Shown here in pieces: positions 1-63,096 of a stretch of DNA of 63,096 nt (position 1 is its first letter; every line of letters begins with the position of its first letter). The notes below the pieces were generated by a model. The model saw nothing but the letters and a program-made list of their open reading frames with translations. It searched no databases and had not been told where the DNA came from. Both the position numbers and the translations under genes were made by a program. The stretch is taken from positions 1-63,096 of the forward strand of contig DROS01000108.1 in NCBI GenBank assembly GCA_011321815.1, given 5' to 3'. Origin of the DNA: Gammaproteobacteria bacterium (GTDB lineage: Bacteria; Pseudomonadota; Gammaproteobacteria; SZUA-152).

Positions 1-99
1 GGTGTTCCGCTGCGGCGTCGCCTAAAGCGCCTACTGTTGGTGCAGTGCTTGACAAGGGAACAACCATTGCCTGCGCACTGCGCCTTGCCGCGAAACACC
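1..99. repeat. Nested palindromic repeat, about 99 bp
   Basis: The outer arms (1-17, starting GGTGTTCCGC, and 81-99, ending GCGAAACACC) are imperfect inverted repeats. Inside them GCAGTGC (42-48) pairs with GCACTGC (75-81). The segment could fold into a long hairpin and looks like a dispersed palindromic element rather than a gene. Nothing clearly coding was seen from 100 to 248. Confidence 0.45.
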
Positions 100-248
100 A
101 CAGGAACGCTGAATCCCAATTTATTACCTTGAAAGAGTACTAGGTCCACCGCATTAAAAAGTATTTGAAAACACGACCTTACTTAGCGCGGCAGTTATCA
201 TTCCACGCGGCTTTTCTTCTTTTCTTGGCAAGACCAAGCGAGGACGAC

Positions 249-962
249 TTACGACAAATCAACACCCAACCGGTGAGCCACTTCTTCGTAGGCTTCAACC
301 ACGCCACCCAGTCCTTGGCGGAAGCGATCCTTGTCCAGTTTTTTGCGGGTTTCGGCATCCCACAGACGACAGCCGTCGGGGGTAAATTCATCACCCAGAT
401 AAATTTCACCTTGAAAACGACCAAACTCCAGTTTGTAATCCACCAATAGCAAACCAATATCGGTAAATAATTTGGTGAGCACGTCGTTTACCTTGAAAGT
501 CAGTTCTTTCATTTTTTCCACAGCTTCTTCATCTGCCCAACCAAAAGCACGAATATGGTATTCGTTGATCATCGGATCATGCAATTCGTCATTTTTGAGA
601 AAAAATTCAAACGTGGGTGGGGCCAAGTCAATGCCCTCTTCCACCCCCAGGCGTTTGCAGATACTGCCAGCGGCAATGTTGCGCACCACGCATTCGATGG
701 GAAACATATCGAGTTTTTTGACCACGGATTCCTCTGCGGACAGCAGGCCTTCGTGGTGAGTGGGTACACCCGCCTCTTCCAGTTTCTGCATTATAAACGC
801 GCTGAATTTATTGTTGACCTCGCCTTTGCGATCCAGTTGTTCGATTTTTTCACCATCAAAAGCAGAGGTGTCATTACGGTAATGCAGGATCAGTTTGTTT
901 TCGTCATCTGTGTAATAAACCGACTTGGCTTTGCCGGCATAAAGCACTTCACGTTTTTCCAT
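249..962 (-). CDS. purC: Phosphoribosylaminoimidazole-succinocarboxamide synthase (SAICAR synthetase)
   Basis: This cytosolic enzyme of de novo purine synthesis joins CAIR and aspartate using ATP. At 237 residues it has the usual length of the short bacterial PurC. It shows the N-terminal lysine-rich strand (GKAKSVY, residues 10-16), RNIAAGS at 94-100 and a C-terminal SAICAR-synthetase region with DEFTPDG and LWDAE. An AAAGGG ribosome binding site precedes the ATG. It is the last gene of the dapA-bamC-MBL-purC block, a common gammaproteobacterial order, and is probably co-transcribed with the upstream hydrolase. Confidence 0.96.
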
Positions 963-1018
963 TTTTTTACCCTTTCAAGTTTTGCGAAAAATTCTGTTGT
1001 ACCGGAGACGCCACCCCC

Positions 1019-1777
1019 CTAAACATCCCGCCATGCAAAACCTGTCTGCTGGTCGGCGATGCTGACCCAGTCGGTTGCACAGCCCATGACGCCAGCCAGA
1101 GCAGCCTGGGCCAAAGCGGGTGTATTGTGTTTTTCACTCAAATGCGCCGCCACCAGTTGCGTCAGCTTTGAGGTATCAATCCGGCTCAAAATATCAGCAG
1201 CCTGCATATTGCTTAAATGTCCCTGGTCACCTCCCACCCGTCGTTTGAGCGAGGGCGGATACTCACCGTTTGCCAGCAATGTCACGTCGTGGTTGCATTC
1301 CAGTATCAGCGCATCACAAACCGACAGCTGTGTTTCCAGGTGCGGCGTCCGGCTGCCCACATCCGTCAGCAGACCAAGGCGTTTGTCGCCATTGCCAAAT
1401 ACAAACTGGCACGGTTCACGCGCATCGTGCGGCACGGGGAACGGCTGCACCTCGATATCACCAATGGCAAAAGTGGTGTGGCTGCAAATACGTTTTTTTT
1501 CGACCCGTGCACCCAACCGGTCCGCTGCAAAAGTTCCCCCCGTAGCCCACACTGGGATCGCATATTTTCGCGCCAATGCGCCCACACCATTGATGTGGTC
1601 ACCGTGCTCATGGGTAACCAATACGGCATTGATGGCCTCCGCAGAGCTACCCAGTTTTGCCAGCCGCATCTCGGTCTCTTTCATGGAAAATCCACAGTCC
1701 ACCAACACACAGGTATTGCCTTGTTCAATCAGCGTCGCATTACCGCGACTGCCGCTACCCAATGAGGCAAAACGCAT
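1019..1777 (-). CDS. MBL-fold metallo-hydrolase (YycJ/WalJ type)
   Basis: This is a 252-residue metallo-beta-lactamase fold protein. The metal-binding motif THEHGDH is at residues 55-61, after an N-terminal FASLGSGSRGN strand typical of YycJ/WalJ-like hydrolases. Further His/Asp ligands are plausible at VPHDAREP, LLTDVGS and ECNHD. The family acts on nucleic acids or phosphodiester substrates, but no substrate can be read from the sequence. It lies between bamC and purC on the same strand with short spacers, so co-transcription is likely. No strong ribosome binding site is visible at the ATG. Confidence 0.85.
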   Translation of the reverse strand: MRFASLGSGSRGNATLIEQGNTCVLVDCGFSMKETEMRLAKLGSSAEAINAVLVTHEHGDHINGVGALARKYAIPVWATGGTFAADRLGARVEKKRICSHTTFAIGDIEVQPFPVPHDAREPCQFVFGNGDKRLGLLTDVGSRTPHLETQLSVCDALILECNHDVTLLANGEYPPSLKRRVGGDQGHLSNMQAADILSRIDTSKLTQLVAAHLSEKHNTPALAQAALAGVMGCATDWVSIADQQTGFAWRDV

Positions 1778-1833
1778 TCAGAAGCCGTGGATCAGATTAT
1801 GCGCAAAAATGTTGCTCCTGATCAATCGTCCCC

Positions 1834-2940
1834 TCATTTCAGCTGCCCCAGCAACAACACCAGAAGACTCCGTGTAACCTGGGACTCATCTGCCTCACCT
1901 GTCTGATTACGTACACCAATATAGGTAGACTCACCTTCTTCCTGTACATGAATCCAGTATTCTTCACGTACTGTGGCGCTCTTCTTTTTACCAAACTTCA
2001 GTTCTTCTTCGGACAAACCGGAAGGCATATCATTGTAAACATGGTAAATGCGGCTGGTACGGTCGTGGTCTTCAATGGTGAAACCCAGCGCATCCAATGC
2101 CAGACCGGTGCGCCGCCAGGTCAGGTCAAATCCGGCTTCAACAATAATCACCGTATTCTGGTCACTGTCCACGCCGATGCGCGCCTTCAGCGGCTGCAAC
2201 GGCACCGCGTCGCTCACGTCTTCAGCAGCGAGATAAGCTGCCAGGCGATTAAGCATTTCCACGGCACGGTCTTCGTCAGCTGAACGTAATTCCCAGTGGC
2301 TTCTCTGCTCACTCTCATCCGCCACCCGTTGACTGTTGCGCTGTGTCAGAAAAATATCCGTGCGGCCTGGCTTTTCAGAGGGCTCAATACGAATACGCAG
2401 ACTTTCGCGCCAATTGGCCTGCCCTTCATTTTCTGCCGGTGCGTCCGTATTTTTTTCATCACCATACTGCAGTTTCCAATCGGTCTCCAGCAGCCCGATA
2501 GCCGGTTCATCACGCTGCACACGGTAGCCTCTCATGTCGAGAAACTTGCGTACCAAGGGCCAGACCTGTTCAGGTTCGGCCTCCACCACCAGCCAGCGGC
2601 GATGGCCTTCACGCATGCGCTGCACCCCTTTGCCTGCCGGCAGTACCCGCTCGCCGATACGCGGTGGCTCGTTGCACTGACAATCCACAGCCTGCGCGGC
2701 CGGTTTGGCGGAAGAGTTGTCCAGCTTGGGCAATACCGGTCGCGCCAACCGTGGATCACCCTTGGGGGTAACCAGGTCCGGCGGCACTTCCAACGGCGCC
2801 AGTAAACGGGCATCACCGGCTTGCCCGTCTTCACCTGCAAACCAGCTACAGGCACTGAGCGTGGTGACAATTATCAGCAAAAACAGCCCGCGTAAAACGG
2901 GGGGGGAAACTCTTTTGTAAAAAACAAACGGCATCGGCAC
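1834..2940 (-). CDS. bamC: Outer membrane assembly lipoprotein BamC
   Basis: BamC is a lipoprotein of the BAM complex, which inserts beta-barrel proteins into the outer membrane. The 368-residue product has a type II signal peptide with lipobox LSAC at residues 28-31. An unstructured N-terminal segment follows, then two helix-grip-like domains, the pattern of NlpB/DapX. I place the start at a GTG because AGGAG lies six bases before it; an ATG two codons later is the alternative. Adjacency to dapA is the classical dapA-nlpB arrangement. Confidence 0.9.
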   Translation of the reverse strand: MPMPFVFYKRVSPPVLRGLFLLIIVTTLSACSWFAGEDGQAGDARLLAPLEVPPDLVTPKGDPRLARPVLPKLDNSSAKPAAQAVDCQCNEPPRIGERVLPAGKGVQRMREGHRRWLVVEAEPEQVWPLVRKFLDMRGYRVQRDEPAIGLLETDWKLQYGDEKNTDAPAENEGQANWRESLRIRIEPSEKPGRTDIFLTQRNSQRVADESEQRSHWELRSADEDRAVEMLNRLAAYLAAEDVSDAVPLQPLKARIGVDSDQNTVIIVEAGFDLTWRRTGLALDALGFTIEDHDRTSRIYHVYNDMPSGLSEEELKFGKKKSATVREEYWIHVQEEGESTYIGVRNQTGEADESQVTRSLLVLLLGQLK

Positions 2941-3012
2941 TGCGTTCTCCTGATATTGGGCACTTCGTTATGGGGCAGTTTCAGACAATAAATTGGTGCG
3001 CAGCTGGGCGCG

Positions 3013-3888
3013 CTACAACACACCGGCCTGCTGCATGGCCGCGCGCAGCGGCGCATGGCAGGTTACAGCCAAGGGTGTCAGTGGCAGGCGAATACCCTCG
3101 GGAATCAACCGCATTTCCTGCAACGCCCATTTTACCGGGATCGGATTGGCCTCAAGGAACAGATTTTCATGCAGAGGCATGAGCTGCTGATTAAGGCGTT
3201 CAGCTTCGGCGCGATCACCACGCCGTGCCGCAGCACACATCTGCTGCATGGATTTGGGGGCCACATTGGCCGTAACAGAAATATCCCCCTTGGCCCCCAT
3301 GAGAATCAACTCCATGGCAGTGGCATCGTCACCACTGTAAAGATCCAGCCGGTCACCGCAACGGTCAAGAATTTCCTGCCCACGGGCAAGGTCGCCTGTC
3401 GCTTCTTTAATACCGACAATATTGCTGATGCCTGCCAGACGCTCCACCGTTTCCGGCAACATGTCCACTGCCGTGCGACCAGGCACGTTGTACAAAATTT
3501 GCGGGATCGACACTGCCTCGGCCACAGCCCGATAGTGTAAATACAACCCTTCCTGTGTAGGTTTGTTGTAATAGGGCGTCACCAGCAAACAGGCATCCGC
3601 CCCTGCTTCCATGGCGCAACGGGTGAGGTCAATGGCCTCACGGGTGGAATTGGCGCCGGTGCCGGCAATAACCGGAATGCGCCCGGCGGCATGCGCTACC
3701 ACACGGCGGATGGCAGCGCAGTGCTCGCGCTCATCCAGCGTCGCTGACTCGCCTGTGGTGCCCACGGCCACAATGGCATTGGTGCCATTATCGACGTGAA
3801 AATCCACCAGGCCGTCAAGGGCTTCGTTATCGACCGCACCGTCGGCCTTCATGGGCGTGACCAAAGCCACCATACTGCCGTGAAACAT
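3013..3888 (-). CDS. dapA: 4-hydroxy-tetrahydrodipicolinate synthase
   Basis: DapA condenses pyruvate with aspartate semialdehyde, the first committed step of lysine and meso-diaminopimelate synthesis. Starting at the ATG at 3888 (GGAG seven bases upstream) the protein has 291 residues, the standard size. Schiff-base lysine K161 (VGIKEATGD), Y133 in YNVPGRT and T44/T45 in GTTGE are all in place. An open frame extends upstream to 4110, but the first 74 residues do not resemble the family and no ribosome binding site supports them. The other dap genes are at 57.8-61.6 kb. Confidence 0.95.
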
Positions 3889-4263
3889 GAGCGCTCTCCG
3901 CTGCAAACAGACCTGAAAAAGACAAAGACGCAATGGTACTGACCTGCTCTGTTGATGACAACATCTACGCCGCTTTAGTCTGTACATCCAGCACTTGCTT
4001 TGGTCTTTTGGCATGTAAAATCCGATTGAGTACAGAAAAACAGTACAGGCTTTGCGCTCTTTGCGCCCTTTGCGTTTATAACACCAGACCAGGTCGTTAC
4101 GTCCGGACAAGAAAATTTTATATACCTGTGGCGGTTGAGATTCAGGTTTAAGTGTGCGTCATAACAGGCATATTGCCATTATTTTAAATGCGTTAGCGCC
4201 GCCTTTTCCAAAATGGAAAATCTTTCCAGCGGTTTTCCTGACGATAAAAAATGCCCTTGTGTA
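3889..4263. other. dapA-gcvR spacer with short repeats
   Basis: No convincing gene is present. Read on the minus strand, about 4045-4075 holds three imperfect copies of a 9-base unit beginning CGCAAAG. One copy of a short dispersed repeat lies at 4119-4147 (listed separately). Sequence between the repeats is AT-rich and may hold the dapA promoter, but no clear -35/-10 pair was identified. Confidence 0.4.
4119..4147 (-). repeat. Dispersed repeat core, copy a
   Basis: On the minus strand this reads CCTGAATCTCAACCGCC followed by ACAGGTATATA. Near-identical cores lie at 21779-21804 and 23702-23720, and a more diverged one at 56389-56413, all in spacers. Confidence 0.6.
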
Positions 4264-4617
4264 TTAAATGGTGGAGTTGGCTGCGGTAACACCGCAGTGC
4301 ATGCTGGCTTTGGCGCGATCAATGCCCGCGAGAAATCTGGCCATGACCGGGCAGGTCAATGCCTGTTCTACCTGGACATTGGGATCTTTTTTAACTGCGG
4401 CGTCCACTTGATCAGAATCCGTTTGAAAAGCAATAATCCGCCGTTGGTCAGGCAGTGGCGCACTGTGCCACCAGCCAGTTTGGGTCGCGGATATCACACC
4501 CATGTGCTTTTGAGTGTTATCCGGCAGAGTGGTCCAGCAGGCGATAAGTTTGTCGATCTGTTCCCTTTGAATGCCTTGCCGCCTGCCGCTTAAATGCCAA
4601 CCACCATAAAATGGCAA
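4264..4617 (-). pseudogene. Relic resembling the C-terminus of an FAD-dependent monooxygenase/halogenase-like oxidoreductase
   Basis: The frame contains GWWHSAPLPDQRRIIAFQTD. This resembles the substrate-site region of flavin monooxygenases of the tryptophan-halogenase type (GWWYSAPLPDGRR-like). There is no Rossmann FAD-binding N-terminus, and the piece starts and ends abruptly, so a functional enzyme is unlikely. A different frame, 4517-4702, encodes a possible single-membrane-helix peptide and may be a frame-shifted part of the same relic. The family assignment is from memory of the motif. Confidence 0.35.
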
Positions 4618-4913
4618 GGACTATCACACACCCGAAACCCATCAAGAAAACCGGAAAAACCCACTGCCCCCCAATTAAAATGCAAGCCAAACTAACAGGC
4701 ACACTCCACCCTCTGTCGCGGTTTCAGGTCATCGCTGAAAATACACACTATTTGTAAATTTTCACCCCCGTCCAACCCCCCTCGCGCAGGCTCGCCCTTG
4801 CCGTTAGCTGGCAGTTATGATTGACTCAGGCTTAATCGATTCAGATTCTCCCACAGAAACTGAATACGCCAGTAAGTCATCACCCATATTTGGGTGCATA
4901 CAAGAGATTACAT

Positions 4914-5444
4914 ATGGAAAGCTTTTTGGTCATTACCGCCCTTGGCAAAGACAAACCGGGGATCATCGACAAACTCACAGAAACCGTTATGGAATGTGGC
5001 TGCAACGTCATCGACAGCCGCATGAGCGTGCTCGGTGGTGAATTTGCAGTGATGCTCATGGTCTCCGGCAAATGGAACCAATTGGCCAGACTGGAAGATA
5101 CACTGAATACCGCCAGCGAGCCCTTTGGCCTCGCTATTACCTGCAAACGCACCGAACCCGTCAAACCCATAACAGATCTTATGCCCTACAGCATTGAGGT
5201 GATCTCCATTGACCAACCCGGTATCGTGCACGAGTTGGCACGTTTTTTCTCCAGCCGCAACATCAATATTTACGAACTCAACACTACGCAATACGCCGCC
5301 GCCCACACCGGCACCCCCATGTTTGCCCTGCATCTCACTGCCAACATTCCGGCCAGCATGCACATTGCCGGGCTACGCGACGAATTTCTGGATTTTTGCG
5401 AAACTCAAAACATGGACGCCACCATGGAACCCATGAAGCCCTGA
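4914..5444 (+). CDS. gcvR: Glycine cleavage system transcriptional repressor-like ACT protein
   Basis: The 176-residue protein has two ACT domains, with N-terminal FLVITALGKDKPGIID and central IEVISIDQPGIVHELARFF. This is the GcvR layout. In enterics GcvR binds GcvA and, with glycine, represses the glycine cleavage operon. I chose the ATG at 4914 because the ACT domain begins immediately and GAGA lies just upstream; an in-frame start eight codons earlier is possible. It is followed 25 bases later by bcp, the usual gammaproteobacterial partner, and faces away from dapA. Confidence 0.88.
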   Translation: MESFLVITALGKDKPGIIDKLTETVMECGCNVIDSRMSVLGGEFAVMLMVSGKWNQLARLEDTLNTASEPFGLAITCKRTEPVKPITDLMPYSIEVISIDQPGIVHELARFFSSRNINIYELNTTQYAAAHTGTPMFALHLTANIPASMHIAGLRDEFLDFCETQNMDATMEPMKP

Positions 5445-5469
5445 AAAAAAACAAAGGAAAAAAGAAAAC

Positions 5470-5940
5470 ATGAGCAACATCAGTATTGGTAAAAAAGTCC
5501 CCGGTTTCGAACTGCCCGCCACCGGCGGGCAAACCCTCAAACTGGCTGACTTCAACGGTAAAAAACTGGTGATTTATTTTTACCCCAGAGACAGCACACC
5601 AGGCTGCACCACCGAAGGCCAGGATTTTCGCGATAATTACAACAAATTTAAACGCGCCAACACCGTAGTACTGGGCGTGTCACGAGACAGCATCAAGTCA
5701 CACGAAAACTTCAAAGCCAAACAAGAGTTTCCTTTTGAACTGTTATCCGACAAAGAAGAAACATTATGCACACTGTTTGATGTCATCAAGGAAAAAAACA
5801 TGTACGGCAAAAAAGTCATGGGCATCGAACGCAGCACATTTTTGCTTGATGAAAAAGGTATACTGCGTCAGGAATGGCGCAAGGTAAAAGTTGCCGGTCA
5901 TGTGGATGAAGTGCTGGCTGCGGCGAAGGCATTGCCATAA
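5470..5940 (+). CDS. bcp: Thioredoxin-dependent thiol peroxidase, BCP/PrxQ family
   Basis: This 156-residue cytosolic peroxiredoxin reduces hydrogen peroxide and organic peroxides. The peroxidatic cysteine is C46 in YPRDSTPGCTTEG. The resolving cysteine of classical BCP five residues later is replaced by Gln51, so the protein is likely a 1-Cys type or uses a partner thiol; C97-region cysteine in EETLCTLF is the only other nearby candidate. An AAAGGA ribosome binding site precedes the ATG. It is probably co-transcribed with gcvR. Confidence 0.93.
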   Translation: MSNISIGKKVPGFELPATGGQTLKLADFNGKKLVIYFYPRDSTPGCTTEGQDFRDNYNKFKRANTVVLGVSRDSIKSHENFKAKQEFPFELLSDKEETLCTLFDVIKEKNMYGKKVMGIERSTFLLDEKGILRQEWRKVKVAGHVDEVLAAAKALP

Positions 5941-6427
5941 AAAACTGTCAGCAGCTGATGAATAACCACGTTTCCCGGCTCGGCGCAAAACGTTAATAGA
6001 CATCTTCTCCTGGCTGTCCAATGGAGCGAACCTGGGAGAAGAATTCATTGAGCGCTACAATACACTGACAAATCATTACCTCACCTAAACTCACGGTACC
6101 TACACGGCAGCCTCCACGCCAAAAAATACCTGCCTGTAAAGTTCTGCTTCACCTGCAAATAATCCATAAATTGAATTATTTCATGCGCGACCCTGAAAAT
6201 GTATACCCTCCTACACAGCCCAGCATGAGGCACAAATGCCTGTTGAACTACGCTGCCTCTGCCATGGCAGCAGCCCATGGGATTGTATTGAAACGGACGG
6301 GCCCTGTCGAAATGTATGCTGTCGTTATGACCGGGATCGTAGCAGAAAATGGAGGCTGACTTGCGCTGGGCCGCATAATCCGGCACCACCTTGAGGTATT
6401 TGGCCAAACCAGAATCAGGGATATAAT

Positions 6428-6535
6428 GTGCCCGAACGCGACGAACCATCAGCTGAAAAAAAGGTCAATCGCTAGTACTCTGTCCCTGTTGGCATACCCG
6501 TTACCCCCCTTGGAAAAATGGAATCTGCCCTCAAA
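6428..6535 (+). repeat. Imperfect direct repeat, upstream arm (gene-tail relic)
   Basis: It encodes a 15-residue tail ending DEPSAEKKVNR then stop, followed by a second reading VPVGIPVTPLGKMESALK. The arm at 11323-11460 encodes HEPSMEKEVNR-stop and FVDMPVATTPEKIESTLK-stop. Conservation at the protein level suggests both are remnants of the same pair of gene ends. Confidence 0.5.
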
Positions 6536-6603
6536 TTCCTTTCTCGGTAAAGGATGGCAAACCGGCCATTGGGGTTCTGTCCACAACAGCACTTATCGCC
6601 GGG

Positions 6604-6609
6604 TATAAT
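6604..6609 (+). promoter_or_regulatory. Candidate -10 box for the moxR-bat operon
   Basis: TATAAT stands about 42 bases before the moxR start. No good -35 hexamer lies 16-18 bases upstream. Initiation near 6616 would leave a short leader carrying the AAGGAG ribosome binding site at about 6637-6642. Confidence 0.35.
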
Positions 6610-6650
6610 ACGGCCCGCAGTACAGCGAACCCTCACAAGGAGCCAGTAAC

Positions 6651-7658
6651 ATGAATACAAACATCGCAGCCGCTGCGAGCACGTCCAATAGCGCGGCTTG
6701 TCAAGCTTTCCATCAGGTTCGCGAGCACCTGCAAGCGCGCATTATCGGCCAGCAGACATTGGTTGATCGCTTGTTGATTGCGTTGCTGGCTGATGGCCAT
6801 CTGTTGGTGGAGGGTGCGCCGGGGCTGGCCAAAACCACCGCTATCAAGGAGCTGGCCGCCGTGCTGGAGGGCGATTTTCATCGTTTACAGTTTACTCCGG
6901 ATCTGTTGCCCGGTGACCTCACCGGCACCGATATCTACCGCCCCGAGACTGGCGATTTTCAGTTCCAGCCGGGGCCCTTGTTTCATAATCTGATCCTCGC
7001 TGATGAGATCAATCGTGCTCCGGCCAAGGTGCAGTCGGCATTGCTTGAGGCCATGGGTGAGAAGCAGATTACCGTTGGTCGTCATACTTATCCCTTGCCT
7101 CGCCCATTTCTGGTTATGGCGACACAAAATCCTATCGAGCAGGAAGGTACTTATGCCTTGCCCGAGGCCCAGCTGGACCGTTTTCTGATGCATGTGCGCA
7201 TCGACTATCCCGACGTTCAGGCGGAACACGCCATTTTAAAGCTGGCGCGTGAGCAGGCCGGGCAGGAGGATGTTTCTCCGGCAAGCAACGGGGTGGCGTT
7301 GAGCAAGGCACAGATTTTTACCGCCCGTCAGGAGGTGCTGGATATCCATATGGCCGAGCCGGTGGAGGAGTATCTGGTGCAATTGGTGTTGGCCAGCCGT
7401 AACCCGGCACCCTACAGTTCGACACTGGCGCGCTGGATAAATTATGGCGCCAGTCCGCGCGCCACTATCGCCCTTGATCGCTGCGCCCGCGCCCATGCCT
7501 GGCTGGACAGCCGTGATTATGTGTCACCGGCTGATGTGCAGGCTGTAGCTTTTGATGTGATGCGCCACCGGGTGCTGATTTCCTTTGAAGCCGAGGCGGA
7601 GGGCATGACTGCCGACGATGCGATTCGCGAATTGCTGAAGTTGATCCCGGTCGCCTGA
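6651..7658 (+). CDS. MoxR-family AAA+ ATPase
   Basis: This 335-residue AAA+ ATPase has a Walker A motif GAPGLAKTT at residues 55-63, Walker B LADEINRAP at about 116-124 and a sensor-1 region MATQNPIEQEGTYALPEAQLDRF. MoxR proteins are chaperone-like ATPases that act with von Willebrand factor A (vWA) proteins encoded beside them. An AAGGAG site eight bases before the ATG fixes the start. It heads the moxR-DUF58-DUF4381-vWA-vWA/TPR-BatD operon; the DUF58 gene starts one base after its stop. Confidence 0.93.
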   Translation: MNTNIAAAASTSNSAACQAFHQVREHLQARIIGQQTLVDRLLIALLADGHLLVEGAPGLAKTTAIKELAAVLEGDFHRLQFTPDLLPGDLTGTDIYRPETGDFQFQPGPLFHNLILADEINRAPAKVQSALLEAMGEKQITVGRHTYPLPRPFLVMATQNPIEQEGTYALPEAQLDRFLMHVRIDYPDVQAEHAILKLAREQAGQEDVSPASNGVALSKAQIFTARQEVLDIHMAEPVEEYLVQLVLASRNPAPYSSTLARWINYGASPRATIALDRCARAHAWLDSRDYVSPADVQAVAFDVMRHRVLISFEAEAEGMTADDAIRELLKLIPVA

Positions 7659-7659
7659 G

Positions 7660-8697
7660 ATGCGATTTTTCAAACGATTTCTGCCGGGCCGTCATCGGTC
7701 CACTGCGGATGTGGTAACGGATGTCACTTCTGACGCTGCTACCCTGAACTCTGCCACCCGCCCCAGTCTTGATGAGCTTATTGCCCTGCGCCAGCAGGCT
7801 GGCAAGCTGGACCTCAGCCGCAAGCAGGCGGCTCGTGCGCAGCTGTCAGGCGGCCATGCTTCACGTTTTCGTGGCCGTGGCATGGATTACCAGGAGTCAC
7901 GCATTTATCAGCCCGGCGACGATATCCGCAATATGGACTGGCGGGTCACCGCACGCACGGGCCGACCGCATACCAAGCTCTTTCAGGAAGAACGCGAGCG
8001 CCCGGTGGTCGTGTGCGTGGATTTGAACCCCGGCATGTTTTTCGCCAGCCGGGGGGCGCTCAAGTCGGTGGTGGCGGCGCGCGCGGCCAGCCTCATCGCC
8101 TGGGCCACAGCCGCTCACGGCGACCGTATCGGTGCTCTGCTGTTCAATGGTGACCACCACGAACTGCCCCCGCGCGGCGGCAAACACGGCGTGTTACGCC
8201 TGATCCGTCAGCTGGTGGCGCAAACCGACCCGCTGGAAAACCTCCAGCAACCGCCACACCCGCAGGGGCTGAATACCGCACTGGGTCGCTTGCGCCGGGT
8301 CAGTCGGCCCGGCAGTCTGGTTGTTCTGCTCAGCGACTTTTACGGCATTGATGAGGAAACCGGCAAACACCTGACACGACTGCGCCAGCACAATGATGTG
8401 ATGGCCATCCAGATGGTTGATGCACTGGAACTCGCTCCCCCGCCTCCGGCGCGCTACGGTGTCAGCGATGGGCAGCAGCACACCGGCATTCTCGATACCC
8501 GCTCGGCCACCGCACGAAAGGCCTACCGTGATTTTTTCAGTGAGCACCATCAGGCGTTGCGGGATCTCATGCGCAGCCGGGCCATTCCACTGTTGCAATT
8601 GTCCACTGACGCAGACGTGGCCAGTATTCTGCGTGGCTACTTTGGTGGCAGAGCAACAGCTCCGCTACAAAACCTGCCACACGAAACCGCCGCATGA
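7660..8697 (+). CDS. DUF58 domain protein (Bat operon)
   Basis: A 345-residue cytosolic protein with the DUF58 signature RGMDYQESRIYQPGDDIR followed by NMDWRVTART at about residues 68-105, and a degenerate vWA-like core (VVVCVDLNPGMFF, VVLLSDFYG). DUF58 proteins are constant partners of MoxR ATPases in Bat-type operons; their biochemical role is not established. The stop overlaps the start of the DUF4381 gene (ATGA), which indicates translational coupling. Confidence 0.9.
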   Translation: MRFFKRFLPGRHRSTADVVTDVTSDAATLNSATRPSLDELIALRQQAGKLDLSRKQAARAQLSGGHASRFRGRGMDYQESRIYQPGDDIRNMDWRVTARTGRPHTKLFQEERERPVVVCVDLNPGMFFASRGALKSVVAARAASLIAWATAAHGDRIGALLFNGDHHELPPRGGKHGVLRLIRQLVAQTDPLENLQQPPHPQGLNTALGRLRRVSRPGSLVVLLSDFYGIDEETGKHLTRLRQHNDVMAIQMVDALELAPPPPARYGVSDGQQHTGILDTRSATARKAYRDFFSEHHQALRDLMRSRAIPLLQLSTDADVASILRGYFGGRATAPLQNLPHETAA

Positions 8698-9176
8698 ACC
8701 CGTCCAGTCCATCAGCACTGCAACTGCGCGATATTCACCTGCCCGCCGAGCCCGGTTGGTGGCCTCCGGCCCCTGGCTGGTGGATACTCGCCGTGCTGTT
8801 GCTGATCTTGCTGGTGTGGACAACACGCTTTGCCCTGCGCCGTTACCGTCTGTACCGTCAACGTCAGCGATTGCTGGCCACACTCGATGCACTGACCCGG
8901 CAGCCCGGCGATGTTACTCCGGAAACAATCACGCAGCTTTCCATCCTGCTGCGGCGGCTGGCGCTGATGCGTTTCCCCCGCCAGCAGGTGGCCGCCCTCA
9001 GTGGCAGTGAGTGGCTGGACTTTCTCGACCGCTCTGGTGGCGATGGTGGCTTCAGCCACGGCCCCGGTCAGGTGCTGGCCACCGGCCCCTATCAGCCTGC
9101 CCTGTCAGCTGATGTGGATATGGCGGCGCTAAGTGCTCTGTTGCGTGAGTGGATAAAAAAGAATATGGGTCGCTGA
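8694..9176 (+). CDS. DUF4381 membrane protein (Bat operon)
   Basis: The 160-residue product has the family N-terminus LRDIHLPAEPGWWPPAPGWW. One membrane helix follows (ILAVLLLILLVWTT) and then a basic cytosolic helical domain ending SALLREWIKKNMGR. DUF4381 proteins sit between DUF58 and the vWA proteins in MoxR/Bat operons. Here the next Bat gene is displaced 2.5 kb downstream by an accessory islet. A diverged second copy of this gene's last 26 codons lies just in front of that gene (11549-11629). Confidence 0.88.
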   Translation: MNPSSPSALQLRDIHLPAEPGWWPPAPGWWILAVLLLILLVWTTRFALRRYRLYRQRQRLLATLDALTRQPGDVTPETITQLSILLRRLALMRFPRQQVAALSGSEWLDFLDRSGGDGGFSHGPGQVLATGPYQPALSADVDMAALSALLREWIKKNMGR

Positions 9177-9249
9177 TTGAGTGCTGATAATTAAAATGTG
9201 AATTAAAGGCTAAATCGCTCTGTTAACACTTTTTACTGAAAATACCGTC

Positions 9250-9274
9250 ATTCCGGCATATTTTTAGCCGGAAT
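9250..9274. repeat. REP-like hairpin
   Basis: ATTCCGGC (9250-9257), a nine-base loop, then GCCGGAAT (9267-9274): a perfect 8-bp stem. The surrounding GTCATTCCGGC / GCCGGAATCCAG wording is widespread in bacterial intergenic repeats. Confidence 0.6.
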
Positions 9275-9314
9275 CCAGAAGCTTAAACCCCCGGATACCA
9301 CTTCACCTGATCAC

Positions 9315-9410
9315 TTAAACTGAAGGATCTGATTCCCCCAAAGACTCACCGATTTCACGAATGGTGAAAAGAAGTTTATCGCTAATGGTATATTTTGGCT
9401 TCCAGGGCAT
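9315..9410 (-). pseudogene. Relic of a Fic-family protein N-terminus
   Basis: The 31-codon frame begins MPWKPKYTISDKLLFTIREI and then stops. W-P-x-Y-x-I followed by a helix is what I remember of the N-terminus of many Fic proteins; the FIC catalytic motif and everything after are missing. Low certainty because it is so short. Confidence 0.25.
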
Positions 9411-9530
9411 AGCTTTAAATTAGCCGAAAATTAGCCACTATTTCTTCAAGCGTATTTTTGAATAGGGCCAGCTCCATGCGAAACGTGCCTAAGGAATGCG
9501 TATCGGTGACACCTAACTCCCACAAACACA

Positions 9531-9690
9531 ACACCACCGGCTTTGCTGACACTGGCCAGGCTTTTCAGTCTGCCTGCATGCTTGGCTATATTTGCTGTCG
9601 CAGGGACACCACCTGCCCGGGGAATGCGGATGCTTTGGTGGATTGTTTTATTGCCGAACAGAGGTTTTCCAGCCGGCTCAGTGTTTATTT
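9531..9690 (-). pseudogene. Fragment of a second LysM-toxin-like gene
   Basis: On the minus strand this reads LFGNKTIHQSIRIPRAGG, then VPATANIAKHAGRLKSLASV, then SKAGGVVL. It is closely similar to residues about 183-230 of the LysM protein at 10095-11066. No start, LysM domain or C-terminal glycine-zipper region remains. It lies just beyond the small membrane gene at 9707-10093, the position expected for a displaced older cassette. Confidence 0.75.
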
Positions 9691-9706
9691 CATACTTGCC
9701 ATTTCA

Positions 9707-10093
9707 TTACTTCCACAACTCGTAGCGTATATAAAAAATCACAGAAAGTAATACCAGCAAAACCATGAGAGGTATAAAAAAATAAATAAAGTATTTTGAT
9801 GCTTTACAATACCACACTGGCGCCAGTTTATAGGCGTGCTTCACTCCTCTTTTCTTTCCGCTGGCAGGAAAAGCCAGCGCCCTCATAAACATTGCTGTTC
9901 TCATATAACCAAAAGGAAATCCGGTAAACATGGTGATTTCAGTTGCACTGAAGTAGGGCTCTTTAAAATAAGCTTTCAGTACGTTTTTTGGCATTAAAAT
10001 ATGCATGATAAAAATAAATACAAGGCTCAACATAAGGCAAAGCAATGCTGTTACGAAAATTATTGCCAGAATATCATCCAGTAACGAAGTCAT
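9707..10093 (-). CDS. Small inner-membrane protein, candidate immunity partner of the LysM protein
   Basis: Starting at the ATG at 10093 the protein has 128 residues. It has an N-terminal membrane helix (about residues 5-30) and a C-terminal one (YFIYFFIPLMVLLVLLSVIFYI), with a basic loop between them. The ATG follows the stop of the LysM gene by one base, so the two are translationally coupled. I do not recognise the family. The pairing of a small membrane protein with a likely membrane-active toxin suggests immunity, but that is inference from position. A longer frame to 10237 overlaps the LysM gene and is not preferred. Confidence 0.6.
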   Translation of the reverse strand: MTSLLDDILAIIFVTALLCLMLSLVFIFIMHILMPKNVLKAYFKEPYFSATEITMFTGFPFGYMRTAMFMRALAFPASGKKRGVKHAYKLAPVWYCKASKYFIYFFIPLMVLLVLLSVIFYIRYELWK

Positions 10094-10094
10094 G

Positions 10095-11066
10095 TTATTT
10101 ACACATCCTGCCAGTCCCTGTGCCTTCAACAAAGTCAATCTCTCCATAGGTATCATAGAGATAACGCACACCTTTCCCTGCCAGATAACTCGTTGCTGTA
10201 CTGCCCACAGCCAGCACAATCGCTGCCCCCCAGCCAATCGGGTTAGAGATCAAAAACAGGCCAATAGCAGCACCTAAACCAACCCCCATAGTCGTACTGG
10301 TAATGGTTTCAACAAATATCTCGTTTTTCTCTTTACTGTCTGTGGCATTAGCTATTTGCATACAGGCAGCGGTTAATCCAACGCCCATGAGTATAACGCC
10401 ACCGGCTTTGCTCACAGTGCCCAGATTTTTCAGTCTGTCAGCATGTTTGGCGATATGCGCTGTTGCAGGAATGCCGCCTGCCCGGGCAATACGGATGCTT
10501 TGATGTGTTGTTTTATTACCGAATAATACTTTTTCAACAGGCCCGATATTTTTTCTGAGTTGGTCCAGTGCCTGTTTACGCCGATAATCATATTGTGATT
10601 TTGTCGTTTTTTCTGATTTATAGTCCGCGTAATGATCGCTGACTTTTTTGATCAGACTGACATTGCCGGGACTGAGAAGATTACCCGCTGCACCCGTAGC
10701 AATGCTTCCCGGAATGGTTAGATAATTGGCATTGTGTTCAAGCCAGGAAAGCATCCAAAAACTTTCCATATCGTTAGGGGAGACTGATCGGGTAATAAAA
10801 GCCGGTGGTTTTATCTGGCTCGGGCGTGCGATTGTCGGCGGTTTGGGTTGAGGTGTTACTGGCAGTACGCCCAGGTGAAGCATATCGCCTGCCCTGATTC
10901 GGTCCGGATTGCTTATTTGGGGATTCAGCGCCAGTACATGTCTGACGGCTTCCGCATAGCGGGTATCATTCAGGACACAACCAAACATGCTGTGTATGAT
11001 GCCGGAGAAGGTGTCTCCATTTTTGATTTTATATTCGTAATATATATTTCCGGATGTATTACTCAT
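10095..11066 (-). CDS. LysM-domain protein with glycine-zipper C-terminus, putative membrane-active effector
   Basis: The 323-residue protein opens with a LysM domain (YEYKIKNGDTFSGIIHSMFG to RIRAGDMLHLG, about residues 10-66) and then a proline-rich linker (PQPKPPTIARPSQIKPP). The middle is charged. The C-terminal half has hydrophobic glycine-rich segments (GVILMGVGLTAACM; TTMGVGLGAAIGLFLIS; GWGAAIVLAVGSTATSYLAG) able to enter membranes. There is no signal peptide, so export would need a contact-dependent system. AAGGAAA lies upstream of the ATG. It is encoded antisense to the surrounding Bat operon and coupled to the membrane gene downstream. The effector role is inferred. Confidence 0.6.
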   Translation of the reverse strand: MSNTSGNIYYEYKIKNGDTFSGIIHSMFGCVLNDTRYAEAVRHVLALNPQISNPDRIRAGDMLHLGVLPVTPQPKPPTIARPSQIKPPAFITRSVSPNDMESFWMLSWLEHNANYLTIPGSIATGAAGNLLSPGNVSLIKKVSDHYADYKSEKTTKSQYDYRRKQALDQLRKNIGPVEKVLFGNKTTHQSIRIARAGGIPATAHIAKHADRLKNLGTVSKAGGVILMGVGLTAACMQIANATDSKEKNEIFVETITSTTMGVGLGAAIGLFLISNPIGWGAAIVLAVGSTATSYLAGKGVRYLYDTYGEIDFVEGTGTGRMCK

Positions 11067-11322
11067 GTTATTTATTTCCTTACGTTATACACCTTGTTTG
11101 TCTGCTCCTGCTTTTCCGGATTATACCCATTGTCTTTATTCCAAAGAAACGAAAGAAACAGACCTGTGATTTGATTAGAAAGCATTCAGGTCAAATATCA
11201 CACAAATTAGCCAGACGAAAAGGCCTAATGATTAAGGAAGGTTGTTTGATGCCTGAAATTACGGCGGCCAACCGCAATCTGCTGGCGTCATTATCTCGGC
11301 AACGTCACGAAACATTTACCGG

Positions 11323-11460
11323 AGTGGCTGAATTCCACGAACCATCCATGGAAAAAGAGGTCAATCGTTAAAACCACAAATAGCCCGGCACTGGCTTTGT
11401 CGATATGCCCGTTGCCACCACCCCTGAAAAAATCGAATCTACCCTCAAATGATTTTCTGC
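11323..11460 (+). repeat. Imperfect direct repeat, downstream arm (gene-tail relic)
   Basis: Partner of 6428-6535. It encodes HEPSMEKEVNR-stop (stop at 11368-11370) and then FVDMPVATTPEKIESTLK-stop (stop at 11449-11451). It has about 20 extra bases between the two frames relative to the upstream arm. Confidence 0.5.
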
Positions 11461-11548
11461 AAAAACAGGCAGCCGACTGATCAAACACTAACAGATACCC
11501 ACGACAGCCTGATTCACGATAATATTGCGGTCCATTGCGTCGTCGAAA

Positions 11549-11629
11549 CCCGGCCTGCCCGCCGATGTGAGTCTGGTGGCGCTGAGCGCCCTGATGCGCG
11601 AATGGATAAACAAGAACATGAATCACTGA
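11549..11629 (+). pseudogene. Duplicated 3' end of the DUF4381 gene
   Basis: The 26 codons read PGLPADVSLVALSALM then REWINKNMNH and stop. They align throughout with the end of the complete DUF4381 protein at 8694-9176 (QPALSADVDMAALSALL, REWIKKNMGR). At DNA level the two copies agree at roughly three quarters of positions. The rest of the gene is absent. The fragment stands exactly where the end of DUF4381 would lie if the islet were not there. Confidence 0.8.
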
Positions 11630-11644
11630 TTATGAGCATTAACA

Positions 11645-12664
11645 ATGAGTATTGAATTCGCCTGGCCTTGGCTGTTCGCCGCCCTGCCCTTGCCATTATT
11701 GGCTCTGCTACTGCCCCGCGCGCCCAGCGTCACCCCGGCCACGCTGCACATCCCCTTTTATGCCGCCCTGCAAGACAATCTGCAAACGCACAGTGGTCCA
11801 CGCTCCCGCCCGCGGCTGTTGTTGGCCATATTTGCCTGGGGGCTGTTGGTGCTGGCGGCAACCCGCCCGCAGCTGATCGGTGAGAGCGTGCATCTGCCGG
11901 TGAGCGGTCGCAGTCTGATGCTGGCGGTGGATATCTCCGGCTCCATGCAAAATGAGGACATGCAGATCCGCGGCCTTCGGTTGAGCCGTCTGGCAGCGGT
12001 CAAAAATGTTGCCGGTGATTTCATCGAACAACGCAAAGGTGATCGCATCGGTCTGATCCTGTTTGGCGACGAAGCCTACCTGCAAGCGCCGCTGACCTTT
12101 GACCGCAATACCGTGCGCACCCTGTTGAACGAGGCGCAAATCGGTCTGGCCGGTCAGCAAACCGCCATTGGCGATGCCATCGGTCTGGCCATCAAGCGCC
12201 TGCGCAAGGAACCCGCCAGCAACCGGGTGCTGATCCTGCTCACTGATGGTGCGAACACGGCGGGTAATGTCGATCCACTCAAGGCCGCTGATCTGGCGGC
12301 TCGCGAGGATGTGCGCATTTATACCATTGGCATTGGCAGTGGTGAGACGCTGATTCAAACCCCCTTCGGTATGCGCCGCGTGGCGGCAGGCGATCTCGAC
12401 GAAGACAACCTCAAAGCCATCAGCGAAAAAACCGGCGGGCGTTATTTCCGCGCCCGTGATACCGGCCAGCTGGTAAAAATTTACGCGCTGCTGGATCGTA
12501 TCGAACCGGTTTCCGAAGACAAACAGACCTGGCGACCGATCAATGAACTTTATTTCTGGCCATTGGGCGCCGCGCTGCTGCTCAGTGTGCTGATTGCCCT
12601 GGCCGCCATCCTGCGCGGGCGTACGGCTCTGCGCCCCCGCCGCGAGGCATCGTCCCATGCCTGA
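11645..12664 (+). CDS. batA: vWA-domain membrane protein BatA
   Basis: A 339-residue inner-membrane protein. Two N-terminal membrane helices (about residues 8-25 and 58-75) are followed by a von Willebrand factor A domain whose metal-ion-dependent adhesion site is intact (DISGS at 96-100, with later TDGAN), and a C-terminal membrane helix (FWPLGAALLLSVLIALAAIL). BatA-type proteins work with MoxR in envelope stress or metalloprotein maturation; the substrate is not known. It overlaps the next gene by eight bases. Confidence 0.9.
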   Translation: MSIEFAWPWLFAALPLPLLALLLPRAPSVTPATLHIPFYAALQDNLQTHSGPRSRPRLLLAIFAWGLLVLAATRPQLIGESVHLPVSGRSLMLAVDISGSMQNEDMQIRGLRLSRLAAVKNVAGDFIEQRKGDRIGLILFGDEAYLQAPLTFDRNTVRTLLNEAQIGLAGQQTAIGDAIGLAIKRLRKEPASNRVLILLTDGANTAGNVDPLKAADLAAREDVRIYTIGIGSGETLIQTPFGMRRVAAGDLDEDNLKAISEKTGGRYFRARDTGQLVKIYALLDRIEPVSEDKQTWRPINELYFWPLGAALLLSVLIALAAILRGRTALRPRREASSHA

Positions 12665-14567
12665 GCAATTCCATTTCCTTCAGCCCCAGTGGCTGCTGGC
12701 CCTGATCCCGCTGGCATTGCTGCTGTGGCTATTGCGTCATGCCGCTACAGGCGGCAACCCCTGGAGTCGTATTATTGATGCCCGTCTGCAACCCCTGTTG
12801 CTCATGGGGCAAACCCGGCGGGTCAGCTATTTACTGTTATGGCTGCTCGGTCTGGGTTGGCTGATCACCACACTGTCGCTGGCTGACCCGGTGTGGGAGA
12901 AACAGCCACGGCCGCTATTCCAGACCAATGCAGCGCGGGTCATCGTGCTGGACCTGTCACGCTCCATGCTCAATCGTGACCTCAAACCTTCGCGACTGGC
13001 ACGGGCACGCTTCAAGATCGAAGACATCCTCACCCGCGACGAAGAAGGCCAGACCGGGCTGGTGGTATTTGCCGGTGATGCCTTCACCGTTACCCCGCTG
13101 ACCCGCGATGCGGATACGATCAGCGCCCTGCTCAAATCCCTCGACCCGGAGCTGATGCCGGTACAGGGCAGCCGCCCTGACCTCGGCCTGCAAAAAGCCG
13201 GTGAACTGCTGCAACAGGCAGGCCTGCTCAACGGTCAGGTTCTGCTGTTGGCCGATGGTGTCAGCGGAAACAAGGCCCGCGATGCCGCTGAGGATTTATA
13301 CAGTAAAGGTTACCGCGTATCGGTGCTCGGTGTCGGCACGGAAAACCCCGAACCACTGACCAATGCGCAAGGGCAACTGCTGCGCACGCAAGGTGGCCAG
13401 CCCATCTTGCCACCGCTTGAAACCCATGCGCTTGAGGCCGTTGCCAAGGCCGGTGGCGGACATTACCGCCGTTTCAGCGACAACGATAGTGACATTTCAG
13501 CCCTGCTGAGCAGCGACACAACAATGGATACCGAAAACCCTATCAGCAATGACCTGCAAGGACAGGACTGGCAATCACGCGGCCCCTGGCTGGTGGTATT
13601 ACTGCTACCGCTGGCGGCACTAGCCTTCCGCCGGGGCTGGCTGTTGAGCGTGATATTGGTGGCCGGTGTGTTGTTGCCACCACAGCCGGCCATGGCCATG
13701 GGCTGGGACGACCTCTGGCAACGCCCTGATCAACAGGCCAGCAAGGCGCTAGCGGAACAAAACTACGACCGCGCCAGCCAGGTGGCCAAAGACCCTCTGC
13801 TGCGCGGCAGCGCCGAATACCGGCGTGGCAATTATGAACAGGCACTGGAAGCCTATTCTCAGGCCAGCGGCACCACCGCCGATTACAACCGGGGCAACGC
13901 ACTGGCAAAACTCGGGCGCTACGAGGAAGCCATTGCCGCCTATGAGGAAGCGTTGAAATCGGCATCCGGAAAAATGGACGACGCACAGGCTAATAAGGCC
14001 GCAGTGGAAGCCTTGCTGCGCCAGCAACAACAAAACGAGCAATCACAAGATCAGCAAACCGGAGAAAACAGCGAAGAGAACAGCGAAAAAAGCACCGAAG
14101 AAAATAACGAGGAAGGCCGGCAAAGCGAATCTTCCCGTCAGGATCAACAAGCTGGATCGGGTGAACAAGCACAACAAGACACGGCCGATCAACAGGAACA
14201 GCAAAACACACAAGGGGAAACGCCGCAAGACAGTGACGAAAACACCTTTGCTGACGCTGCAAAAGCACTGGAAGAAGAACAAGCCGAAGACGCATCAAAA
14301 CAGCAGGAACAGAACGCAGGCACCGCCAGTGAAAAACCGGCAGAACAACAACCGGAAAACAATGAGCCTCCGTCAGCGCAACAGACCGCGCAAGCGGACG
14401 ACCAGCCAGCGCATGCCCAACCCCTCAACAGCGAAGAGCAAATGGCCGCCGAACAATGGCTGCGGCGCATCCCGGATGACCCAGGTGGTTTGCTACGGCG
14501 CAAATTTCAATATCAATATCAACGGCGGGCACAGCGCGAAGGAACAGGCAGTGCGCAGCCCTGGTGA
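12657..14567 (+). CDS. vWA-TPR membrane protein (BatB/BatC fusion)
   Basis: With the ATG at 12657 overlapping the batA stop, the protein has 636 residues. N-terminal membrane helices are followed by a vWA domain with MIDAS DLSRS at 99-103. A membrane pair around residues 307-345 leads to tetratricopeptide repeats at about 365-440 (RGNYEQALEAYSQASG; LGRYEEAIAAYEEAL). Then comes a long Q/E/N-rich low-complexity tract (about 450-590) and the conserved end EEQMAAEQWLRRIPDDPGG...QPW. It joins in one chain the BatB and BatC functions often encoded separately. A second copy of its last codons is found at 18243-18269. Confidence 0.88.
   Translation: MPEQFHFLQPQWLLALIPLALLLWLLRHAATGGNPWSRIIDARLQPLLLMGQTRRVSYLLLWLLGLGWLITTLSLADPVWEKQPRPLFQTNAARVIVLDLSRSMLNRDLKPSRLARARFKIEDILTRDEEGQTGLVVFAGDAFTVTPLTRDADTISALLKSLDPELMPVQGSRPDLGLQKAGELLQQAGLLNGQVLLLADGVSGNKARDAAEDLYSKGYRVSVLGVGTENPEPLTNAQGQLLRTQGGQPILPPLETHALEAVAKAGGGHYRRFSDNDSDISALLSSDTTMDTENPISNDLQGQDWQSRGPWLVVLLLPLAALAFRRGWLLSVILVAGVLLPPQPAMAMGWDDLWQRPDQQASKALAEQNYDRASQVAKDPLLRGSAEYRRGNYEQALEAYSQASGTTADYNRGNALAKLGRYEEAIAAYEEALKSASGKMDDAQANKAAVEALLRQQQQNEQSQDQQTGENSEENSEKSTEENNEEGRQSESSRQDQQAGSGEQAQQDTADQQEQQNTQGETPQDSDENTFADAAKALEEEQAEDASKQQEQNAGTASEKPAEQQPENNEPPSAQQTAQADDQPAHAQPLNSEEQMAAEQWLRRIPDDPGGLLRRKFQYQYQRRAQREGTGSAQPW
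14507..14522. repeat. Short repeat TCAATATCAATATCAA at the batB end
   Basis: The same TATCAATATCAA string ends both B genes of islet 2 (16693-16704 and 18222-18233). In batB it encodes QYQYQ, in the B genes YQYQ-stop. It is a possible microhomology at the junction of the inserted DNA. Confidence 0.4.
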
Positions 14568-14725
14568 AAACCATCAGCAGCGATTATTGGCGCTACTCCA
14601 CAGCCTGGGAACTGAGTGTATCTTCTGGAGCCTTTAAATTAACGAGATTGCGATCTGGACTTTAATTTGCTTTAAAATAACGATAACGACGTTTTTAGTA
14701 AAAAATGACAACCAAGGGATTAAAA

Positions 14726-15522
14726 ATGTCAAAACTGCAAATACCCGCATCGTTTAAAAGCACGAACAGCACCCTTAAACCTTCGGCAACCCGCATTATT
14801 AACCGGGATTTAACCAGCGCCAAATTATTGATTTCTCAATTTGTTAAATTAAGCAGTGCTGCGAATTTTATGCCTGCTTTTAGTGGCAGGGATATTGCCT
14901 GGCCAAGGATTGTCCGGCTCTTTATGTAAAGTCTGTCATTGAATTATACCTGTACGGAGAAACCAAAATTAATGACTTGCACATAAAACCTTCATTAAGC
15001 TGCAAAAAAGCAAAATTACCCAAAGGAATGGCCAGTATCGACTGGATTACACTGGCCAGCTTGGCGGATTCATCAAATGCTCTTTATAATTATGATTCTG
15101 ATGCAGATAAGTTTTCCGGCATTACACTGCCGGGCAGGCTGGAATCCTGGTTTAAAGCTGCGGGCTATAAACATGTAAGCAAACATACAAATTTGTTTTT
15201 TGACAAAAATATAAACAACCTCTTAAAAGCGAAAAATGCCTTTAAGGAAGGAAAAAATGTCTGTTTGTTTCTCTCGGCAAAATCACTGGAAACCCCCGCA
15301 ACAGTAAGTCTTATCCCCAATCACTGGGTTGTCATGAGCCGTCATTTGAAAGTAGGCACTCCTCGCTCAATAAATTTTTCGACAAGCGCGAGCGAAATAA
15401 AAGATAAAAAATTTGATTTAGAGGTGTTTACCTGGGGCCGGGAGGCCTTCAATATGAATAAAAAACAATTGTCATTATACGAATTTAGCGATTATTATTT
15501 TGGCTATATTGTTGCATCATAA
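14726..15522 (+). pseudogene. Gene A, first copy: frameshifted papain-like/CGPA-type effector candidate
   Basis: The first half runs from the ATG at 14726 (AAGGGA upstream) to a stop at 14929. The coding signal then continues in another frame (YCLAKDCPALYVKSVIELYL) into the 14977-15522 frame, which ends YEFSDYYFGYIVAS. A one-base loss near 14870-14890 explains this. The break falls where relatives, as I remember them, have an A-C-G-P-A active-site cysteine; a candidate histidine follows in LIPNHWVVMS. The family is uncharacterised as far as I know. Gene B follows after 12 bases. I read A as a toxin-like partner now inactivated. Confidence 0.5.
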
Positions 15523-15534
15523 GAGAGAACACTA

Positions 15535-16707
15535 ATGAACTCAACACCAATAACGATTAAAAAAATAATGAAACTGGTAATATTTTCATTATTACTTGTA
15601 CCGCTCGCTTGCCTGGCAGATACCTTTATTAAAATTCAGGAATTAAAAAATACCTTTAAAGGTGGCGCTGTTGACATTAGCCCCTCTGAAGATGGTCGTT
15701 ATGTTTTTGTCAAAGATTTGCATCAAATTTATTGGCTGATGAGTATTACCCGACCACTCGCGTTCCATAAAATTTTCAATGACAAACCAGATTCCCCTAT
15801 TTTTGACTATAGATTCCTGCGAGGACAATGGCACAATAACCATATTATATTTTTCTCTGATGACAAAACCGAATTTTACAATGTACAAAGCCAAAAAATT
15901 GATCAACGTTATCCATTGATACTCTCCAGCTTTAGTAATAGTGAAATTTTCTGGTCAGAAAAACACCAGCGATTTATCGTTGGCACTAAAGTCTTTGCCC
16001 TGGACACTGATGCCGAACAAAATCCTGAACAACCCGGGCATGCAGGCCAAAGAGGTTTGTTAATGATGGAGAATGGCAATGATTACATCACCGCAGGTTT
16101 TCATGATGAAAGCATCATGCATTGGACTTTACCTGATGGTAAATTGAAAAAAACCTGGCGGCTTGGCAACTGGTATTCATCACAAAATGTATCTGATATT
16201 GCACTTATCGATAATCGTTTATTGGTGGCAACAAACAATGGCGAAATTGCAGAGCGTTCAATTGAAAATGGCAATGTACTTTGGTCTGCTTCGCCCTGTA
16301 GCAGTTTTTTTGCAAGTGACAAACCCTATTTCCTACTAAACGGCTTATCAATAGATAGTTCGATTTACGATAAAAAACTTGTTTTTTATCAGTGTGATAG
16401 CCTAGAAACCAAATATGGTTTTATAGAAAAACAGAAAAATGGTTGGACGCTTAATAAAATCACCTTGCAATCCATAACAAATTCCGATCTTGAATATGTG
16501 TACCATCTTGATTCATTAGACAAAGCCATTTTCGGTCTATATGATGGACGGATACTGCTTTATGACCTTAAAAACAAAAATATTGATCAAATGATTGTAC
16601 CCAAATCAGCAGAGGGAGAAGGACCAACTTTGTTTGCCTATCTGAAAGCTGACAAACTGCTCGTGATCGTAAACGACGACAGCGTGGACATCTATCAATA
16701 TCAATAG
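15535..16707 (+). CDS. Gene B, first copy: secreted repeat protein, candidate immunity partner of A
   Basis: The 390-residue protein has a signal peptide (MKLVIFSLLLVPLACLA, cleavage before DTF) preceded by an 11-residue basic extension, so it is probably periplasmic. The mature part has repeated W/Y-rich strands (EDGRYVFVKDLHQIYWL; DGKLKKTWRLGNWYSS; NGEIAERSIENGNVLWSASP) like a beta-propeller of WD40/PQQ type. I do not recognise a named family. It is intact while both A copies are broken, and it is duplicated together with A, which is what one expects of a retained immunity gene. That role is inferred. Confidence 0.6.
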   Translation: MNSTPITIKKIMKLVIFSLLLVPLACLADTFIKIQELKNTFKGGAVDISPSEDGRYVFVKDLHQIYWLMSITRPLAFHKIFNDKPDSPIFDYRFLRGQWHNNHIIFFSDDKTEFYNVQSQKIDQRYPLILSSFSNSEIFWSEKHQRFIVGTKVFALDTDAEQNPEQPGHAGQRGLLMMENGNDYITAGFHDESIMHWTLPDGKLKKTWRLGNWYSSQNVSDIALIDNRLLVATNNGEIAERSIENGNVLWSASPCSSFFASDKPYFLLNGLSIDSSIYDKKLVFYQCDSLETKYGFIEKQKNGWTLNKITLQSITNSDLEYVYHLDSLDKAIFGLYDGRILLYDLKNKNIDQMIVPKSAEGEGPTLFAYLKADKLLVIVNDDSVDIYQYQ

Positions 16708-16717
16708 TTCTCAGGCC

Positions 16718-17051
16718 AATTTGTTTTTTTGACAAAAGTGTGGACAGCCTGTTAAAAGCACAAAACGCCTTTAAAGCAGGAAAAAATGTCTGTTTGTTTC
16801 TCTCGGCCAAATCACGATATGCCCCCATGACAATCAGCCTTATTCCCAACCACTGGGCTGTCATGAGCCGTTCTCTGAAAGTAGGCAACCCTCGCTCCGG
16901 TAACTTTTCATCAAATGCAGACGAAATAAAAGATGAGGAATTTGATTTGCAGGTATTTACCTGGGGTTTGGAGACCAAAGAAATGAACCCTAGGAAATTG
17001 TCACTATACGAATTTAGCGATTATTATTTTGGCTACGTTGTTGCATCATAA
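16718..17051 (+). pseudogene. Gene A, second copy: 5'-truncated
   Basis: Only the last 107 or so residues remain (FFDKSVDSLLKAQNAFKAG to YEFSDYYFGYVVAS). The similarity begins immediately after the stop of the first B gene, so the N-terminal half including the putative active-site cysteine is missing. It is strongly similar to the end of the first A copy. A GTG at 16740 could start a 103-residue peptide, but no ribosome binding site is evident. Confidence 0.7.
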
Positions 17052-17063
17052 GTGAGAATACCA

Positions 17064-18236
17064 ATGAATTTCATACCAGTAACGATTAAAAAAATAATGA
17101 AACCTGTAATATTTTCATTATTATTTGTACCGCTCACTTGCTTGGCAGATACCTTTGTTAAAGTTCAGGAATTAAAAAATACCTTTAAAGGTGGTGTCCT
17201 TGACATTAGCGTCTCTGAAAACGGTCGTTACGTTTTTATCAAAGATACGCATCAAGTTTATTGGCTGATGAGCACTGCCCGACCACTCGCGTTCCATAAA
17301 ATTTTCAATGACAGACCGAATTCTTCCGTTGTGGATTCTAGATCCCTGCGAGCACAATGGCACAATAACCATATTATATTTTTCTCCGATGACAAAACCG
17401 AGTTTTACGATGTAGAAAACCATAAAATTGATCAACGTTATTCATTGATACTCTCCAGCTTTAGTAACAGTGAAATTTTCTGGTCAGAAAAACACCAGCG
17501 CTTTATCGTTGGCACTAAAGTATTTTCTGTAGACAATGATACACAGGAAGACCCTGGACAGGATTGGCATGCATACCAGACCGGTTTGTTAATGACTAAA
17601 AATGGTAATGATTACATTACTTCAGGTTATCATGATGAAAGCATCATGCGCTGGACTTTGCCGGATGGAAAATTGAAAGCAACCTGGCAGATTGGAAGCT
17701 GGTATGCATCGCGCAAGGTGTCCGATATTGCTCTTGTCGACAATCATTTGTTGGTGGCAACAAACAATGGGGAGATTAATATACGCTCAATCGACGATGG
17801 CAGTGTACTTTGGTCAGCATCTCCTTGCAGCAGTTTTTTCTCAAGTTCAAGTCCCTATTTTTTACTCTCTGGCCCATTAACAAAAAAATCTATTCATCAT
17901 AACAAGTTTGTTTTTTTCAAGTGTGATGATACAAGATCTACATTTGGCTATATCGAAAAACAGGAAAATAGTTGGAAACTTGACAAAATCACCTTACCAT
18001 CCACGGGAAACTCCAGCCTTCAATACGCATATTATCTTGACTCACTAAACAAGGCCATTTTAGGGTTATATAATGGACAGGTACTGCTTTATGATCTTGA
18101 AAATAAAAATATTGACTAGGTGATTGTACCCAAATCAGAGGAAGGAGATGGACCTGCTTTATTCGCTTACTTGAAAGCAGACAAACTGCTCGTTGTCGTG
18201 AACGACAATAACGTGGACATCTATCAATATCAATAG
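17064..18236 (+). pseudogene. Gene B, second copy with premature stop
   Basis: It is closely similar to the first B gene over its whole length, including the signal peptide (MKPVIFSLLFVPLTCLA). A TAG at 18117-18119 replaces the CAA of the first copy (KNID-stop versus KNIDQ). The frame continues unchanged to VDIYQYQ and the normal stop at 18234-18236. The protein made would lack the last 38 residues; whether it is functional cannot be judged. Confidence 0.75.
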
Positions 18237-18242
18237 CTCTCT

Positions 18243-18269
18243 GACCAAAGACAGCGACAGCCCTGGTAA
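18243..18269 (+). pseudogene. Duplicated 3' end of the vWA-TPR gene
   Basis: Eight codons read DQRQRQPW followed by stop, directly after gene B'. The complete gene at 12657-14567 ends GSAQPW. This is short, but it matches the situation at 11549-11629, where another Bat gene tail follows an islet. Confidence 0.45.
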
Positions 18270-18335
18270 GCCATCAATTCACTACAGAAACCATGCGGCA
18301 CGCTTCCACACGAACATTCTGAGACCAAACATTTC

Positions 18336-18806
18336 ATGGAAAAACTGACTGATCGCACGACAAAACTGCTTACCTGGACCGGTCGCCTGACACATATTGT
18401 CATCAGCCTGGCGCTCGTGAGCGCCACGGCCCTGCTGGCCGCACTCTTTTTTCACGACATCTACATAGCCGTGCAAAACCATTCGTTGATCAAAGGCTTT
18501 CTGCACGCTCTCGGTATTCTGTTGTTGCTCTGGACCATGGTGGAACTCATTAATACAGAGCTTGACCACCTGCGAGGCGGAGCTATCGATGTGGCAATCT
18601 TTATCGAAGTCGCACTGGTTGTCGTCGTGCGCGAAATCATCATGCTGCCGGTAGCGGAAACACACCCCACCTGGATAGATTTGGGTATGTGGAGCGTTGC
18701 CGCTATCCTGCTGGGGTTGACTTACTATTTTGTGCGCTCCGGCCAGCACCTGCTAAACCAATCCATCATGGCCAAAGAACATCAAGCAAATACCCCGGTC
18801 AAATGA
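18336..18806 (+). CDS. PsiE-like inner-membrane protein
   Basis: A 156-residue protein with four predicted membrane helices (about residues 18-42, 55-75, 85-110 and 117-135) and short charged ends. Helix pattern and length fit the phosphate-starvation-inducible PsiE family, as does the ELINTELDHLRGG loop. Function is unknown. It lies between islet 2 and batD and may or may not be an original member of the operon. Confidence 0.65.
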   Translation: MEKLTDRTTKLLTWTGRLTHIVISLALVSATALLAALFFHDIYIAVQNHSLIKGFLHALGILLLLWTMVELINTELDHLRGGAIDVAIFIEVALVVVVREIIMLPVAETHPTWIDLGMWSVAAILLGLTYYFVRSGQHLLNQSIMAKEHQANTPVK

Positions 18807-18936
18807 GTAACTCACTGGAAAAACGCAGGATTGGTCATCGAGATAAAACCCTTGCCTGTCCCAATGGTCATCGCGATGCCAAAATAACGACGGTCACCCG
18901 CATAATCCACAGTTATGCCATCATGGAGAACATGTA

Positions 18937-20763
18937 ATGCCCCCCCGCACCAGGATTTCAACACACAATCATCACCCTAGACCGCTGTGGCCGGCCCTGC
19001 TGTGGGCCCTGCTGTTATTAATGTTGACCACTGTCCCTGGCATGGCGGCCGTGCGCGCCACACTCGACCGCGCCCCAGTCTATACAGGGGATATTTTCAC
19101 CCTGACCATCGAGAATGACGGCCTGTCATCGGGTCAACAACCGGACCTTGCGCCACTGGAAAAAGACTTCGACGTGTTGGGTACCAGCACCAGCACCCAG
19201 GTAAGCATTTTCAATGGCCGGCGCAGCGACAAAATGCAGTGGCATATACAACTTCAAGCACGTCGTCCCGGCCAGTTGCGTATCCCGCCTCTCAGTATCG
19301 GCGGACAACAGACGGCGGCAATTGAGCTGGATATCAGCGAACCCCCACAGCAGTCGGCCGCACAGACCGGCCAACATATCTTCATCGAAACAGATACCCG
19401 TAGCACCCATAAGCCGGTCTATGTACAACAACAGATCCCCTACACCGTGCGCCTGTACTACGATGACCGCCTACAGAGCGGCGAACTCAGTGCACCCACC
19501 CCGGAAGACGCCGTCGTCGAACAGCTGGGTAAAGAAAAACGCTACGACACCGTACGCAATGGCCGGCAATACCACGTCATCGAACGCAGCTATGTGATTT
19601 CAGCGGAAAAAAGTGGTGAGCTGCATATTCCCCCCGCTGTTTTCCGCGGACGCCTTGCCGCACCACAGCAAGGCCAGCCCGCCCGCCGGGCACGCAGTCC
19701 ACTGGAGGAATTTATCAATAACAGCCCGTTTGCCAACGACCCCTTTTTCCGCAACCGTCTCAGCGGCAATCCATTCGGTGACCCCGGCCAACCCATCACC
19801 ATCCGCAGCCAGTCCACCGACATACCGATCTCACCCCGGCCTGCAACAGCCGGGCACGACTGGCTGCCAGCCGAAGAGGTGACCCTGAGTGACAGCTGGG
19901 CGGAAAACCCACCACAGCTCAAAGCCGGCGAGCCGGTTTCACGCACCATTACCATCCAGACCAAAGGCCTGTCCGGCTCACAGACACCTGAACTGAGCAT
20001 CGACACGCCAGCCAACAGCCGCCTGTATCCGGAAGCATCAACAGCAGAAAGCCGTACCGATGGCACAACCATTTATGGCGTGCGCACCCAGACCCTGACC
20101 TATATTCCCGGTATGCAAGGCATACTGGAGGTGCCTGCCATCACGCTTGACTGGTGGGATACACGCCAGGACAAACCCGCCAGCACCACCCTGCCCGCTT
20201 GGCAGTTCAATGTGCTGCCGGGAGACCCCGGCAATACAAACGAGGCGCCAGCAACCGCTCCCTCCCCGTCGGCACAAGCAGCCACAACACCACCCGGCAC
20301 TGATGACAATAAAATCGCGCAGGCAAATCAACGCTGGCTGATAATGGGTGGCGGCGCAGTACTCGCCCTGTTGCTGGCAATGCTGGTCTGGCGTGCCAGA
20401 CAACGGCGTCCGGGAGGCGCTACGGCAGCCCGTAAAAAGGCACAGGTGCCGGAGAGGAAGTCCGCCCTGCGGGATTTGCAAAAAGCCTGTGCCACCAATA
20501 ACCCACAGAGCGCTGCCCAGGCACTTTTAAGCCTTGCGCAGAGTGACTGGCCGGATGACCCGCCACACAGCCTTGCCGCCCTTGCCACACGTATCGAAAC
20601 GGGACAGGCGGAACTTCATGAACTGGATCGCAACCTCTACGCGGTTGATGCCGCAGACTGGAATGGCGCCACGCTGTGGAATGAATTCAAACAGGGCCTA
20701 CAGAAAAAAAAGGCCGCAGGAGAATATCACAATGACGTATTGAAACCGCTGTACCCCCAATAA
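18937..20763 (+). CDS. batD: BatD-family protein
   Basis: A 608-residue protein with an N-terminal signal/anchor helix (about 18-38), an extracytoplasmic part of repeated Ig-like beta domains and a C-terminal membrane helix (LIMGGGAVLALLLAMLVW) with a short cytosolic tail. The start of the mature part (VRATLDRAPVYTGDIFTLTI) is typical of BatD ('oxygen tolerance' family). It closes the moxR-bat operon and is separated from batB by islet 2 and the PsiE-like gene. The 130-bp spacer before it shows no clear signal. Confidence 0.9.
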   Translation: MPPRTRISTHNHHPRPLWPALLWALLLLMLTTVPGMAAVRATLDRAPVYTGDIFTLTIENDGLSSGQQPDLAPLEKDFDVLGTSTSTQVSIFNGRRSDKMQWHIQLQARRPGQLRIPPLSIGGQQTAAIELDISEPPQQSAAQTGQHIFIETDTRSTHKPVYVQQQIPYTVRLYYDDRLQSGELSAPTPEDAVVEQLGKEKRYDTVRNGRQYHVIERSYVISAEKSGELHIPPAVFRGRLAAPQQGQPARRARSPLEEFINNSPFANDPFFRNRLSGNPFGDPGQPITIRSQSTDIPISPRPATAGHDWLPAEEVTLSDSWAENPPQLKAGEPVSRTITIQTKGLSGSQTPELSIDTPANSRLYPEASTAESRTDGTTIYGVRTQTLTYIPGMQGILEVPAITLDWWDTRQDKPASTTLPAWQFNVLPGDPGNTNEAPATAPSPSAQAATTPPGTDDNKIAQANQRWLIMGGGAVLALLLAMLVWRARQRRPGGATAARKKAQVPERKSALRDLQKACATNNPQSAAQALLSLAQSDWPDDPPHSLAALATRIETGQAELHELDRNLYAVDAADWNGATLWNEFKQGLQKKKAAGEYHNDVLKPLYPQ

Positions 20764-20776
20764 TTTTCAGGGAAGC

Positions 20777-20796
20777 AACGCCAGATAGCGTTTTTT
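20777..20796 (+). terminator. Weak intrinsic terminator after batD
   Basis: AACGC, a six-base loop CAGATA and GCGTT run into TTTTTT. The stem is only five base pairs, but its position 14 bases after the batD stop fits the end of the operon. Confidence 0.4.
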
Positions 20797-20889
20797 CCAG
20801 TCAGCCGATGTGTAACCCAAGTAGCAGACGAGCCAGGAGATGGCGCATAGGATTAACGGCAATCATATGCTGCACAGGGTGGAAAAAAT

Positions 20890-21714
20890 GTGGATACGTC
20901 ACCGGCACACATAACCAGATTTACCATCATTTTCTTCCCCCTGCTTGCAGTGACCCTGTCAGGCTGTGCTTATTTTACAGAAACTGATGACAGCCCGGTC
21001 AACTGCCCGGTTGCCGATTTACCGAAAAATCACCCGCCATTCAACTCCGCCGCCCAAAAACGTTTGGAACAATTGATCAAGCGCGCCAACAACACCAGCA
21101 AAGATTCTCCAGAGAGCACTGTATTTGTCCGTCTGAACAAGCAGGGAACCCCTCTGACCGGCCACAACAATGCCCCCGGGACTGTGGAATTTCGTACTGC
21201 CCCATGGTCATGCGTAAAAGACCGCCGCACCGGCCTTACCTGGGAAAGCAAAACCAATGACCTGTCTTTGCATGACAAACGCTGGACCTATACCTGGTAC
21301 GAACCCACGCAGATCAGCAAAGACAATTATGCTGGCAAAACCGATGGCGGAAAATGTCCTGAAGGAAATATTTGTGATACGCAAGCCTACGTTGCTGCGG
21401 TCAATGCAAAAAAACTTTGCGGACATGAAGACTGGCGATTACCAAACATATTTGAACTTCACACCTTGCTGAACCGTAAAGACAACTGCCCTGGAACCTG
21501 TACAGATAAACACTATTTTCCAAATACTGCCAAAGGTGGTTACTGGAGCTCATCTCCGTTTGAGAAATTTATCTGTTACGCATGGGGAGTTGATTTTGAA
21601 TTGGGCGATGCCAGTGGCGCACATAAAGACACACCTTTGTATATTCGCCTGGTGCGTGGTGAAATGTCCGGCTCTGCCAGCAATCCTGAAAACACTCATA
21701 CGGGGAAAAAATAA
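20890..21714 (+). CDS. DUF1566 (Lcl C-terminal-like) lipoprotein
   Basis: A 274-residue lipoprotein with lipobox LSGC near residue 26. The C-terminal DUF1566 domain is recognised by TGLTWE, the ...CGHEDWRLPNIFELHTLL... region and GGYWSSSPF...AWGVDFELG...YIRLVRGE. Cysteines (CPEGNICD, CPGTC) probably form disulfides in the envelope. The start is a GTG with GGTGGAAA upstream; an overlapping ATG is out of frame. Role unknown. Confidence 0.8.
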   Translation: MDTSPAHITRFTIIFFPLLAVTLSGCAYFTETDDSPVNCPVADLPKNHPPFNSAAQKRLEQLIKRANNTSKDSPESTVFVRLNKQGTPLTGHNNAPGTVEFRTAPWSCVKDRRTGLTWESKTNDLSLHDKRWTYTWYEPTQISKDNYAGKTDGGKCPEGNICDTQAYVAAVNAKKLCGHEDWRLPNIFELHTLLNRKDNCPGTCTDKHYFPNTAKGGYWSSSPFEKFICYAWGVDFELGDASGAHKDTPLYIRLVRGEMSGSASNPENTHTGKK

Positions 21715-21716
21715 TA

Positions 21717-21801
21717 TTGTTATTCTATGGCAAGGACAACAACGCGGCCATGGCGGAAACAGAGCGTGTAATCAGGCCTGAATCTCAATCGCTACAGGTA
21801 T
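21717..21801 (+). repeat. Long dispersed repeat, copy 1
   Basis: About 85 bp starting TTGTTATTCTATGGCAAGGA, overlapping the end of the DUF1566 spacer. It is about 89% identical to 56330-56413. Its right end is the shorter core also found at 4119-4147 and 23702-23720. Confidence 0.75.
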
Positions 21802-21935
21802 ATACCGCCATTAGGTCCATTTTCAATCACCGTAACAAAAACAGGCGCAACAGTAAAAAAATGACCAACGTATTATAACGCATTGAAATATAGTAGAATC
21901 AGTACGATAAAACAAAGCAGGAATATTGGAACATA

Positions 21936-22286
21936 ATGACAACAAACAAAAAATATGAGTATCGGGTCGTACAGGGAAAAACACACTGGATGGCTGAAAT
22001 CACCCGACGGGTAACTTCCAGAAAAACCGTTGTATCAAAAAGCCAGGATGGTTTTTCCACTGAAACCGATGCCAAGAAATGGGGCGAAAAAGAACTGGCA
22101 TCTTTTCTGGAAAACCTGACCAAACGCAACAAGCGTGATTTCGAGCAGCACCTTAAGAACAAAAAAGAAAAGGCTTTGCGTGAAGAGGCGTATAAACAGA
22201 GAAAAACCACCCCTGAAAACAGTGGCTCAGAAAACGCTGACCACAACCGGAACAGCGAAACAAATGAACAAACACCAGACCAATAA
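21936..22286 (+). CDS. DUF3622 domain protein
   Basis: A 116-residue basic, probably cytosolic protein. The N-terminal half ([19 protein letters not shown], then [21 protein letters not shown]) matches the DUF3622 pattern I know from gammaproteobacteria. The C-terminal half is charged and low-complexity. It overlaps the next gene by 23 bases, so the two are probably made together. No function is known. Confidence 0.75.
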
Positions 22287-22503
22287 CCCGTTGCACGGAC
22301 TGACACTGGAAACTATCGTAAACAGTCTGGTAGAACACTATGGCTGGGAGGAACTGGGAAGGAAAATTGACATCCGCTGTTTCAACAGTGACCCTTCGGT
22401 AAAATCCAGTCTTACATTTTTACGCAAAACACCCTGGGCAAGAAAAAAGGTTGAAGATTTGTATATTGCGACACAAAGCAGTATATGGAAAAAACAGCAT
22501 TGA
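22264..22503 (+). CDS. VF530 family (DUF2132) small DNA-binding protein
   Basis: The 79-residue protein beginning [19 protein letters not shown] carries the whole VF530 pattern: [36 protein letters not shown]530-type proteins have a DNA-binding fold known from Vibrio. The longer frame starting at 22135 reads through DUF3622 out of frame and is not used. Confidence 0.82.
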
Positions 22504-22517
22504 CACTATTAACCCGG

Positions 22518-23483
22518 TTATTTGGCATTACATGCGCCAATAGAACCAATGGCGCAAACACTGCCATCAAGCCAGATGGCATGATCAAGTCTGGCGCCTT
22601 CCAGTTTGCTGGTTCGCAATGTTGCACCACTCAAATCTGCATTGCTTAAGTCACTTTCACGTAAATCAGCATTGGTAAGATCGGCTCCCTGTAAAATAGC
22701 GTAGGAAAGATTTGCCGTGTTTAAGCTGGCTCCGGCCAAGTCAGCATTGCGCATATTGGCCCCCAGCATAATGGCCTGGGCCAGTTCTGCGCCGGACAGG
22801 TTCGCGCCCACCAGATTGGCATAGGCAATATCCGCACCGCCTAAATAGGCTCCGCGCAAATCCGCCCCCCCCATATTGACATTACGCAAATGCGCTCCAC
22901 GCAGGTCGGCGGTAACCAGTTTCACACCTTCCATCAGACAATTATCCCAGTTCACCCAGGGCTGGGGGCGTGCATTGCAATCTGTACTTTCCCGCTCCTG
23001 CCAGGGCTGAAAGTACCATGCCGCACTGATGATGCTGACCAAAAACAAGGTTGCCAATACACCACGAAGAAAATAATGATGCTTGCGTTGTGCAGCGGCC
23101 TCGGCAATGGCGGTCTTGATCTCGCGGTGGCGCAGCATTGCAGCCTCCTCGTCCTGACGACGACCATTGTCGGTACTGCGCCGTTCCGGTGTGGAATCAC
23201 TCTTCTCCACCTGGTCACGGCGGTCACGGGCAGTGCGTTCATCTTCGCGCATACGGGCAATCATCAGCCTTTCGTAAGCTTTGGGGTCGCTGAGATCCGC
23301 TTTTAATTCCTCGGGTATCAACACGGGTACCTCTGAGACCTTTTGCCAGCTGAGCTGATCCGTGCTCAATTCGTCGGTATCGTGAATCCGGCCCAGCAGG
23401 ATAAAACGGGATATCTGTGGCGCGGGGAATGGGCCACGGATCTGGTCATTTCTGCGAGTGTACCAGCGTTGTTTGCTCTGCAT
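22518..23483 (-). CDS. GYF-like / pentapeptide-repeat membrane protein
   Basis: 321 residues. The N-terminal 60 (WYTRRNDQIRGPFPAPQISR...LSWQKVSEVP) resemble a GYF_2-type adaptor domain. A charged helical linker and one membrane helix (FLRGVLATLFLVSIISAAWYF, about residues 138-160) follow. The C-terminus is a pentapeptide-repeat right-handed beta-helix of about 20 A(D/N)Lxx units (ADLRGAHLRNVNMGGADLRG and onward). The repeats would lie outside the membrane. Function unknown; pentapeptide repeats often mediate protein binding. Confidence 0.8.
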   Translation of the reverse strand: MQSKQRWYTRRNDQIRGPFPAPQISRFILLGRIHDTDELSTDQLSWQKVSEVPVLIPEELKADLSDPKAYERLMIARMREDERTARDRRDQVEKSDSTPERRSTDNGRRQDEEAAMLRHREIKTAIAEAAAQRKHHYFLRGVLATLFLVSIISAAWYFQPWQERESTDCNARPQPWVNWDNCLMEGVKLVTADLRGAHLRNVNMGGADLRGAYLGGADIAYANLVGANLSGAELAQAIMLGANMRNADLAGASLNTANLSYAILQGADLTNADLRESDLSNADLSGATLRTSKLEGARLDHAIWLDGSVCAIGSIGACNAK

Positions 23484-23796
23484 TCATTTCCCCCGCGGGT
23501 ATCCGCTATGAATAAAATATTGCTATGCTGACGAAGCAGCTTTATAAACGCTATCCATGCCCGGCATGAGTGCTACCAAAATGTTGAATGTGTGTCATAT
23601 TCATTTCATCGCAAGGCAAAGTAATGTGCAACAGCCAACCTGTTGCAAAGGGTTTTAACACCATTATGAAACGGGGAAGACACACAACCAATGTCCAACT
23701 GTCAATCGCCACAGGTATACCTAAAGGTCGGCAGATTTTATGATTTTTTTAGCTTATTTTATGCCGGTGTTAATAAAAATGGCCGCTGACTGACGC
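23484..23796. other. Spacer between divergent genes
   Basis: No gene is seen. It holds one dispersed repeat core (23702-23720). No convincing sigma-28 or sigma-54 promoter was found in front of the FliK-like gene, although TAAAGG at 23723 slightly resembles a sigma-28 -35 element. Confidence 0.35.
23702..23720 (+). repeat. Dispersed repeat core, copy d
   Basis: TCAATCGCCACAGGTATAC matches the cores at 4119-4147 (minus strand) and 21786-21804. Confidence 0.5.
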
Positions 23797-25290
23797 ATGA
23801 ATATCACCGGTATCCAAAACCCGGTTAATACCGATTTGCTGGCAAAATCGCCGCAGGCCATCGTGGATGCCTGGAAGGTAGGTCAACTGGTCAATGCTAC
23901 AGCCGTTTCCAGCCAAAAAAATGGCCAGGCAACAATCAATATCAATGGCGCCCTGCTGCTGGCGCAGACCCGCTTTCCACTTCAGCCCGGGCAACCCCTG
24001 CAATTGGCAGTATCCAGCCTTCCTGTATTGACAGTGTTAAAAGTCAGTGCCAATGCAACAGATGCACGCCCCATCACCATCAGCCTGCAACCGCAAGGTA
24101 ATCTGCCCAGCCCATTGCAAACAGGCCAACAACTTAGCGCCACGTTAACCCGCACAGCGGACAATAACCGGACACGCATCATGCTGGAACTGGCCGGCAA
24201 TCGTATTAACGTGCAACTTTCACAGCCTCTGCCATCATCCGCAGGCCATAAATTCAAACTGGAAGTAGTGAACCCCGGCGCAATTGCGACACTGAAAATA
24301 TTGGCAACATCTCTCACCCCGTCGCCCAGCACACCGGTGGACAGCATAAACATCGCACAAGCACTGCGCACCACCTTGCCCCGGCAAGCTCCGCTACCGC
24401 CTTTGCTCGGCAATCTGTCGTCAATTGCCAAAGGCCTTGAGACAAGCCTCTCCCCTGGTGTTATTTCACCAACGGCACAAACGGCCACCCAGAAAATTGC
24501 AGCGCTGCCCCAGCCATTGGTTGAGTTGGTGCGTGCAGTGGTGGACCGCCTGCCAGACAGCGGAAGCATCAGCACTGGTGATGGATTAAAGCAGGCCATA
24601 GCTCAATCCGGGTTATTTATGGAAGCCCGGTTGGCGCAGATGTTACAACAATCAACATCAGAAGCAATAACGCCCCCTATTGATTTCAAAGGTGGCTTGT
24701 TAAGCCTGTTGCTGACCTTGCTTAATTTCAGCAAAAACAGATCATCGACTCCCCCCACATCCACCACCCATGCGCAAACCGGCACACAAGCCACGTTGAA
24801 TCAGCAAATGAATCTTCCACAGGCATTGGCCGAATTATTACGAAATGTGGGAAACGGGCTGGCGCGCCTGCAACTCAATCAACTGGTGTCCAGCGCACCG
24901 GAGGAAGATGGCAAGCGTGCCTGGGTAATGGAAATACCGGTACGCAGTGGTGAACATATTGATTTGATTCAGTTACGTATTGAAAAAAAGAAAAATCAGC
25001 ATTCATCAAAAAAACCTGCATTATGGACAGTAACCCTGGCACTGGAACTCCGTGGACTTGGCCCGGTGCAGGCACGCATCACTCTGGCGGACAAAATAAT
25101 CAATACCCACTTTTGGGCCGAACATGCTGACACAACAGGGTTAATCAATCAGCATTTAACCATTTTACAAAACCGCTACCAGGCGGTTGGACTGACAGTA
25201 GGCGCACTAAAGGCCCACCACGGTACCGCACCTGATCCTGTGTCACCTGATGAAAATCTGCCGCATATTTTGCTGGATGAAAAGGCATGA
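23797..25290 (+). CDS. FliK-like flagellar hook-length control protein (second paralogue)
   Basis: A 497-residue protein, rich in L, Q, T and P in its first 350 residues. Its C-terminal domain (WVMEIPVRSGEHIDLIQLRI...LWTVTLALELRGLGPVQARI...HFWAEHADT) matches the FliK C-terminal fold. FliK measures hook length and switches FlhB specificity. The main fliK is at 47296-48735, so this is a second, less canonical copy. Its stop overlaps the ATG of a stand-alone FlhB C-domain gene, which supports a role in export switching. Confidence 0.8.
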   Translation: MNITGIQNPVNTDLLAKSPQAIVDAWKVGQLVNATAVSSQKNGQATININGALLLAQTRFPLQPGQPLQLAVSSLPVLTVLKVSANATDARPITISLQPQGNLPSPLQTGQQLSATLTRTADNNRTRIMLELAGNRINVQLSQPLPSSAGHKFKLEVVNPGAIATLKILATSLTPSPSTPVDSINIAQALRTTLPRQAPLPPLLGNLSSIAKGLETSLSPGVISPTAQTATQKIAALPQPLVELVRAVVDRLPDSGSISTGDGLKQAIAQSGLFMEARLAQMLQQSTSEAITPPIDFKGGLLSLLLTLLNFSKNRSSTPPTSTTHAQTGTQATLNQQMNLPQALAELLRNVGNGLARLQLNQLVSSAPEEDGKRAWVMEIPVRSGEHIDLIQLRIEKKKNQHSSKKPALWTVTLALELRGLGPVQARITLADKIINTHFWAEHADTTGLINQHLTILQNRYQAVGLTVGALKAHHGTAPDPVSPDENLPHILLDEKA

Positions 25291-25586
25291 AAAATAAAAA
25301 ACCCACCACCGCTGTGGCGCTGCATTATGATGGCAAAGAGGCGCCACGCATTACCGCAAAAGGTAGCGGTGATCTGGCGGAAGAAATTATTGCCTTAGCC
25401 AAAGAGCATGGCATTCCTTTGCAGGAAGACGCCGCATTGATTTCGCTGCTATCGAAGCTGGACTTGGGCGATGAGATACCACAAGCGCTTTACACGGCTG
25501 TCGCAGAAATTATTGCCTTTGCCTATATTTTAAGTGGAAAAATACCCGAGGGGTTTGAACCGTCACCTGAACAGACCGAACTGTAG
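25287..25586 (+). CDS. FlhB C-terminal-domain homologue (FlhX/EscU-like)
   Basis: 99 residues that align with FlhB only after its autocleavage site. VALHYDGKEAPRITAKGSGDL corresponds to FlhB FAVALRYDQ..., followed by LAKEHGIPLQED and LYTAVAEIIAFAYILSGK. The NPTH cleavage motif and the membrane part are absent, so it resembles the free cytosolic FlhB fragment. Such proteins can substitute for the FlhB C-domain in export gating. It is coupled (ATGA overlap) to the FliK-like gene. Confidence 0.85.
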   Translation: MKNKKPTTAVALHYDGKEAPRITAKGSGDLAEEIIALAKEHGIPLQEDAALISLLSKLDLGDEIPQALYTAVAEIIAFAYILSGKIPEGFEPSPEQTEL

Positions 25587-25604
25587 CGCAATATTTTTAA
25601 TAGC

Positions 25605-25652
25605 CGGCTCGTTGGGGTTCGCAAGCTCACCACCAACCTACAAGGCGCTGCT
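25605..25652. repeat. Intergenic hairpin repeat
   Basis: The core GTTGGGGTTCGCAAGCTCAC followed by CACCAACCTAC can form an imperfect hairpin (GTTGG with CCAAC). It is close to a repeat motif common between gammaproteobacterial genes and lies between two convergent genes. Confidence 0.5.
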
Positions 25653-25676
25653 TTTTTATTAACTTAATAACAGTGG

Positions 25677-26069
25677 CTACGATGCCTTTTTAATCCGCTG
25701 AGCCAGCGCAACCAGCTCGGCTTCACCCCGTGCGAGACCACAATCCTCAATCACTTCCTCCAGTTCAGCGCCTTTATTCATCATTCTGCTGGCCTGTCGA
25801 TAATTCTGCGTTGCAGGATCTTTCATTTCCAGTTTATCCTGGCGCTGCGTCAGCAAATGTGCGCGCTGTTCCAGATGCGCCAGATGCTCACCCAGATTAA
25901 CCGCACCGGCGCACATGGCGCTGACATCGGTCTGCAAAACATGCAGCCTGTTTTGTTGCTCGTTTAAGCGTAACTGTAATTGGGTATTTTTGATGTAGGC
26001 AAAGATCAGCGCCGCCAAACCAGTAACCAATGCCACGCTGGCTATTACTTCAAATGAAAATGCAATCAT
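25677..26069 (-). CDS. DUF2802 protein of the flagellar/chemotaxis cluster
   Basis: 130 residues: an N-terminal membrane helix (VIASVALVTGLAALIFAYI), a coiled coil (about residues 30-85) and a short C-terminal helical region (GAELEEVIEDCGLARGEAEL) that marks DUF2802. It is regularly the last gene after cheW in polar flagellar loci. Function unknown. AGAGGT lies upstream of the ATG. Confidence 0.82.
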   Translation of the reverse strand: MIAFSFEVIASVALVTGLAALIFAYIKNTQLQLRLNEQQNRLHVLQTDVSAMCAGAVNLGEHLAHLEQRAHLLTQRQDKLEMKDPATQNYRQASRMMNKGAELEEVIEDCGLARGEAELVALAQRIKKAS

Positions 26070-26133
26070 GGTCGTTACCTCTCACTTGTTTTGCATGTTA
26101 CATACTTCAGCCTGACCGTAACCATCAAATAAA

Positions 26134-26619
26134 TCAGAACATCATATCAGACCACTCTTCGTCACTGAGCAGTTTGTTAAGATCCACCAGAATCAATAAT
26201 TCACCATCATGGCTGGCCACACCCTGAATAAATTTTGCGCTCTCTTCTGTGCCAACATTGGGTGCAGTTTCAATATCCGAAGGTTGCAAGTCCACCACCT
26301 CCGCCACACTGTCCACCAGAATACCGACCACTTGTTCTTCGGACTCGATAATCACCACTCGTGAGGAATCGTCCGTTTCCACTGATGCCAGCCCAAAACG
26401 GCTGCGTGTATCGATCACCGTCACCACATTGCCACGCAGATTGATAATGCCCAACACATAACTGGGGGCGCCAGGCACCGGAGCAATTTCGGTAATGCGC
26501 AATACTTCCTGTACCTGCATGACATTAATGCCATATTTTTCATTTTCCAGGCGGAAAGTGACCCACCGCAACGCCTCTTCCACCACCTTCTTTCTGGAAC
26601 TGCCCGCTGTTGCGCTCAT
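26134..26619 (-). CDS. cheW: Chemotaxis coupling protein CheW
   Basis: 161 residues forming one CheW domain (WVTFRLENEKYGINVMQVQE ...VPGAPSYVLGIINLRGNVVTV...). CheW connects receptors (MCPs) to CheA in the polar arrays. It follows the ParP-like gene and precedes DUF2802 on the same strand, as in Pseudomonas and Vibrio. Confidence 0.94.
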   Translation of the reverse strand: MSATAGSSRKKVVEEALRWVTFRLENEKYGINVMQVQEVLRITEIAPVPGAPSYVLGIINLRGNVVTVIDTRSRFGLASVETDDSSRVVIIESEEQVVGILVDSVAEVVDLQPSDIETAPNVGTEESAKFIQGVASHDGELLILVDLNKLLSDEEWSDMMF

Positions 26620-26735
26620 TGATATTCACCCTTAATTTGTCAAGTTAGCCTGATTCTTTACATCAAGCGTCATTTATTGGTCACTTACAGCGTCATGCCT
26701 GATAAATGCATGATCCGTACCATATACTTCAGACA

Positions 26736-27446
26736 TCAAACACCATTTAACCCTGCCCGTAGCTGTTGACACAGCAGATCCATTTCCAGTAGTGCGCACA
26801 TTTTTTCAATAACCGTGCCAGCCAGCCATGGCCGTTTACTTTGCGTACTGCGCCAGCGTATATCACCATCCTCCAGGCTCAACACCTGGGAAATACTGTC
26901 TGCCGCCAGGCCAAATTTGCCGTCCTCCAGCAAAATAATATACTTCACACGCGCTATCGCGGGCCGCGCCGCCAAATCACTGCCATTGGGCATGATGATC
27001 TGCGCCACATCCACTACCTGCACATTCCGTCCGCGATTAGGCATCAAGCCGATGACCCAAGGCGCATACCCAGGCAATTCTGTAATCTCCTCCTTCAATT
27101 CCACAATGCCATGCAATTTTTCCAATGGGGCAGCCAGGGTGACACCGGCAACCTGAAAACTGAGACATTGAAACCTGCTTTGCGCCCAGTCCGGTGTGGC
27201 AATGCGGGTCTGTTTTGGCGTCTCATCAGCGGGCGGAACGGGCACGGTATCCTCGGGCTCAGTCTCACACGTTAATGCAGTCGCTTTTTCCAGCGCCCTT
27301 TCGAGTACGGCATTTTCGGTAACGTGAGTATCCGGCTTATCTTCCACCACAGTAAACATGGTTTCATCCAGCAGCGCATCCAGATACACACTCAAGGCCT
27401 GTTGTGGATCAACCAGGGTGTGCAATTCGTGAGGTTTTTTATGCAT
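26736..27446 (-). CDS. CheW-domain protein, ParP-like
   Basis: 236 residues: a variable acidic N-terminal half and a C-terminal CheW-like domain (FQCLSFQVAGVTLAAPLEKLHG ... LPGYAPWVIGLMPNRG). It directly follows the ParA-like gene (five-base spacer). In Vibrio this position is taken by ParP, which ties the chemotaxis array to the pole through ParC. The assignment to ParP rests on position and domain; it may equally be called a second CheW. Confidence 0.75.
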   Translation of the reverse strand: MHKKPHELHTLVDPQQALSVYLDALLDETMFTVVEDKPDTHVTENAVLERALEKATALTCETEPEDTVPVPPADETPKQTRIATPDWAQSRFQCLSFQVAGVTLAAPLEKLHGIVELKEEITELPGYAPWVIGLMPNRGRNVQVVDVAQIIMPNGSDLAARPAIARVKYIILLEDGKFGLAADSISQVLSLEDGDIRWRSTQSKRPWLAGTVIEKMCALLEMDLLCQQLRAGLNGV

Positions 27447-27450
27447 GGGA

Positions 27451-28257
27451 TTACGAAAGACCCACCGCGACGGATGAATGCCCCTGGGCCGCAGGGGTCA
27501 GCAAATCGTTGAGCAATTCCTCATAAGCCAATGAGCCACGATCCTTGGGTGAGCGAATGGGCAAGGGCACACCCGTGCGGCTCGCTTCGCGAAACTCCGT
27601 GTCAATGGGAATCACCGAACGCCATAAACAGGAAGCATACCGGTCCTGCAAATGCCGCAAAGTGTTGATGGACGCACGGGTACGACGATCGAACATGGTA
27701 GGCAAAATGGTGTATTCCGGTACACGGTGTTTGGCGCGGCCAATCATGCTCAACGTTTTCACCATGCGCTCCAAACCCTTCACGGCAAGAAACTCGGTTT
27801 GTACCGGAATCACCAGATGCTCACAGGCTGCCAACGCATTGACCATCAACACACCCAGCAGGGGCGGACAATCAATGAGGGCAAAATCGTATTCCACCGA
27901 CAACAGATCCAACGCATGTTTTACCACCAGGCCCATGCCATCGGATGCACTAAGCTGACGGTCCAGTGTGGCCAGCGCTGTGGACGCAGGCAATAACGAA
28001 AGATTATCGAAGCGTGTTTTATGTACAAGTTGTTGCGGTGGTACAGTCAGTTTTGACTGTTTGATCTGGAATAAACGATACAGACTGGCATCTGTTTGAT
28101 CCGGGTCCAAACCAAAATAGGAAGACATGGAACCGTGCGGGTCCATGTCCAGCAATAACGTGCGATAACCCCGTCGTGCCAACAAACCACCCAGGCTGAC
28201 AACAGAAGTGGTTTTCCCCACTCCCCCTTTTTGATTTGCGACGGACCAGACTTTCAA
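27451..28257 (-). CDS. ParA-family ATPase, ParC-like (polar chemotaxis array positioning)
   Basis: 268 residues with the deviant Walker A motif KGGVGKTTS at the N-terminus, DMDPHGS (Walker A') and ALIDCPP (Walker B). ParA/MinD-like ATPases in this genetic position (between motD and the ParP/CheW genes) place chemotaxis arrays at the cell pole. It is not a plasmid partition gene, as there is no parB or parS nearby. Confidence 0.88.
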   Translation of the reverse strand: MKVWSVANQKGGVGKTTSVVSLGGLLARRGYRTLLLDMDPHGSMSSYFGLDPDQTDASLYRLFQIKQSKLTVPPQQLVHKTRFDNLSLLPASTALATLDRQLSASDGMGLVVKHALDLLSVEYDFALIDCPPLLGVLMVNALAACEHLVIPVQTEFLAVKGLERMVKTLSMIGRAKHRVPEYTILPTMFDRRTRASINTLRHLQDRYASCLWRSVIPIDTEFREASRTGVPLPIRSPKDRGSLAYEELLNDLLTPAAQGHSSVAVGLS

Positions 28258-28278
28258 TGCAACATCCTCCGGAACCGG

Positions 28279-29196
28279 TTATTGACGCGCAGGAGGTAAA
28301 AGATGAATGGGCGCAGGACCTTTTATGGGTGCATTTACAGGTGCAGCGGATTGCGCATTTTTGATTTTCCGTTTAGCCGCAACGGTTTTTTCCAATTGCT
28401 CGGAACGACTGGTTCTACGCGCAATGGCATCCGACAAAACAATAATTTTTACACGCCGGTTCGCTTGCCGCCCTTTTGCCGTATTGTTGTCAGCAATTGG
28501 TTTGAATTCACCATAGCCTACGGCAGACAAACGCGAAGGGTTGATACCGGCACGGGAAAACAAATGTACCACATTAGCTGCACGCGCTGCTGAAAGTTCC
28601 CAGTTGGACTGAAAATTATCAGTATCAATGGGTACATTATCAGTAAAGCCCTCAACCTGTATCTGATTATCAAAATCACTTAATACTTTTGCAATATCAC
28701 GCAATACCGGGCGGGCCTTCGCCTGTAGTGATGCCTTGCCACTGGAAAATAAAATACTGGACTTGATTTCTATTTCTATCCATAAATCATTTTTTTTCAA
28801 TTTCACTAATTTGTCGTCAATTAATTCTTCCAGGCCTTTCGATATACGGGAGGCAATCTTACGCAGATTGATTTTATCTTCCCTGCTGGCCTCAACCCCA
28901 CCATAAGCGGACAGGTTTTGTGTATTACTGGAATCCGTTGATGACATCGCCGCACGCGAAATAATCGGCGGTTTCAATGGATTATTCAATTTGATCGGCA
29001 AACCGGCCTCGGACGGGTTAAACGCAGAAGAAATGGAATCAGACAATACACGGTATTTACCTTCATTAACCGAGGAAATCGAATACATCACCACGAAAAA
29101 GGCAAACAACAAAGTAATAAAGTCTGCATATGAAACCAGCCAGCGTTCGTGGTTAACATGTTCTTCAGGTTTTTTTTTGCGTGCCATAACAACCAC
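28279..29196 (-). CDS. motD: Flagellar motor stator protein MotD (MotB family)
   Basis: 305 residues. The single membrane helix (SYADFITLLFAFFVVMYSIS) carries the proton-accepting aspartate of MotB proteins (YADF). The C-terminal OmpA-like domain (VEGFTDNVPIDTDNFQSNWE, LSAARAANVV) binds peptidoglycan. It pairs with MotC encoded just upstream to form the stator ring. Only one stator pair is in the window; others may exist elsewhere. Confidence 0.92.
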   Translation of the reverse strand: MVVMARKKKPEEHVNHERWLVSYADFITLLFAFFVVMYSISSVNEGKYRVLSDSISSAFNPSEAGLPIKLNNPLKPPIISRAAMSSTDSSNTQNLSAYGGVEASREDKINLRKIASRISKGLEELIDDKLVKLKKNDLWIEIEIKSSILFSSGKASLQAKARPVLRDIAKVLSDFDNQIQVEGFTDNVPIDTDNFQSNWELSAARAANVVHLFSRAGINPSRLSAVGYGEFKPIADNNTAKGRQANRRVKIIVLSDAIARRTSRSEQLEKTVAAKRKIKNAQSAAPVNAPIKGPAPIHLLPPARQ

Positions 29197-29218
29197 ATTA
29201 CCGGTTAGCCGCTAAACG

Positions 29219-29959
29219 CTAACCAGTGAAACCCCGTAGTTTTGTTTCAATATTGCGTGGATTCTCACCTTCGGCGATGGAAATAACACCCTCCACAATC
29301 ATTTCATAAAGCTGGGACTGTGCATGCACTTGCGCCTTTAATTTTCCCGCCATGGGCAGAAACAACAGGTTAGCCAGGCCAACACCATAAATAGTTGCCA
29401 CAAATGCCGTGGCAATACCGGAACCCAGCTTTGATGGATCAGCAAGATTTTGCATAACATGAATCAACCCCATCACCGCACCGATAATGCCGATAGTGGG
29501 ACTATATCCCCCCATGTTCTCAAACACCTTGGCGGCCTCATTGCCATAGTGTTCCTTGGCATCCAGCTCAACCTCCATAACCCGGCGAATGACTTCGGGC
29601 TCGCTACCATCCACCAGCAGTTGTAAACCTTTTTGTGCAAATGGGTTACTTTCATTTTCGGCAATATCTTCCAGCCCAAGAAGTCCTTCTTTACGGGCAA
29701 TATTGCTCCACTCCATAATCTTTTCGATGGCTTCTTCACTTTTTAATTTGGGTGGAAATATAATCCAGAAAACCATTTTGAGAGACCGCATGAAAACCCG
29801 CAGGGGCGATTGCAGCATCACCGCACCCACCGTGCCACCCAATACAATCAAACAGGCAGGGCCGTTAATCAACGAACCGATATGACCGCCTTCCAGGTAT
29901 TGGCCACCCAGTATGGCGCCAAAACCAATAATCAGACCAAGGACGCTGAGAATGTCCAC
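29219..29959 (-). CDS. motC: Flagellar motor stator protein MotC (MotA family)
   Basis: 246 residues with four membrane helices and the MotA/ExbB core (ENMGGYSPTIGIIGAVMGLI ... GIATAFVATIYGVGLANL). I start at a GTG (29959, preceded by AAAGGTGTAAT) because the protein then begins VDILSVLGLIIGFGAI, the normal N-terminus; the extra upstream codons overlap cheB. It forms the ion channel with MotD. Confidence 0.92.
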   Translation of the reverse strand: MDILSVLGLIIGFGAILGGQYLEGGHIGSLINGPACLIVLGGTVGAVMLQSPLRVFMRSLKMVFWIIFPPKLKSEEAIEKIMEWSNIARKEGLLGLEDIAENESNPFAQKGLQLLVDGSEPEVIRRVMEVELDAKEHYGNEAAKVFENMGGYSPTIGIIGAVMGLIHVMQNLADPSKLGSGIATAFVATIYGVGLANLLFLPMAGKLKAQVHAQSQLYEMIVEGVISIAEGENPRNIETKLRGFTG

Positions 29960-29960
29960 A

Positions 29961-31064
29961 TTACACCTTTTCTGCCAACGCCTTGCCGATATCATCCAAC
30001 GGCATAATCTGATCGACAATACCGGCACTCACCACAGCCGCAGGCATGCCATACACCACACAGGATGCTTCGTCCTGCGCCCATATCGGTGAACCACCCT
30101 GTTTGATCAGTTTTGCACCTTCCCGGCCATCCGCGCCCATACCCGTCAATACCACAGCCAACAGACTTCCAGGATACAACCGGGCTACCGAAGTAAAGGT
30201 AATATCCACACAAGGTTTATAATTTTGCCCCGGCTCGCTATCGGTAATGCGCACAATGTCACGTCCCGCTTTTTTCTCAACAATCATTTGTTGCCCACCC
30301 GGAGCCAGCAAGGCCAGGCCGGCTTCCAATGAATCACCGTCCTGTGCTTCACGCACGTTAATGGCGCAGGTGGAATTCAATCGTTGCGCAAAGGCATTGG
30401 TAAAACTGCCCGGCATATGTTGAACCAAAATAATGGGGACAGGAAACGTTGCGGGAAGTTGCTTTAACACATTTTGTAAAGCAACCGGACCGCCAGTGGA
30501 AGTACCAATGACCACCAGTTTTGTCTGACCTTTTTTCAGTGTGCAATTTATTGAGGTGTGAACCGGCGCAGTTTTTGAAGCCGTATCAACTGTACCCCCC
30601 ACAGGAACATCAGGCCGGGCTGGCGAAAGTCTCGAACGTGGAGCAGTAGCTGGCCGGACCGGACTGCACCTTACTCCCACAGCCCGCACACGCTCACATA
30701 AAAGTTTTTTGGCCTCTTCACGATCAGTGGAAATATCTTCAAACCGCTTCGGCAAAAAATCCACAGCACCTGCGTCCAGTGCATCCAGCGTTGCACGGGC
30801 GCCATCGGTAGTAAGTGATGAAAACATCATAATTGCGGTGGGATGGCTCGCCATGATTTTTCGCGTGGCAGTGATGCCATCCATTACCGGCATTTCCACA
30901 TCCATGGTGATGACATCCGGTTTCAGGCGGGCCGCCTTGCTTACCGCTTCCACACCGTTTTCAGCACTGTCAATAACGTTGATTTGCGGATCGGCTTCCA
31001 GTATTTCCGTCACACGGCGGCGGAAAAATCGAGAGTCATCCACCACTAATACACGGACAGCCAT
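29961..31064 (-). CDS. cheB: Protein-glutamate methylesterase/deamidase CheB
   Basis: 367 residues: an N-terminal receiver with phospho-acceptor D55 (MDVEMPVMDG) and a C-terminal methylesterase with the catalytic Ser in GTSTGG, His in QHMPGSF and Asp in GMGADG. It removes methyl groups from chemoreceptors for adaptation. The ATG at 31064 has GGAG eleven bases upstream; a GTG five codons earlier overlaps that site. No cheR was found in the window. Confidence 0.93.
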   Translation of the reverse strand: MAVRVLVVDDSRFFRRRVTEILEADPQINVIDSAENGVEAVSKAARLKPDVITMDVEMPVMDGITATRKIMASHPTAIMMFSSLTTDGARATLDALDAGAVDFLPKRFEDISTDREEAKKLLCERVRAVGVRCSPVRPATAPRSRLSPARPDVPVGGTVDTASKTAPVHTSINCTLKKGQTKLVVIGTSTGGPVALQNVLKQLPATFPVPIILVQHMPGSFTNAFAQRLNSTCAINVREAQDGDSLEAGLALLAPGGQQMIVEKKAGRDIVRITDSEPGQNYKPCVDITFTSVARLYPGSLLAVVLTGMGADGREGAKLIKQGGSPIWAQDEASCVVYGMPAAVVSAGIVDQIMPLDDIGKALAEKV

Positions 31065-31121
31065 TAATTGTTTCTCCACATTTTGTAATGTATCGTTACC
31101 CTCAACGCGGAATGGGTAACA

Positions 31122-33182
31122 TTAATTTTTACCGGTATAGGTATGCATGAGGCCGGGGATATCCAGAATCAGTGAAATTTTTCCGTCACCGGTAATTGTC
31201 GCTCCGGCAAGTCCTTTCATACCGTGTAATAACGCACCCAATGGTTTTATTACAACCTCTTCCTGACCAATTAGTTTATCAACCACAAAACCCACACGTT
31301 GCGCTCCCACACTCACCACCACCACGTGCCCCTCTTCGGGCAGTTCATCATAGGCCGCCCCCGCCACCAGCCAGCGGCGTAAATAAAACAAGGGTAAGGC
31401 CTTGTCACGCACCATCACCACCAATTGACCATCCACTGTATTGGTATGGGTTAAATCAAGGTGAAATATTTCATTAACGCTGGCCAGTGGCAGCGCAAAT
31501 ATCTGTTCACTGAGCTTCACCATCAGTGTCGGCATAATAGCCAGCGTCAGTGGTACCTGAATGCGAATAATGCTGCCGCGCCCTTCCTCTGAATCAATTT
31601 CTGCGGTGCCATTAAGTTGTTCGATACGTGTCTTGACAACATCCATGCCGACACCACGGCCCGATACATCAGAAATTTCCTGTTTGGTGGAAAAACCTGG
31701 CGCAAATATCAGATTAAAACATTCTTTGTCTTCGAGACGTGCCGCCGATTCGGCATCCATCATGCCTTTTGCTACCGCAGCGTTGCGCAGGTTATCCGGA
31801 TTCATGCCTTTGCCATCGTCCTGAATCATCAACAAAATGTGATCACCTTCCTGTTCCGCCGTTAACACCACCGTGCCGGTACGTGGTTTTCCGACGGCTT
31901 CACGTTGTTCCGGTGACTCAATACCATGATCAACCGCATTGCGTACCAGATGAACCAACGGGTCTGCCAGGGCTTCAACGAGGTTTTTATCAAGATCCGT
32001 ATCTTCACCCTGCATTTCGAGGTTAACTTCTTTGTTAAGCGTACGGGCAAGATCACGTACGACACGAGGAAAACGCCCAAACACTTTTTTGATTGGCTGC
32101 ATGCGCGTTTTCATAATCGCGGATTGCAAATCGGCAGTCACCACATCAAGGTTGGAAACCACTTTTGCCATTTCATCATCGTGAGCGGCCAAACCCAGTG
32201 TCGCCACACGATTGCGCACCAATACCAGTTCACCCACCATATTCATGATGTCATCAAGGCGTTTGGTATCCACTCTGACCGTGGTCTCTGCCTGTTGTGC
32301 AGGGGCTTCTTTGGCGGCTGCGGGGGCTTTGGCTTTTTTGGGTTCGCTTTTATTGACAGCCACAGCAGCGAGGTTTTTCTGCTTCGCCATTTCCGCCGTT
32401 GTTTCTGTCTTTTTATTTTCAGGTTTCTCCGCAGCCGGGGTTTTGTCAGAACCCGTACCATGCAACTGGTCCAGCAGGGCTTCAAATTCATCATCGGTAA
32501 TAATGTCAGATGATTCGGCTTCCGGTTTTGTTGTTTCGTTTTTTGCTGTTGTGCCAATAGGTTTGTCGGATGGCACGCCGGCATGCTTTCCTTCACCATG
32601 TAATTGATCCAGTAGCGCCTCAAATTCATCGGCGGAGATTTCATCGTTATTGTCGGCAGGATTTTCCGGCGTTTTTTCTTGTGCCGCGTTTTGTGCTGCA
32701 TCAATAATGGCTTCAAATTCGGCATCGGCATCGGCAGCCGCTGATTGTGCTATTTCTGTCGGCGCTTCTGTGGCAGGCTGCTCTGCAACAACACCTCCGG
32801 TAAGCAGGCCTTCCAGCCGTGCCAATAATTCAGGAAGCGCAGGGGTGGGTTCCTGGCCGGAGCGAATTTCATCAAACTGTGCATTCACCACATCCACAAC
32901 AGGCAGAATGACATCCATCAAGTCTGCATCAACTTCCCGCTCACCATTGCGCAAAGCATTAAACACATCTTCGGCACGATGACAAATATCCACCAATGCC
33001 GTAAGACTCAGGAAACTTGCGCCACCTTTTATGGTATGAAACCCGCGAAATACGGCATTGAGCAATTCCGAGTCCTTTGGGCTTTGCTCAAGATCAACCA
33101 GCTGTTCGTTCAGCTGCTCAAGTATTTCACCGGCTTCCACCAGGAAATCCTGCAATAATTCTTGATCTTCATCCATTGACAT
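31122..33182 (-). CDS. cheA: Chemotaxis histidine kinase CheA
   Basis: 686 residues. HPt domain with phosphorylated His49 (FRGFHTIKGGAS), an acidic/alanine-rich linker, dimerisation domain, HATPase (HLVRNAVDHGIE, DDGKGMN, GFSTKQEISDVSGRGVGMDV) and C-terminal CheW-like domain. The linker holds two copies of DEFEALLDQLHG about 48 residues apart, where enteric CheA has the CheY/CheB-binding P2 domain. It forms the core signalling complex with CheW. Confidence 0.95.
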   Translation of the reverse strand: MSMDEDQELLQDFLVEAGEILEQLNEQLVDLEQSPKDSELLNAVFRGFHTIKGGASFLSLTALVDICHRAEDVFNALRNGEREVDADLMDVILPVVDVVNAQFDEIRSGQEPTPALPELLARLEGLLTGGVVAEQPATEAPTEIAQSAAADADAEFEAIIDAAQNAAQEKTPENPADNNDEISADEFEALLDQLHGEGKHAGVPSDKPIGTTAKNETTKPEAESSDIITDDEFEALLDQLHGTGSDKTPAAEKPENKKTETTAEMAKQKNLAAVAVNKSEPKKAKAPAAAKEAPAQQAETTVRVDTKRLDDIMNMVGELVLVRNRVATLGLAAHDDEMAKVVSNLDVVTADLQSAIMKTRMQPIKKVFGRFPRVVRDLARTLNKEVNLEMQGEDTDLDKNLVEALADPLVHLVRNAVDHGIESPEQREAVGKPRTGTVVLTAEQEGDHILLMIQDDGKGMNPDNLRNAAVAKGMMDAESAARLEDKECFNLIFAPGFSTKQEISDVSGRGVGMDVVKTRIEQLNGTAEIDSEEGRGSIIRIQVPLTLAIMPTLMVKLSEQIFALPLASVNEIFHLDLTHTNTVDGQLVVMVRDKALPLFYLRRWLVAGAAYDELPEEGHVVVVSVGAQRVGFVVDKLIGQEEVVIKPLGALLHGMKGLAGATITGDGKISLILDIPGLMHTYTGKN

Positions 33183-33212
33183 AATTGCTTTCAGTTATTC
33201 TTTTAACCGCAA

Positions 33213-33977
33213 TTAAAAGCCAAGACTCGATAATAAATCATCGACTTCATCCTGGCCGTTAACGGCTGTCTTGGAGGCAGCACCAGGCACTTGCGGGCCT
33301 TCTGCTTCAATACCGGATATCTCGGTTTTCTCTTTTTTCTCATTAGGATTAACCAGCCGCTCCCCGGTCAAACGTACAAGCTCCACCAGATTACCTTCGA
33401 CTTCTTCCACCAGTTCAATAACGCGGGAAATAATCTGCCCGGTTAAATCCTGAAAGTCCTGGGCCATCATGATTTCATTTAATCCGGCACGGATATCACC
33501 AGTCTCTTTTTCCGCTTCCACAAAAAATGTTTCCAGGCTGGTGCTTAATTCACGAAACTGTTCAACAGACATTTCACGTTTTTTAAAATTTTGCCAGGAC
33601 TTTCCCAGTTCATCGATACGGCCGGATAATGAGTCACACTTTGGCAAAGTATTTTCCACTGCGGTCAATGAACGATCGGCCGACTGTTGCGTCAGGGTAA
33701 TCACATGACGAAGGCGTGTACGCGCATCAGGAATGGCGTCTTCAGCCAGCTCATCAATACGTGTTTCCTGGCAAAAGGTGTCCATCGCATCATGTAACTG
33801 CCGGGCCATTTTTCCGACTTCATTGTACAAACCACCTTCCCGCGCCAGGGAAATATACTCAAGCATGCTTTTAACTTGTGCTTCATCCCCCTGCTTTATG
33901 GCGCGAACCATTTCTTCTGCATGGGCGAGGATACCATCATCCTTTTCTACGATATTTTCTTGTGCGTTACCGGCCAT
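33213..33977 (-). CDS. cheZ: CheY-phosphate phosphatase CheZ
   Basis: 254 residues, mostly long helices. The catalytic motif MMAQDFQDLTGQ includes the glutamine that positions water on CheY-P. The C-terminal peptide DEVDDLLSSLGF is the CheY-docking helix. It adjoins cheY (two-base spacer). CheZ is typical of beta/gammaproteobacteria. Confidence 0.94.
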   Translation of the reverse strand: MAGNAQENIVEKDDGILAHAEEMVRAIKQGDEAQVKSMLEYISLAREGGLYNEVGKMARQLHDAMDTFCQETRIDELAEDAIPDARTRLRHVITLTQQSADRSLTAVENTLPKCDSLSGRIDELGKSWQNFKKREMSVEQFRELSTSLETFFVEAEKETGDIRAGLNEIMMAQDFQDLTGQIISRVIELVEEVEGNLVELVRLTGERLVNPNEKKEKTEISGIEAEGPQVPGAASKTAVNGQDEVDDLLSSLGF

Positions 33978-33979
33978 GA

Positions 33980-34372
33980 TCAGCTCCCTGCCTCAATGCG
34001 TTCAAAAATTTTGTCGATTTTCTCTTTCAACGTTTGTGCCGTAAAAGGTTTGACAATATAACCATTGACACCGGCTTCGGCAGCTTCCACGATTTGCTCG
34101 CGCTTTTGTTCTGCTGTCACCATCAATACAGGCAGACTGGAAAGGCTTTCATCGGCGCGCACAGCCTTAAGCAAATCAATTCCCTGCATACCCGGCATAT
34201 TCCAGTCAGTGACCAGAAAATCAAAATTACCGCCTTTGAGCACCGGCAATGCAGTAAGACCGTCATCCGCTTCCTGCGTATTGGTGTATCCCAGGTCACG
34301 AAGCAGGTTTTTAATAATCCGTCGCATTGTGGAGAAGTCATCCACAATGAGAATTTTCATGTCTTTATTCAA
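33980..34372 (-). CDS. cheY: Chemotaxis response regulator CheY
   Basis: 130-residue single receiver domain with acidic pair DD (11-12), phospho-acceptor D56 (VTDWNMPGM), signalling Thr in MVTAEQ and Lys in VKPFT. Phosphorylated CheY binds FliM at the motor switch; FliM here keeps the EIDALL docking motif. Confidence 0.95.
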   Translation of the reverse strand: MNKDMKILIVDDFSTMRRIIKNLLRDLGYTNTQEADDGLTALPVLKGGNFDFLVTDWNMPGMQGIDLLKAVRADESLSSLPVLMVTAEQKREQIVEAAEAGVNGYIVKPFTAQTLKEKIDKIFERIEAGS

Positions 34373-34426
34373 AACACCCTCCGCTTACCTGTCCGTTCAA
34401 TTACACATTTCAAAAATAACACCCGA

Positions 34427-35167
34427 TTATTCGGCACTGGTCCACTGTGTCATGCGTGACTGCAAACGGATGACTGCCTGACTGTGAATCTGACATACCC
34501 GTGATTCACTCACGCCCAGGATTGATCCAATTTCACGCAGGTTCAGCTCTTCGTCGTAATACAGAGTCATCACCAGTCGTTCACGCTCCGGCAAACCGGC
34601 AATGGCATCTGCCAGGCTGCGTTTGAAGTCTGCTGACTGAAGACCTTCCAGTGGTCCTTTCACTTTTTGTGTCAGTGCTTCTGCACCACCATGCGATTCC
34701 ACATCCAGTTCTTCATAACTGAAAACACGATGGCCACTGGCTTCTTGCAACAGCCGGTGGTAATCCTCCAGCGACACATCCAGTTCCTGGGCTATTTCCT
34801 GATCACGCGCATCACGTCCTGTGGCATTTTCAATATTGCGTACCACTTCGGCCACCATTCTGGCCTTGCGATGCACCGAGCGTGGCGCCCAGTCATTTTT
34901 ACGAATCTCATCCAGCATGGCGCCACGAATCCGAATACGCGCGTAGGTCTGAAAGCTGGCGCCTTGCGTGGCATCATAATTTTTCAATGCCTCCAGCAAG
35001 CCAATCATACCTGCCTGAATAAGATCATCCTGCTGCACGCTGGGCGGCAGACGGGACATCAAATGATAGGCGATACGCTTTACCAATGGCGCGTATTGCC
35101 TGACCTGTGAATCAAAATCATCATCTTGATTAAGAGGCTGGTTATACGCCTCCGCTTCAGCATACAT
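34427..35167 (-). CDS. fliA: RNA polymerase sigma factor for flagellar genes (sigma-28)
   Basis: 246 residues from the ATG at 35167, which has GGAG seven bases upstream; an ATG five codons earlier overlaps the flhG stop and is a possible coupled start. Region 2 (DLIQAGMIGLLEALKNYDAT, FQTYARIRIRGAMLDEIR) and region 4 (LPERERLVMTLYYDEELNLR, EIGSILGVSESRVCQIH) are clear. FliA directs late flagellar and chemotaxis genes and is held by FlgM until the hook is complete. Confidence 0.95.
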   Translation of the reverse strand: MYAEAEAYNQPLNQDDDFDSQVRQYAPLVKRIAYHLMSRLPPSVQQDDLIQAGMIGLLEALKNYDATQGASFQTYARIRIRGAMLDEIRKNDWAPRSVHRKARMVAEVVRNIENATGRDARDQEIAQELDVSLEDYHRLLQEASGHRVFSYEELDVESHGGAEALTQKVKGPLEGLQSADFKRSLADAIAGLPERERLVMTLYYDEELNLREIGSILGVSESRVCQIHSQAVIRLQSRMTQWTSAE

Positions 35168-35178
35168 GACAGCTCCAC

Positions 35179-36063
35179 TCATAACGACGCTCCTGTTTCT
35201 TGCTGGCTGGCCATAATTAGCCGTTCCACGAAAAATTCCAGTTGACCGCCAGCATTCGCCGGTACTGGCCAACTATCGGCTTTGCTGGCGAGTTTCTTGA
35301 ATGCCAGGGCCGATTTGCTGCGGGGGAAAGCTTCAACCACCGCTCGTTGTTTTTGTATTGCTTTACGTAAAAATTCGTCATAAGGAACTACACCCATAAA
35401 GTCCAGCGCCGTATCCAGATAACGGTCTGTCACTTTAAGAATTTTGCTGTACAACGCCCGGCCTTCCTGTGCGCTATTCACCATGTTGGCAACAATGCGG
35501 AAGCGATAAATACTGTACTCCCTGTTGAGCAACTTGATTAATGCATAGGCATCGGTAATAGAAGCGGGTTCATCACACACGACAACCACGACTTCCTGTG
35601 CTGCACGGGAAAAGGTGATCACGTTATCCGAGATACCTGCCGCCGTGTCCACAATCAACACTTCGGGGGCATAACTGATTTCACTAAAGGCGCTGATGAC
35701 CCCGGCATGTTGTGCGGTACTCAGTTCCGACATTGCCTGAATACCAGATGATGCCGGTACCACGCGCATGCCCTGTGGTCCGGTACACATCACTTCTTCC
35801 AACGTGCGTTCACCGGCCAGCACATGTGATAAGTCGTATTGGGTATGCAGACCCAACATGACATCAACATTGGCCAGACCAAGGTCTGCATCCATTAACA
35901 TGACATCTCTGCCCTGACTGGCCAGACATACCCCCATGTTGACAGACACGTTTGTTTTGCCCACGCCACCTTTACCACTGGTTACTGCGATCACTCGCAC
36001 CGGATGTGGTTTCGCCATGCGGCGAAGCCCCGCTGCCTGATCAATTGTTTCAGCCATGAGCAT
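35179..36063 (-). CDS. flhG: Flagellar number regulator FlhG (FleN), MinD-like ATPase
   Basis: 294 residues. N-terminal DQAAGLRRM is the conserved DQAxxLR activation helix that stimulates FlhF GTPase. A deviant Walker A motif SGKGGVGKTN and DADLGLANVDVMLGL follow. The C-terminus carries a membrane-targeting-like helix. FlhG limits flagellar number, and in Pseudomonas also restrains FleQ. It overlaps the end of flhF by 14 bases. Confidence 0.94.
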   Translation of the reverse strand: MLMAETIDQAAGLRRMAKPHPVRVIAVTSGKGGVGKTNVSVNMGVCLASQGRDVMLMDADLGLANVDVMLGLHTQYDLSHVLAGERTLEEVMCTGPQGMRVVPASSGIQAMSELSTAQHAGVISAFSEISYAPEVLIVDTAAGISDNVITFSRAAQEVVVVVCDEPASITDAYALIKLLNREYSIYRFRIVANMVNSAQEGRALYSKILKVTDRYLDTALDFMGVVPYDEFLRKAIQKQRAVVEAFPRSKSALAFKKLASKADSWPVPANAGGQLEFFVERLIMASQQETGASL

Positions 36064-37477
36064 TTGCCACCATCCCGCTAAACGCCAGATTTAAAGATTC
36101 CTGTTTCAATGCCTGATTGGTTTCCTGTGCAATCAATACCGCACGATTGATTAAGCTGTGTCCTCGTGCAATGTGGATGTCTTCCGGTACACGTTGGCCA
36201 TCGCTGACATAGGTTACCGGGATACTGTGTTCCATCACGGCTGACAGTGCGCCACCCAGACTGGTTGTTTCATCCAGTTTGGTAAGAATGCAGCCATCCA
36301 GATTTATTTCGCCAAAGGCTTTGGCGATTTCGCGCAGGCCTGCGCGGTGTGTTGTTGCCGATAACACCAAATAGGTTTTAATCCCTGGCATGCTGTCTTT
36401 GATCATTTGAAACTGTTGCGATAAACGCATGTCACGCTGGCTCATGCCTGCGGTATCCACTAATACCAGATCACGGTCTGACAGTAATTTAAGTGCTTCC
36501 ACTAATTCTGCATGGGTGTTGGCAATGCGCACCGGGATATCCAGGATGCGGCCATAAGTACGTAATTGCTCGTGTGCTGCAATGCGGTAACCATCTGTGG
36601 TCACCATGGCGACGCGCTCACTGCCATGTTTTAATGCATAACGTGCGGCAAGCTTGGCGATGGTGGTGGTTTTTCCCACACCGGTTGCCCCCACCAGGGC
36701 CACTACCCCGCCCTGTTCCAGAATATCGGTACTTTCCACCGGCAGGCTGTGTGACAAAATAGCCAGGGCATGACGCCAGGCATTGGCAAAGTCTTTATGT
36801 TCATTGGCGGCATTGGCCACTTGTTCACACATCGTTGGGCTTAAACCCAATTCCAGCAGGCAACGGGTCAGTTTTGCCCGTAGCGGATCACGCCGGCTCA
36901 GCTCCCCCCATGCCAGTCCGGAGAGTTGCTGCTCCAGTAATTCACGCATATCACTCATTTCATTTTTCAATTCCATAATGGCCGGGTCCTGCGACCATTG
37001 AATTTTTTGTTCGATTTTGGCTGAACTGGATTTGTGGAAGGATTTTTTTGTGTTTACTGATGGTGATGCTGAGGGAGGAGTCTGGGCCGGGCGGGGAATT
37101 TCTCCTGGGGAGGAAATGCCGTCTTGCATCGCCGATAGTTTTAAATCCGGTAGTGTGGCGGTATTCAGCTTTACCGTATCTGCGGCAAGTTCCCGCTCAT
37201 TGTGGGCCACTGGTGAAAAATCACTTTTTTTATGGGTGTTCATCCTGGGTGATCCATTCCTGTCTTTATCAACAGTCTGTGATGCTGCATGGCTCAGTAA
37301 GTCTTCGCTTGTTGAATCTGCCTGTAATAATGATTCGTCGTAATCCACGGCGGCAATGATCTCAATGCCGCCATCAACCTGTGCATTGGAAAGAATCACT
37401 GCGTCCGCACCCAGCGTATCCCGTACCTGGCGAATCCCCTGGCGCATCTCTTTCGCAAAAAAGCGTTTTATCTTCAT
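36050..37477 (-). CDS. flhF: Flagellar GTPase FlhF
   Basis: 475 residues: an N-terminal B domain (MKIKRFFAKEMRQGIRQVRD), a long charged linker, then the N and G domains of an SRP-type GTPase (VGATGVGKTTTIAKLAARYA; VLVDTAGMSQRD; LTKLDETTSLG). FlhF sets the polar site of flagellum assembly. Together with flhG it indicates a polar flagellum. Confidence 0.95.
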   Translation of the reverse strand: MKIKRFFAKEMRQGIRQVRDTLGADAVILSNAQVDGGIEIIAAVDYDESLLQADSTSEDLLSHAASQTVDKDRNGSPRMNTHKKSDFSPVAHNERELAADTVKLNTATLPDLKLSAMQDGISSPGEIPRPAQTPPSASPSVNTKKSFHKSSSAKIEQKIQWSQDPAIMELKNEMSDMRELLEQQLSGLAWGELSRRDPLRAKLTRCLLELGLSPTMCEQVANAANEHKDFANAWRHALAILSHSLPVESTDILEQGGVVALVGATGVGKTTTIAKLAARYALKHGSERVAMVTTDGYRIAAHEQLRTYGRILDIPVRIANTHAELVEALKLLSDRDLVLVDTAGMSQRDMRLSQQFQMIKDSMPGIKTYLVLSATTHRAGLREIAKAFGEINLDGCILTKLDETTSLGGALSAVMEHSIPVTYVSDGQRVPEDIHIARGHSLINRAVLIAQETNQALKQESLNLAFSGMVANAHG

Positions 37478-37533
37478 TCCTCACACCTCTGTAGACCTTA
37501 TTACCGCTTCTGGTCAGCAAGCCGTCTTCCAAT

Positions 37534-39615
37534 CTATCCACCAACAGTGGCCATGATCTTGACTTGCTTGTTGTCTGGTATTTCGTTAAATGCCAGAACA
37601 TGTAAGCCGGGAATGCTGTGCCGGACAAACCGTGCCAACAGGGTCCTTACTGCCTGCGAGACCAATAACACCGCAGGACGACCCGCTGCTTCCTGGCGCT
37701 GGGTTTCTTCAATCAAGGACTTATGCAGATTTTCTGCCAGCCCTGGTTCCAATCCACCCGCACCTTCCGCACCACCTTGCAAGGTCTGATGCAATATCTG
37801 TTCCAGTGATGGTTCCAGTGTCAAAACAGGCAGTTCAGCCCCCATTCCACTTATCTGCTGGACAATGGAGCGCCCTAACGCCACTCGCACAGCTGCCGTC
37901 AAAACGCCGGTGTCTTGACTAATGGGCGCATGTTCCGCCAATGTTTCGGCGATCGTGCGCATGTCACGAATCGAAATATGTTCCTGCAACAGGCTCTGCA
38001 ATACTTTCAATACCGTGGCCAAAGACAGTTGTTTGGGCACAAGATCCTCCACCAGCTTGGGTGCCGTCTTGCTGAGTTTGTCTAACAGTTGCTGCACCTC
38101 TTCATGCCCCAGCAACTCATCAGCATGGTTCTGCAAAATATGGCTGAGATGTGTGGCCACCACCGTGCTGGCATCCACCACGGTATATCCCAGGCTTTGC
38201 GCCTGATCGCGTTGCGCGGCTTCTATCCACACAGCCTCCAAGCCAAAGGCAGGGTCAATGGTGGCCGTGCCGGGAATGGAGCCGAAGACCTGACCGGGGT
38301 TAATGGCCATATCGTGTTCCGGCTGAATCTCCGCCTCACCCACCGGCACCCCCATGAGTGTGATCCGGTAGGCCGTGGGTGCAAGATCGAGATTGTCACG
38401 AATATGGACTGAGGGAATCAGAAAACCCAGTTCCTGGGAGAGCTTTTTACGCACACCTTTAATACGCCCCATTAACTGCCCGCCCTGATTTTTATCCACC
38501 ATGGGAATCAACCGGTAACCCACCTCCAGGCCGATCATGTCCACCACTTCCACATCATCCCAGGTCAGTTCACGGGATTCTTTGCTGGGTTCTTCTGCCA
38601 CAGGTGCGGCTACCGGCTCTGCGGCTTTGCGTTTGTTACGTTCTGTCACCCACCAGGCGGCACCACCCGCCATGGCGGCAAACAACAAAAACACCAGATT
38701 GGGCATGCCGGGAATCAAACCCATGCCACCAAGAATGGCAGCGGTAATCGCCAACGCACGTGGACTGCTGAACAACTGCGCCAACACCTGCACCCCCATA
38801 TCCGTGGAAACCGAGGCGCGGGTCACCATCAGGCCCGCCGCTGTGGACAGCAGCAATGCGGGAATCTGCGCCACCAGACCATCACCAATGGTCAACAAGG
38901 TATAATTGTGCGTGGCATCTGCCAGCCCCATGTCATGTTGCAACATACCAACAGAAAGGCCGCCAATAATGGTAATCACCAAAATCAGAATACCGGCAAT
39001 GGCATCACCACGCACAAATTTACCCGCACCGTCCATGGAGCCGTAAAAATCCGATTCCCGTGATACTTCTTCACGCCGTTTTTTGGCTTCTTCCTGATTG
39101 ATCAATCCCGCATTCAAATCGGCATCAATGGCCATTTGCTTGCCGGGCATGGAATCCAGGGTAAATCGTGCACTGACTTCCGCAACCCGTGTGGCGCCTT
39201 TGGTGACCACAACAAAGTTGATAATCACCAGAATCAGGAAAATCACCAGGCCCACCGCCGTGTTGCCGCCAACGACAAATTCTCCAAACGCCTTGATCAC
39301 CTGCCCCGCCGCATCCGTTCCCGTGTGGCCTTCCAGCAAAACAATGCGGGTGGATGCAATATTCAGTGCGAGACGTAACAACGTCGCCACCAAAATAACA
39401 GTGGGAAAAACCTCAAAATCCAATGGCCGCTTCACATAAACCGCAGCCAGCAAAATCACCAACGCCAGTGAAATATTAAAGGTAAAAAAGACATCCAGTA
39501 AAAATGATGGCAGCGGTATCACCATCATACCCAGCATCATCATCAACAGAATGGGAGCACCCAATCCGGATTGAAACAAGCGCTGCCCGAAGGCCCTCAG
39601 TTCAGCAAAATTCAT
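37534..39615 (-). CDS. flhA: Flagellar type III export gate protein FlhA
   Basis: 693 residues with eight N-terminal membrane helices, the conserved FHIPEP-type loop (VTKGATRVAEVSARFTLDSM, PGKQMAIDADLNAG) and a large C-terminal cytosolic domain that docks chaperone-substrate complexes. It overlaps flhB by four bases (ATGA). Typical length. Confidence 0.96.
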   Translation of the reverse strand: MNFAELRAFGQRLFQSGLGAPILLMMMLGMMVIPLPSFLLDVFFTFNISLALVILLAAVYVKRPLDFEVFPTVILVATLLRLALNIASTRIVLLEGHTGTDAAGQVIKAFGEFVVGGNTAVGLVIFLILVIINFVVVTKGATRVAEVSARFTLDSMPGKQMAIDADLNAGLINQEEAKKRREEVSRESDFYGSMDGAGKFVRGDAIAGILILVITIIGGLSVGMLQHDMGLADATHNYTLLTIGDGLVAQIPALLLSTAAGLMVTRASVSTDMGVQVLAQLFSSPRALAITAAILGGMGLIPGMPNLVFLLFAAMAGGAAWWVTERNKRKAAEPVAAPVAEEPSKESRELTWDDVEVVDMIGLEVGYRLIPMVDKNQGGQLMGRIKGVRKKLSQELGFLIPSVHIRDNLDLAPTAYRITLMGVPVGEAEIQPEHDMAINPGQVFGSIPGTATIDPAFGLEAVWIEAAQRDQAQSLGYTVVDASTVVATHLSHILQNHADELLGHEEVQQLLDKLSKTAPKLVEDLVPKQLSLATVLKVLQSLLQEHISIRDMRTIAETLAEHAPISQDTGVLTAAVRVALGRSIVQQISGMGAELPVLTLEPSLEQILHQTLQGGAEGAGGLEPGLAENLHKSLIEETQRQEAAGRPAVLLVSQAVRTLLARFVRHSIPGLHVLAFNEIPDNKQVKIMATVGG

Positions 39616-40757
39616 GACTCACTATCTCGTTTAAGGTCATCAGGGATGGGGGCATCATCGGCATCAAATTCCGGTGCAATACCACCATTAAACTCGTACT
39701 GCCGCAGTTGGTAGACATAAGCCAGCACCTGGGCAACCGCCAGAAACAGACCAGCAGGAATCTCTGCATTCAGTTCACAGTGGTAATACAAGGAACGTGC
39801 CAGTGGCGGTGCAGAAAGCAATGGCACATCATTGGCCATCGCAATGCGGCGAATGTGCCCGGCCACCTCATCAGCACCCAAGGCCACCACAACCGGGGCG
39901 CTCATATTGCTCTGGTCATAACGCAAGGCCACAGCAAAATGTGTAGGGTTGGTAATCACCACATCCGCCTTGGGTACTTCCTCCATCATGCGGCGCTGGG
40001 ATATTTCCTGCTGTGTTTGCCGTATCTTGCTCTTTACTTCCGGGTTACCATCCGTTTCCTTGCGTTCATCTTTCACTTCCTGCAAAGTCATTTTTTGTTT
40101 GCGGTTGTGATCCCATATTTGAAAAGGTGTATCCACCAACACCACAAAAAACAACGCACTGCTTAAAAGGATAAACATCCACATTAACTCTTCACCCAGG
40201 CGGGAAATTCCCTGCTCCAGGCCTTCATTTCCCATACTTAAAAATCCCTCAACATTATTTTTCAGCAGAAAATAAGCCACTGCCCCCACCAGAAGAAATT
40301 TTGCCAGCGCCTTGGCAAGCTCCATCAAACCTTTCAGGGAAAACACCCTGCCAAGACCTTTGATGGGGTCCATTTTTTTAAATTCGGGCTGTAACGGTTT
40401 CATACTGAAAGTCCAGCCACCCAAAACCATCGGCGCGACAATGGCCACCACCACCAGCAATATAAACAAAGGCATCACAGCAAAAATAGAAAATTGCAGT
40501 GTTTCCAGTAACAAATGAGGGTAAGAATCAAGATCAAAAATCTGTGCGCGTTCAATACTCAAATGGGCACGCAAAACCTGCATGAGATCCTTGATCAAAC
40601 CACTACCCAAAAAAACAAAACCTGCGCCGGATACCAGCATCATCACCAAAGTAGTCAATTCCTTTGAGCGGACAACCTCACCTTTATCACGCGATTCCTG
40701 TTTGCGCTTGGCCGTCGCCTCTTCGGTGCGTTCCTGACCTGTTTCACTTTCAGCCAT
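39612..40757 (-). CDS. flhB: Flagellar export switch protein FlhB
   Basis: 381 residues: four membrane helices and a cytosolic domain with the autocleavage site N270-PTH (VITNPTHFAVALRY). Cleavage changes export from rod/hook to filament substrates, with FliK acting as ruler. The protein starts with the usual charged segment MAESETGQERTEEATAKR. Confidence 0.96.
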   Translation of the reverse strand: MAESETGQERTEEATAKRKQESRDKGEVVRSKELTTLVMMLVSGAGFVFLGSGLIKDLMQVLRAHLSIERAQIFDLDSYPHLLLETLQFSIFAVMPLFILLVVVAIVAPMVLGGWTFSMKPLQPEFKKMDPIKGLGRVFSLKGLMELAKALAKFLLVGAVAYFLLKNNVEGFLSMGNEGLEQGISRLGEELMWMFILLSSALFFVVLVDTPFQIWDHNRKQKMTLQEVKDERKETDGNPEVKSKIRQTQQEISQRRMMEEVPKADVVITNPTHFAVALRYDQSNMSAPVVVALGADEVAGHIRRIAMANDVPLLSAPPLARSLYYHCELNAEIPAGLFLAVAQVLAYVYQLRQYEFNGGIAPEFDADDAPIPDDLKRDSES

Positions 40758-40771
40758 AATTCATAAACTCC

Positions 40772-41551
40772 CTAGAATCCACCAGCCACGCCGCGCATCA
40801 ATGCAAAAGCATTAGCCAGTTGTAATTTTATTTGGGGAAGGATTGCCGTAAGTGTTGCCAACATGATAAAAAATCCTGCTACCATGATGACCGGAAAACC
40901 AATGGAAAAAATATTAAACTGAGGCGCTGCGCGGGTAACGATGCCAAAGGCCAGATTAATCAGCAACAATGAAGCAATTGCCGGCAAGGCAATTTGCACT
41001 GCACCGGCATACATATTCCCGCCCCAATTTACCAACGCCCACAAGCCGGCATTACTCAATCCGTTAACGCCAATGGGCAAGGTATAAAAGCTTTCGGCCA
41101 CAACGCTGATAAATGTCAGGTGGCCATCCAACGCAAGAAACACCAAAGTAAGAACGATGACATAAAACTGGCTTACCACCGGTACCTGTGTGCCGGATGT
41201 AGGATCAACCATAGAAGCAAAACCCAGCCCCATCTGAAAGGCGATGATCTGCCCACCCACGATGAACATGGCAAAAACCAGTTGCAATGCCAGCCCCATT
41301 GCCGCACCGATCAATATCTGATTCAGCACGATCAATACCGCCTCACCACTCAACGGGTCCACGACAGGGACTGGTGGTGATATCGGTACAATGATCAAGG
41401 TAAAAACAACGGCGAATATTATTTTGAATGTGGCGGGTACGGTACGCGCACCAAAAACAGGCGCCGCTGCCACCAAAGCGGCAACCCTGAACAATGGCCA
41501 GACAAATGATCCCACCCATGACATGATTTCCGAACTGGCCAGGGTCACCAT
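40772..41551 (-). CDS. fliR: Flagellar export protein FliR
   Basis: 259 residues with six membrane helices and the FliR pattern (FRVAALVAAAPVFGARTVPA; QLVFAMFIVGGQIIAFQMGL; MVDPTSGTQVPVVSQFY). It is part of the export gate with FliP and FliQ. It sits between fliQ and flhB as expected. Confidence 0.94.
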   Translation of the reverse strand: MVTLASSEIMSWVGSFVWPLFRVAALVAAAPVFGARTVPATFKIIFAVVFTLIIVPISPPVPVVDPLSGEAVLIVLNQILIGAAMGLALQLVFAMFIVGGQIIAFQMGLGFASMVDPTSGTQVPVVSQFYVIVLTLVFLALDGHLTFISVVAESFYTLPIGVNGLSNAGLWALVNWGGNMYAGAVQIALPAIASLLLINLAFGIVTRAAPQFNIFSIGFPVIMVAGFFIMLATLTAILPQIKLQLANAFALMRGVAGGF

Positions 41552-41566
41552 GTCATATCACTCCTG

Positions 41567-41836
41567 TTAACCGATAATCATCGGAATGTCTGTGATAAGG
41601 CGTTTCGTAAATGTCATCAACAATTGTAACAACCAGGAACCACCTATCATCAGAGTTAAAAATGTCACGGCCAGTTTTGGAATAAAGCTCAATGTCTGCT
41701 CATTCAACTGCGTGGCAGCCTGAAACATACTCACCAGCAAACCCACAGCCAATGCTGGCAAAAGAATCACCCCTGTCAAAAGCAATACAAGCTCCAATGC
41801 CTGATTGGCAATGGTCATGACCATTTCCGGACTCAT
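41567..41836 (-). CDS. fliQ: Flagellar export protein FliQ
   Basis: 89 residues, two membrane helices, with MSPEMVMTIANQALELVLLL at the start and LVSMFQAATQLNEQTLSFIP in the loop, the family signature. Belongs to the FliPQR export gate. Confidence 0.95.
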   Translation of the reverse strand: MSPEMVMTIANQALELVLLLTGVILLPALAVGLLVSMFQAATQLNEQTLSFIPKLAVTFLTLMIGGSWLLQLLMTFTKRLITDIPMIIG

Positions 41837-41876
41837 TGTTTTGACCTGTACATCAACCGGTTACCTATGGAAATAA

Positions 41877-42650
41877 TTAAACATAAAAACTTGATGCCAG
41901 GGTACCCATCACCATGGCCCAGCCATCAACCAGAACAAACAGCATAATCTTGAACGGCAGCGAAATAATCATTGGTGACAACATCATCATACCCATGGCC
42001 ATTAATACACTGGCCACCACCAGATCAATAATCAAAAAGGGAATAAAAATAAGAAAGCCGATTTGATATGCCGTTTTTAACTCACTGGTCACAAATGCAG
42101 GCATCAAAAGCGAAAAGGGAATTTCCGAAAAATCATTGATTTCACCGGCTTCTGAAATTTCAGCAAACAGACTTAAATCTTTTTCCCGTGTCTGTGCCAG
42201 CATAAATTCCTTGAATGGTGAACTGGCCAGCTCAAAGGCCTGTTTGGCGGGAATTTTTTCATCCAGATAAGGACTGACTGCATCGTCATACACTTTGGTG
42301 AAAACCGGAGACATGATAAAAAAAGTCAGAAACAGTGAAAGCCCGATAAGAATCTGCCCAGACGGCGCCTGCGGCATGCCTACCGCCTGACGGACAATTG
42401 CCAGCACAATCACAATACGGGTAAACGATGTCAGCATGATCAACGCTGCCGGCAACAGCGTAAATACTGTCATCAGTGCCAGCACCTGCAAGCCGACGGT
42501 GTAGGTCTGACCGCCGTCTTTTTCGGTGGTTACCGACAATACCGAGAGGCCGGGGTCTGCTGCCTGAACCGCCAGCGGAAACAAAAACCCGGCGGCAAAC
42601 AATAGCAGATAACATACATATGATTTTTTATGGGGGAAAAAGGAAAACAT
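41877..42650 (-). CDS. fliP: Flagellar export protein FliP
   Basis: 257 residues with a cleavable signal peptide (about the first 30 residues, ending AVQA), then four membrane helices. Family blocks [20 protein letters not shown] and [19 protein letters not shown] are complete. Its start overlaps the end of fliO. Confidence 0.95.
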
Positions 42651-43180
42651 TATAATTGTTCCCCCTCATTAAGGCCGCCCTTACGATTAAGAACGGCGGC
42701 TTGCAGGCGCGAGGAAAAGCTTGTTTTGTTTTCCGGTTTATTCTCAATCGGTATCGGTTTATCCAATACGTGCAGGGTTTGCACGCGCCCCGGAGAAACA
42801 CCAATCACCAATTGCTGCTCACCAACCTGCAACAATACCGCACGCTCCCGTGTGCCCAGGGAAATGCCACCGATAATTTTCATCCGCCCTTGTGCACCCA
42901 CGTGCACATTTCCAAAGCGCTTAAATGCCCATGCCGCCACACCAATCACCAGTAACACAACCAATAGTCCCAGCGTGGTTTGGATAAGGTTGCCGGCCAT
43001 ATTGGAATCTGACAAACCACTGCCCGCCAGTGTTTTTGTTTTTTCAGGTGTTGTTACGGTAGTTTCGGTGGTTTCGGTAACGGGGTTTTCCACTGCAAAT
43101 ACATTATCAGAAAATAAAATTGTGCTGCTCAGTAATACAATCACTGTCGCAATAATCATCTTGGGAAGCTTGCGTATCAT
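42650..43180 (-). CDS. fliO: Flagellar biosynthesis protein FliO
   Basis: With the ATG one base after the fliN stop, the protein has 176 residues. It has an N-terminal hydrophobic signal/anchor segment, a second membrane helix ([18 protein letters not shown]) and a cytosolic domain ([28 protein letters not shown]). FliO helps assemble FliP. A longer frame beginning at 43213 overlaps fliN and is less likely. Confidence 0.9.
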
Positions 43181-43181
43181 T

Positions 43182-43673
43182 TCATTTAAGCTTCTGAATA
43201 CGTTCGGCCGCACTGATCACATCCGTTAAACGAATACCGTATTTTTCATTCACCACCACCACTTCACCATGGGCGATTAACGTGCCGTTCACCAATACGT
43301 CCAAAGGCTCTCCCGCCAGCCTGTCCAGTTCAACGACAGAGCCCTGATTCAGTTTCAACAAATTGCGAATACTGATTTTGGACGCCCCTATTTCCATGGA
43401 AATATTGACCGGAATATCCAGGATGACATCAAGGCTTGCATCTCCCATACAGACGCCACCTTCTTCGGCCTCCAGATTTTGCATGGGAGCCTGTTCAACC
43501 CCGCCACCGGCAGATTCCTGTGCCGCCTGTTCCTCCATGGCAGCACCCCAGTCTGCTTCCCCTCCCGATGATGCTTCCGCTGTCGTAGCTTCTGCCTCAC
43601 CCTGCTCGTTCATGGCCGCAGCCCATTCATCACCGGCATCACCACCGGTCTCTGTACCCGTCGTATCACTCAT
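43182..43673 (-). CDS. fliN: Flagellar motor switch protein FliN
   Basis: 163 residues. The C-terminal SpoA domain (DVILDIPVNISMEIGASKIS, IRNLLKLNQGSVVELD) builds the C-ring base. The N-terminal extension is acidic and alanine-rich with two copies of a W-(A/G)-AAM-x-EQ motif (DEWAAAMNEQ; ADWGAAMEEQ), the type of segment that binds FliH or CheY. Overlaps fliM by eight bases. Confidence 0.94.
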   Translation of the reverse strand: MSDTTGTETGGDAGDEWAAAMNEQGEAEATTAEASSGGEADWGAAMEEQAAQESAGGGVEQAPMQNLEAEEGGVCMGDASLDVILDIPVNISMEIGASKISIRNLLKLNQGSVVELDRLAGEPLDVLVNGTLIAHGEVVVVNEKYGIRLTDVISAAERIQKLK

Positions 43674-44682
43674 GGGTCACCTCTTGCATCATTTGGTTGC
43701 TTTCCTTGTTTGGAAAGGTAATTTGTTCCACAATTTTTACTGCCATGCTCCCGCGCGAGACGCCGTATTTACCCCGAAACACGGGAATACCCTCGGCACT
43801 CATGGTTACCAGGTCCGGCACATCCAGGGGAATGACATCACCGGGCTTCATTCCCATAATGTCGCGCAAACTGATTTCGGCTTCCGCCAGAGTGCAGGAA
43901 AGGCGTACCGTCGACGTTTTTATCTCTTCACGTAACGACTCGGCCCAACGTTCGTCGGTGTCATCACGGTCACTTTGTACGCCTGCGTCCAGTAATTCAC
44001 GAATAGGTTCCAACATGGAATAAGGTAAGGTGATGTGGAAGTCACCACCTCCCCCTTCTATTTCAACATGAAAAGTATTGACCACAACCACTTCACTGGG
44101 GCTGACAATGTTGGCAAACTGTGGATTGACTTCCGAGTTTTGCTTTATAAAATCCAATTGCATCACCGGAGCCCAGGCTTCTTTGAGATCAACAAATACC
44201 TGCTCAAGGATCATCTCAACAACACGCAATTCGGTAGGGGTAAATTCACGCCCTTCAATTTTTGCGTGAAAACGGCCATCACCCCCAAAGTAATTATCAA
44301 CAATCATAAATACCAGCCTGGGGTCCAATACAAACAAGGCAGTACCACGCAATGGTTTAATACGCACCATATTCAAACTGGTGGGAACAAACAGGCTATG
44401 TACATATTCTGAGAATTTAAGCATTTGCACACCACCCACTGATATTTCTGCACTGCGCCGCAACAGGTTAAAAATACTGATACGAAACAAACGGGCATAA
44501 CGCTCATTGACCATTTCAAGTGTTGGCATGCGCCCACGGACGATACGGTCCTGTGTGGTAAAATCATAATTACGCGCTTCACCATCGGTAAGTTCTTCAT
44601 CATCCGTTTCGATATCGTTGCTGGAAACCCCATGTAACAGAGCGTCGATTTCGTCTTGCGATAAAAGATCGTTAACTGCCAT
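43666..44682 (-). CDS. fliM: Flagellar motor switch protein FliM
   Basis: 338 residues. N-terminal LSQDEIDALLHG carries the CheY-P docking motif EIDALL. The middle domain contacts FliG and the C-terminal SpoA domain pairs with FliN. FliM/FliN set motor direction. Gene order fliL-M-N-O is standard. Confidence 0.95.
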   Translation of the reverse strand: MAVNDLLSQDEIDALLHGVSSNDIETDDEELTDGEARNYDFTTQDRIVRGRMPTLEMVNERYARLFRISIFNLLRRSAEISVGGVQMLKFSEYVHSLFVPTSLNMVRIKPLRGTALFVLDPRLVFMIVDNYFGGDGRFHAKIEGREFTPTELRVVEMILEQVFVDLKEAWAPVMQLDFIKQNSEVNPQFANIVSPSEVVVVNTFHVEIEGGGGDFHITLPYSMLEPIRELLDAGVQSDRDDTDERWAESLREEIKTSTVRLSCTLAEAEISLRDIMGMKPGDVIPLDVPDLVTMSAEGIPVFRGKYGVSRGSMAVKIVEQITFPNKESNQMMQEVTHE

Positions 44683-44740
44683 TTTTCAACGCCCTGTTTA
44701 TTATGATAACTACAATGGGTTTATTTACTTTTATGAAAAA

Positions 44741-45319
44741 CTACTGCATTACAAAACTGGTAAAATAAACAGCCTCAATACCTGGGTCACCGGTTTCCTC
44801 TTCGAGAATCTGTTGTACAACTTCCAACGCCTCTTCACGCAATGTCTCTTTCCCTTCCAGAGTGCTCACACCGTCATACGACTGACTGCTAAAGAGCAGC
44901 ATCAGGTTGTTGCGAATCACCGGCATATGCAATTTGATTTGATCCGGCATAAGCGGATCACGGGTCATTACCTCCACCGTCACCTGTAAAAAACGCGCCT
45001 TGCCCTGGCTGGCAAAATTCACCACAAAGGCAGGATCTATCGGTAAATAGATAGCGGGCAGGGTTTCACCGCCGCCTTCCTCATCGCCACCATCTCCATG
45101 ATCTCCGTCTTCTCCATCACCATCTACGTTATCTTCTGCCACAGCACCCGCAGCATGATCACCGCCACCAGAGAGAACTCCTGCAAAAAACAATGTGCCC
45201 ACCACCAGGACAATCACTGTCATTAATGGCAAAACCCCAAATAACAGGATTTTTGTTACCAGCGAGCCTTTGGACTTTTTCTCGCCGCCGTCTTTTTCGT
45301 TGTCTTTGTCATCCGCCAT
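44741..45319 (-). CDS. fliL: Flagellar basal-body protein FliL
   Basis: 192 residues: a basic N-terminus, one membrane helix (ILLFGVLPLMTVIVLVVGTLF), an unusually acidic Asp/Gly linker (EDGDHGDGGDEEGGGE) and a periplasmic FliL domain (AFVVNFASQGKARFLQVTVE, VMTRDP ... VYFTSFVMQ). FliL stabilises stators. AAAGGAAAC precedes the ATG, and a sigma-54-like promoter lies 52 bases upstream, making it the head of the long fliL-to-cheW run. Confidence 0.93.
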   Translation of the reverse strand: MADDKDNEKDGGEKKSKGSLVTKILLFGVLPLMTVIVLVVGTLFFAGVLSGGGDHAAGAVAEDNVDGDGEDGDHGDGGDEEGGGETLPAIYLPIDPAFVVNFASQGKARFLQVTVEVMTRDPLMPDQIKLHMPVIRNNLMLLFSSQSYDGVSTLEGKETLREEALEVVQQILEEETGDPGIEAVYFTSFVMQ

Positions 45320-45371
45320 GGGGTTTCCTTTCTCTGTTTGTCGTGCGCAATCGACACCTGCAACCAGCTAA

Positions 45372-45387
45372 AGCAAATGCTATGCCA
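45372..45387 (-). promoter_or_regulatory. Sigma-54 (RpoN) promoter of the fliL operon
   Basis: On the minus strand TGGCATAGCATTTGCT matches TGGCAC-N5-TTGCW with GG and GC ten bases apart. It is 52 bases before the fliL start. Middle flagellar operons of polar flagellates commonly use RpoN with an FleQ/FlrC-type activator. Confidence 0.7.
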
Positions 45388-45588
45388 GCAGCGCCATAAC
45401 CTCATAAGGCTTATTAATCAAACAGTTAGAAACAGCTTTTGACTGATTGTCAGGAATTTGACTGGTATTGTGGCTATGCAAGCCAGAATTACGGCGGTGG
45501 CCGCCAGTATGCTGGACACCTGCGGATGCTCGGGTAAAATGCGTGTCCTCAACAAACTCTCATCGTCGCCGCGTGGATTTTTAAGCTC

Positions 45589-46614
45589 ATGACATTTTTT
45601 AAAGCCCTCTTTTTCGGTAGCCTGCTGCTCACATGCTCGCTGCCCACACTGGCATTTGATTATTTACAAACATTACCGGAACAACCGCCGGTCCCTGCCG
45701 ACAATCCGCAAAGCAACCAAAAAGCCGCCCTGGGCAAACGTCTGTTTTTTGATAAGCAGTTGCTGGGGACTGACAGCAGGATTTCCTGCAACAGCTGTCA
45801 CAATCTGGCAGAAGGTGGTGATGACAACCGGGCGCTATCTCTTGGGCAGGAAGGTAAAACCAGCCAGCGATCCGCCCCCAGTCTGTGGAATATCGGTTTT
45901 CAAACCGTGTTGTACTGGGACGGCCGCGCCACCAGTCTGGAAGCACAAACGCTGGACCATTTGCGTGACCCGGTGATTTCCCGCTGGCCACACATCGGCG
46001 CCCTGGTCGATCACCTCAATCAGTCAGCGGATTATCAACGGGCCTTTCGTGCCGCCTTTCCCGCTGATAAAAATACGCTTAACAGTATCAGCGGCATAAA
46101 CATTGCCCGGGCAATCAGCAGCTTTGAGCGCACCTTGCTGGCGCGCAACAGCCCCTTTGACCGTTATATTGCCGGCGATAAATCAGCACTGTCTGCCAGC
46201 GCACAACGAGGCATACAGGCTTTTAATGATGCTGGCTGTCTCGCCTGTCATTTTGGTGCGAATTTTGCCGGGCCTGCCCCGGGGCCAGCCTTGAAAATGG
46301 GCGACGGTTTTTATGAGTTATTTCCCAACAACCGGGGCTCCACTTACGAACAACAATACCGGCTGGCCGATGACCAGGGACGGTTTGAATCGACGGGCAA
46401 CCCGGACGAACGTTTCATGTGGCGTGTGCCACCGCTGCGCGGTATCGCCCTTACTGCACCCTATTTTCACAATGGCTCGGTGGCTTCGCTGGAAGAAGCG
46501 ATCCGGGTAATGGGCAAGGTTCAGTTCAACAAAAACCTTTCCACAGAAACAGTACGTGACATCAGCGCCTTTTTACACAGCCTGACAGGCGAACTGAAAC
46601 AGGCAAAAAAATAG
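45589..46614 (+). CDS. Di-haem cytochrome-c peroxidase / MauG-like protein
   Basis: 341 residues with a signal peptide (cleavage after LAF or nearby) and two c-type haem sites, CNSCH (67-71) and CLACH (about residue 220). Sequence blocks LGKRLFFDKQLLG, DGRATSLEAQ and PPLRGIALTAPYFHNG are usual for bacterial cytochrome-c peroxidases, which reduce peroxide in the periplasm. It is encoded on the opposite strand inside the flagellar cluster and ends at a strong terminator. Confidence 0.92.
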   Translation: MTFFKALFFGSLLLTCSLPTLAFDYLQTLPEQPPVPADNPQSNQKAALGKRLFFDKQLLGTDSRISCNSCHNLAEGGDDNRALSLGQEGKTSQRSAPSLWNIGFQTVLYWDGRATSLEAQTLDHLRDPVISRWPHIGALVDHLNQSADYQRAFRAAFPADKNTLNSISGINIARAISSFERTLLARNSPFDRYIAGDKSALSASAQRGIQAFNDAGCLACHFGANFAGPAPGPALKMGDGFYELFPNNRGSTYEQQYRLADDQGRFESTGNPDERFMWRVPPLRGIALTAPYFHNGSVASLEEAIRVMGKVQFNKNLSTETVRDISAFLHSLTGELKQAKK

Positions 46615-46673
46615 GCGCATGATACGCGCCCCACTGCACTGGCTGCGGCCTCACTTGCTGTGTGCCATTTTTT

Positions 46674-46708
46674 ACGAGCCTTACCGGGTGCATAAGGCTC
46701 GTTTTGTT
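46674..46708 (+). terminator. Intrinsic terminator after the cytochrome-c peroxidase gene
   Basis: ACGAGCCTTA, a nine-base loop and TAAGGCTCGT form a perfect 10-bp stem followed by TTTTGTT. It lies between the converging peroxidase and STAS genes; the T-tract is on the plus side. Confidence 0.85.
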
Positions 46709-47009
46709 ATTCAACGATAAACATTTTGTCCAGGTTTGAAATTGCGAGAATTTTTTTGATTTCCGTATTACAATTTTTCAACCGGATATTCGCCGCTTTT
46801 TCACCGGCATGTTCACGCAGCAACAGCAACATGCCCATGGCGGAACTGTCCATGAAGGTTGCCTTGCCAAGGTCAATAATAAAATGCGTACTGGCTGGCA
46901 ATTCACGATAGGCGCTGCGAAAATCCGAATGCATATTAAAATCAAACCGACCATCTATGGATATAATCAACTCGCGCCCGTCCCCGGATAACGCTGCACT
47001 AAACCCCAT
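46707..47009 (-). CDS. STAS-domain anti-anti-sigma factor-like protein
   Basis: 100 residues forming one STAS domain with the phosphorylatable serine motif ATFMDSSAMGMLLLL. AAGGAGA precedes the ATG. In Pseudomonas a STAS protein (HsbA) encoded near fliK links the HptB pathway to FlgM and biofilm control; a similar role here is inferred from position only, since no hptB or hsbR homologue is in the window. Confidence 0.85.
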   Translation of the reverse strand: MGFSAALSGDGRELIISIDGRFDFNMHSDFRSAYRELPASTHFIIDLGKATFMDSSAMGMLLLLREHAGEKAANIRLKNCNTEIKKILAISNLDKMFIVE

Positions 47010-47295
47010 TTTTATCTCCTTGCTATTTCAGGCCATTACCTAAAAGCAATCTTCCCTACTGTCAAATACTACCAAGCAGTATAGTTTAAATCACGCTCAG
47101 TCCTACCTGTAATCCTACCAATTACTGTAGTTTAACAGAGAAAATTGTTAACACCCTCCTGGCGGAAACTGTTTTTAAACGGAAAAACAAGGTTCGGCAA
47201 CATTATACCAAAAACCATATCCCAAAAAACAAAAAGCATTTTCAACATTGATGATATTAAATTGACCTTACAAACAAAAGCTATATTGCAGAAAG

Positions 47296-48735
47296 TCAGG
47301 CATACGCATCCAACATGCCTTCACCCAACCAACCTGGGGATAATGAATCCAAACCGGCAGCATCCATTAACACCTCATCCACAATACGCTCATCAAGTGA
47401 TGTTAACGCTCCCTTATTCATATTATTGCGTTGTTCCCGCTCCGCTGGTGCTTCATGTGAAATATTGGCATCCGCAAGCTGCAAACCCTGTTGTTCAAAC
47501 ATTTCACGCAGCCGGGGCAAAGAGGCATCCAATGCATCACGCACGGCAGGATTCGCCGCACTGAAGCTGACATTTAACTGTTGTTCAGGGCCATACACAA
47601 TCCGTACATCCACAGCCCCCAAACTGCGTGGATTCAATTGCAACTGTGCTTCGCGTAATTCACTGTTGGCCAACCAGGACACTCGCTGCCCCAACTCACT
47701 GGCCCAGGCAGGTTGCCCCATCGGCGTGGCGACTGTTAGCGTAGGCAAAACGCCATTGCCCGCTACACCAGGCAAGCGCAACATGCCCGCTGACAAACTG
47801 CTTGCATCATCCGCCTGCACATTGGTGGCCACCAGTGAAACAGGTGTTGTCGAACCTGTGGGAGTTACCGGCAGACGCCGTTCATGCGCCCCCGCCTGTA
47901 TTGCCGCCCCCATTGCCGCAGCAAATATATCCATACGCATGGTGTTGCCAAGCGGATTATTGCTGCCGCCATGCGTCGCGGATAATCCGTCATATTGTTG
48001 TGCATTCATCACACCCGGGCCGGTGACAGATGGCGCACCTGTTGGCAGATACTGCGCCTTACCCGTATTTAAACTGGCGCGTACCAATGCCTGTTGTGCA
48101 GTCGCAGAAACCGGTTTGCCCGGCATAACGGACATAGCCGGCAATGCCGCAACCTGTTGTGCATCCTGAGCCACATTCGGTAATAAAGATGAAATATTCT
48201 GTTGACCCATTGCCGGGGCCTGGGGACTCAGTGCCACATTTGATAATGTAGGCGGCGTACTGTTCTCAGTGGTCCTTTGCGTCAGTGGACGGTGCGACAA
48301 CGTGGACTGCGGCATACCAGCGTAGCCCGCCAATGGGGCAGCCGGTATTGTTGCCCTTGCATCAGTAGGTGGCGTATTGATGGCCGCCCCGTTAACGGCG
48401 GGAACGCCCTGTGCAATAGCCGATAACAACGAGGCATTAAGTACAGGATTGCCCGCTTCCGGCTCGGAAGATTCCTGCGTTGGCTGTACGGCAACCGGCA
48501 ATACCTTGCCATCCACTGGCTGCGCTTCTCCGGTTTCAGTCACTGACACATCACGCACGTCAGCCATTTGCGGCGGTGATTCGTTCGCCACAACACTTTC
48601 ATTTTGCAGCAGACGTTTACCCAACACACCGGCAAACCCCCCGGCCGCCCCACCACTGTTGGCAACCGGTGATGCCACACTCCCATTCAGCAATGTGGCA
48701 TCCGTGGGATTCACTAATAGCGTTAATTCAGGCAT
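47296..48735 (-). CDS. fliK: Flagellar hook-length control protein FliK
   Basis: 479 residues, low-complexity A/P/T/Q-rich ruler region and a C-terminal FliK domain (LREAQLQLNPRSLGAVDVRI, VYGPEQQLNVSFSAANPAVR DALDASLPRLREMFEQQGLQ). It lies downstream of fliJ. The 127-base gap in front holds a possible sigma-54 site. Nothing clear was seen in the 286-base AT-rich spacer after it. Confidence 0.9.
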   Translation of the reverse strand: MPELTLLVNPTDATLLNGSVASPVANSGGAAGGFAGVLGKRLLQNESVVANESPPQMADVRDVSVTETGEAQPVDGKVLPVAVQPTQESSEPEAGNPVLNASLLSAIAQGVPAVNGAAINTPPTDARATIPAAPLAGYAGMPQSTLSHRPLTQRTTENSTPPTLSNVALSPQAPAMGQQNISSLLPNVAQDAQQVAALPAMSVMPGKPVSATAQQALVRASLNTGKAQYLPTGAPSVTGPGVMNAQQYDGLSATHGGSNNPLGNTMRMDIFAAAMGAAIQAGAHERRLPVTPTGSTTPVSLVATNVQADDASSLSAGMLRLPGVAGNGVLPTLTVATPMGQPAWASELGQRVSWLANSELREAQLQLNPRSLGAVDVRIVYGPEQQLNVSFSAANPAVRDALDASLPRLREMFEQQGLQLADANISHEAPAEREQRNNMNKGALTSLDERIVDEVLMDAAGLDSLSPGWLGEGMLDAYA

Positions 48736-48814
48736 TGGTTTTTTCGTTGCTGTCCTGTCAAATTTTCATTCTGTTCACTGAGCTGCCCGCTGGACATCAG
48801 CGCAGACAAATATC

Positions 48815-48830
48815 AGCACAGACTGTGCCA
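48815..48830 (-). promoter_or_regulatory. Possible sigma-54 promoter or operator before fliK
   Basis: On the minus strand TGGCACAGTCTGTGCT has GG and GC at sigma-54 spacing. It also contains the perfect dyad GCACAG-T-CTGTGC, so it might instead be a regulator site. It lies 80 bases before the fliK start. Confidence 0.4.
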
Positions 48831-48862
48831 AACATTCAGGCAATGATAATCCAGGGAAAATA

Positions 48863-49309
48863 TCAGGAATGGGGGGGTGACTTGGGCATGCGCTGAGCGC
48901 GCTCGTCCTGCTCCAGTTGTTCTTTCCGGTCCACAACGCGCTGCTCGTCGGCCTGAAAGCGGGAAACCACATTGCCGAGCATTTTCACTTTACCGCGACG
49001 GGTAAACCACTTCTGGCGTTGCTCTTCCACCACAGCAGCAGCCTGTTGCACTAATGCGGTCTGCTGTTCAATGGCGCGTGAAAGGTTGCTCAAAAACAAC
49101 CGGTAATCACCCATCTGTACAGCACTCATACCCACCGCACCATTGGCATGGAAGCGTTGGATATATTCTTCACGATAATTTTTTAACTCATCCAGGCGCT
49201 GCTGCGCCTGGTTTAATGCCGATTGTGAATCACCCAGCGAGCGTGCTGCCTGCTGTTCACGATTTTCAGCCACCTTGACCACCGGTGCAAGTCGTTGGGA
49301 ACGTTTCAT
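48863..49309 (-). CDS. fliJ: Flagellar export protein FliJ
   Basis: 148 residues, almost wholly coiled coil, with the FliJ start MKRSQRLAPVVKVAENREQQ. FliJ works with the FliI ATPase. Here the gene upstream is a GGDEF-EAL protein, not fliI, so fliJ-fliK has been separated from fliE-I, or those genes have been moved. Confidence 0.88.
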   Translation of the reverse strand: MKRSQRLAPVVKVAENREQQAARSLGDSQSALNQAQQRLDELKNYREEYIQRFHANGAVGMSAVQMGDYRLFLSNLSRAIEQQTALVQQAAAVVEEQRQKWFTRRGKVKMLGNVVSRFQADEQRVVDRKEQLEQDERAQRMPKSPPHS

Positions 49310-49416
49310 TGCATTACCACTTGTTTTTCAGGCTTTCGGAACGCTAATTAAGAGTATAGCGACTATCAGGAAAAACACAGGCAAGATCGGTGCCACCCGG
49401 CAACAAAGAATCTGAA

Positions 49417-52371
49417 TCACACCAGCCGGATCACATTGGATTCCGTTTGAAACAATGGCGCATCACCCAACAGGCGTGGTCCACCCACGTAATAGCCCTG
49501 AATATAATCCACGCCCATCTCCTTTAACACCCGCATGGCATCATGATTATCCACAAACTCGGCAACGGTGTACTTACCCATGGCATGAGCGATGTCATTC
49601 ATGGAACGCACCATGGCCAATTGCAGATTATCCCGATGCACATCACGTACAAAAGAACCGTCGATTTTCACAAAATCCACTGGCAAATCCTTGAGATAAG
49701 CAAATGAGGAATAGCCCACACCAAAATCATCCAGCGCGGTCTGACAACCCAGGTTGCGCAGTCGGGTAAGAAATTCCACCGCTGGCCCCAGGTTGGCGAT
49801 GGCAATGGTTTCAGTAATCTCAAAGGTCACAGCAGTTGGCGGCACATTATTTGTTAACAAGGCTGTGGTAATGGTTTCCAGCATGGAAAAATCACCAATG
49901 GATTCGGCAGAGAGGTTAATGGAAAAATGCAGGTGGGGATTTTTTTGCAATTGTTTCCCCAGCGATTCAAGTGCATGGTTGACCACCCAGTTATCAACCG
50001 CCCGCATCAAGCCAAAACGCTCGGCAGATGCGATAAACCCGGCGGGCAGAATCAATCCACCGGTTTCGTCACGCATGCGCAATAACACTTCCTGACGAAA
50101 CACCTGATTGCTTTTCAGTTCCATGATGGGCTGACAAGCCAGGCAGAATAAATCCTCTTCGATGGCTTTTTTTATTTTTCCGGCCCAGCCCATGTCCTCG
50201 GTCATGATTGTCATGTTTTCCTGATCGATGGACCGGTAAATATGTACACGGTTTCGACCGGAACGTTTGGCCAGATGACACGCCACATCGGCCTGTACCA
50301 GCAAATCCTCTTTGCTGATGGGGTGATGGCCAAACAATGTTACGCCAATAGAGCAGCCAATTTGCACCACGGAGCCATCATATTTAAAAACATAATCATC
50401 CAGCAATTTACGATGCGCTTCAGCCGCCTGCATTACCTGCTCTTTTTTCACGTCATATAACAAAATCGCAAATTCATCACCGCCAATGCGCGCCAGCAAA
50501 TCACTTTTACGATTACGTTGATCGAGCATATGAGTGACTTCCACCAGCACATTGTCACCGGCAAGGTGACCCAGCGTATCATTCACAAACTTGAAATTAT
50601 CGAGGTCAATATACAGCAGCGCAAAATCACGCCGGCTGCCACGACGGATATTTTCCACCACCCGTTCCAGCTCGGTGAGGAAGTATTGACGATTGTACAA
50701 ACCGGTCAAAGAATCATGTTCTGCCATTTCGCGCAGATGCGCCATCATGGCGATGCGGTCACCAATGTCTTCCACAATAGCGGTATACAACAGGCGACCT
50801 TCAACCTCCATTTTATTGCATTTGATGGCCATGGGAAAACTTGTGTCATCTGCACGGAGCACCGTTACTGTCGTTTCCTGTATGCCACCCTTCAATACTG
50901 GTGATTTAACCAGCTCCAGAAAATCTGTATAAACACTGTCTTTGGGGAAACGCACCAGATCCACGACAGGGCTGCCAATGGCCTGCCTGGAATCACAATC
51001 AAACAGTTTTTGCGCTGCATTGTTAAATGTTTCAACAATGCCGTATTCATCGACAGTAATAATACCTTCGGCTGCGTTATCCAACACCGATTGCAAACGA
51101 ATCTGCCGTGAAGTCACCTGCCCCTGCATGCGATTAAAGGCCGCCACCAGTAATCGGGTTTCTTCCGTGGGTGAGTGCAGTACCGGCAGATAATTTTCAC
51201 CACGGCCTGCTGCATCCAGAGCCTTGGACACTTCCAACAATGGACGCCGGATACGCATTTCAAATACCATGTAAGCCAAAAACAACAACAGCCCCATAAA
51301 TCCGACAAAAATTCCGATCACGTTGGACAGGGTATCTGCTGTATCCAATGACTTCATCACATTTTGCTGGGCGAAATCATCCAATTCTTCCTGCATCAGT
51401 TCAATAATGCCCCAGGCCTGATCAAGCGTTGGCCGTATTTCATCACGCAAAATCGACAAATCGGCCCGCCAGTTTTGCGATGCATAAATCTCCTCAGCCT
51501 TGATAAAATCACGGTCATAGGCTTTTTTGGCCTCCAGCAACATCGACAGTGACTGTGATTCCTGAAAACCCAGCTTACCCACTTCGTCATATTCCTTTAG
51601 CTGCGCCAGCAAATCGTCAATCCGCTGCGTATAAGTTGCCCGGTTGTTTTTACTTTGCTGCAAACTGCTTTTGGACTGCCCAAATGCACCTGAGTGGTCG
51701 GCAATAAATATACGTGCCGAGCTGGTTTGTTGAGACCAGGTGTAACGCAGCTCCTCTAGCACACGCATCACCTCCTGCACGCGCAACGTTTCCTGCGGAT
51801 CAGCAGGCCTGGGCGACTCATTGAGCCCGGCTATTGCAAGTTCAATCGCCTGAATGAATTTTTGATTATCAGGAAGAAGTTTATTCCGCACAATGGGCGC
51901 AGCAGGAAAACGTGTATCGACGTTTGAAGCAACTTCCAGGAGATGTGTGGTTTCTTTTGCAAGGCGGCTAAGCACAAAATCCAGGTTTTCCGCAAAATCC
52001 CCGAAACGGCTGTAACGCTTAACGACATAATGATCGTTGATATTTTTCGACTGGAACCGAACCTCGGCAACTCGCGCCACCACCTTGCGATAAGTGCTTT
52101 TGTCCAGCAGCAGGGGATATTGATATATTGTGCTTTCCGCAATCTGCAAGGCATCCTTAAGTGAATTCAGCACCCAACCCAGATCTCGGTGTTCCTGCAC
52201 CAACTGGGAGCTGTCCTGCGATGCCTGCCGCACCTGATTTTGGGCATAAAAAACCGCCGGCAACGCCAGTGCCGCCAGCACCAATGCGGCAATCACAAAA
52301 CGCCACCGGATACTGGCAGCCTGTTTGCCTTCTTCTGGCAAATCCTGCTGTGCGTTTGATGTTGTCTCCAT
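49417..52371 (-). CDS. Membrane-bound GGDEF-EAL cyclic-di-GMP enzyme
   Basis: 984 residues. Membrane helices at about 23-43 and 350-372 bracket a 300-residue helical periplasmic sensor. HAMP (about 373-425), PAS (about 428-540), GGDEF (intact GGDEF at 630-634, inhibitory RKSD at 621-624) and EAL domains follow. The EAL motif reads EVLLR, matching ExLxR, and the metal/catalytic blocks INLSAES, FEITET and DDFGVGYSSF are present. Both synthesis and breakdown of c-di-GMP are therefore possible. It lies upstream of fliJ on the same strand, suggesting control of motility. Confidence 0.92.
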   Translation of the reverse strand: METTSNAQQDLPEEGKQAASIRWRFVIAALVLAALALPAVFYAQNQVRQASQDSSQLVQEHRDLGWVLNSLKDALQIAESTIYQYPLLLDKSTYRKVVARVAEVRFQSKNINDHYVVKRYSRFGDFAENLDFVLSRLAKETTHLLEVASNVDTRFPAAPIVRNKLLPDNQKFIQAIELAIAGLNESPRPADPQETLRVQEVMRVLEELRYTWSQQTSSARIFIADHSGAFGQSKSSLQQSKNNRATYTQRIDDLLAQLKEYDEVGKLGFQESQSLSMLLEAKKAYDRDFIKAEEIYASQNWRADLSILRDEIRPTLDQAWGIIELMQEELDDFAQQNVMKSLDTADTLSNVIGIFVGFMGLLLFLAYMVFEMRIRRPLLEVSKALDAAGRGENYLPVLHSPTEETRLLVAAFNRMQGQVTSRQIRLQSVLDNAAEGIITVDEYGIVETFNNAAQKLFDCDSRQAIGSPVVDLVRFPKDSVYTDFLELVKSPVLKGGIQETTVTVLRADDTSFPMAIKCNKMEVEGRLLYTAIVEDIGDRIAMMAHLREMAEHDSLTGLYNRQYFLTELERVVENIRRGSRRDFALLYIDLDNFKFVNDTLGHLAGDNVLVEVTHMLDQRNRKSDLLARIGGDEFAILLYDVKKEQVMQAAEAHRKLLDDYVFKYDGSVVQIGCSIGVTLFGHHPISKEDLLVQADVACHLAKRSGRNRVHIYRSIDQENMTIMTEDMGWAGKIKKAIEEDLFCLACQPIMELKSNQVFRQEVLLRMRDETGGLILPAGFIASAERFGLMRAVDNWVVNHALESLGKQLQKNPHLHFSINLSAESIGDFSMLETITTALLTNNVPPTAVTFEITETIAIANLGPAVEFLTRLRNLGCQTALDDFGVGYSSFAYLKDLPVDFVKIDGSFVRDVHRDNLQLAMVRSMNDIAHAMGKYTVAEFVDNHDAMRVLKEMGVDYIQGYYVGGPRLLGDAPLFQTESNVIRLV

Positions 52372-52545
52372 GTAACGGCTCAGCCTGATTTTTCAGATGT
52401 ACAGTAACTGCCCAGATCGTCTTTCACTTGCCCAAACCCCACATCATCCCGTAAATTACTGTTGTGTATCGCTTTCCCTACGCTACTCGACCACCCACGC
52501 ACACCACTCACTACTGTTTTATATATCCGATCAAATGTCAATCAC

Positions 52546-53103
52546 ATGCTATTACTGCTAAACAAACCCTTTCAGGTCCTCTGCCAATTCTCCCCCAATG
52601 GGGACCACCAGACTTTAGCAGACTTTGTCGATATCAAAGCTGTATATCCGGCCGGCCGGCTGGACCGTGACAGCGAAGGCCTGCTACTGCTCACTGATGA
52701 CGGCGCATTGCAACACCGCATCAGCCACCCCCGCCACAAACTATACAAAACCTACTGGGCCCAGGTTGAAGGCGAACCCGACCCTGTCGCGCTGACCCGC
52801 CTGCAAAAAGGTGTGCCTCTCAAGGATGGCAAAACAGCCCCCGCCAAGGCACGCCTCATCCCCGAGCCACCCATCTGGCCGAGAGATCCGCCTATTCGCC
52901 AGCGGGCCAATATTCCCACAAGCTGGATCGAACTCCGCATTTGCGAGGGACGAAACCGACAGGTACGACGGATGACCGCTGCCGTCGGCCACCCCACCCT
53001 GCGCCTGATTCGCTCACAAATTGGCCCATGGTCACTGGACGATTTAACCCCCGGCCAGTGGCGTAAGGCGAAAATACCCGCAGATTGGCGTACAATCCGC
53101 TAG
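52546..53103 (+). CDS. rluE: 23S rRNA pseudouridine synthase E-like
   Basis: 185 residues from the ATG at 52546, where the enzyme sequence starts (MLLLLNKPFQVLCQFSP). Catalytic aspartate D40 sits in PAGRLDRDSEGLL. The C-terminal part has CEGRNRQVRRMTAAVGHPTL. RluE modifies U2457 of 23S rRNA in E. coli. No N-terminal S4 domain is present, as in RluE. The stop codon TAG is formed by the left boundary of the palindromic element that follows. Confidence 0.9.
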   Translation: MLLLLNKPFQVLCQFSPNGDHQTLADFVDIKAVYPAGRLDRDSEGLLLLTDDGALQHRISHPRHKLYKTYWAQVEGEPDPVALTRLQKGVPLKDGKTAPAKARLIPEPPIWPRDPPIRQRANIPTSWIELRICEGRNRQVRRMTAAVGHPTLRLIRSQIGPWSLDDLTPGQWRKAKIPADWRTIR

Positions 53104-53265
53104 GAGCCTGTCGGATTTAGGGAATCGTCGCGAGAGACAACCATTTTGAGTCCATTTTTTTGATCGTTTGAGGCGAATATTGGACATATTCAACGAAAAG
53201 GATCGAGAAAATGGGCCGAAATGGTTTTTTCGCAGTAGATTCACCCTAAGTCCGGCAGACTCCTA
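53101..53265. mobile_element. Palindromic MITE-like element, copy 1
   Basis: The 165-bp element is bounded by TA on both sides. Terminal inverted repeats GGAGCCTGTCGGATTTAGGG and, inverted, GGAGTCTGCCGGACTTAGGG match at 17 of 20 positions. The inside is also an imperfect palindrome centred on GAATATTGGACATATTC. There is no coding capacity. An almost identical copy lies at 62949-63096 in inverted orientation. TA flanks would suit an IS630/Tc1-type transposase acting in trans, but that is inference. Confidence 0.85.
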
Positions 53266-53298
53266 ACCTTTCCCGTTTTCAACAAAAAAACCATTCTC

Positions 53299-54429
53299 AT
53301 GACCTCAGCCTCTCCCAAAAATACGCCTTATGTGTCCGCAACAACGCAAGCACAGCAACAACGCACTATTGTAGTCGGCATTTCCGGCGGTGTGGATTCT
53401 TCTGTCACTGCGCACCTGTTGAAACAACAAGGTCACGACGTGCAAGGCCTGTTCATGAAAAACTGGGAAGAGGATGACACCACCGAATATTGCAGTGCTG
53501 CGGTGGACCTCAAGGATGCCCGGCAAGTTTGCGACACGCTGAAAATTCCACTGCTCACACGCAATTTTGCCAGCGAATACTGGGACACTGTTTTTACTTA
53601 TTTTCTGGATGAATACCGGCGTGGCCGCACTCCCAACCCGGATGTGCTGTGCAATAAGGAAATCAAATTCAAAACCTTTCTTGACCAGGCACTGGACCTG
53701 GGGGCAAGCCACATCGCCACAGGACACTATGCCCGCGTACACTATCGTGACGGCTGTTTCCGCTTGCTCAAAGCCAAAGACCACAACAAAGACCAAAGTT
53801 ACTTCCTCCATGCGCTGAACCAGCAACAACTGGAAAAAACCCTGTTTCCGCTAGGCGAACTGAACAAACCGGAAGTCCGCCGATTGGCCGCACAAGCCGG
53901 TTTTGCCAATCATGAAAAAAAAGACAGCACGGGTATTTGTTTTATCGGTGAACGAAAATTCAAAGAATTTCTGAGCCGCTATTTACCCGCCCAGCCCGGT
54001 GAAATACAAACCCCCGGCGGCGCCTGCATCGGTCAACACGACGGATTGATGTACTACACCCTGGGACAAAGACAAGGACTGGGTATCGGCGGCGCAAAAA
54101 ATGCCAGTGGCGACCCCTGGTACGTAGTGGATAAAAACCTGGAAGATAATATTTTAACCGTCGCCCAGGGACACGACCACCCACTGCTGTTCCGCACGCA
54201 ACTCCGTGCAGACCAGTTGAACTGGATAGCAAATACACCCAAAGATATTCCTTTTCGCTGCACCGCAAAAACCCGTTACCGGCAAACCGACCAACCCTGC
54301 ACCATTACACAACTGCACGACGACCAGTGCACCGTTGTTTTTGACCAGCCACAACGTGCCATTACACCAGGACAATCTGTGGTATTTTATCAACAGGACG
54401 AATGCCTTGGCGGCGGTCCCATCCAATAA
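53299..54429 (+). CDS. mnmA: tRNA-specific 2-thiouridylase MnmA
   Basis: 376 residues. PP-loop SGGVDSS (29-35) binds ATP; catalytic cysteines lie in [12 protein letters not shown] and [10 protein letters not shown]. MnmA thiolates U34 of Glu, Gln and Lys tRNAs. The first 20 residues form a short extension that might not be translated, because an internal start is not obvious. hflD follows, the usual pair. Confidence 0.95.
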
Positions 54430-54472
54430 ATTACATCAGCAAATCAAACCAATAAATAACTCAATAAATAAA

Positions 54473-55126
54473 ATGACCTACACCATTACCGACAGAACCA
54501 TCGCCCTTGCCGGCATTTTTCAAGCCACACAACTCGTACAAAACATTGCCAATACAGGCAACGCCGATGAACAGGATATGGAAACCTGTATCCACAGCAT
54601 ATTCTGCACCGATGCCGACAAACCTGTAGACGTTTTTGGCAGCACACAAAAACTGTACACAGGCCTGCGCAAACTGACTGAACAACTCGGCGGTCGTGAG
54701 GCGAACGTAAAAGACAGCCAGAATAAAGACCTGCATGTCACCAAATATGTCGCCGGCGTGATGGTGCTGGAAAAACGACTGAAACGCGATACAGACATGC
54801 TGGCAAAAATTGCCGATGGTATCGAACACGCCCGTAAACAAAAAGAGCACTTTTCACTGCTGCACGACAACGTAATTGCAGGCCTGGCAGACACATATGC
54901 ACAAACCATCAGCCACTTGAAACCACGCATCATGGTACAAGGCGAACATATATACATCTCCAACCCCAACAACGCCAATCGTATTCGCGCCCTACTGCTC
55001 GCAGCAATCCGCGCAACGGTGTTGTGGCGGCAGTGCGGCGGCACACGCTGGCAACTGCTTTTTCAACGACGCACCATTGTTGACGAAGCAAGACGGTTAC
55101 TGAAAGAACCTTTGCTAACAGAATAA
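54473..55126 (+). CDS. hflD: HflD homologue (high-frequency lysogenisation protein)
   Basis: 217 residues from the ATG at 54473; the family begins at DRTIALAGIFQATQLVQNIA. Further blocks VKYVAGVMVLEK-like (TKYVAGVMVLEKRL) and LLAAIRATVLWRQCGG agree with HflD. In E. coli HflD is a membrane-associated protein that interferes with phage lambda CII. It lies right after mnmA, as in most gammaproteobacteria. Confidence 0.9.
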   Translation: MTYTITDRTIALAGIFQATQLVQNIANTGNADEQDMETCIHSIFCTDADKPVDVFGSTQKLYTGLRKLTEQLGGREANVKDSQNKDLHVTKYVAGVMVLEKRLKRDTDMLAKIADGIEHARKQKEHFSLLHDNVIAGLADTYAQTISHLKPRIMVQGEHIYISNPNNANRIRALLLAAIRATVLWRQCGGTRWQLLFQRRTIVDEARRLLKEPLLTE

Positions 55127-55152
55127 GCTCCCAATACAAACAGGCAGCCACA

Positions 55153-55506
55153 ATGAACAAACATGAAAAAATCAACTACATAGAATTTCCTGCCCGGGAC
55201 ATCGAAGCCACCAAAGCTTTTTTCAGCTCGGTGTTTGGCTGGCATTTTGAAGATTACGGCCCCGAATACGTAGCCTTTTTTGACGCCGGCATCAACGGTG
55301 GTTTTTTCAAATCCGACTTAACCGCATCTACCGACAATGGCAGCATCCTCATGGTTTTTTACAGTGACGACCTGGAGCAAACCCTGTCAAAAATTACCGA
55401 TGCAGATGGCCGCATTATCAAACCGGTTTTTTCCTTTCCCGGTGGCCGACGCTTTCATTTTGGCGACCCAAACGGCAATGAGTTTGCCGTTTGGTCGGCG
55501 ACATAA
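55153..55506 (+). CDS. VOC-family (glyoxalase/bleomycin-resistance) protein
   Basis: 117 residues. It starts INYIEFPARDIEATKAFFSS VFGW and ends FHFGDPNGNEFAVWS, the standard single VOC module for small metal-dependent enzymes of unknown substrate. Spaced 26 bases after hflD, possibly in the same transcript. Confidence 0.88.
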   Translation: MNKHEKINYIEFPARDIEATKAFFSSVFGWHFEDYGPEYVAFFDAGINGGFFKSDLTASTDNGSILMVFYSDDLEQTLSKITDADGRIIKPVFSFPGGRRFHFGDPNGNEFAVWSAT

Positions 55507-55784
55507 TCGCCGCGGAGAGGTCGAAGATCAGCCGCCTTCCCTATTGCCGAACCTGCCAAGGCGTAATTGTAAACGAGAATCCTGTTCTGCTATCTTTCTG
55601 GCAAAATTGCTTATCGCCCAGCAACATTTTCGGCTAACAAAAAAGGCTATCGAAGTTGCGTTGGATAATATAAAACCTTACACCGAACTGGTGTTATGCG
55701 AGTGAGATTTGTGGGGATACCTCAGGCTCTGACCTTTTTTGGAGGCCGGGAAAGAAAAACTCCCGGCTATCCGATTAGGCCACT
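55507..55784. other. Spacer with a GC-rich hairpin
   Basis: No gene is supported. GCCGGGA (55745-55751) and TCCCGGC (55761-55767) form a 7-bp stem with a nine-base loop. There is no T-tract after it on either strand, so it is not an obvious terminator. Confidence 0.4.
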
Positions 55785-56237
55785 CTATAGGCATGCCTCT
55801 GAAGAATACGTTAAATTTTTTTTTCGCCAGCAACTCCGGGCTTTCTTTATTGATATAATATTCCACGTTCCATTTTTATTTTTTCTAAGTTTTAAGTATT
55901 GAATATCTCCACGCACTGAATCATCAAGAAACCCATCTCTGACAAGGTTGATATTAACGTAATTTGGCGATTCAACGCTGTCAAAACTATATTCATAAGA
56001 AACAGATTTTATCTCGGATAAATCGAAAAGATAAAAAATATAAAGCTCAGGCCTTACCGACCACCCCAACCCCTCGTGATGAGCTTTCTGAATTATTTCA
56101 TTAAATGTTTTCGTATCGATGCTTTCTAATGATCCAACATTCCTAGAAGGATCATCAGAACTAGCGTAACAAGATGCCGACACCAAAAGAAATATAAAAC
56201 AAAAAGAACCAAATTTCATAACACAACATCTCATCAT
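55785..56237 (-). CDS. Small secreted protein, unknown
   Basis: 150 residues (or 144 from the ATG at 56219). An N-terminal signal peptide (MKFGSFCFIFLLVSASCYA) is followed by a mixed domain with YIFYLFDLSEIKSVSYEYSF and NYVNINLVRDGFLDDSVRG. I do not recognise the family. The gene is AT-richer than its neighbours and lies beside dispersed repeats, so it may have been acquired. Ribosome binding site weak. Confidence 0.5.
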   Translation of the reverse strand: MMRCCVMKFGSFCFIFLLVSASCYASSDDPSRNVGSLESIDTKTFNEIIQKAHHEGLGWSVRPELYIFYLFDLSEIKSVSYEYSFDSVESPNYVNINLVRDGFLDDSVRGDIQYLKLRKNKNGTWNIISIKKARSCWRKKNLTYSSEACL

Positions 56238-56329
56238 ATTTATTTTTTTAAGTTAAGAGACACTTCCTGCCTGATTATGGGTAAACGGCTTACTAAATTT
56301 CTTCCTGGCAAGGCGAAATAACACGTAAT

Positions 56330-56413
56330 CGTTATTCTATGGCAAGGACAACAACGTGGCCATGGCGGAAACAGGGCGTGCAATCAGACCTGAATCCCAA
56401 TCGTCACGGGTAT
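56330..56413 (+). repeat. Long dispersed repeat, copy 2
   Basis: About 84 bp, starting near CGTTATTCTATGGCAAGGAC, about 89% identical to 21717-21801. It ends inside a short tandem repeat at the 3' end of the VOC gene. Confidence 0.75.
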
Positions 56414-56431
56414 CGTCACGGGTATCGTCAC
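56402..56431. repeat. 12-bp tandem repeat
   Basis: CGTCACGGGTAT occurs twice in a row, with a further CGTCAC. It overlaps the stop codon of the minus-strand VOC gene at 56428-56430. Confidence 0.7.
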
Positions 56432-56796
56432 AAAGATACCTCAACAAACTCCAACGCATTGCCATCCGGGTCACGACAAAACAAGGCCTGCCGTCCGGAT
56501 TTACTTCGGGTGAATTCAATACCTGATTTTTCCAGTGATGCACTCAACACGTCCAGTTTTTCTACAGCAAAGGCTGCATGCCGGTCTCTGCCTCCGTGTT
56601 CCGGACGACCCGTAACCGGGTCCGGGTTTGGCAGTTCCAGCAAATGAATCTGTTGATCGCCACAATCCAGCCATGCACCGGGATATCCCAGATCCGGCCG
56701 ATGAAGATTTATTTTCAAACCCAGTACATCCTGATAAAACCGTAATGCGCGTTGCGTGTCCGCAACAATAAAACCCACATGCAAAATGCCATGCAT
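56428..56796 (-). CDS. VOC-family protein (glyoxalase-like)
   Basis: 122 residues beginning MHGILHVGFIVADTQRALRF YQDVLGL and ending CRDPDGNALEFVEVSL, a single VOC module. H6 and E118-like residues could bind metal. The start overlaps the stop of the DMT transporter gene by one base, so the two are co-translated. Confidence 0.87.
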   Translation of the reverse strand: MHGILHVGFIVADTQRALRFYQDVLGLKINLHRPDLGYPGAWLDCGDQQIHLLELPNPDPVTGRPEHGGRDRHAAFAVEKLDVLSASLEKSGIEFTRSKSGRQALFCRDPDGNALEFVEVSL

Positions 56797-57716
56797 TATT
56801 CTTTTTCCTTCATGACTTTGTGTTGGTTTTCGCTATCAGCATTCTGCACTGACAAGTACGCCGCAAGCATAATGAGCCCCCCTCCAAACCATTCAACGTT
56901 CGTTACAACCTCATTAGTCAGCAGTTGCGACGACACCGCGCCCGCCACCAATTCGAATAACAAAATTACCGCCGAGCGATGCACCGGTATTTTTTTCACG
57001 CCGTAAATCAGCGCCAGTGAGGCTCCGAAAACACCGATACCTCCCAACATCACTGCACCGATCCAGGCATTACTGGAAATAGCTGGTATCGAAGCCTGTG
57101 TAAACAATATCCAGATTCCGGCCACCACCACTACACCCCACCAGGTTACTGCGGCTTTGATAATCGTGGGCATGTGTTTCAATCGCCGCACCGCCACATT
57201 GGAAAGCGAAAAACCGATACCTGCGCTAATCGCCAGCCAATCGGCCTGACTCTGCGGCCAGGGAAAGCCCAACTGCGGATTCCATAGCATCAGTAATGCG
57301 CCGACCATGGCCACCACCAGCGTGGCGAGACCAAAGCGTGAAGGCCGTTCCCCCAGCCACCACCACGCCAGCAGGGTGCTCCATAATGGCGACAGATAAA
57401 ACAACAGCAGTACACGTACTACATTGCCATCAAGTACGGCGAGCACAAATGCCGTATTCAGCCAGCCGTTGGCCAAAGCAATAAGCAACAACAGGCCCGG
57501 CTGATCCCATAACACTCGACGGTGCGGCCATGCCAGCCATAGCCCCGGTAACGCGGCAACGGTGAAAATCACCCAGGTCGTCCACAAGCCGCTAAGTCCT
57601 GCTGCTTCCAGCAGGCGTAACGGATACCACACCACCCCCCAAAAGGTGGCAGCCCACAGCAACAATAATACCGGAACAATTGTACTGTTTTTCAATGTAT
57701 CAGCACCCAAATCCAT
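56796..57716 (-). CDS. EamA/DMT-superfamily transporter
   Basis: 306 residues with ten predicted membrane helices in two EamA halves (LLFYLSPLWSTLLAWWWLGE in the first; VILLFELVAGAVSSQLLTNE in the second). Probably exports an amino acid or metabolite; the substrate is not visible. Coupled to the VOC gene. Confidence 0.88.
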   Translation of the reverse strand: MDLGADTLKNSTIVPVLLLLWAATFWGVVWYPLRLLEAAGLSGLWTTWVIFTVAALPGLWLAWPHRRVLWDQPGLLLLIALANGWLNTAFVLAVLDGNVVRVLLLFYLSPLWSTLLAWWWLGERPSRFGLATLVVAMVGALLMLWNPQLGFPWPQSQADWLAISAGIGFSLSNVAVRRLKHMPTIIKAAVTWWGVVVVAGIWILFTQASIPAISSNAWIGAVMLGGIGVFGASLALIYGVKKIPVHRSAVILLFELVAGAVSSQLLTNEVVTNVEWFGGGLIMLAAYLSVQNADSENQHKVMKEKE

Positions 57717-57815
57717 TAGCTTTCTTATTGCTTTTCATGCATATATTCTGCGGTGTACCCACCCTGGTTCTCCGGTATACTACACGGCCTGTTTTTCCTG
57801 ACCTTAAATTAAAAA

Positions 57816-59057
57816 ATGAACCCAGACCTCCACCGGCTACATCCGTACCCGTTTGAAAAACTGCGGGCACTGAAAGATGGCATTGTCCCGCCTGCACACA
57901 AGTCATTCATCTCTCTGTCCATTGGCGAGCCCAAACATGCCGCGCCGGATTTTGTGCTGGCGGAAATGACTGCGCAGCTGCGGGGGCTGGAAAATTACCC
58001 TCTCACCAAAGGCACACTGGCGTTGCGCGAGGCCATTGCCCGCTGGCTGGCGCAGCGTTTTAATATTGCCACAAACCTGCTCGATCCAGAGCGACACATC
58101 CTGCCCGTCAACGGCACCCGCGAAGCCCTGTTTGCTTTTGCACAGGTGGTGGTGAACCGTAGCCCGGATCATAGCAGGGATGCCCTGGTGGTGATGCCCA
58201 ACCCGTTTTACCAGATTTACGAGGGTGCGACTTTTTTGGCGGGCGCGGAACCGTGGTTTCTGAACACACTGGAAGATACCGGCTTCGTACCTGACTTCGA
58301 TAGCGTACCCATGGAAATCTGGCAACGTTGTCAACTGGTCTACCTGTGCTCCCCCGGTAATCCCACTGGCGCAGTGGCTGGCGAAGCCGCGCTGCGCCAG
58401 CTCATCGCTCTGGCCGATGAGCACGATTTCATCATCGCCGCCGACGAATGTTATTCAGAAATCTATTTCGATGAGGCTGCACCGCCCGTTGGCCTGCTGG
58501 AAGTTGCGGCAAAAATGGGCCGTGATAACTTCAAACGCTGCATAGTATTTCACAGCCTGTCGAAGCGCTCCAACCTGCCGGGGCTGCGTTCCGGATTTGT
58601 TGCCGGTGATGCCGGGATACTGAAGAAATTCCTGCTCTATCGCACCTATCACGGCTGCACCATGCCCATTCCCACCCAGGCCGCCAGCATAAAAGCCTGG
58701 GACGATGAACAACACGTTGCAGACAACCGCACACGGTACCGTGAAAAATTTGCTGCGGTGCTGAAAATACTTTCCCCCGTACTGGACGTACAATGCCCCG
58801 ATGCGAGCTTTTATCTATGGGTAAAAACGCCCAATATACCCGGGGTCAATGATGAAAGCTTTGCTCGTGATCTGTTTGCCCAGCAAAATGTCGCGGTGGT
58901 GCCAGGGCGCTATCTGTCACGCGACACGCTTACTACGGACGGAAAAACCATTAACCCCGGTACCAACCGGATACGTATGGCGCTGGTCGCACCACTGGAA
59001 GACTGTATTGATGCTGCACAACGTATCCGCAGCTATGTAGAAACACTAAAACATTAG
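57816..59057 (+). CDS. dapC: N-succinyldiaminopimelate aminotransferase
   Basis: 413-residue fold-type I PLP enzyme; the PLP lysine is in [20 protein letters not shown]. It starts [20 protein letters not shown], typical of DapC. It makes N-succinyl-diaminopimelate in lysine/peptidoglycan synthesis. It heads dapC-dapD-(arsC-like)-dapE, so the succinylase branch is nearly complete here, dapA being at 3.0-3.9 kb. Confidence 0.93.
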
Positions 59058-59142
59058 AGGGTTTTCTGTTTGTCACCGCCATTTTGACGAAAACAGACAA
59101 CCCATCCATAAACTTAACCTTTTTTACTGGAGCAACAACAAC

Positions 59143-59964
59143 ATGACCGACCTGAAAAAAGTCATCGAAGAAGCCTTTGAAAAACGCGCCGACATCACTC
59201 CGCGTAACGTAGATACTCACATCAAGGAATACGTTACTGAGGCCGTGCGCTTGCTGGATGCCGGTGAACTGCGTGTTGCTGAAAAAATTGACGGGAACTG
59301 GGTAACCAATGAATGGCTGAAAAAGGCCGTGTTGTTATCATTCCGCATCGAAGACAACGAGTTCATGAAAGGTGGCTTTGCCAATTATTTTGACAAAGTG
59401 CAATCGAAGTATGGTGATTACAATGCACGCGACTTTCGTGAATCCGGGGTGCGTGTGGTGCCACCCGCCTCTGTGCGCAAAGGCTCCTACATTGCACCAG
59501 GAGTGATTTTAATGCCCTCATACGTAAACATCGGCGCCTACGTGGACAGCGGCACCATGGTAGACACCTGGGCCACAGTCGGTTCCTGTGCGCAAATCGG
59601 TAAAAACGTACATCTGTCCGGTGGTGTGGGTATTGGCGGCGTGCTGGAACCTTTACAGGCCTCCCCCACCATCATCGAAGACAACTGTTTCATCGGCGCA
59701 CGCTCGGAAGTGGTGGAAGGCGTCATCGTGGAAGAAGGCTCAGTTATTTCCATGGGTGTGTATATCGGTCAAAGCACCAAAATTTATGATCGTGAAACCG
59801 GTGAAGTGACTTACGGTCGCATCCCTGCGGGTTCCGTGGTGGTCTCTGGCAACCTGCCTTCCAAAGATGGCCGCTATTCACTGTATTGCGCTGTCATTGT
59901 GAAAAAAGTCGATGACAAAACCCGTGGCAAAGTGGGCATTAACGAACTGTTACGTGACATCTAG
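59143..59964 (+). CDS. dapD: Tetrahydrodipicolinate N-succinyltransferase
   Basis: 273 residues with hexapeptide repeats of a left-handed beta-helix ([20 protein letters not shown]) and the family block [20 protein letters not shown]. Transfers succinyl from succinyl-CoA to tetrahydrodipicolinate. Standard length. Confidence 0.96.
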
Positions 59965-60000
59965 GAGCGGCAACCGGAAAAACACCCGGCAATAAACACC

Positions 60001-61916
<1,916 letters not shown>

Positions 61917-62317
61917 GGAAACTTCCCCAGTTCTCGCATGCGTTAGTAACCATCACCCATATTCAAACAACCCCATAATAACATCGGCACAACAAGGCTA
62001 TTCTTAAACAAAGCGGTTACAATGATAAAAACTGGACGGACATCCAGATATATCTATGGCGCTTGATATTCAGCATTTAAGTATCCGCCATATTTTCTTC
62101 ACAGGGAGGTGAAATGACGTATAACAGGCATTTTATTACAAGGATAATCACTCAGCCTGAATTTTGGAGATGTACAACATCATCAAGACAGGCGAGGAAA
62201 CCCTGAAATAATCATATTTCCAAAACCGGACACCTGTAAAATCAACCCTTGCTTGTATTTAAAAATACCCGATAAATAGCCAAGTAAGATTTTATTTTAC
62301 AGGCTTTACAAAAAACG
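61917..62317. other. Spacer between the two Roadblock genes
   Basis: Apart from the possible 30-codon frame at 62114-62206, nothing recognisable is seen. The sequence is AT-rich with no clear terminator after the upstream Roadblock gene. Confidence 0.4.
62114..62206 (+). CDS. Possible small ORF with a strong ribosome binding site
   Basis: 30 codons (MTYNRHFITRIITQPEFWRC...) preceded by GGGAGGTGAA, a near-perfect Shine-Dalgarno sequence four bases before the ATG. It is antisense to neither Roadblock gene. The peptide is basic and matches nothing I know. It could be real or chance. Confidence 0.25.
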   Translation: MTYNRHFITRIITQPEFWRCTTSSRQARKP

Positions 62318-62701
62318 TCAGATTGTCGTTGCCAGCATCGCCGCGGTCTTTTTTGCTTCCATCAGAACCATGCCGAGATTGATTCCGGGCTTTGCTGCCA
62401 AAGCCAACACATGTGTCGTGCCAACATGCACCAGCAGCAGCACACCTTTGCTACCATGCAACAACACCAGCTTCAATTCACCACGCGCCAGTTCATCTGC
62501 GGTCTGGTCTGCCAGGCCCAACAATGCAGCACACATGGCTCCCAGCCGATCCGGATCGACACCGTCACCCAACACTGCGGCAACATTCAGGCCATCACGA
62601 GACATCACTGCCGAAGCTTCCATATCCGGTGATTTTCCGTTTAACGTCCTGAGTATGGGGCGAATGATCTTGTCAAGATTTTCTTTTTGAAGATTTGCCA
62701 A
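62318..62701 (-). CDS. Roadblock/LC7-domain protein 2
   Basis: 127 residues with a Roadblock/LC7 fold (ASAVMSRDGLNVAAVLGDGV; LVLLHGSKGVLLLVHVG). The start is TTG, with AAGGAGG about ten bases upstream. The protein otherwise begins normally (ANLQKENLDKIIRPILR). Likely paralogue of, or partner to, the other Roadblock protein. Confidence 0.8.
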   Translation of the reverse strand: MANLQKENLDKIIRPILRTLNGKSPDMEASAVMSRDGLNVAAVLGDGVDPDRLGAMCAALLGLADQTADELARGELKLVLLHGSKGVLLLVHVGTTHVLALAAKPGINLGMVLMEAKKTAAMLATTI

Positions 62702-62752
62702 ACTCCCGAGCCTCCTTAGTCACACGCGCCGTCACACACGTTGTTAATATAT

Positions 62753-62789
62753 ACTCCGGCCAGTTGATTTCTTTATATCCGGAGTTTTT
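62753..62789 (+). terminator. Inverted repeat with T-tract upstream of Roadblock 2
   Basis: ACTCCGG (62753-62759) and CCGGAGT (62779-62785) flank a 19-base loop and run into TTTTT on the plus strand. No plus-strand gene ends here, so it may instead be a regulatory structure or operator. Nothing else was seen in 62702-62948. Confidence 0.35.
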
Positions 62790-62948
62790 CCCTGTATACC
62801 CAACCAATTGAACTTGTATTCTGTGACAAAACAATTTTATGTTTTTCCGTTTGTGCTGGTATTAGCGGCAAGCAAAAAAAATTCTTCAGAAATTACCGGC
62901 AGGACATATCCACCTTTATCCGGGGCTATTCACCGTCACGGCCTGCCC

Positions 62949-63096
62949 TAAGAGTCTGTCGGACTTAGGATGAATCTACTGCGAAAAAACCATTTCGGCC
63001 CATTTTCTCGATCCTTTTCGTTGAATATGTCCAATATTCGCCTCAAACGATCAAAAAAATGGACTCAAAATGGTTTTCTCTCGCGACGATTCCCTA
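62949..63096. mobile_element. Palindromic MITE-like element, copy 2 (cut by window end)
   Basis: It begins TAAGAGTCTGTCGGACTTAG and matches the reverse complement of copy 1 (53101-53265) with four differences over 148 bases. About 17 bases of the far terminal repeat lie beyond the window. Its high identity with copy 1 points to recent movement or conversion. Confidence 0.85.

What the first reader, a model, noticed from the sequence alone, without database searches (positions are those of the whole stretch)
11549..11629. Leftover C-terminal tail of DUF4381 downstream of islet 1
Twenty-six codons plus stop align without gaps to the end of the complete protein 2.4 kb upstream, with the reading frame intact but DNA diverged by about a quarter. 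This is strong evidence for replacement or duplication at the insertion point rather than simple insertion.
Basis: seen in the sequence. Interest (0 to 1): 0.7.

Follow-up and report, generated by a model that had tools for sequence, protein, structure and literature searches.

The report
Scar of a duplicated, gutted operon
The 27-codon scrap behind a small gene insert is the last visible end of a second, mostly deleted copy of the surrounding bacterial operon, a fossil of the recombination that placed variable toxin-like or defence-like genes between two operon genes.

Summary
In detail: 11549-11629 (t2) matches the end of the DUF4381 gene (t1, 9096-9176) at 61 of 81 bases and 18 of 27 codons; elsewhere the window reaches at most 39 of 81. 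But it is not a lone tail. The ~225 bases before it are decayed pieces of genes that precede this operon in relatives: a histidine kinase (11324-11383) and the 3' end of yfdX (11394-11548), fused to DUF4381 at a shared AACCC. So islet 1 is followed by a second operon copy, kinase'-yfdX'-[moxR, DUF58, DUF4381 body missing]-t2-batA. Another species, G009, has the same junction behind different islet genes, and a second scar of the same design at DUF58. The close sister G006 has no islet and differs from the window sharply just at the tails. Duplication is well supported; 'replacement' is half right; donor and direction stay open. Additive recombination followed by trimming is a known kind of event; this is a well-preserved variant.

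The parts
6428..6474 (+). histidine-kinase relic in front of moxR (left copy)
   Evidence: 77% to 11324-11370; kinase match score 32 and 37 vs shuffle maxima 25 and 30
6494..6544 (+). yfdX relic in front of moxR (left copy; the gene's last part is missing here)
   Evidence: 78% to 11405-11458; tblastn to G019 YfdX E 0.005; alignment
6651..7658 (+). moxR, left copy, intact
   Evidence: Pfam AAA_3 5.8e-63
7660..8697 (+). DUF58 gene, left copy, intact
   Evidence: Pfam DUF58 4.8e-44
8694..9176 (+). DUF4381 gene, intact; its last 81 bases are t1 (9096-9176)
   Evidence: Pfam DUF4381 3.2e-43; 5 mismatches to G006 in 8694-9094, 17 in 9095-9176
9177..9190 (+). remnant of the batA leader of the left copy; G009 keeps a few more bases, up to batA codon 3
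   Evidence: alignment with G009 and empty G002
9190..9297 (.). dispersed repeat at the left edge of islet 1
   Evidence: 18 matches in the own genome, this one included
9306..9436 (-). relic of the 5' end of a Fic gene that is whole in the islet of G009
   Evidence: 88.6% to L079 4821-4952; Pfam Fic there
9529..9660 (-). fragment of a second LysM-type effector gene
   Evidence: 82% to 10395-10523; matches to several loci
9707..10093 (-). islet 1 membrane protein, immunity-like (inferred)
   Evidence: no Pfam, NCBIfam or PADLOC match; same gene beside the LysM gene at other sites
10095..11066 (-). islet 1 LysM-like protein, effector-like (inferred)
   Evidence: weak LysM, 0.0094, below cut-off
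11324..11383 (+). histidine-kinase relic of the right copy
   Evidence: 75% to the G019 kinase gene; score 46 vs shuffle maximum 25 of 200
11394..11548 (+). yfdX 3'-end relic of the right copy, up to its last codons
   Evidence: scores 89, 66, 71, 68 vs shuffle maxima 29, 36, 27, 29 of 300; tblastn E 1.8e-5
11549..11629 (+). t2: last 26 codons and stop of the second DUF4381 copy
   Evidence: 61 of 81 to t1; 72 of 81 to G009 t2
11645..12664 (+). batA-like VWA gene, intact
   Evidence: Pfam VWA 1.2e-23
12657..14567 (+). batB-like VWA-TPR gene, intact
   Evidence: Pfam VWA_2 8.1e-14 and TPR

Best explanation
The tail is the 3' end of a second copy of the operon neighbourhood (kinase-yfdX-moxR-DUF58-DUF4381-batA). 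A recombination that added DNA instead of swapping it left a tandem copy with the islet at the joint. The left copy runs from the operon's front to the first codons of batA; the right copy begins inside the kinase gene and runs on into batA and batB. Because moxR, DUF58 and DUF4381 were then present twice, the spare set in the right copy could be lost; a deletion between an AACCC at the end of yfdX and one at DUF4381 codon ~132 left only kinase'-yfdX'-tail. Later, islets were exchanged between the two flanks. Shown: the order of the relics, the shared junction in two species, empty sites in relatives, a second scar of the same design in G009. Inferred: that a full second copy once existed, that it came from another lineage, and that DNA uptake or a similar single-ended or circular integration made it. 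t2 most likely has no product of its own; its frame is not that of yfdX and no start was shown.
For: Relic order kinase-yfdX-tail-batA matches the order of intact genes in G019 and G008, with moxR-DUF58-DUF4381 body missing. Same junction in G009 over window 11264-11660, 86.4% of 397 columns. Junction microhomology AACCC in intact yfdX ends and DUF4381 genes of relatives. Left copy continues into the batA leader and, in G009, codon 3. G009 DUF58 islet: left copy ends 16 codons into DUF4381, right copy is a DUF58 remnant before a whole DUF4381. G006, G002, SZUA-117 and the g3 genomes have no islet. Window against G006: 5 of 401 mismatches in the DUF4381 body, 17 of 82 in t1, 18 of 81 in t2, 29 of 360 at the start of batA, 16 of 660 in the rest, 14 of 1200 in batB. 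The right relic keeps the last part of yfdX that the left copies of window, G006 and SZUA-117 lack, so it was not copied from the window's present front.
Against: No genome with a whole second copy was found; the missing middle is inferred. Only two genomes show this junction, in one genus. The tail tree has no well-supported branch. Evidence on who changed is mixed: in batA 1-360 eight sites are private to the window and three to G006, yet G006 is closer than expected to G002 there at 4-fold sites (52 of 65, against 346 of 544 in MoxR, DUF4381 body, rest of batA and batB). The relic is 85% alike between window and G009 (241 of 283) while 4-fold sites are 68% (403 of 596), but another relic, left of window against SZUA-117, is also 78% (124 of 158), so the excess is modest. 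The start of the DUF58 remnant in G009 was read by eye only.
Confidence: 0.75

Rival explanations
1. Tail replacement: the islet came in with its own DUF4381 tail (t1) and pushed the old tail (t2) downstream, as islands do that restore the end of their target gene.
For: t1 departs abruptly from the sister G006 (17 of 82 against 5 of 401 before it) and pairs with t1 of G009 (87/83).
Against: t2 is no closer to G006 than t1 (63 against 65 of 81). The kinase and yfdX relics in front of t2 are unexplained. The two largest islet ORFs are not integrases or transposases; other ORFs were not scanned.
Confidence: 0.1
2. Old in-lineage tandem duplication: the common ancestor of window and G009 duplicated its own operon front; the copies drifted apart vertically, and G006, SZUA-117 and others later lost islet and second copy.
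For: t1 pairs with t1 and t2 lies nearest t2 across the two species (70 and 72 of 81). G006's batA start looks closer than expected to G002, as if G006 had been overwritten by an empty allele.
Against: Needs separate losses in close sisters of both carriers (G006; SZUA-117). Relic is more alike between window and G009 than 4-fold sites, though modestly against another relic.
Confidence: 0.25
3. The scar is kept because it does a job: the old front of the operon serves as leader or promoter for batA-batB behind the islet.
For: It holds DNA from in front of moxR, stands right before batA, and is 85% alike across species.
Against: Promoter scan: 5 sites found, 4.9 expected, none on the + strand within 11264-11645. 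The scan covers only sigma-70-type sites.
Confidence: 0.15
4. Chance or assembly artefact.
For: 81 bases is short; the genome is a draft in 109 contigs.
Against: 61 of 81 against at most 43 in 100,000 shuffles; same junction in a separate assembly of another species.
Confidence: 0.02

Closest known systems
Displacement of T6SS effector genes by incoming effector-immunity modules in Vibrio cholerae (Kirchberger 2017, PMC5361080; passages seen)
   Same: Variable effector-immunity-like cargo, relics of displaced genes, 3' ends shifted behind the newcomer, exchange by recombination in shared flanks; the authors suggest homology-facilitated illegitimate recombination for the additions.
   Different: There the displaced gene is the effector in a T6SS cluster; here a housekeeping MoxR/VWA operon is duplicated and gutted, and the window's genome and G009 gave no VipB match.
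Merodiploids made by transformation in Streptococcus pneumoniae (Johnston 2013, PMC3784515; abstract and section 9 read)
   Same: DNA uptake gives a tandem duplication instead of a swap, with two alleles side by side.
   Different: Those duplications are ~100 to ~900 kb, bordered by repeats, fresh in the laboratory; here a few kb, old, and reduced to a scar.
Homology-facilitated illegitimate recombination (recalled; named in passages of PMC5361080)
   Same: One homologous end and one end joined at little or no homology can add foreign DNA.
   Different: Not observed here; only the end state is seen, and the right-hand junction is best read as a later deletion.
Displaced C-terminal tips of Rhs and CdiA toxins (recalled; Rhs named in passages of PMC5361080)
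   Same: A gene end is left behind an incoming module.
   Different: There the tips are toxin domains; here the tail belongs to a DUF4381 protein that is not part of the cargo.

Membership tests
Insertion-duplication scar (additive recombination, then trimming) | Two copies of the same flanking stretch, one on either side of the insert | tested here: met
   t1/t2 and left/right kinase-yfdX relics
Insertion-duplication scar (additive recombination, then trimming) | Left copy runs past the insertion point into the next gene | tested here: met
   batA leader after t1, to codon 3 in G009; 16 codons of DUF4381 at the G009 DUF58 islet
Insertion-duplication scar (additive recombination, then trimming) | An untrimmed intermediate with a whole second copy | tested here: inconclusive
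   None among the 57 genomes; extra DUF4381 copies in G032 and G033 lie on other contigs and were not examined
Insertion-duplication scar (additive recombination, then trimming) | Empty site in close relatives | tested here: met
   G006, G002, SZUA-117 and others
T6SS effector-immunity displacement array | Cargo of effector-immunity pairs with relics of earlier cargo | tested here: inconclusive
   Pesticin-type lysozyme beside a lipoprotein-like gene in G009; Fic and LysM relics in the window; the window's own pair has no significant family match
T6SS effector-immunity displacement array | T6SS in the genome | tested here: not met
   VipB (PF05943) in 4 of 12 genus genomes, not in G000 or G009; one marker only
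Site-specific island that restores its target gene's 3' end | Near-identical att repeats of the target's end | tested here: not met
   Copies 61 of 81 alike, right copy preceded by yfdX relic
Site-specific island that restores its target gene's 3' end | Integrase gene in the element | tested here: inconclusive
   Two largest ORFs of islet 1 have no such match; smaller ORFs not scanned
Transposon or IS insertion | Transposase and short identical target duplication | tested here: inconclusive
   Duplicated stretch is long and diverged, unlike a target duplication; smaller ORFs not scanned for transposase

The most novel reading that the evidence does not exclude
This operon is a docking site where effector or defence islets repeatedly arrive by copying part of the operon: each arrival makes a short-lived second operon copy that is then trimmed, and the trimmed scar afterwards serves as a ready-made homologous flank through which islets are swapped between species. 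Window and G009 would then share an inherited exchange site with changing cargo, and scars could be read as a clock and a record of islet turnover.
Probability: 0.25. Interest if true: 0.6.

Novelty: new variant of a known kind. Interest (0 to 1): 0.42.

Why it matters
How toxin-like and defence islets enter the middle of conserved operons without an integrase is mostly inferred from before-and-after pictures. Here the junction keeps the pieces of the discarded copy in order, with a shared deletion point in two species and a second case in the same operon, so the route (duplicate, insert, trim, exchange) can be tested by looking for intermediates.

Tried and rejected
Simple tail replacement was the first hypothesis and was dropped when the stretch before t2 matched the front of the operon. 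I tried to decide whether the window gained the block or G006 lost it, from private sites and 4-fold sites; the signs disagree. The promoter scan gave no excess over shuffles. The other LysM loci fetched were searched for duplicated flanks of their host genes; self-comparison of nine loci showed internal repeats and dispersed repeats; I did not recognise a gene-end scar like t2 there, but I did not annotate each repeat. Script one search listed L023 as separated; reading it showed DUF4381 and batA side by side, so I count it as adjacent. Rows include repeated genomes, and L038 is the G009 scar itself. Literature searches gave no account of such a scar at this operon; DUF4381 occurs in 2 papers of the library, seen as listings only.

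Full report
What was checked. The 81 bases at 11549-11629 (t2) match the end of the complete DUF4381 gene (t1, 9096-9176) at 61 of 81 bases and 18 of 27 codons, without gaps; no other place in the window exceeds 39 of 81, and 100,000 codon shuffles reach at most 43. The locus is an operon moxR (6651-7658), DUF58 (7660-8697), DUF4381 (8694-9176), batA-like VWA (11645-12664), batB-like VWA-TPR (12657-14567), with islet 1 between DUF4381 and batA. The names batA and batB are recalled for this kind of operon; Pfam gives VWA and TPR domains.

What lies in front of the tail. A search of 12 genus genomes with 11180-11629 found matches to the region before moxR in G003 and G002. Finer comparison placed 11324-11383 in the histidine-kinase gene and 11394-11548 at the 3' end of the yfdX gene that precedes moxR in G019, G021 and G008. 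The upstream genes of G019 and G008 are YfdX (PF10938, 8.5e-20 and 4e-19) and a kinase with HAMP, HisKA and HATPase_c. Local alignment of 11264-11548 to yfdX regions scores 89 (G003), 66 (G019), 71 (G008), 68 (G021) and 55 (window's own front), against maxima of 29, 36, 27, 29 and 27 in 300 dinucleotide shuffles each. The kinase piece scores 46 (G019) and 38 (G008) against maxima of 25 and 26 in 200 shuffles. Bases 11264-11323 are shared with G009 but were not assigned to a gene. The yfdX relic runs to the last codons of that gene and then passes into DUF4381; both partners carry AACCC there in several relatives.

Same scar elsewhere. In 57 genomes searched with the DUF4381 protein, 27 had a match, and a second, tail-only match occurred in two, the window's genome and G009. 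G009 shares the relic and tail with the window at 86.4% over 397 columns, with the junction at the same point, but its islet holds a Fic gene, a lipoprotein-like gene and a pesticin-type lysozyme gene. The window's islet keeps the first part of the same Fic gene (9306-9436, 88.6%) and a piece of a second LysM gene (9529-9660), so its cargo has turned over. In G009 a second islet (DuOB, DUF488, mSLOG-DUF4326) follows DUF58. There the left copy goes on for 16 codons into DUF4381, and the right side carries a DUF58 remnant before the whole DUF4381 gene; 87.9% over 198 columns. That the remnant starts with DUF58 residues ~34-56 joined to ~278 I read by eye from the ORF. G008 also has an islet after DUF4381, but its contig ends inside it.

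Empty sites. Of 69 DUF4381 loci compared, the script found batA directly behind the gene in 54, separated in 2, and not visible in 13; one of the two, L023, proved adjacent on reading, leaving G009. The 69 rows hold several genomes twice, include G009's scar as L038, and the window's own row (L009) is cut short by its 1.5-kb flank. In the genus, G006, G002 and SZUA-117 are empty.

Which tail is native? G006 is nearly identical to the window in moxR (98.9%), DUF58 (99.1%) and the first kilobase of batB (99.1%). In DUF4381 it differs at 5 of 401 bases up to 9094 and then at 17 of 82. It differs from t2 at 18 of 81, from the first 360 bases of batA at 29, and from the remaining 660 at 16. So both tails stand out, and the disturbed tract covers both edges of the islet. 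A tree of 10 tails has no branch at 95/80; t1 of window and G009 pair at 87/83. A tree of t2 plus the batA start still joins window and G006 (96/92), with much longer branches than the downstream gene stretch. In batA 1-360, eight sites are private to the window and three to G006, which points to a change in the window; but G006 is unusually close to G002 there at 4-fold sites (52 of 65, against 346 of 544 elsewhere), which points to G006. I leave the direction open.

Where the second copy came from. In front of moxR, the window, G006 and SZUA-117 lack the last part of yfdX, while the relic before t2 keeps it, as do G003 and the intact genes. The right copy was therefore not made from the window's present operon front. 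Window and G009 are 85.2% alike in the relic (241 of 283), against 67.6% at 4-fold sites of DUF58, DUF4381, batA and batB (403 of 596). A fairer yardstick, the left relic of window against SZUA-117, is 78.5% (124 of 158, with 15 gapped columns against 2), so a recent transfer of the scar is suggested, not proved.

How it most likely arose. An incoming molecule, or an uneven exchange, added DNA and left two operon fronts in tandem with the islet at the joint. The spare moxR-DUF58-DUF4381 set was lost by a deletion at AACCC, leaving kinase'-yfdX'-tail before batA. Shown are the order of relics, the shared junction, the empty relatives and the second case. Inferred are the full second copy, its foreign origin and the route. 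Merodiploid formation by transformation is documented in pneumococcus (PMC3784515, abstract and section 9), and additive insertion with displaced gene ends is proposed for V. cholerae effector arrays (PMC5361080, passages). The present case differs in that a housekeeping operon was duplicated and gutted.

Function. I find no sign that t2 makes a product: its frame differs from yfdX and the relics hold stops. A role as leader of batA is possible; a simple promoter scan shows no excess (5 found, 4.9 expected). The cargo looks like effector-immunity or defence genes, but the window's own pair has no significant family match, and VipB was found in 4 of 12 genus genomes and not in G000 or G009.

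Noticed in passing
window 9190-9297: Dispersed repeat of about 108 bases, 18 matches in the own genome including this one; further copies in many relatives. It sits at the left edge of islet 1.
   Followed up: partly
window 14659-18248: Islet 2 behind batB contains a 1.5-kb tandem repeat (15190-16719 and 16718-18248, 80.5%) with a beta-propeller-like gene; G009 has a related islet at the same place.
   Followed up: partly
G000:C56 (L148 5846-7671), L149, L150, L151, L152: The LysM-like gene and its small membrane partner occur at several other sites in the genus, among unrelated genes.
   Followed up: partly
L079 1239-2917: DuOB, DUF488 and mSLOG-DUF4326 genes (PADLOC candidate PDC-M45 for two of them) sit inside the operon of G009 between DUF58 and its remnant.
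   Followed up: partly
L081 5408-6407: moxR of G008 is read in two frames, so it is frameshifted or misassembled.
   Followed up: no
G000 and G009: Effector-like islets, but no VipB (TssC) match in these two genomes; one marker only.
   Followed up: no
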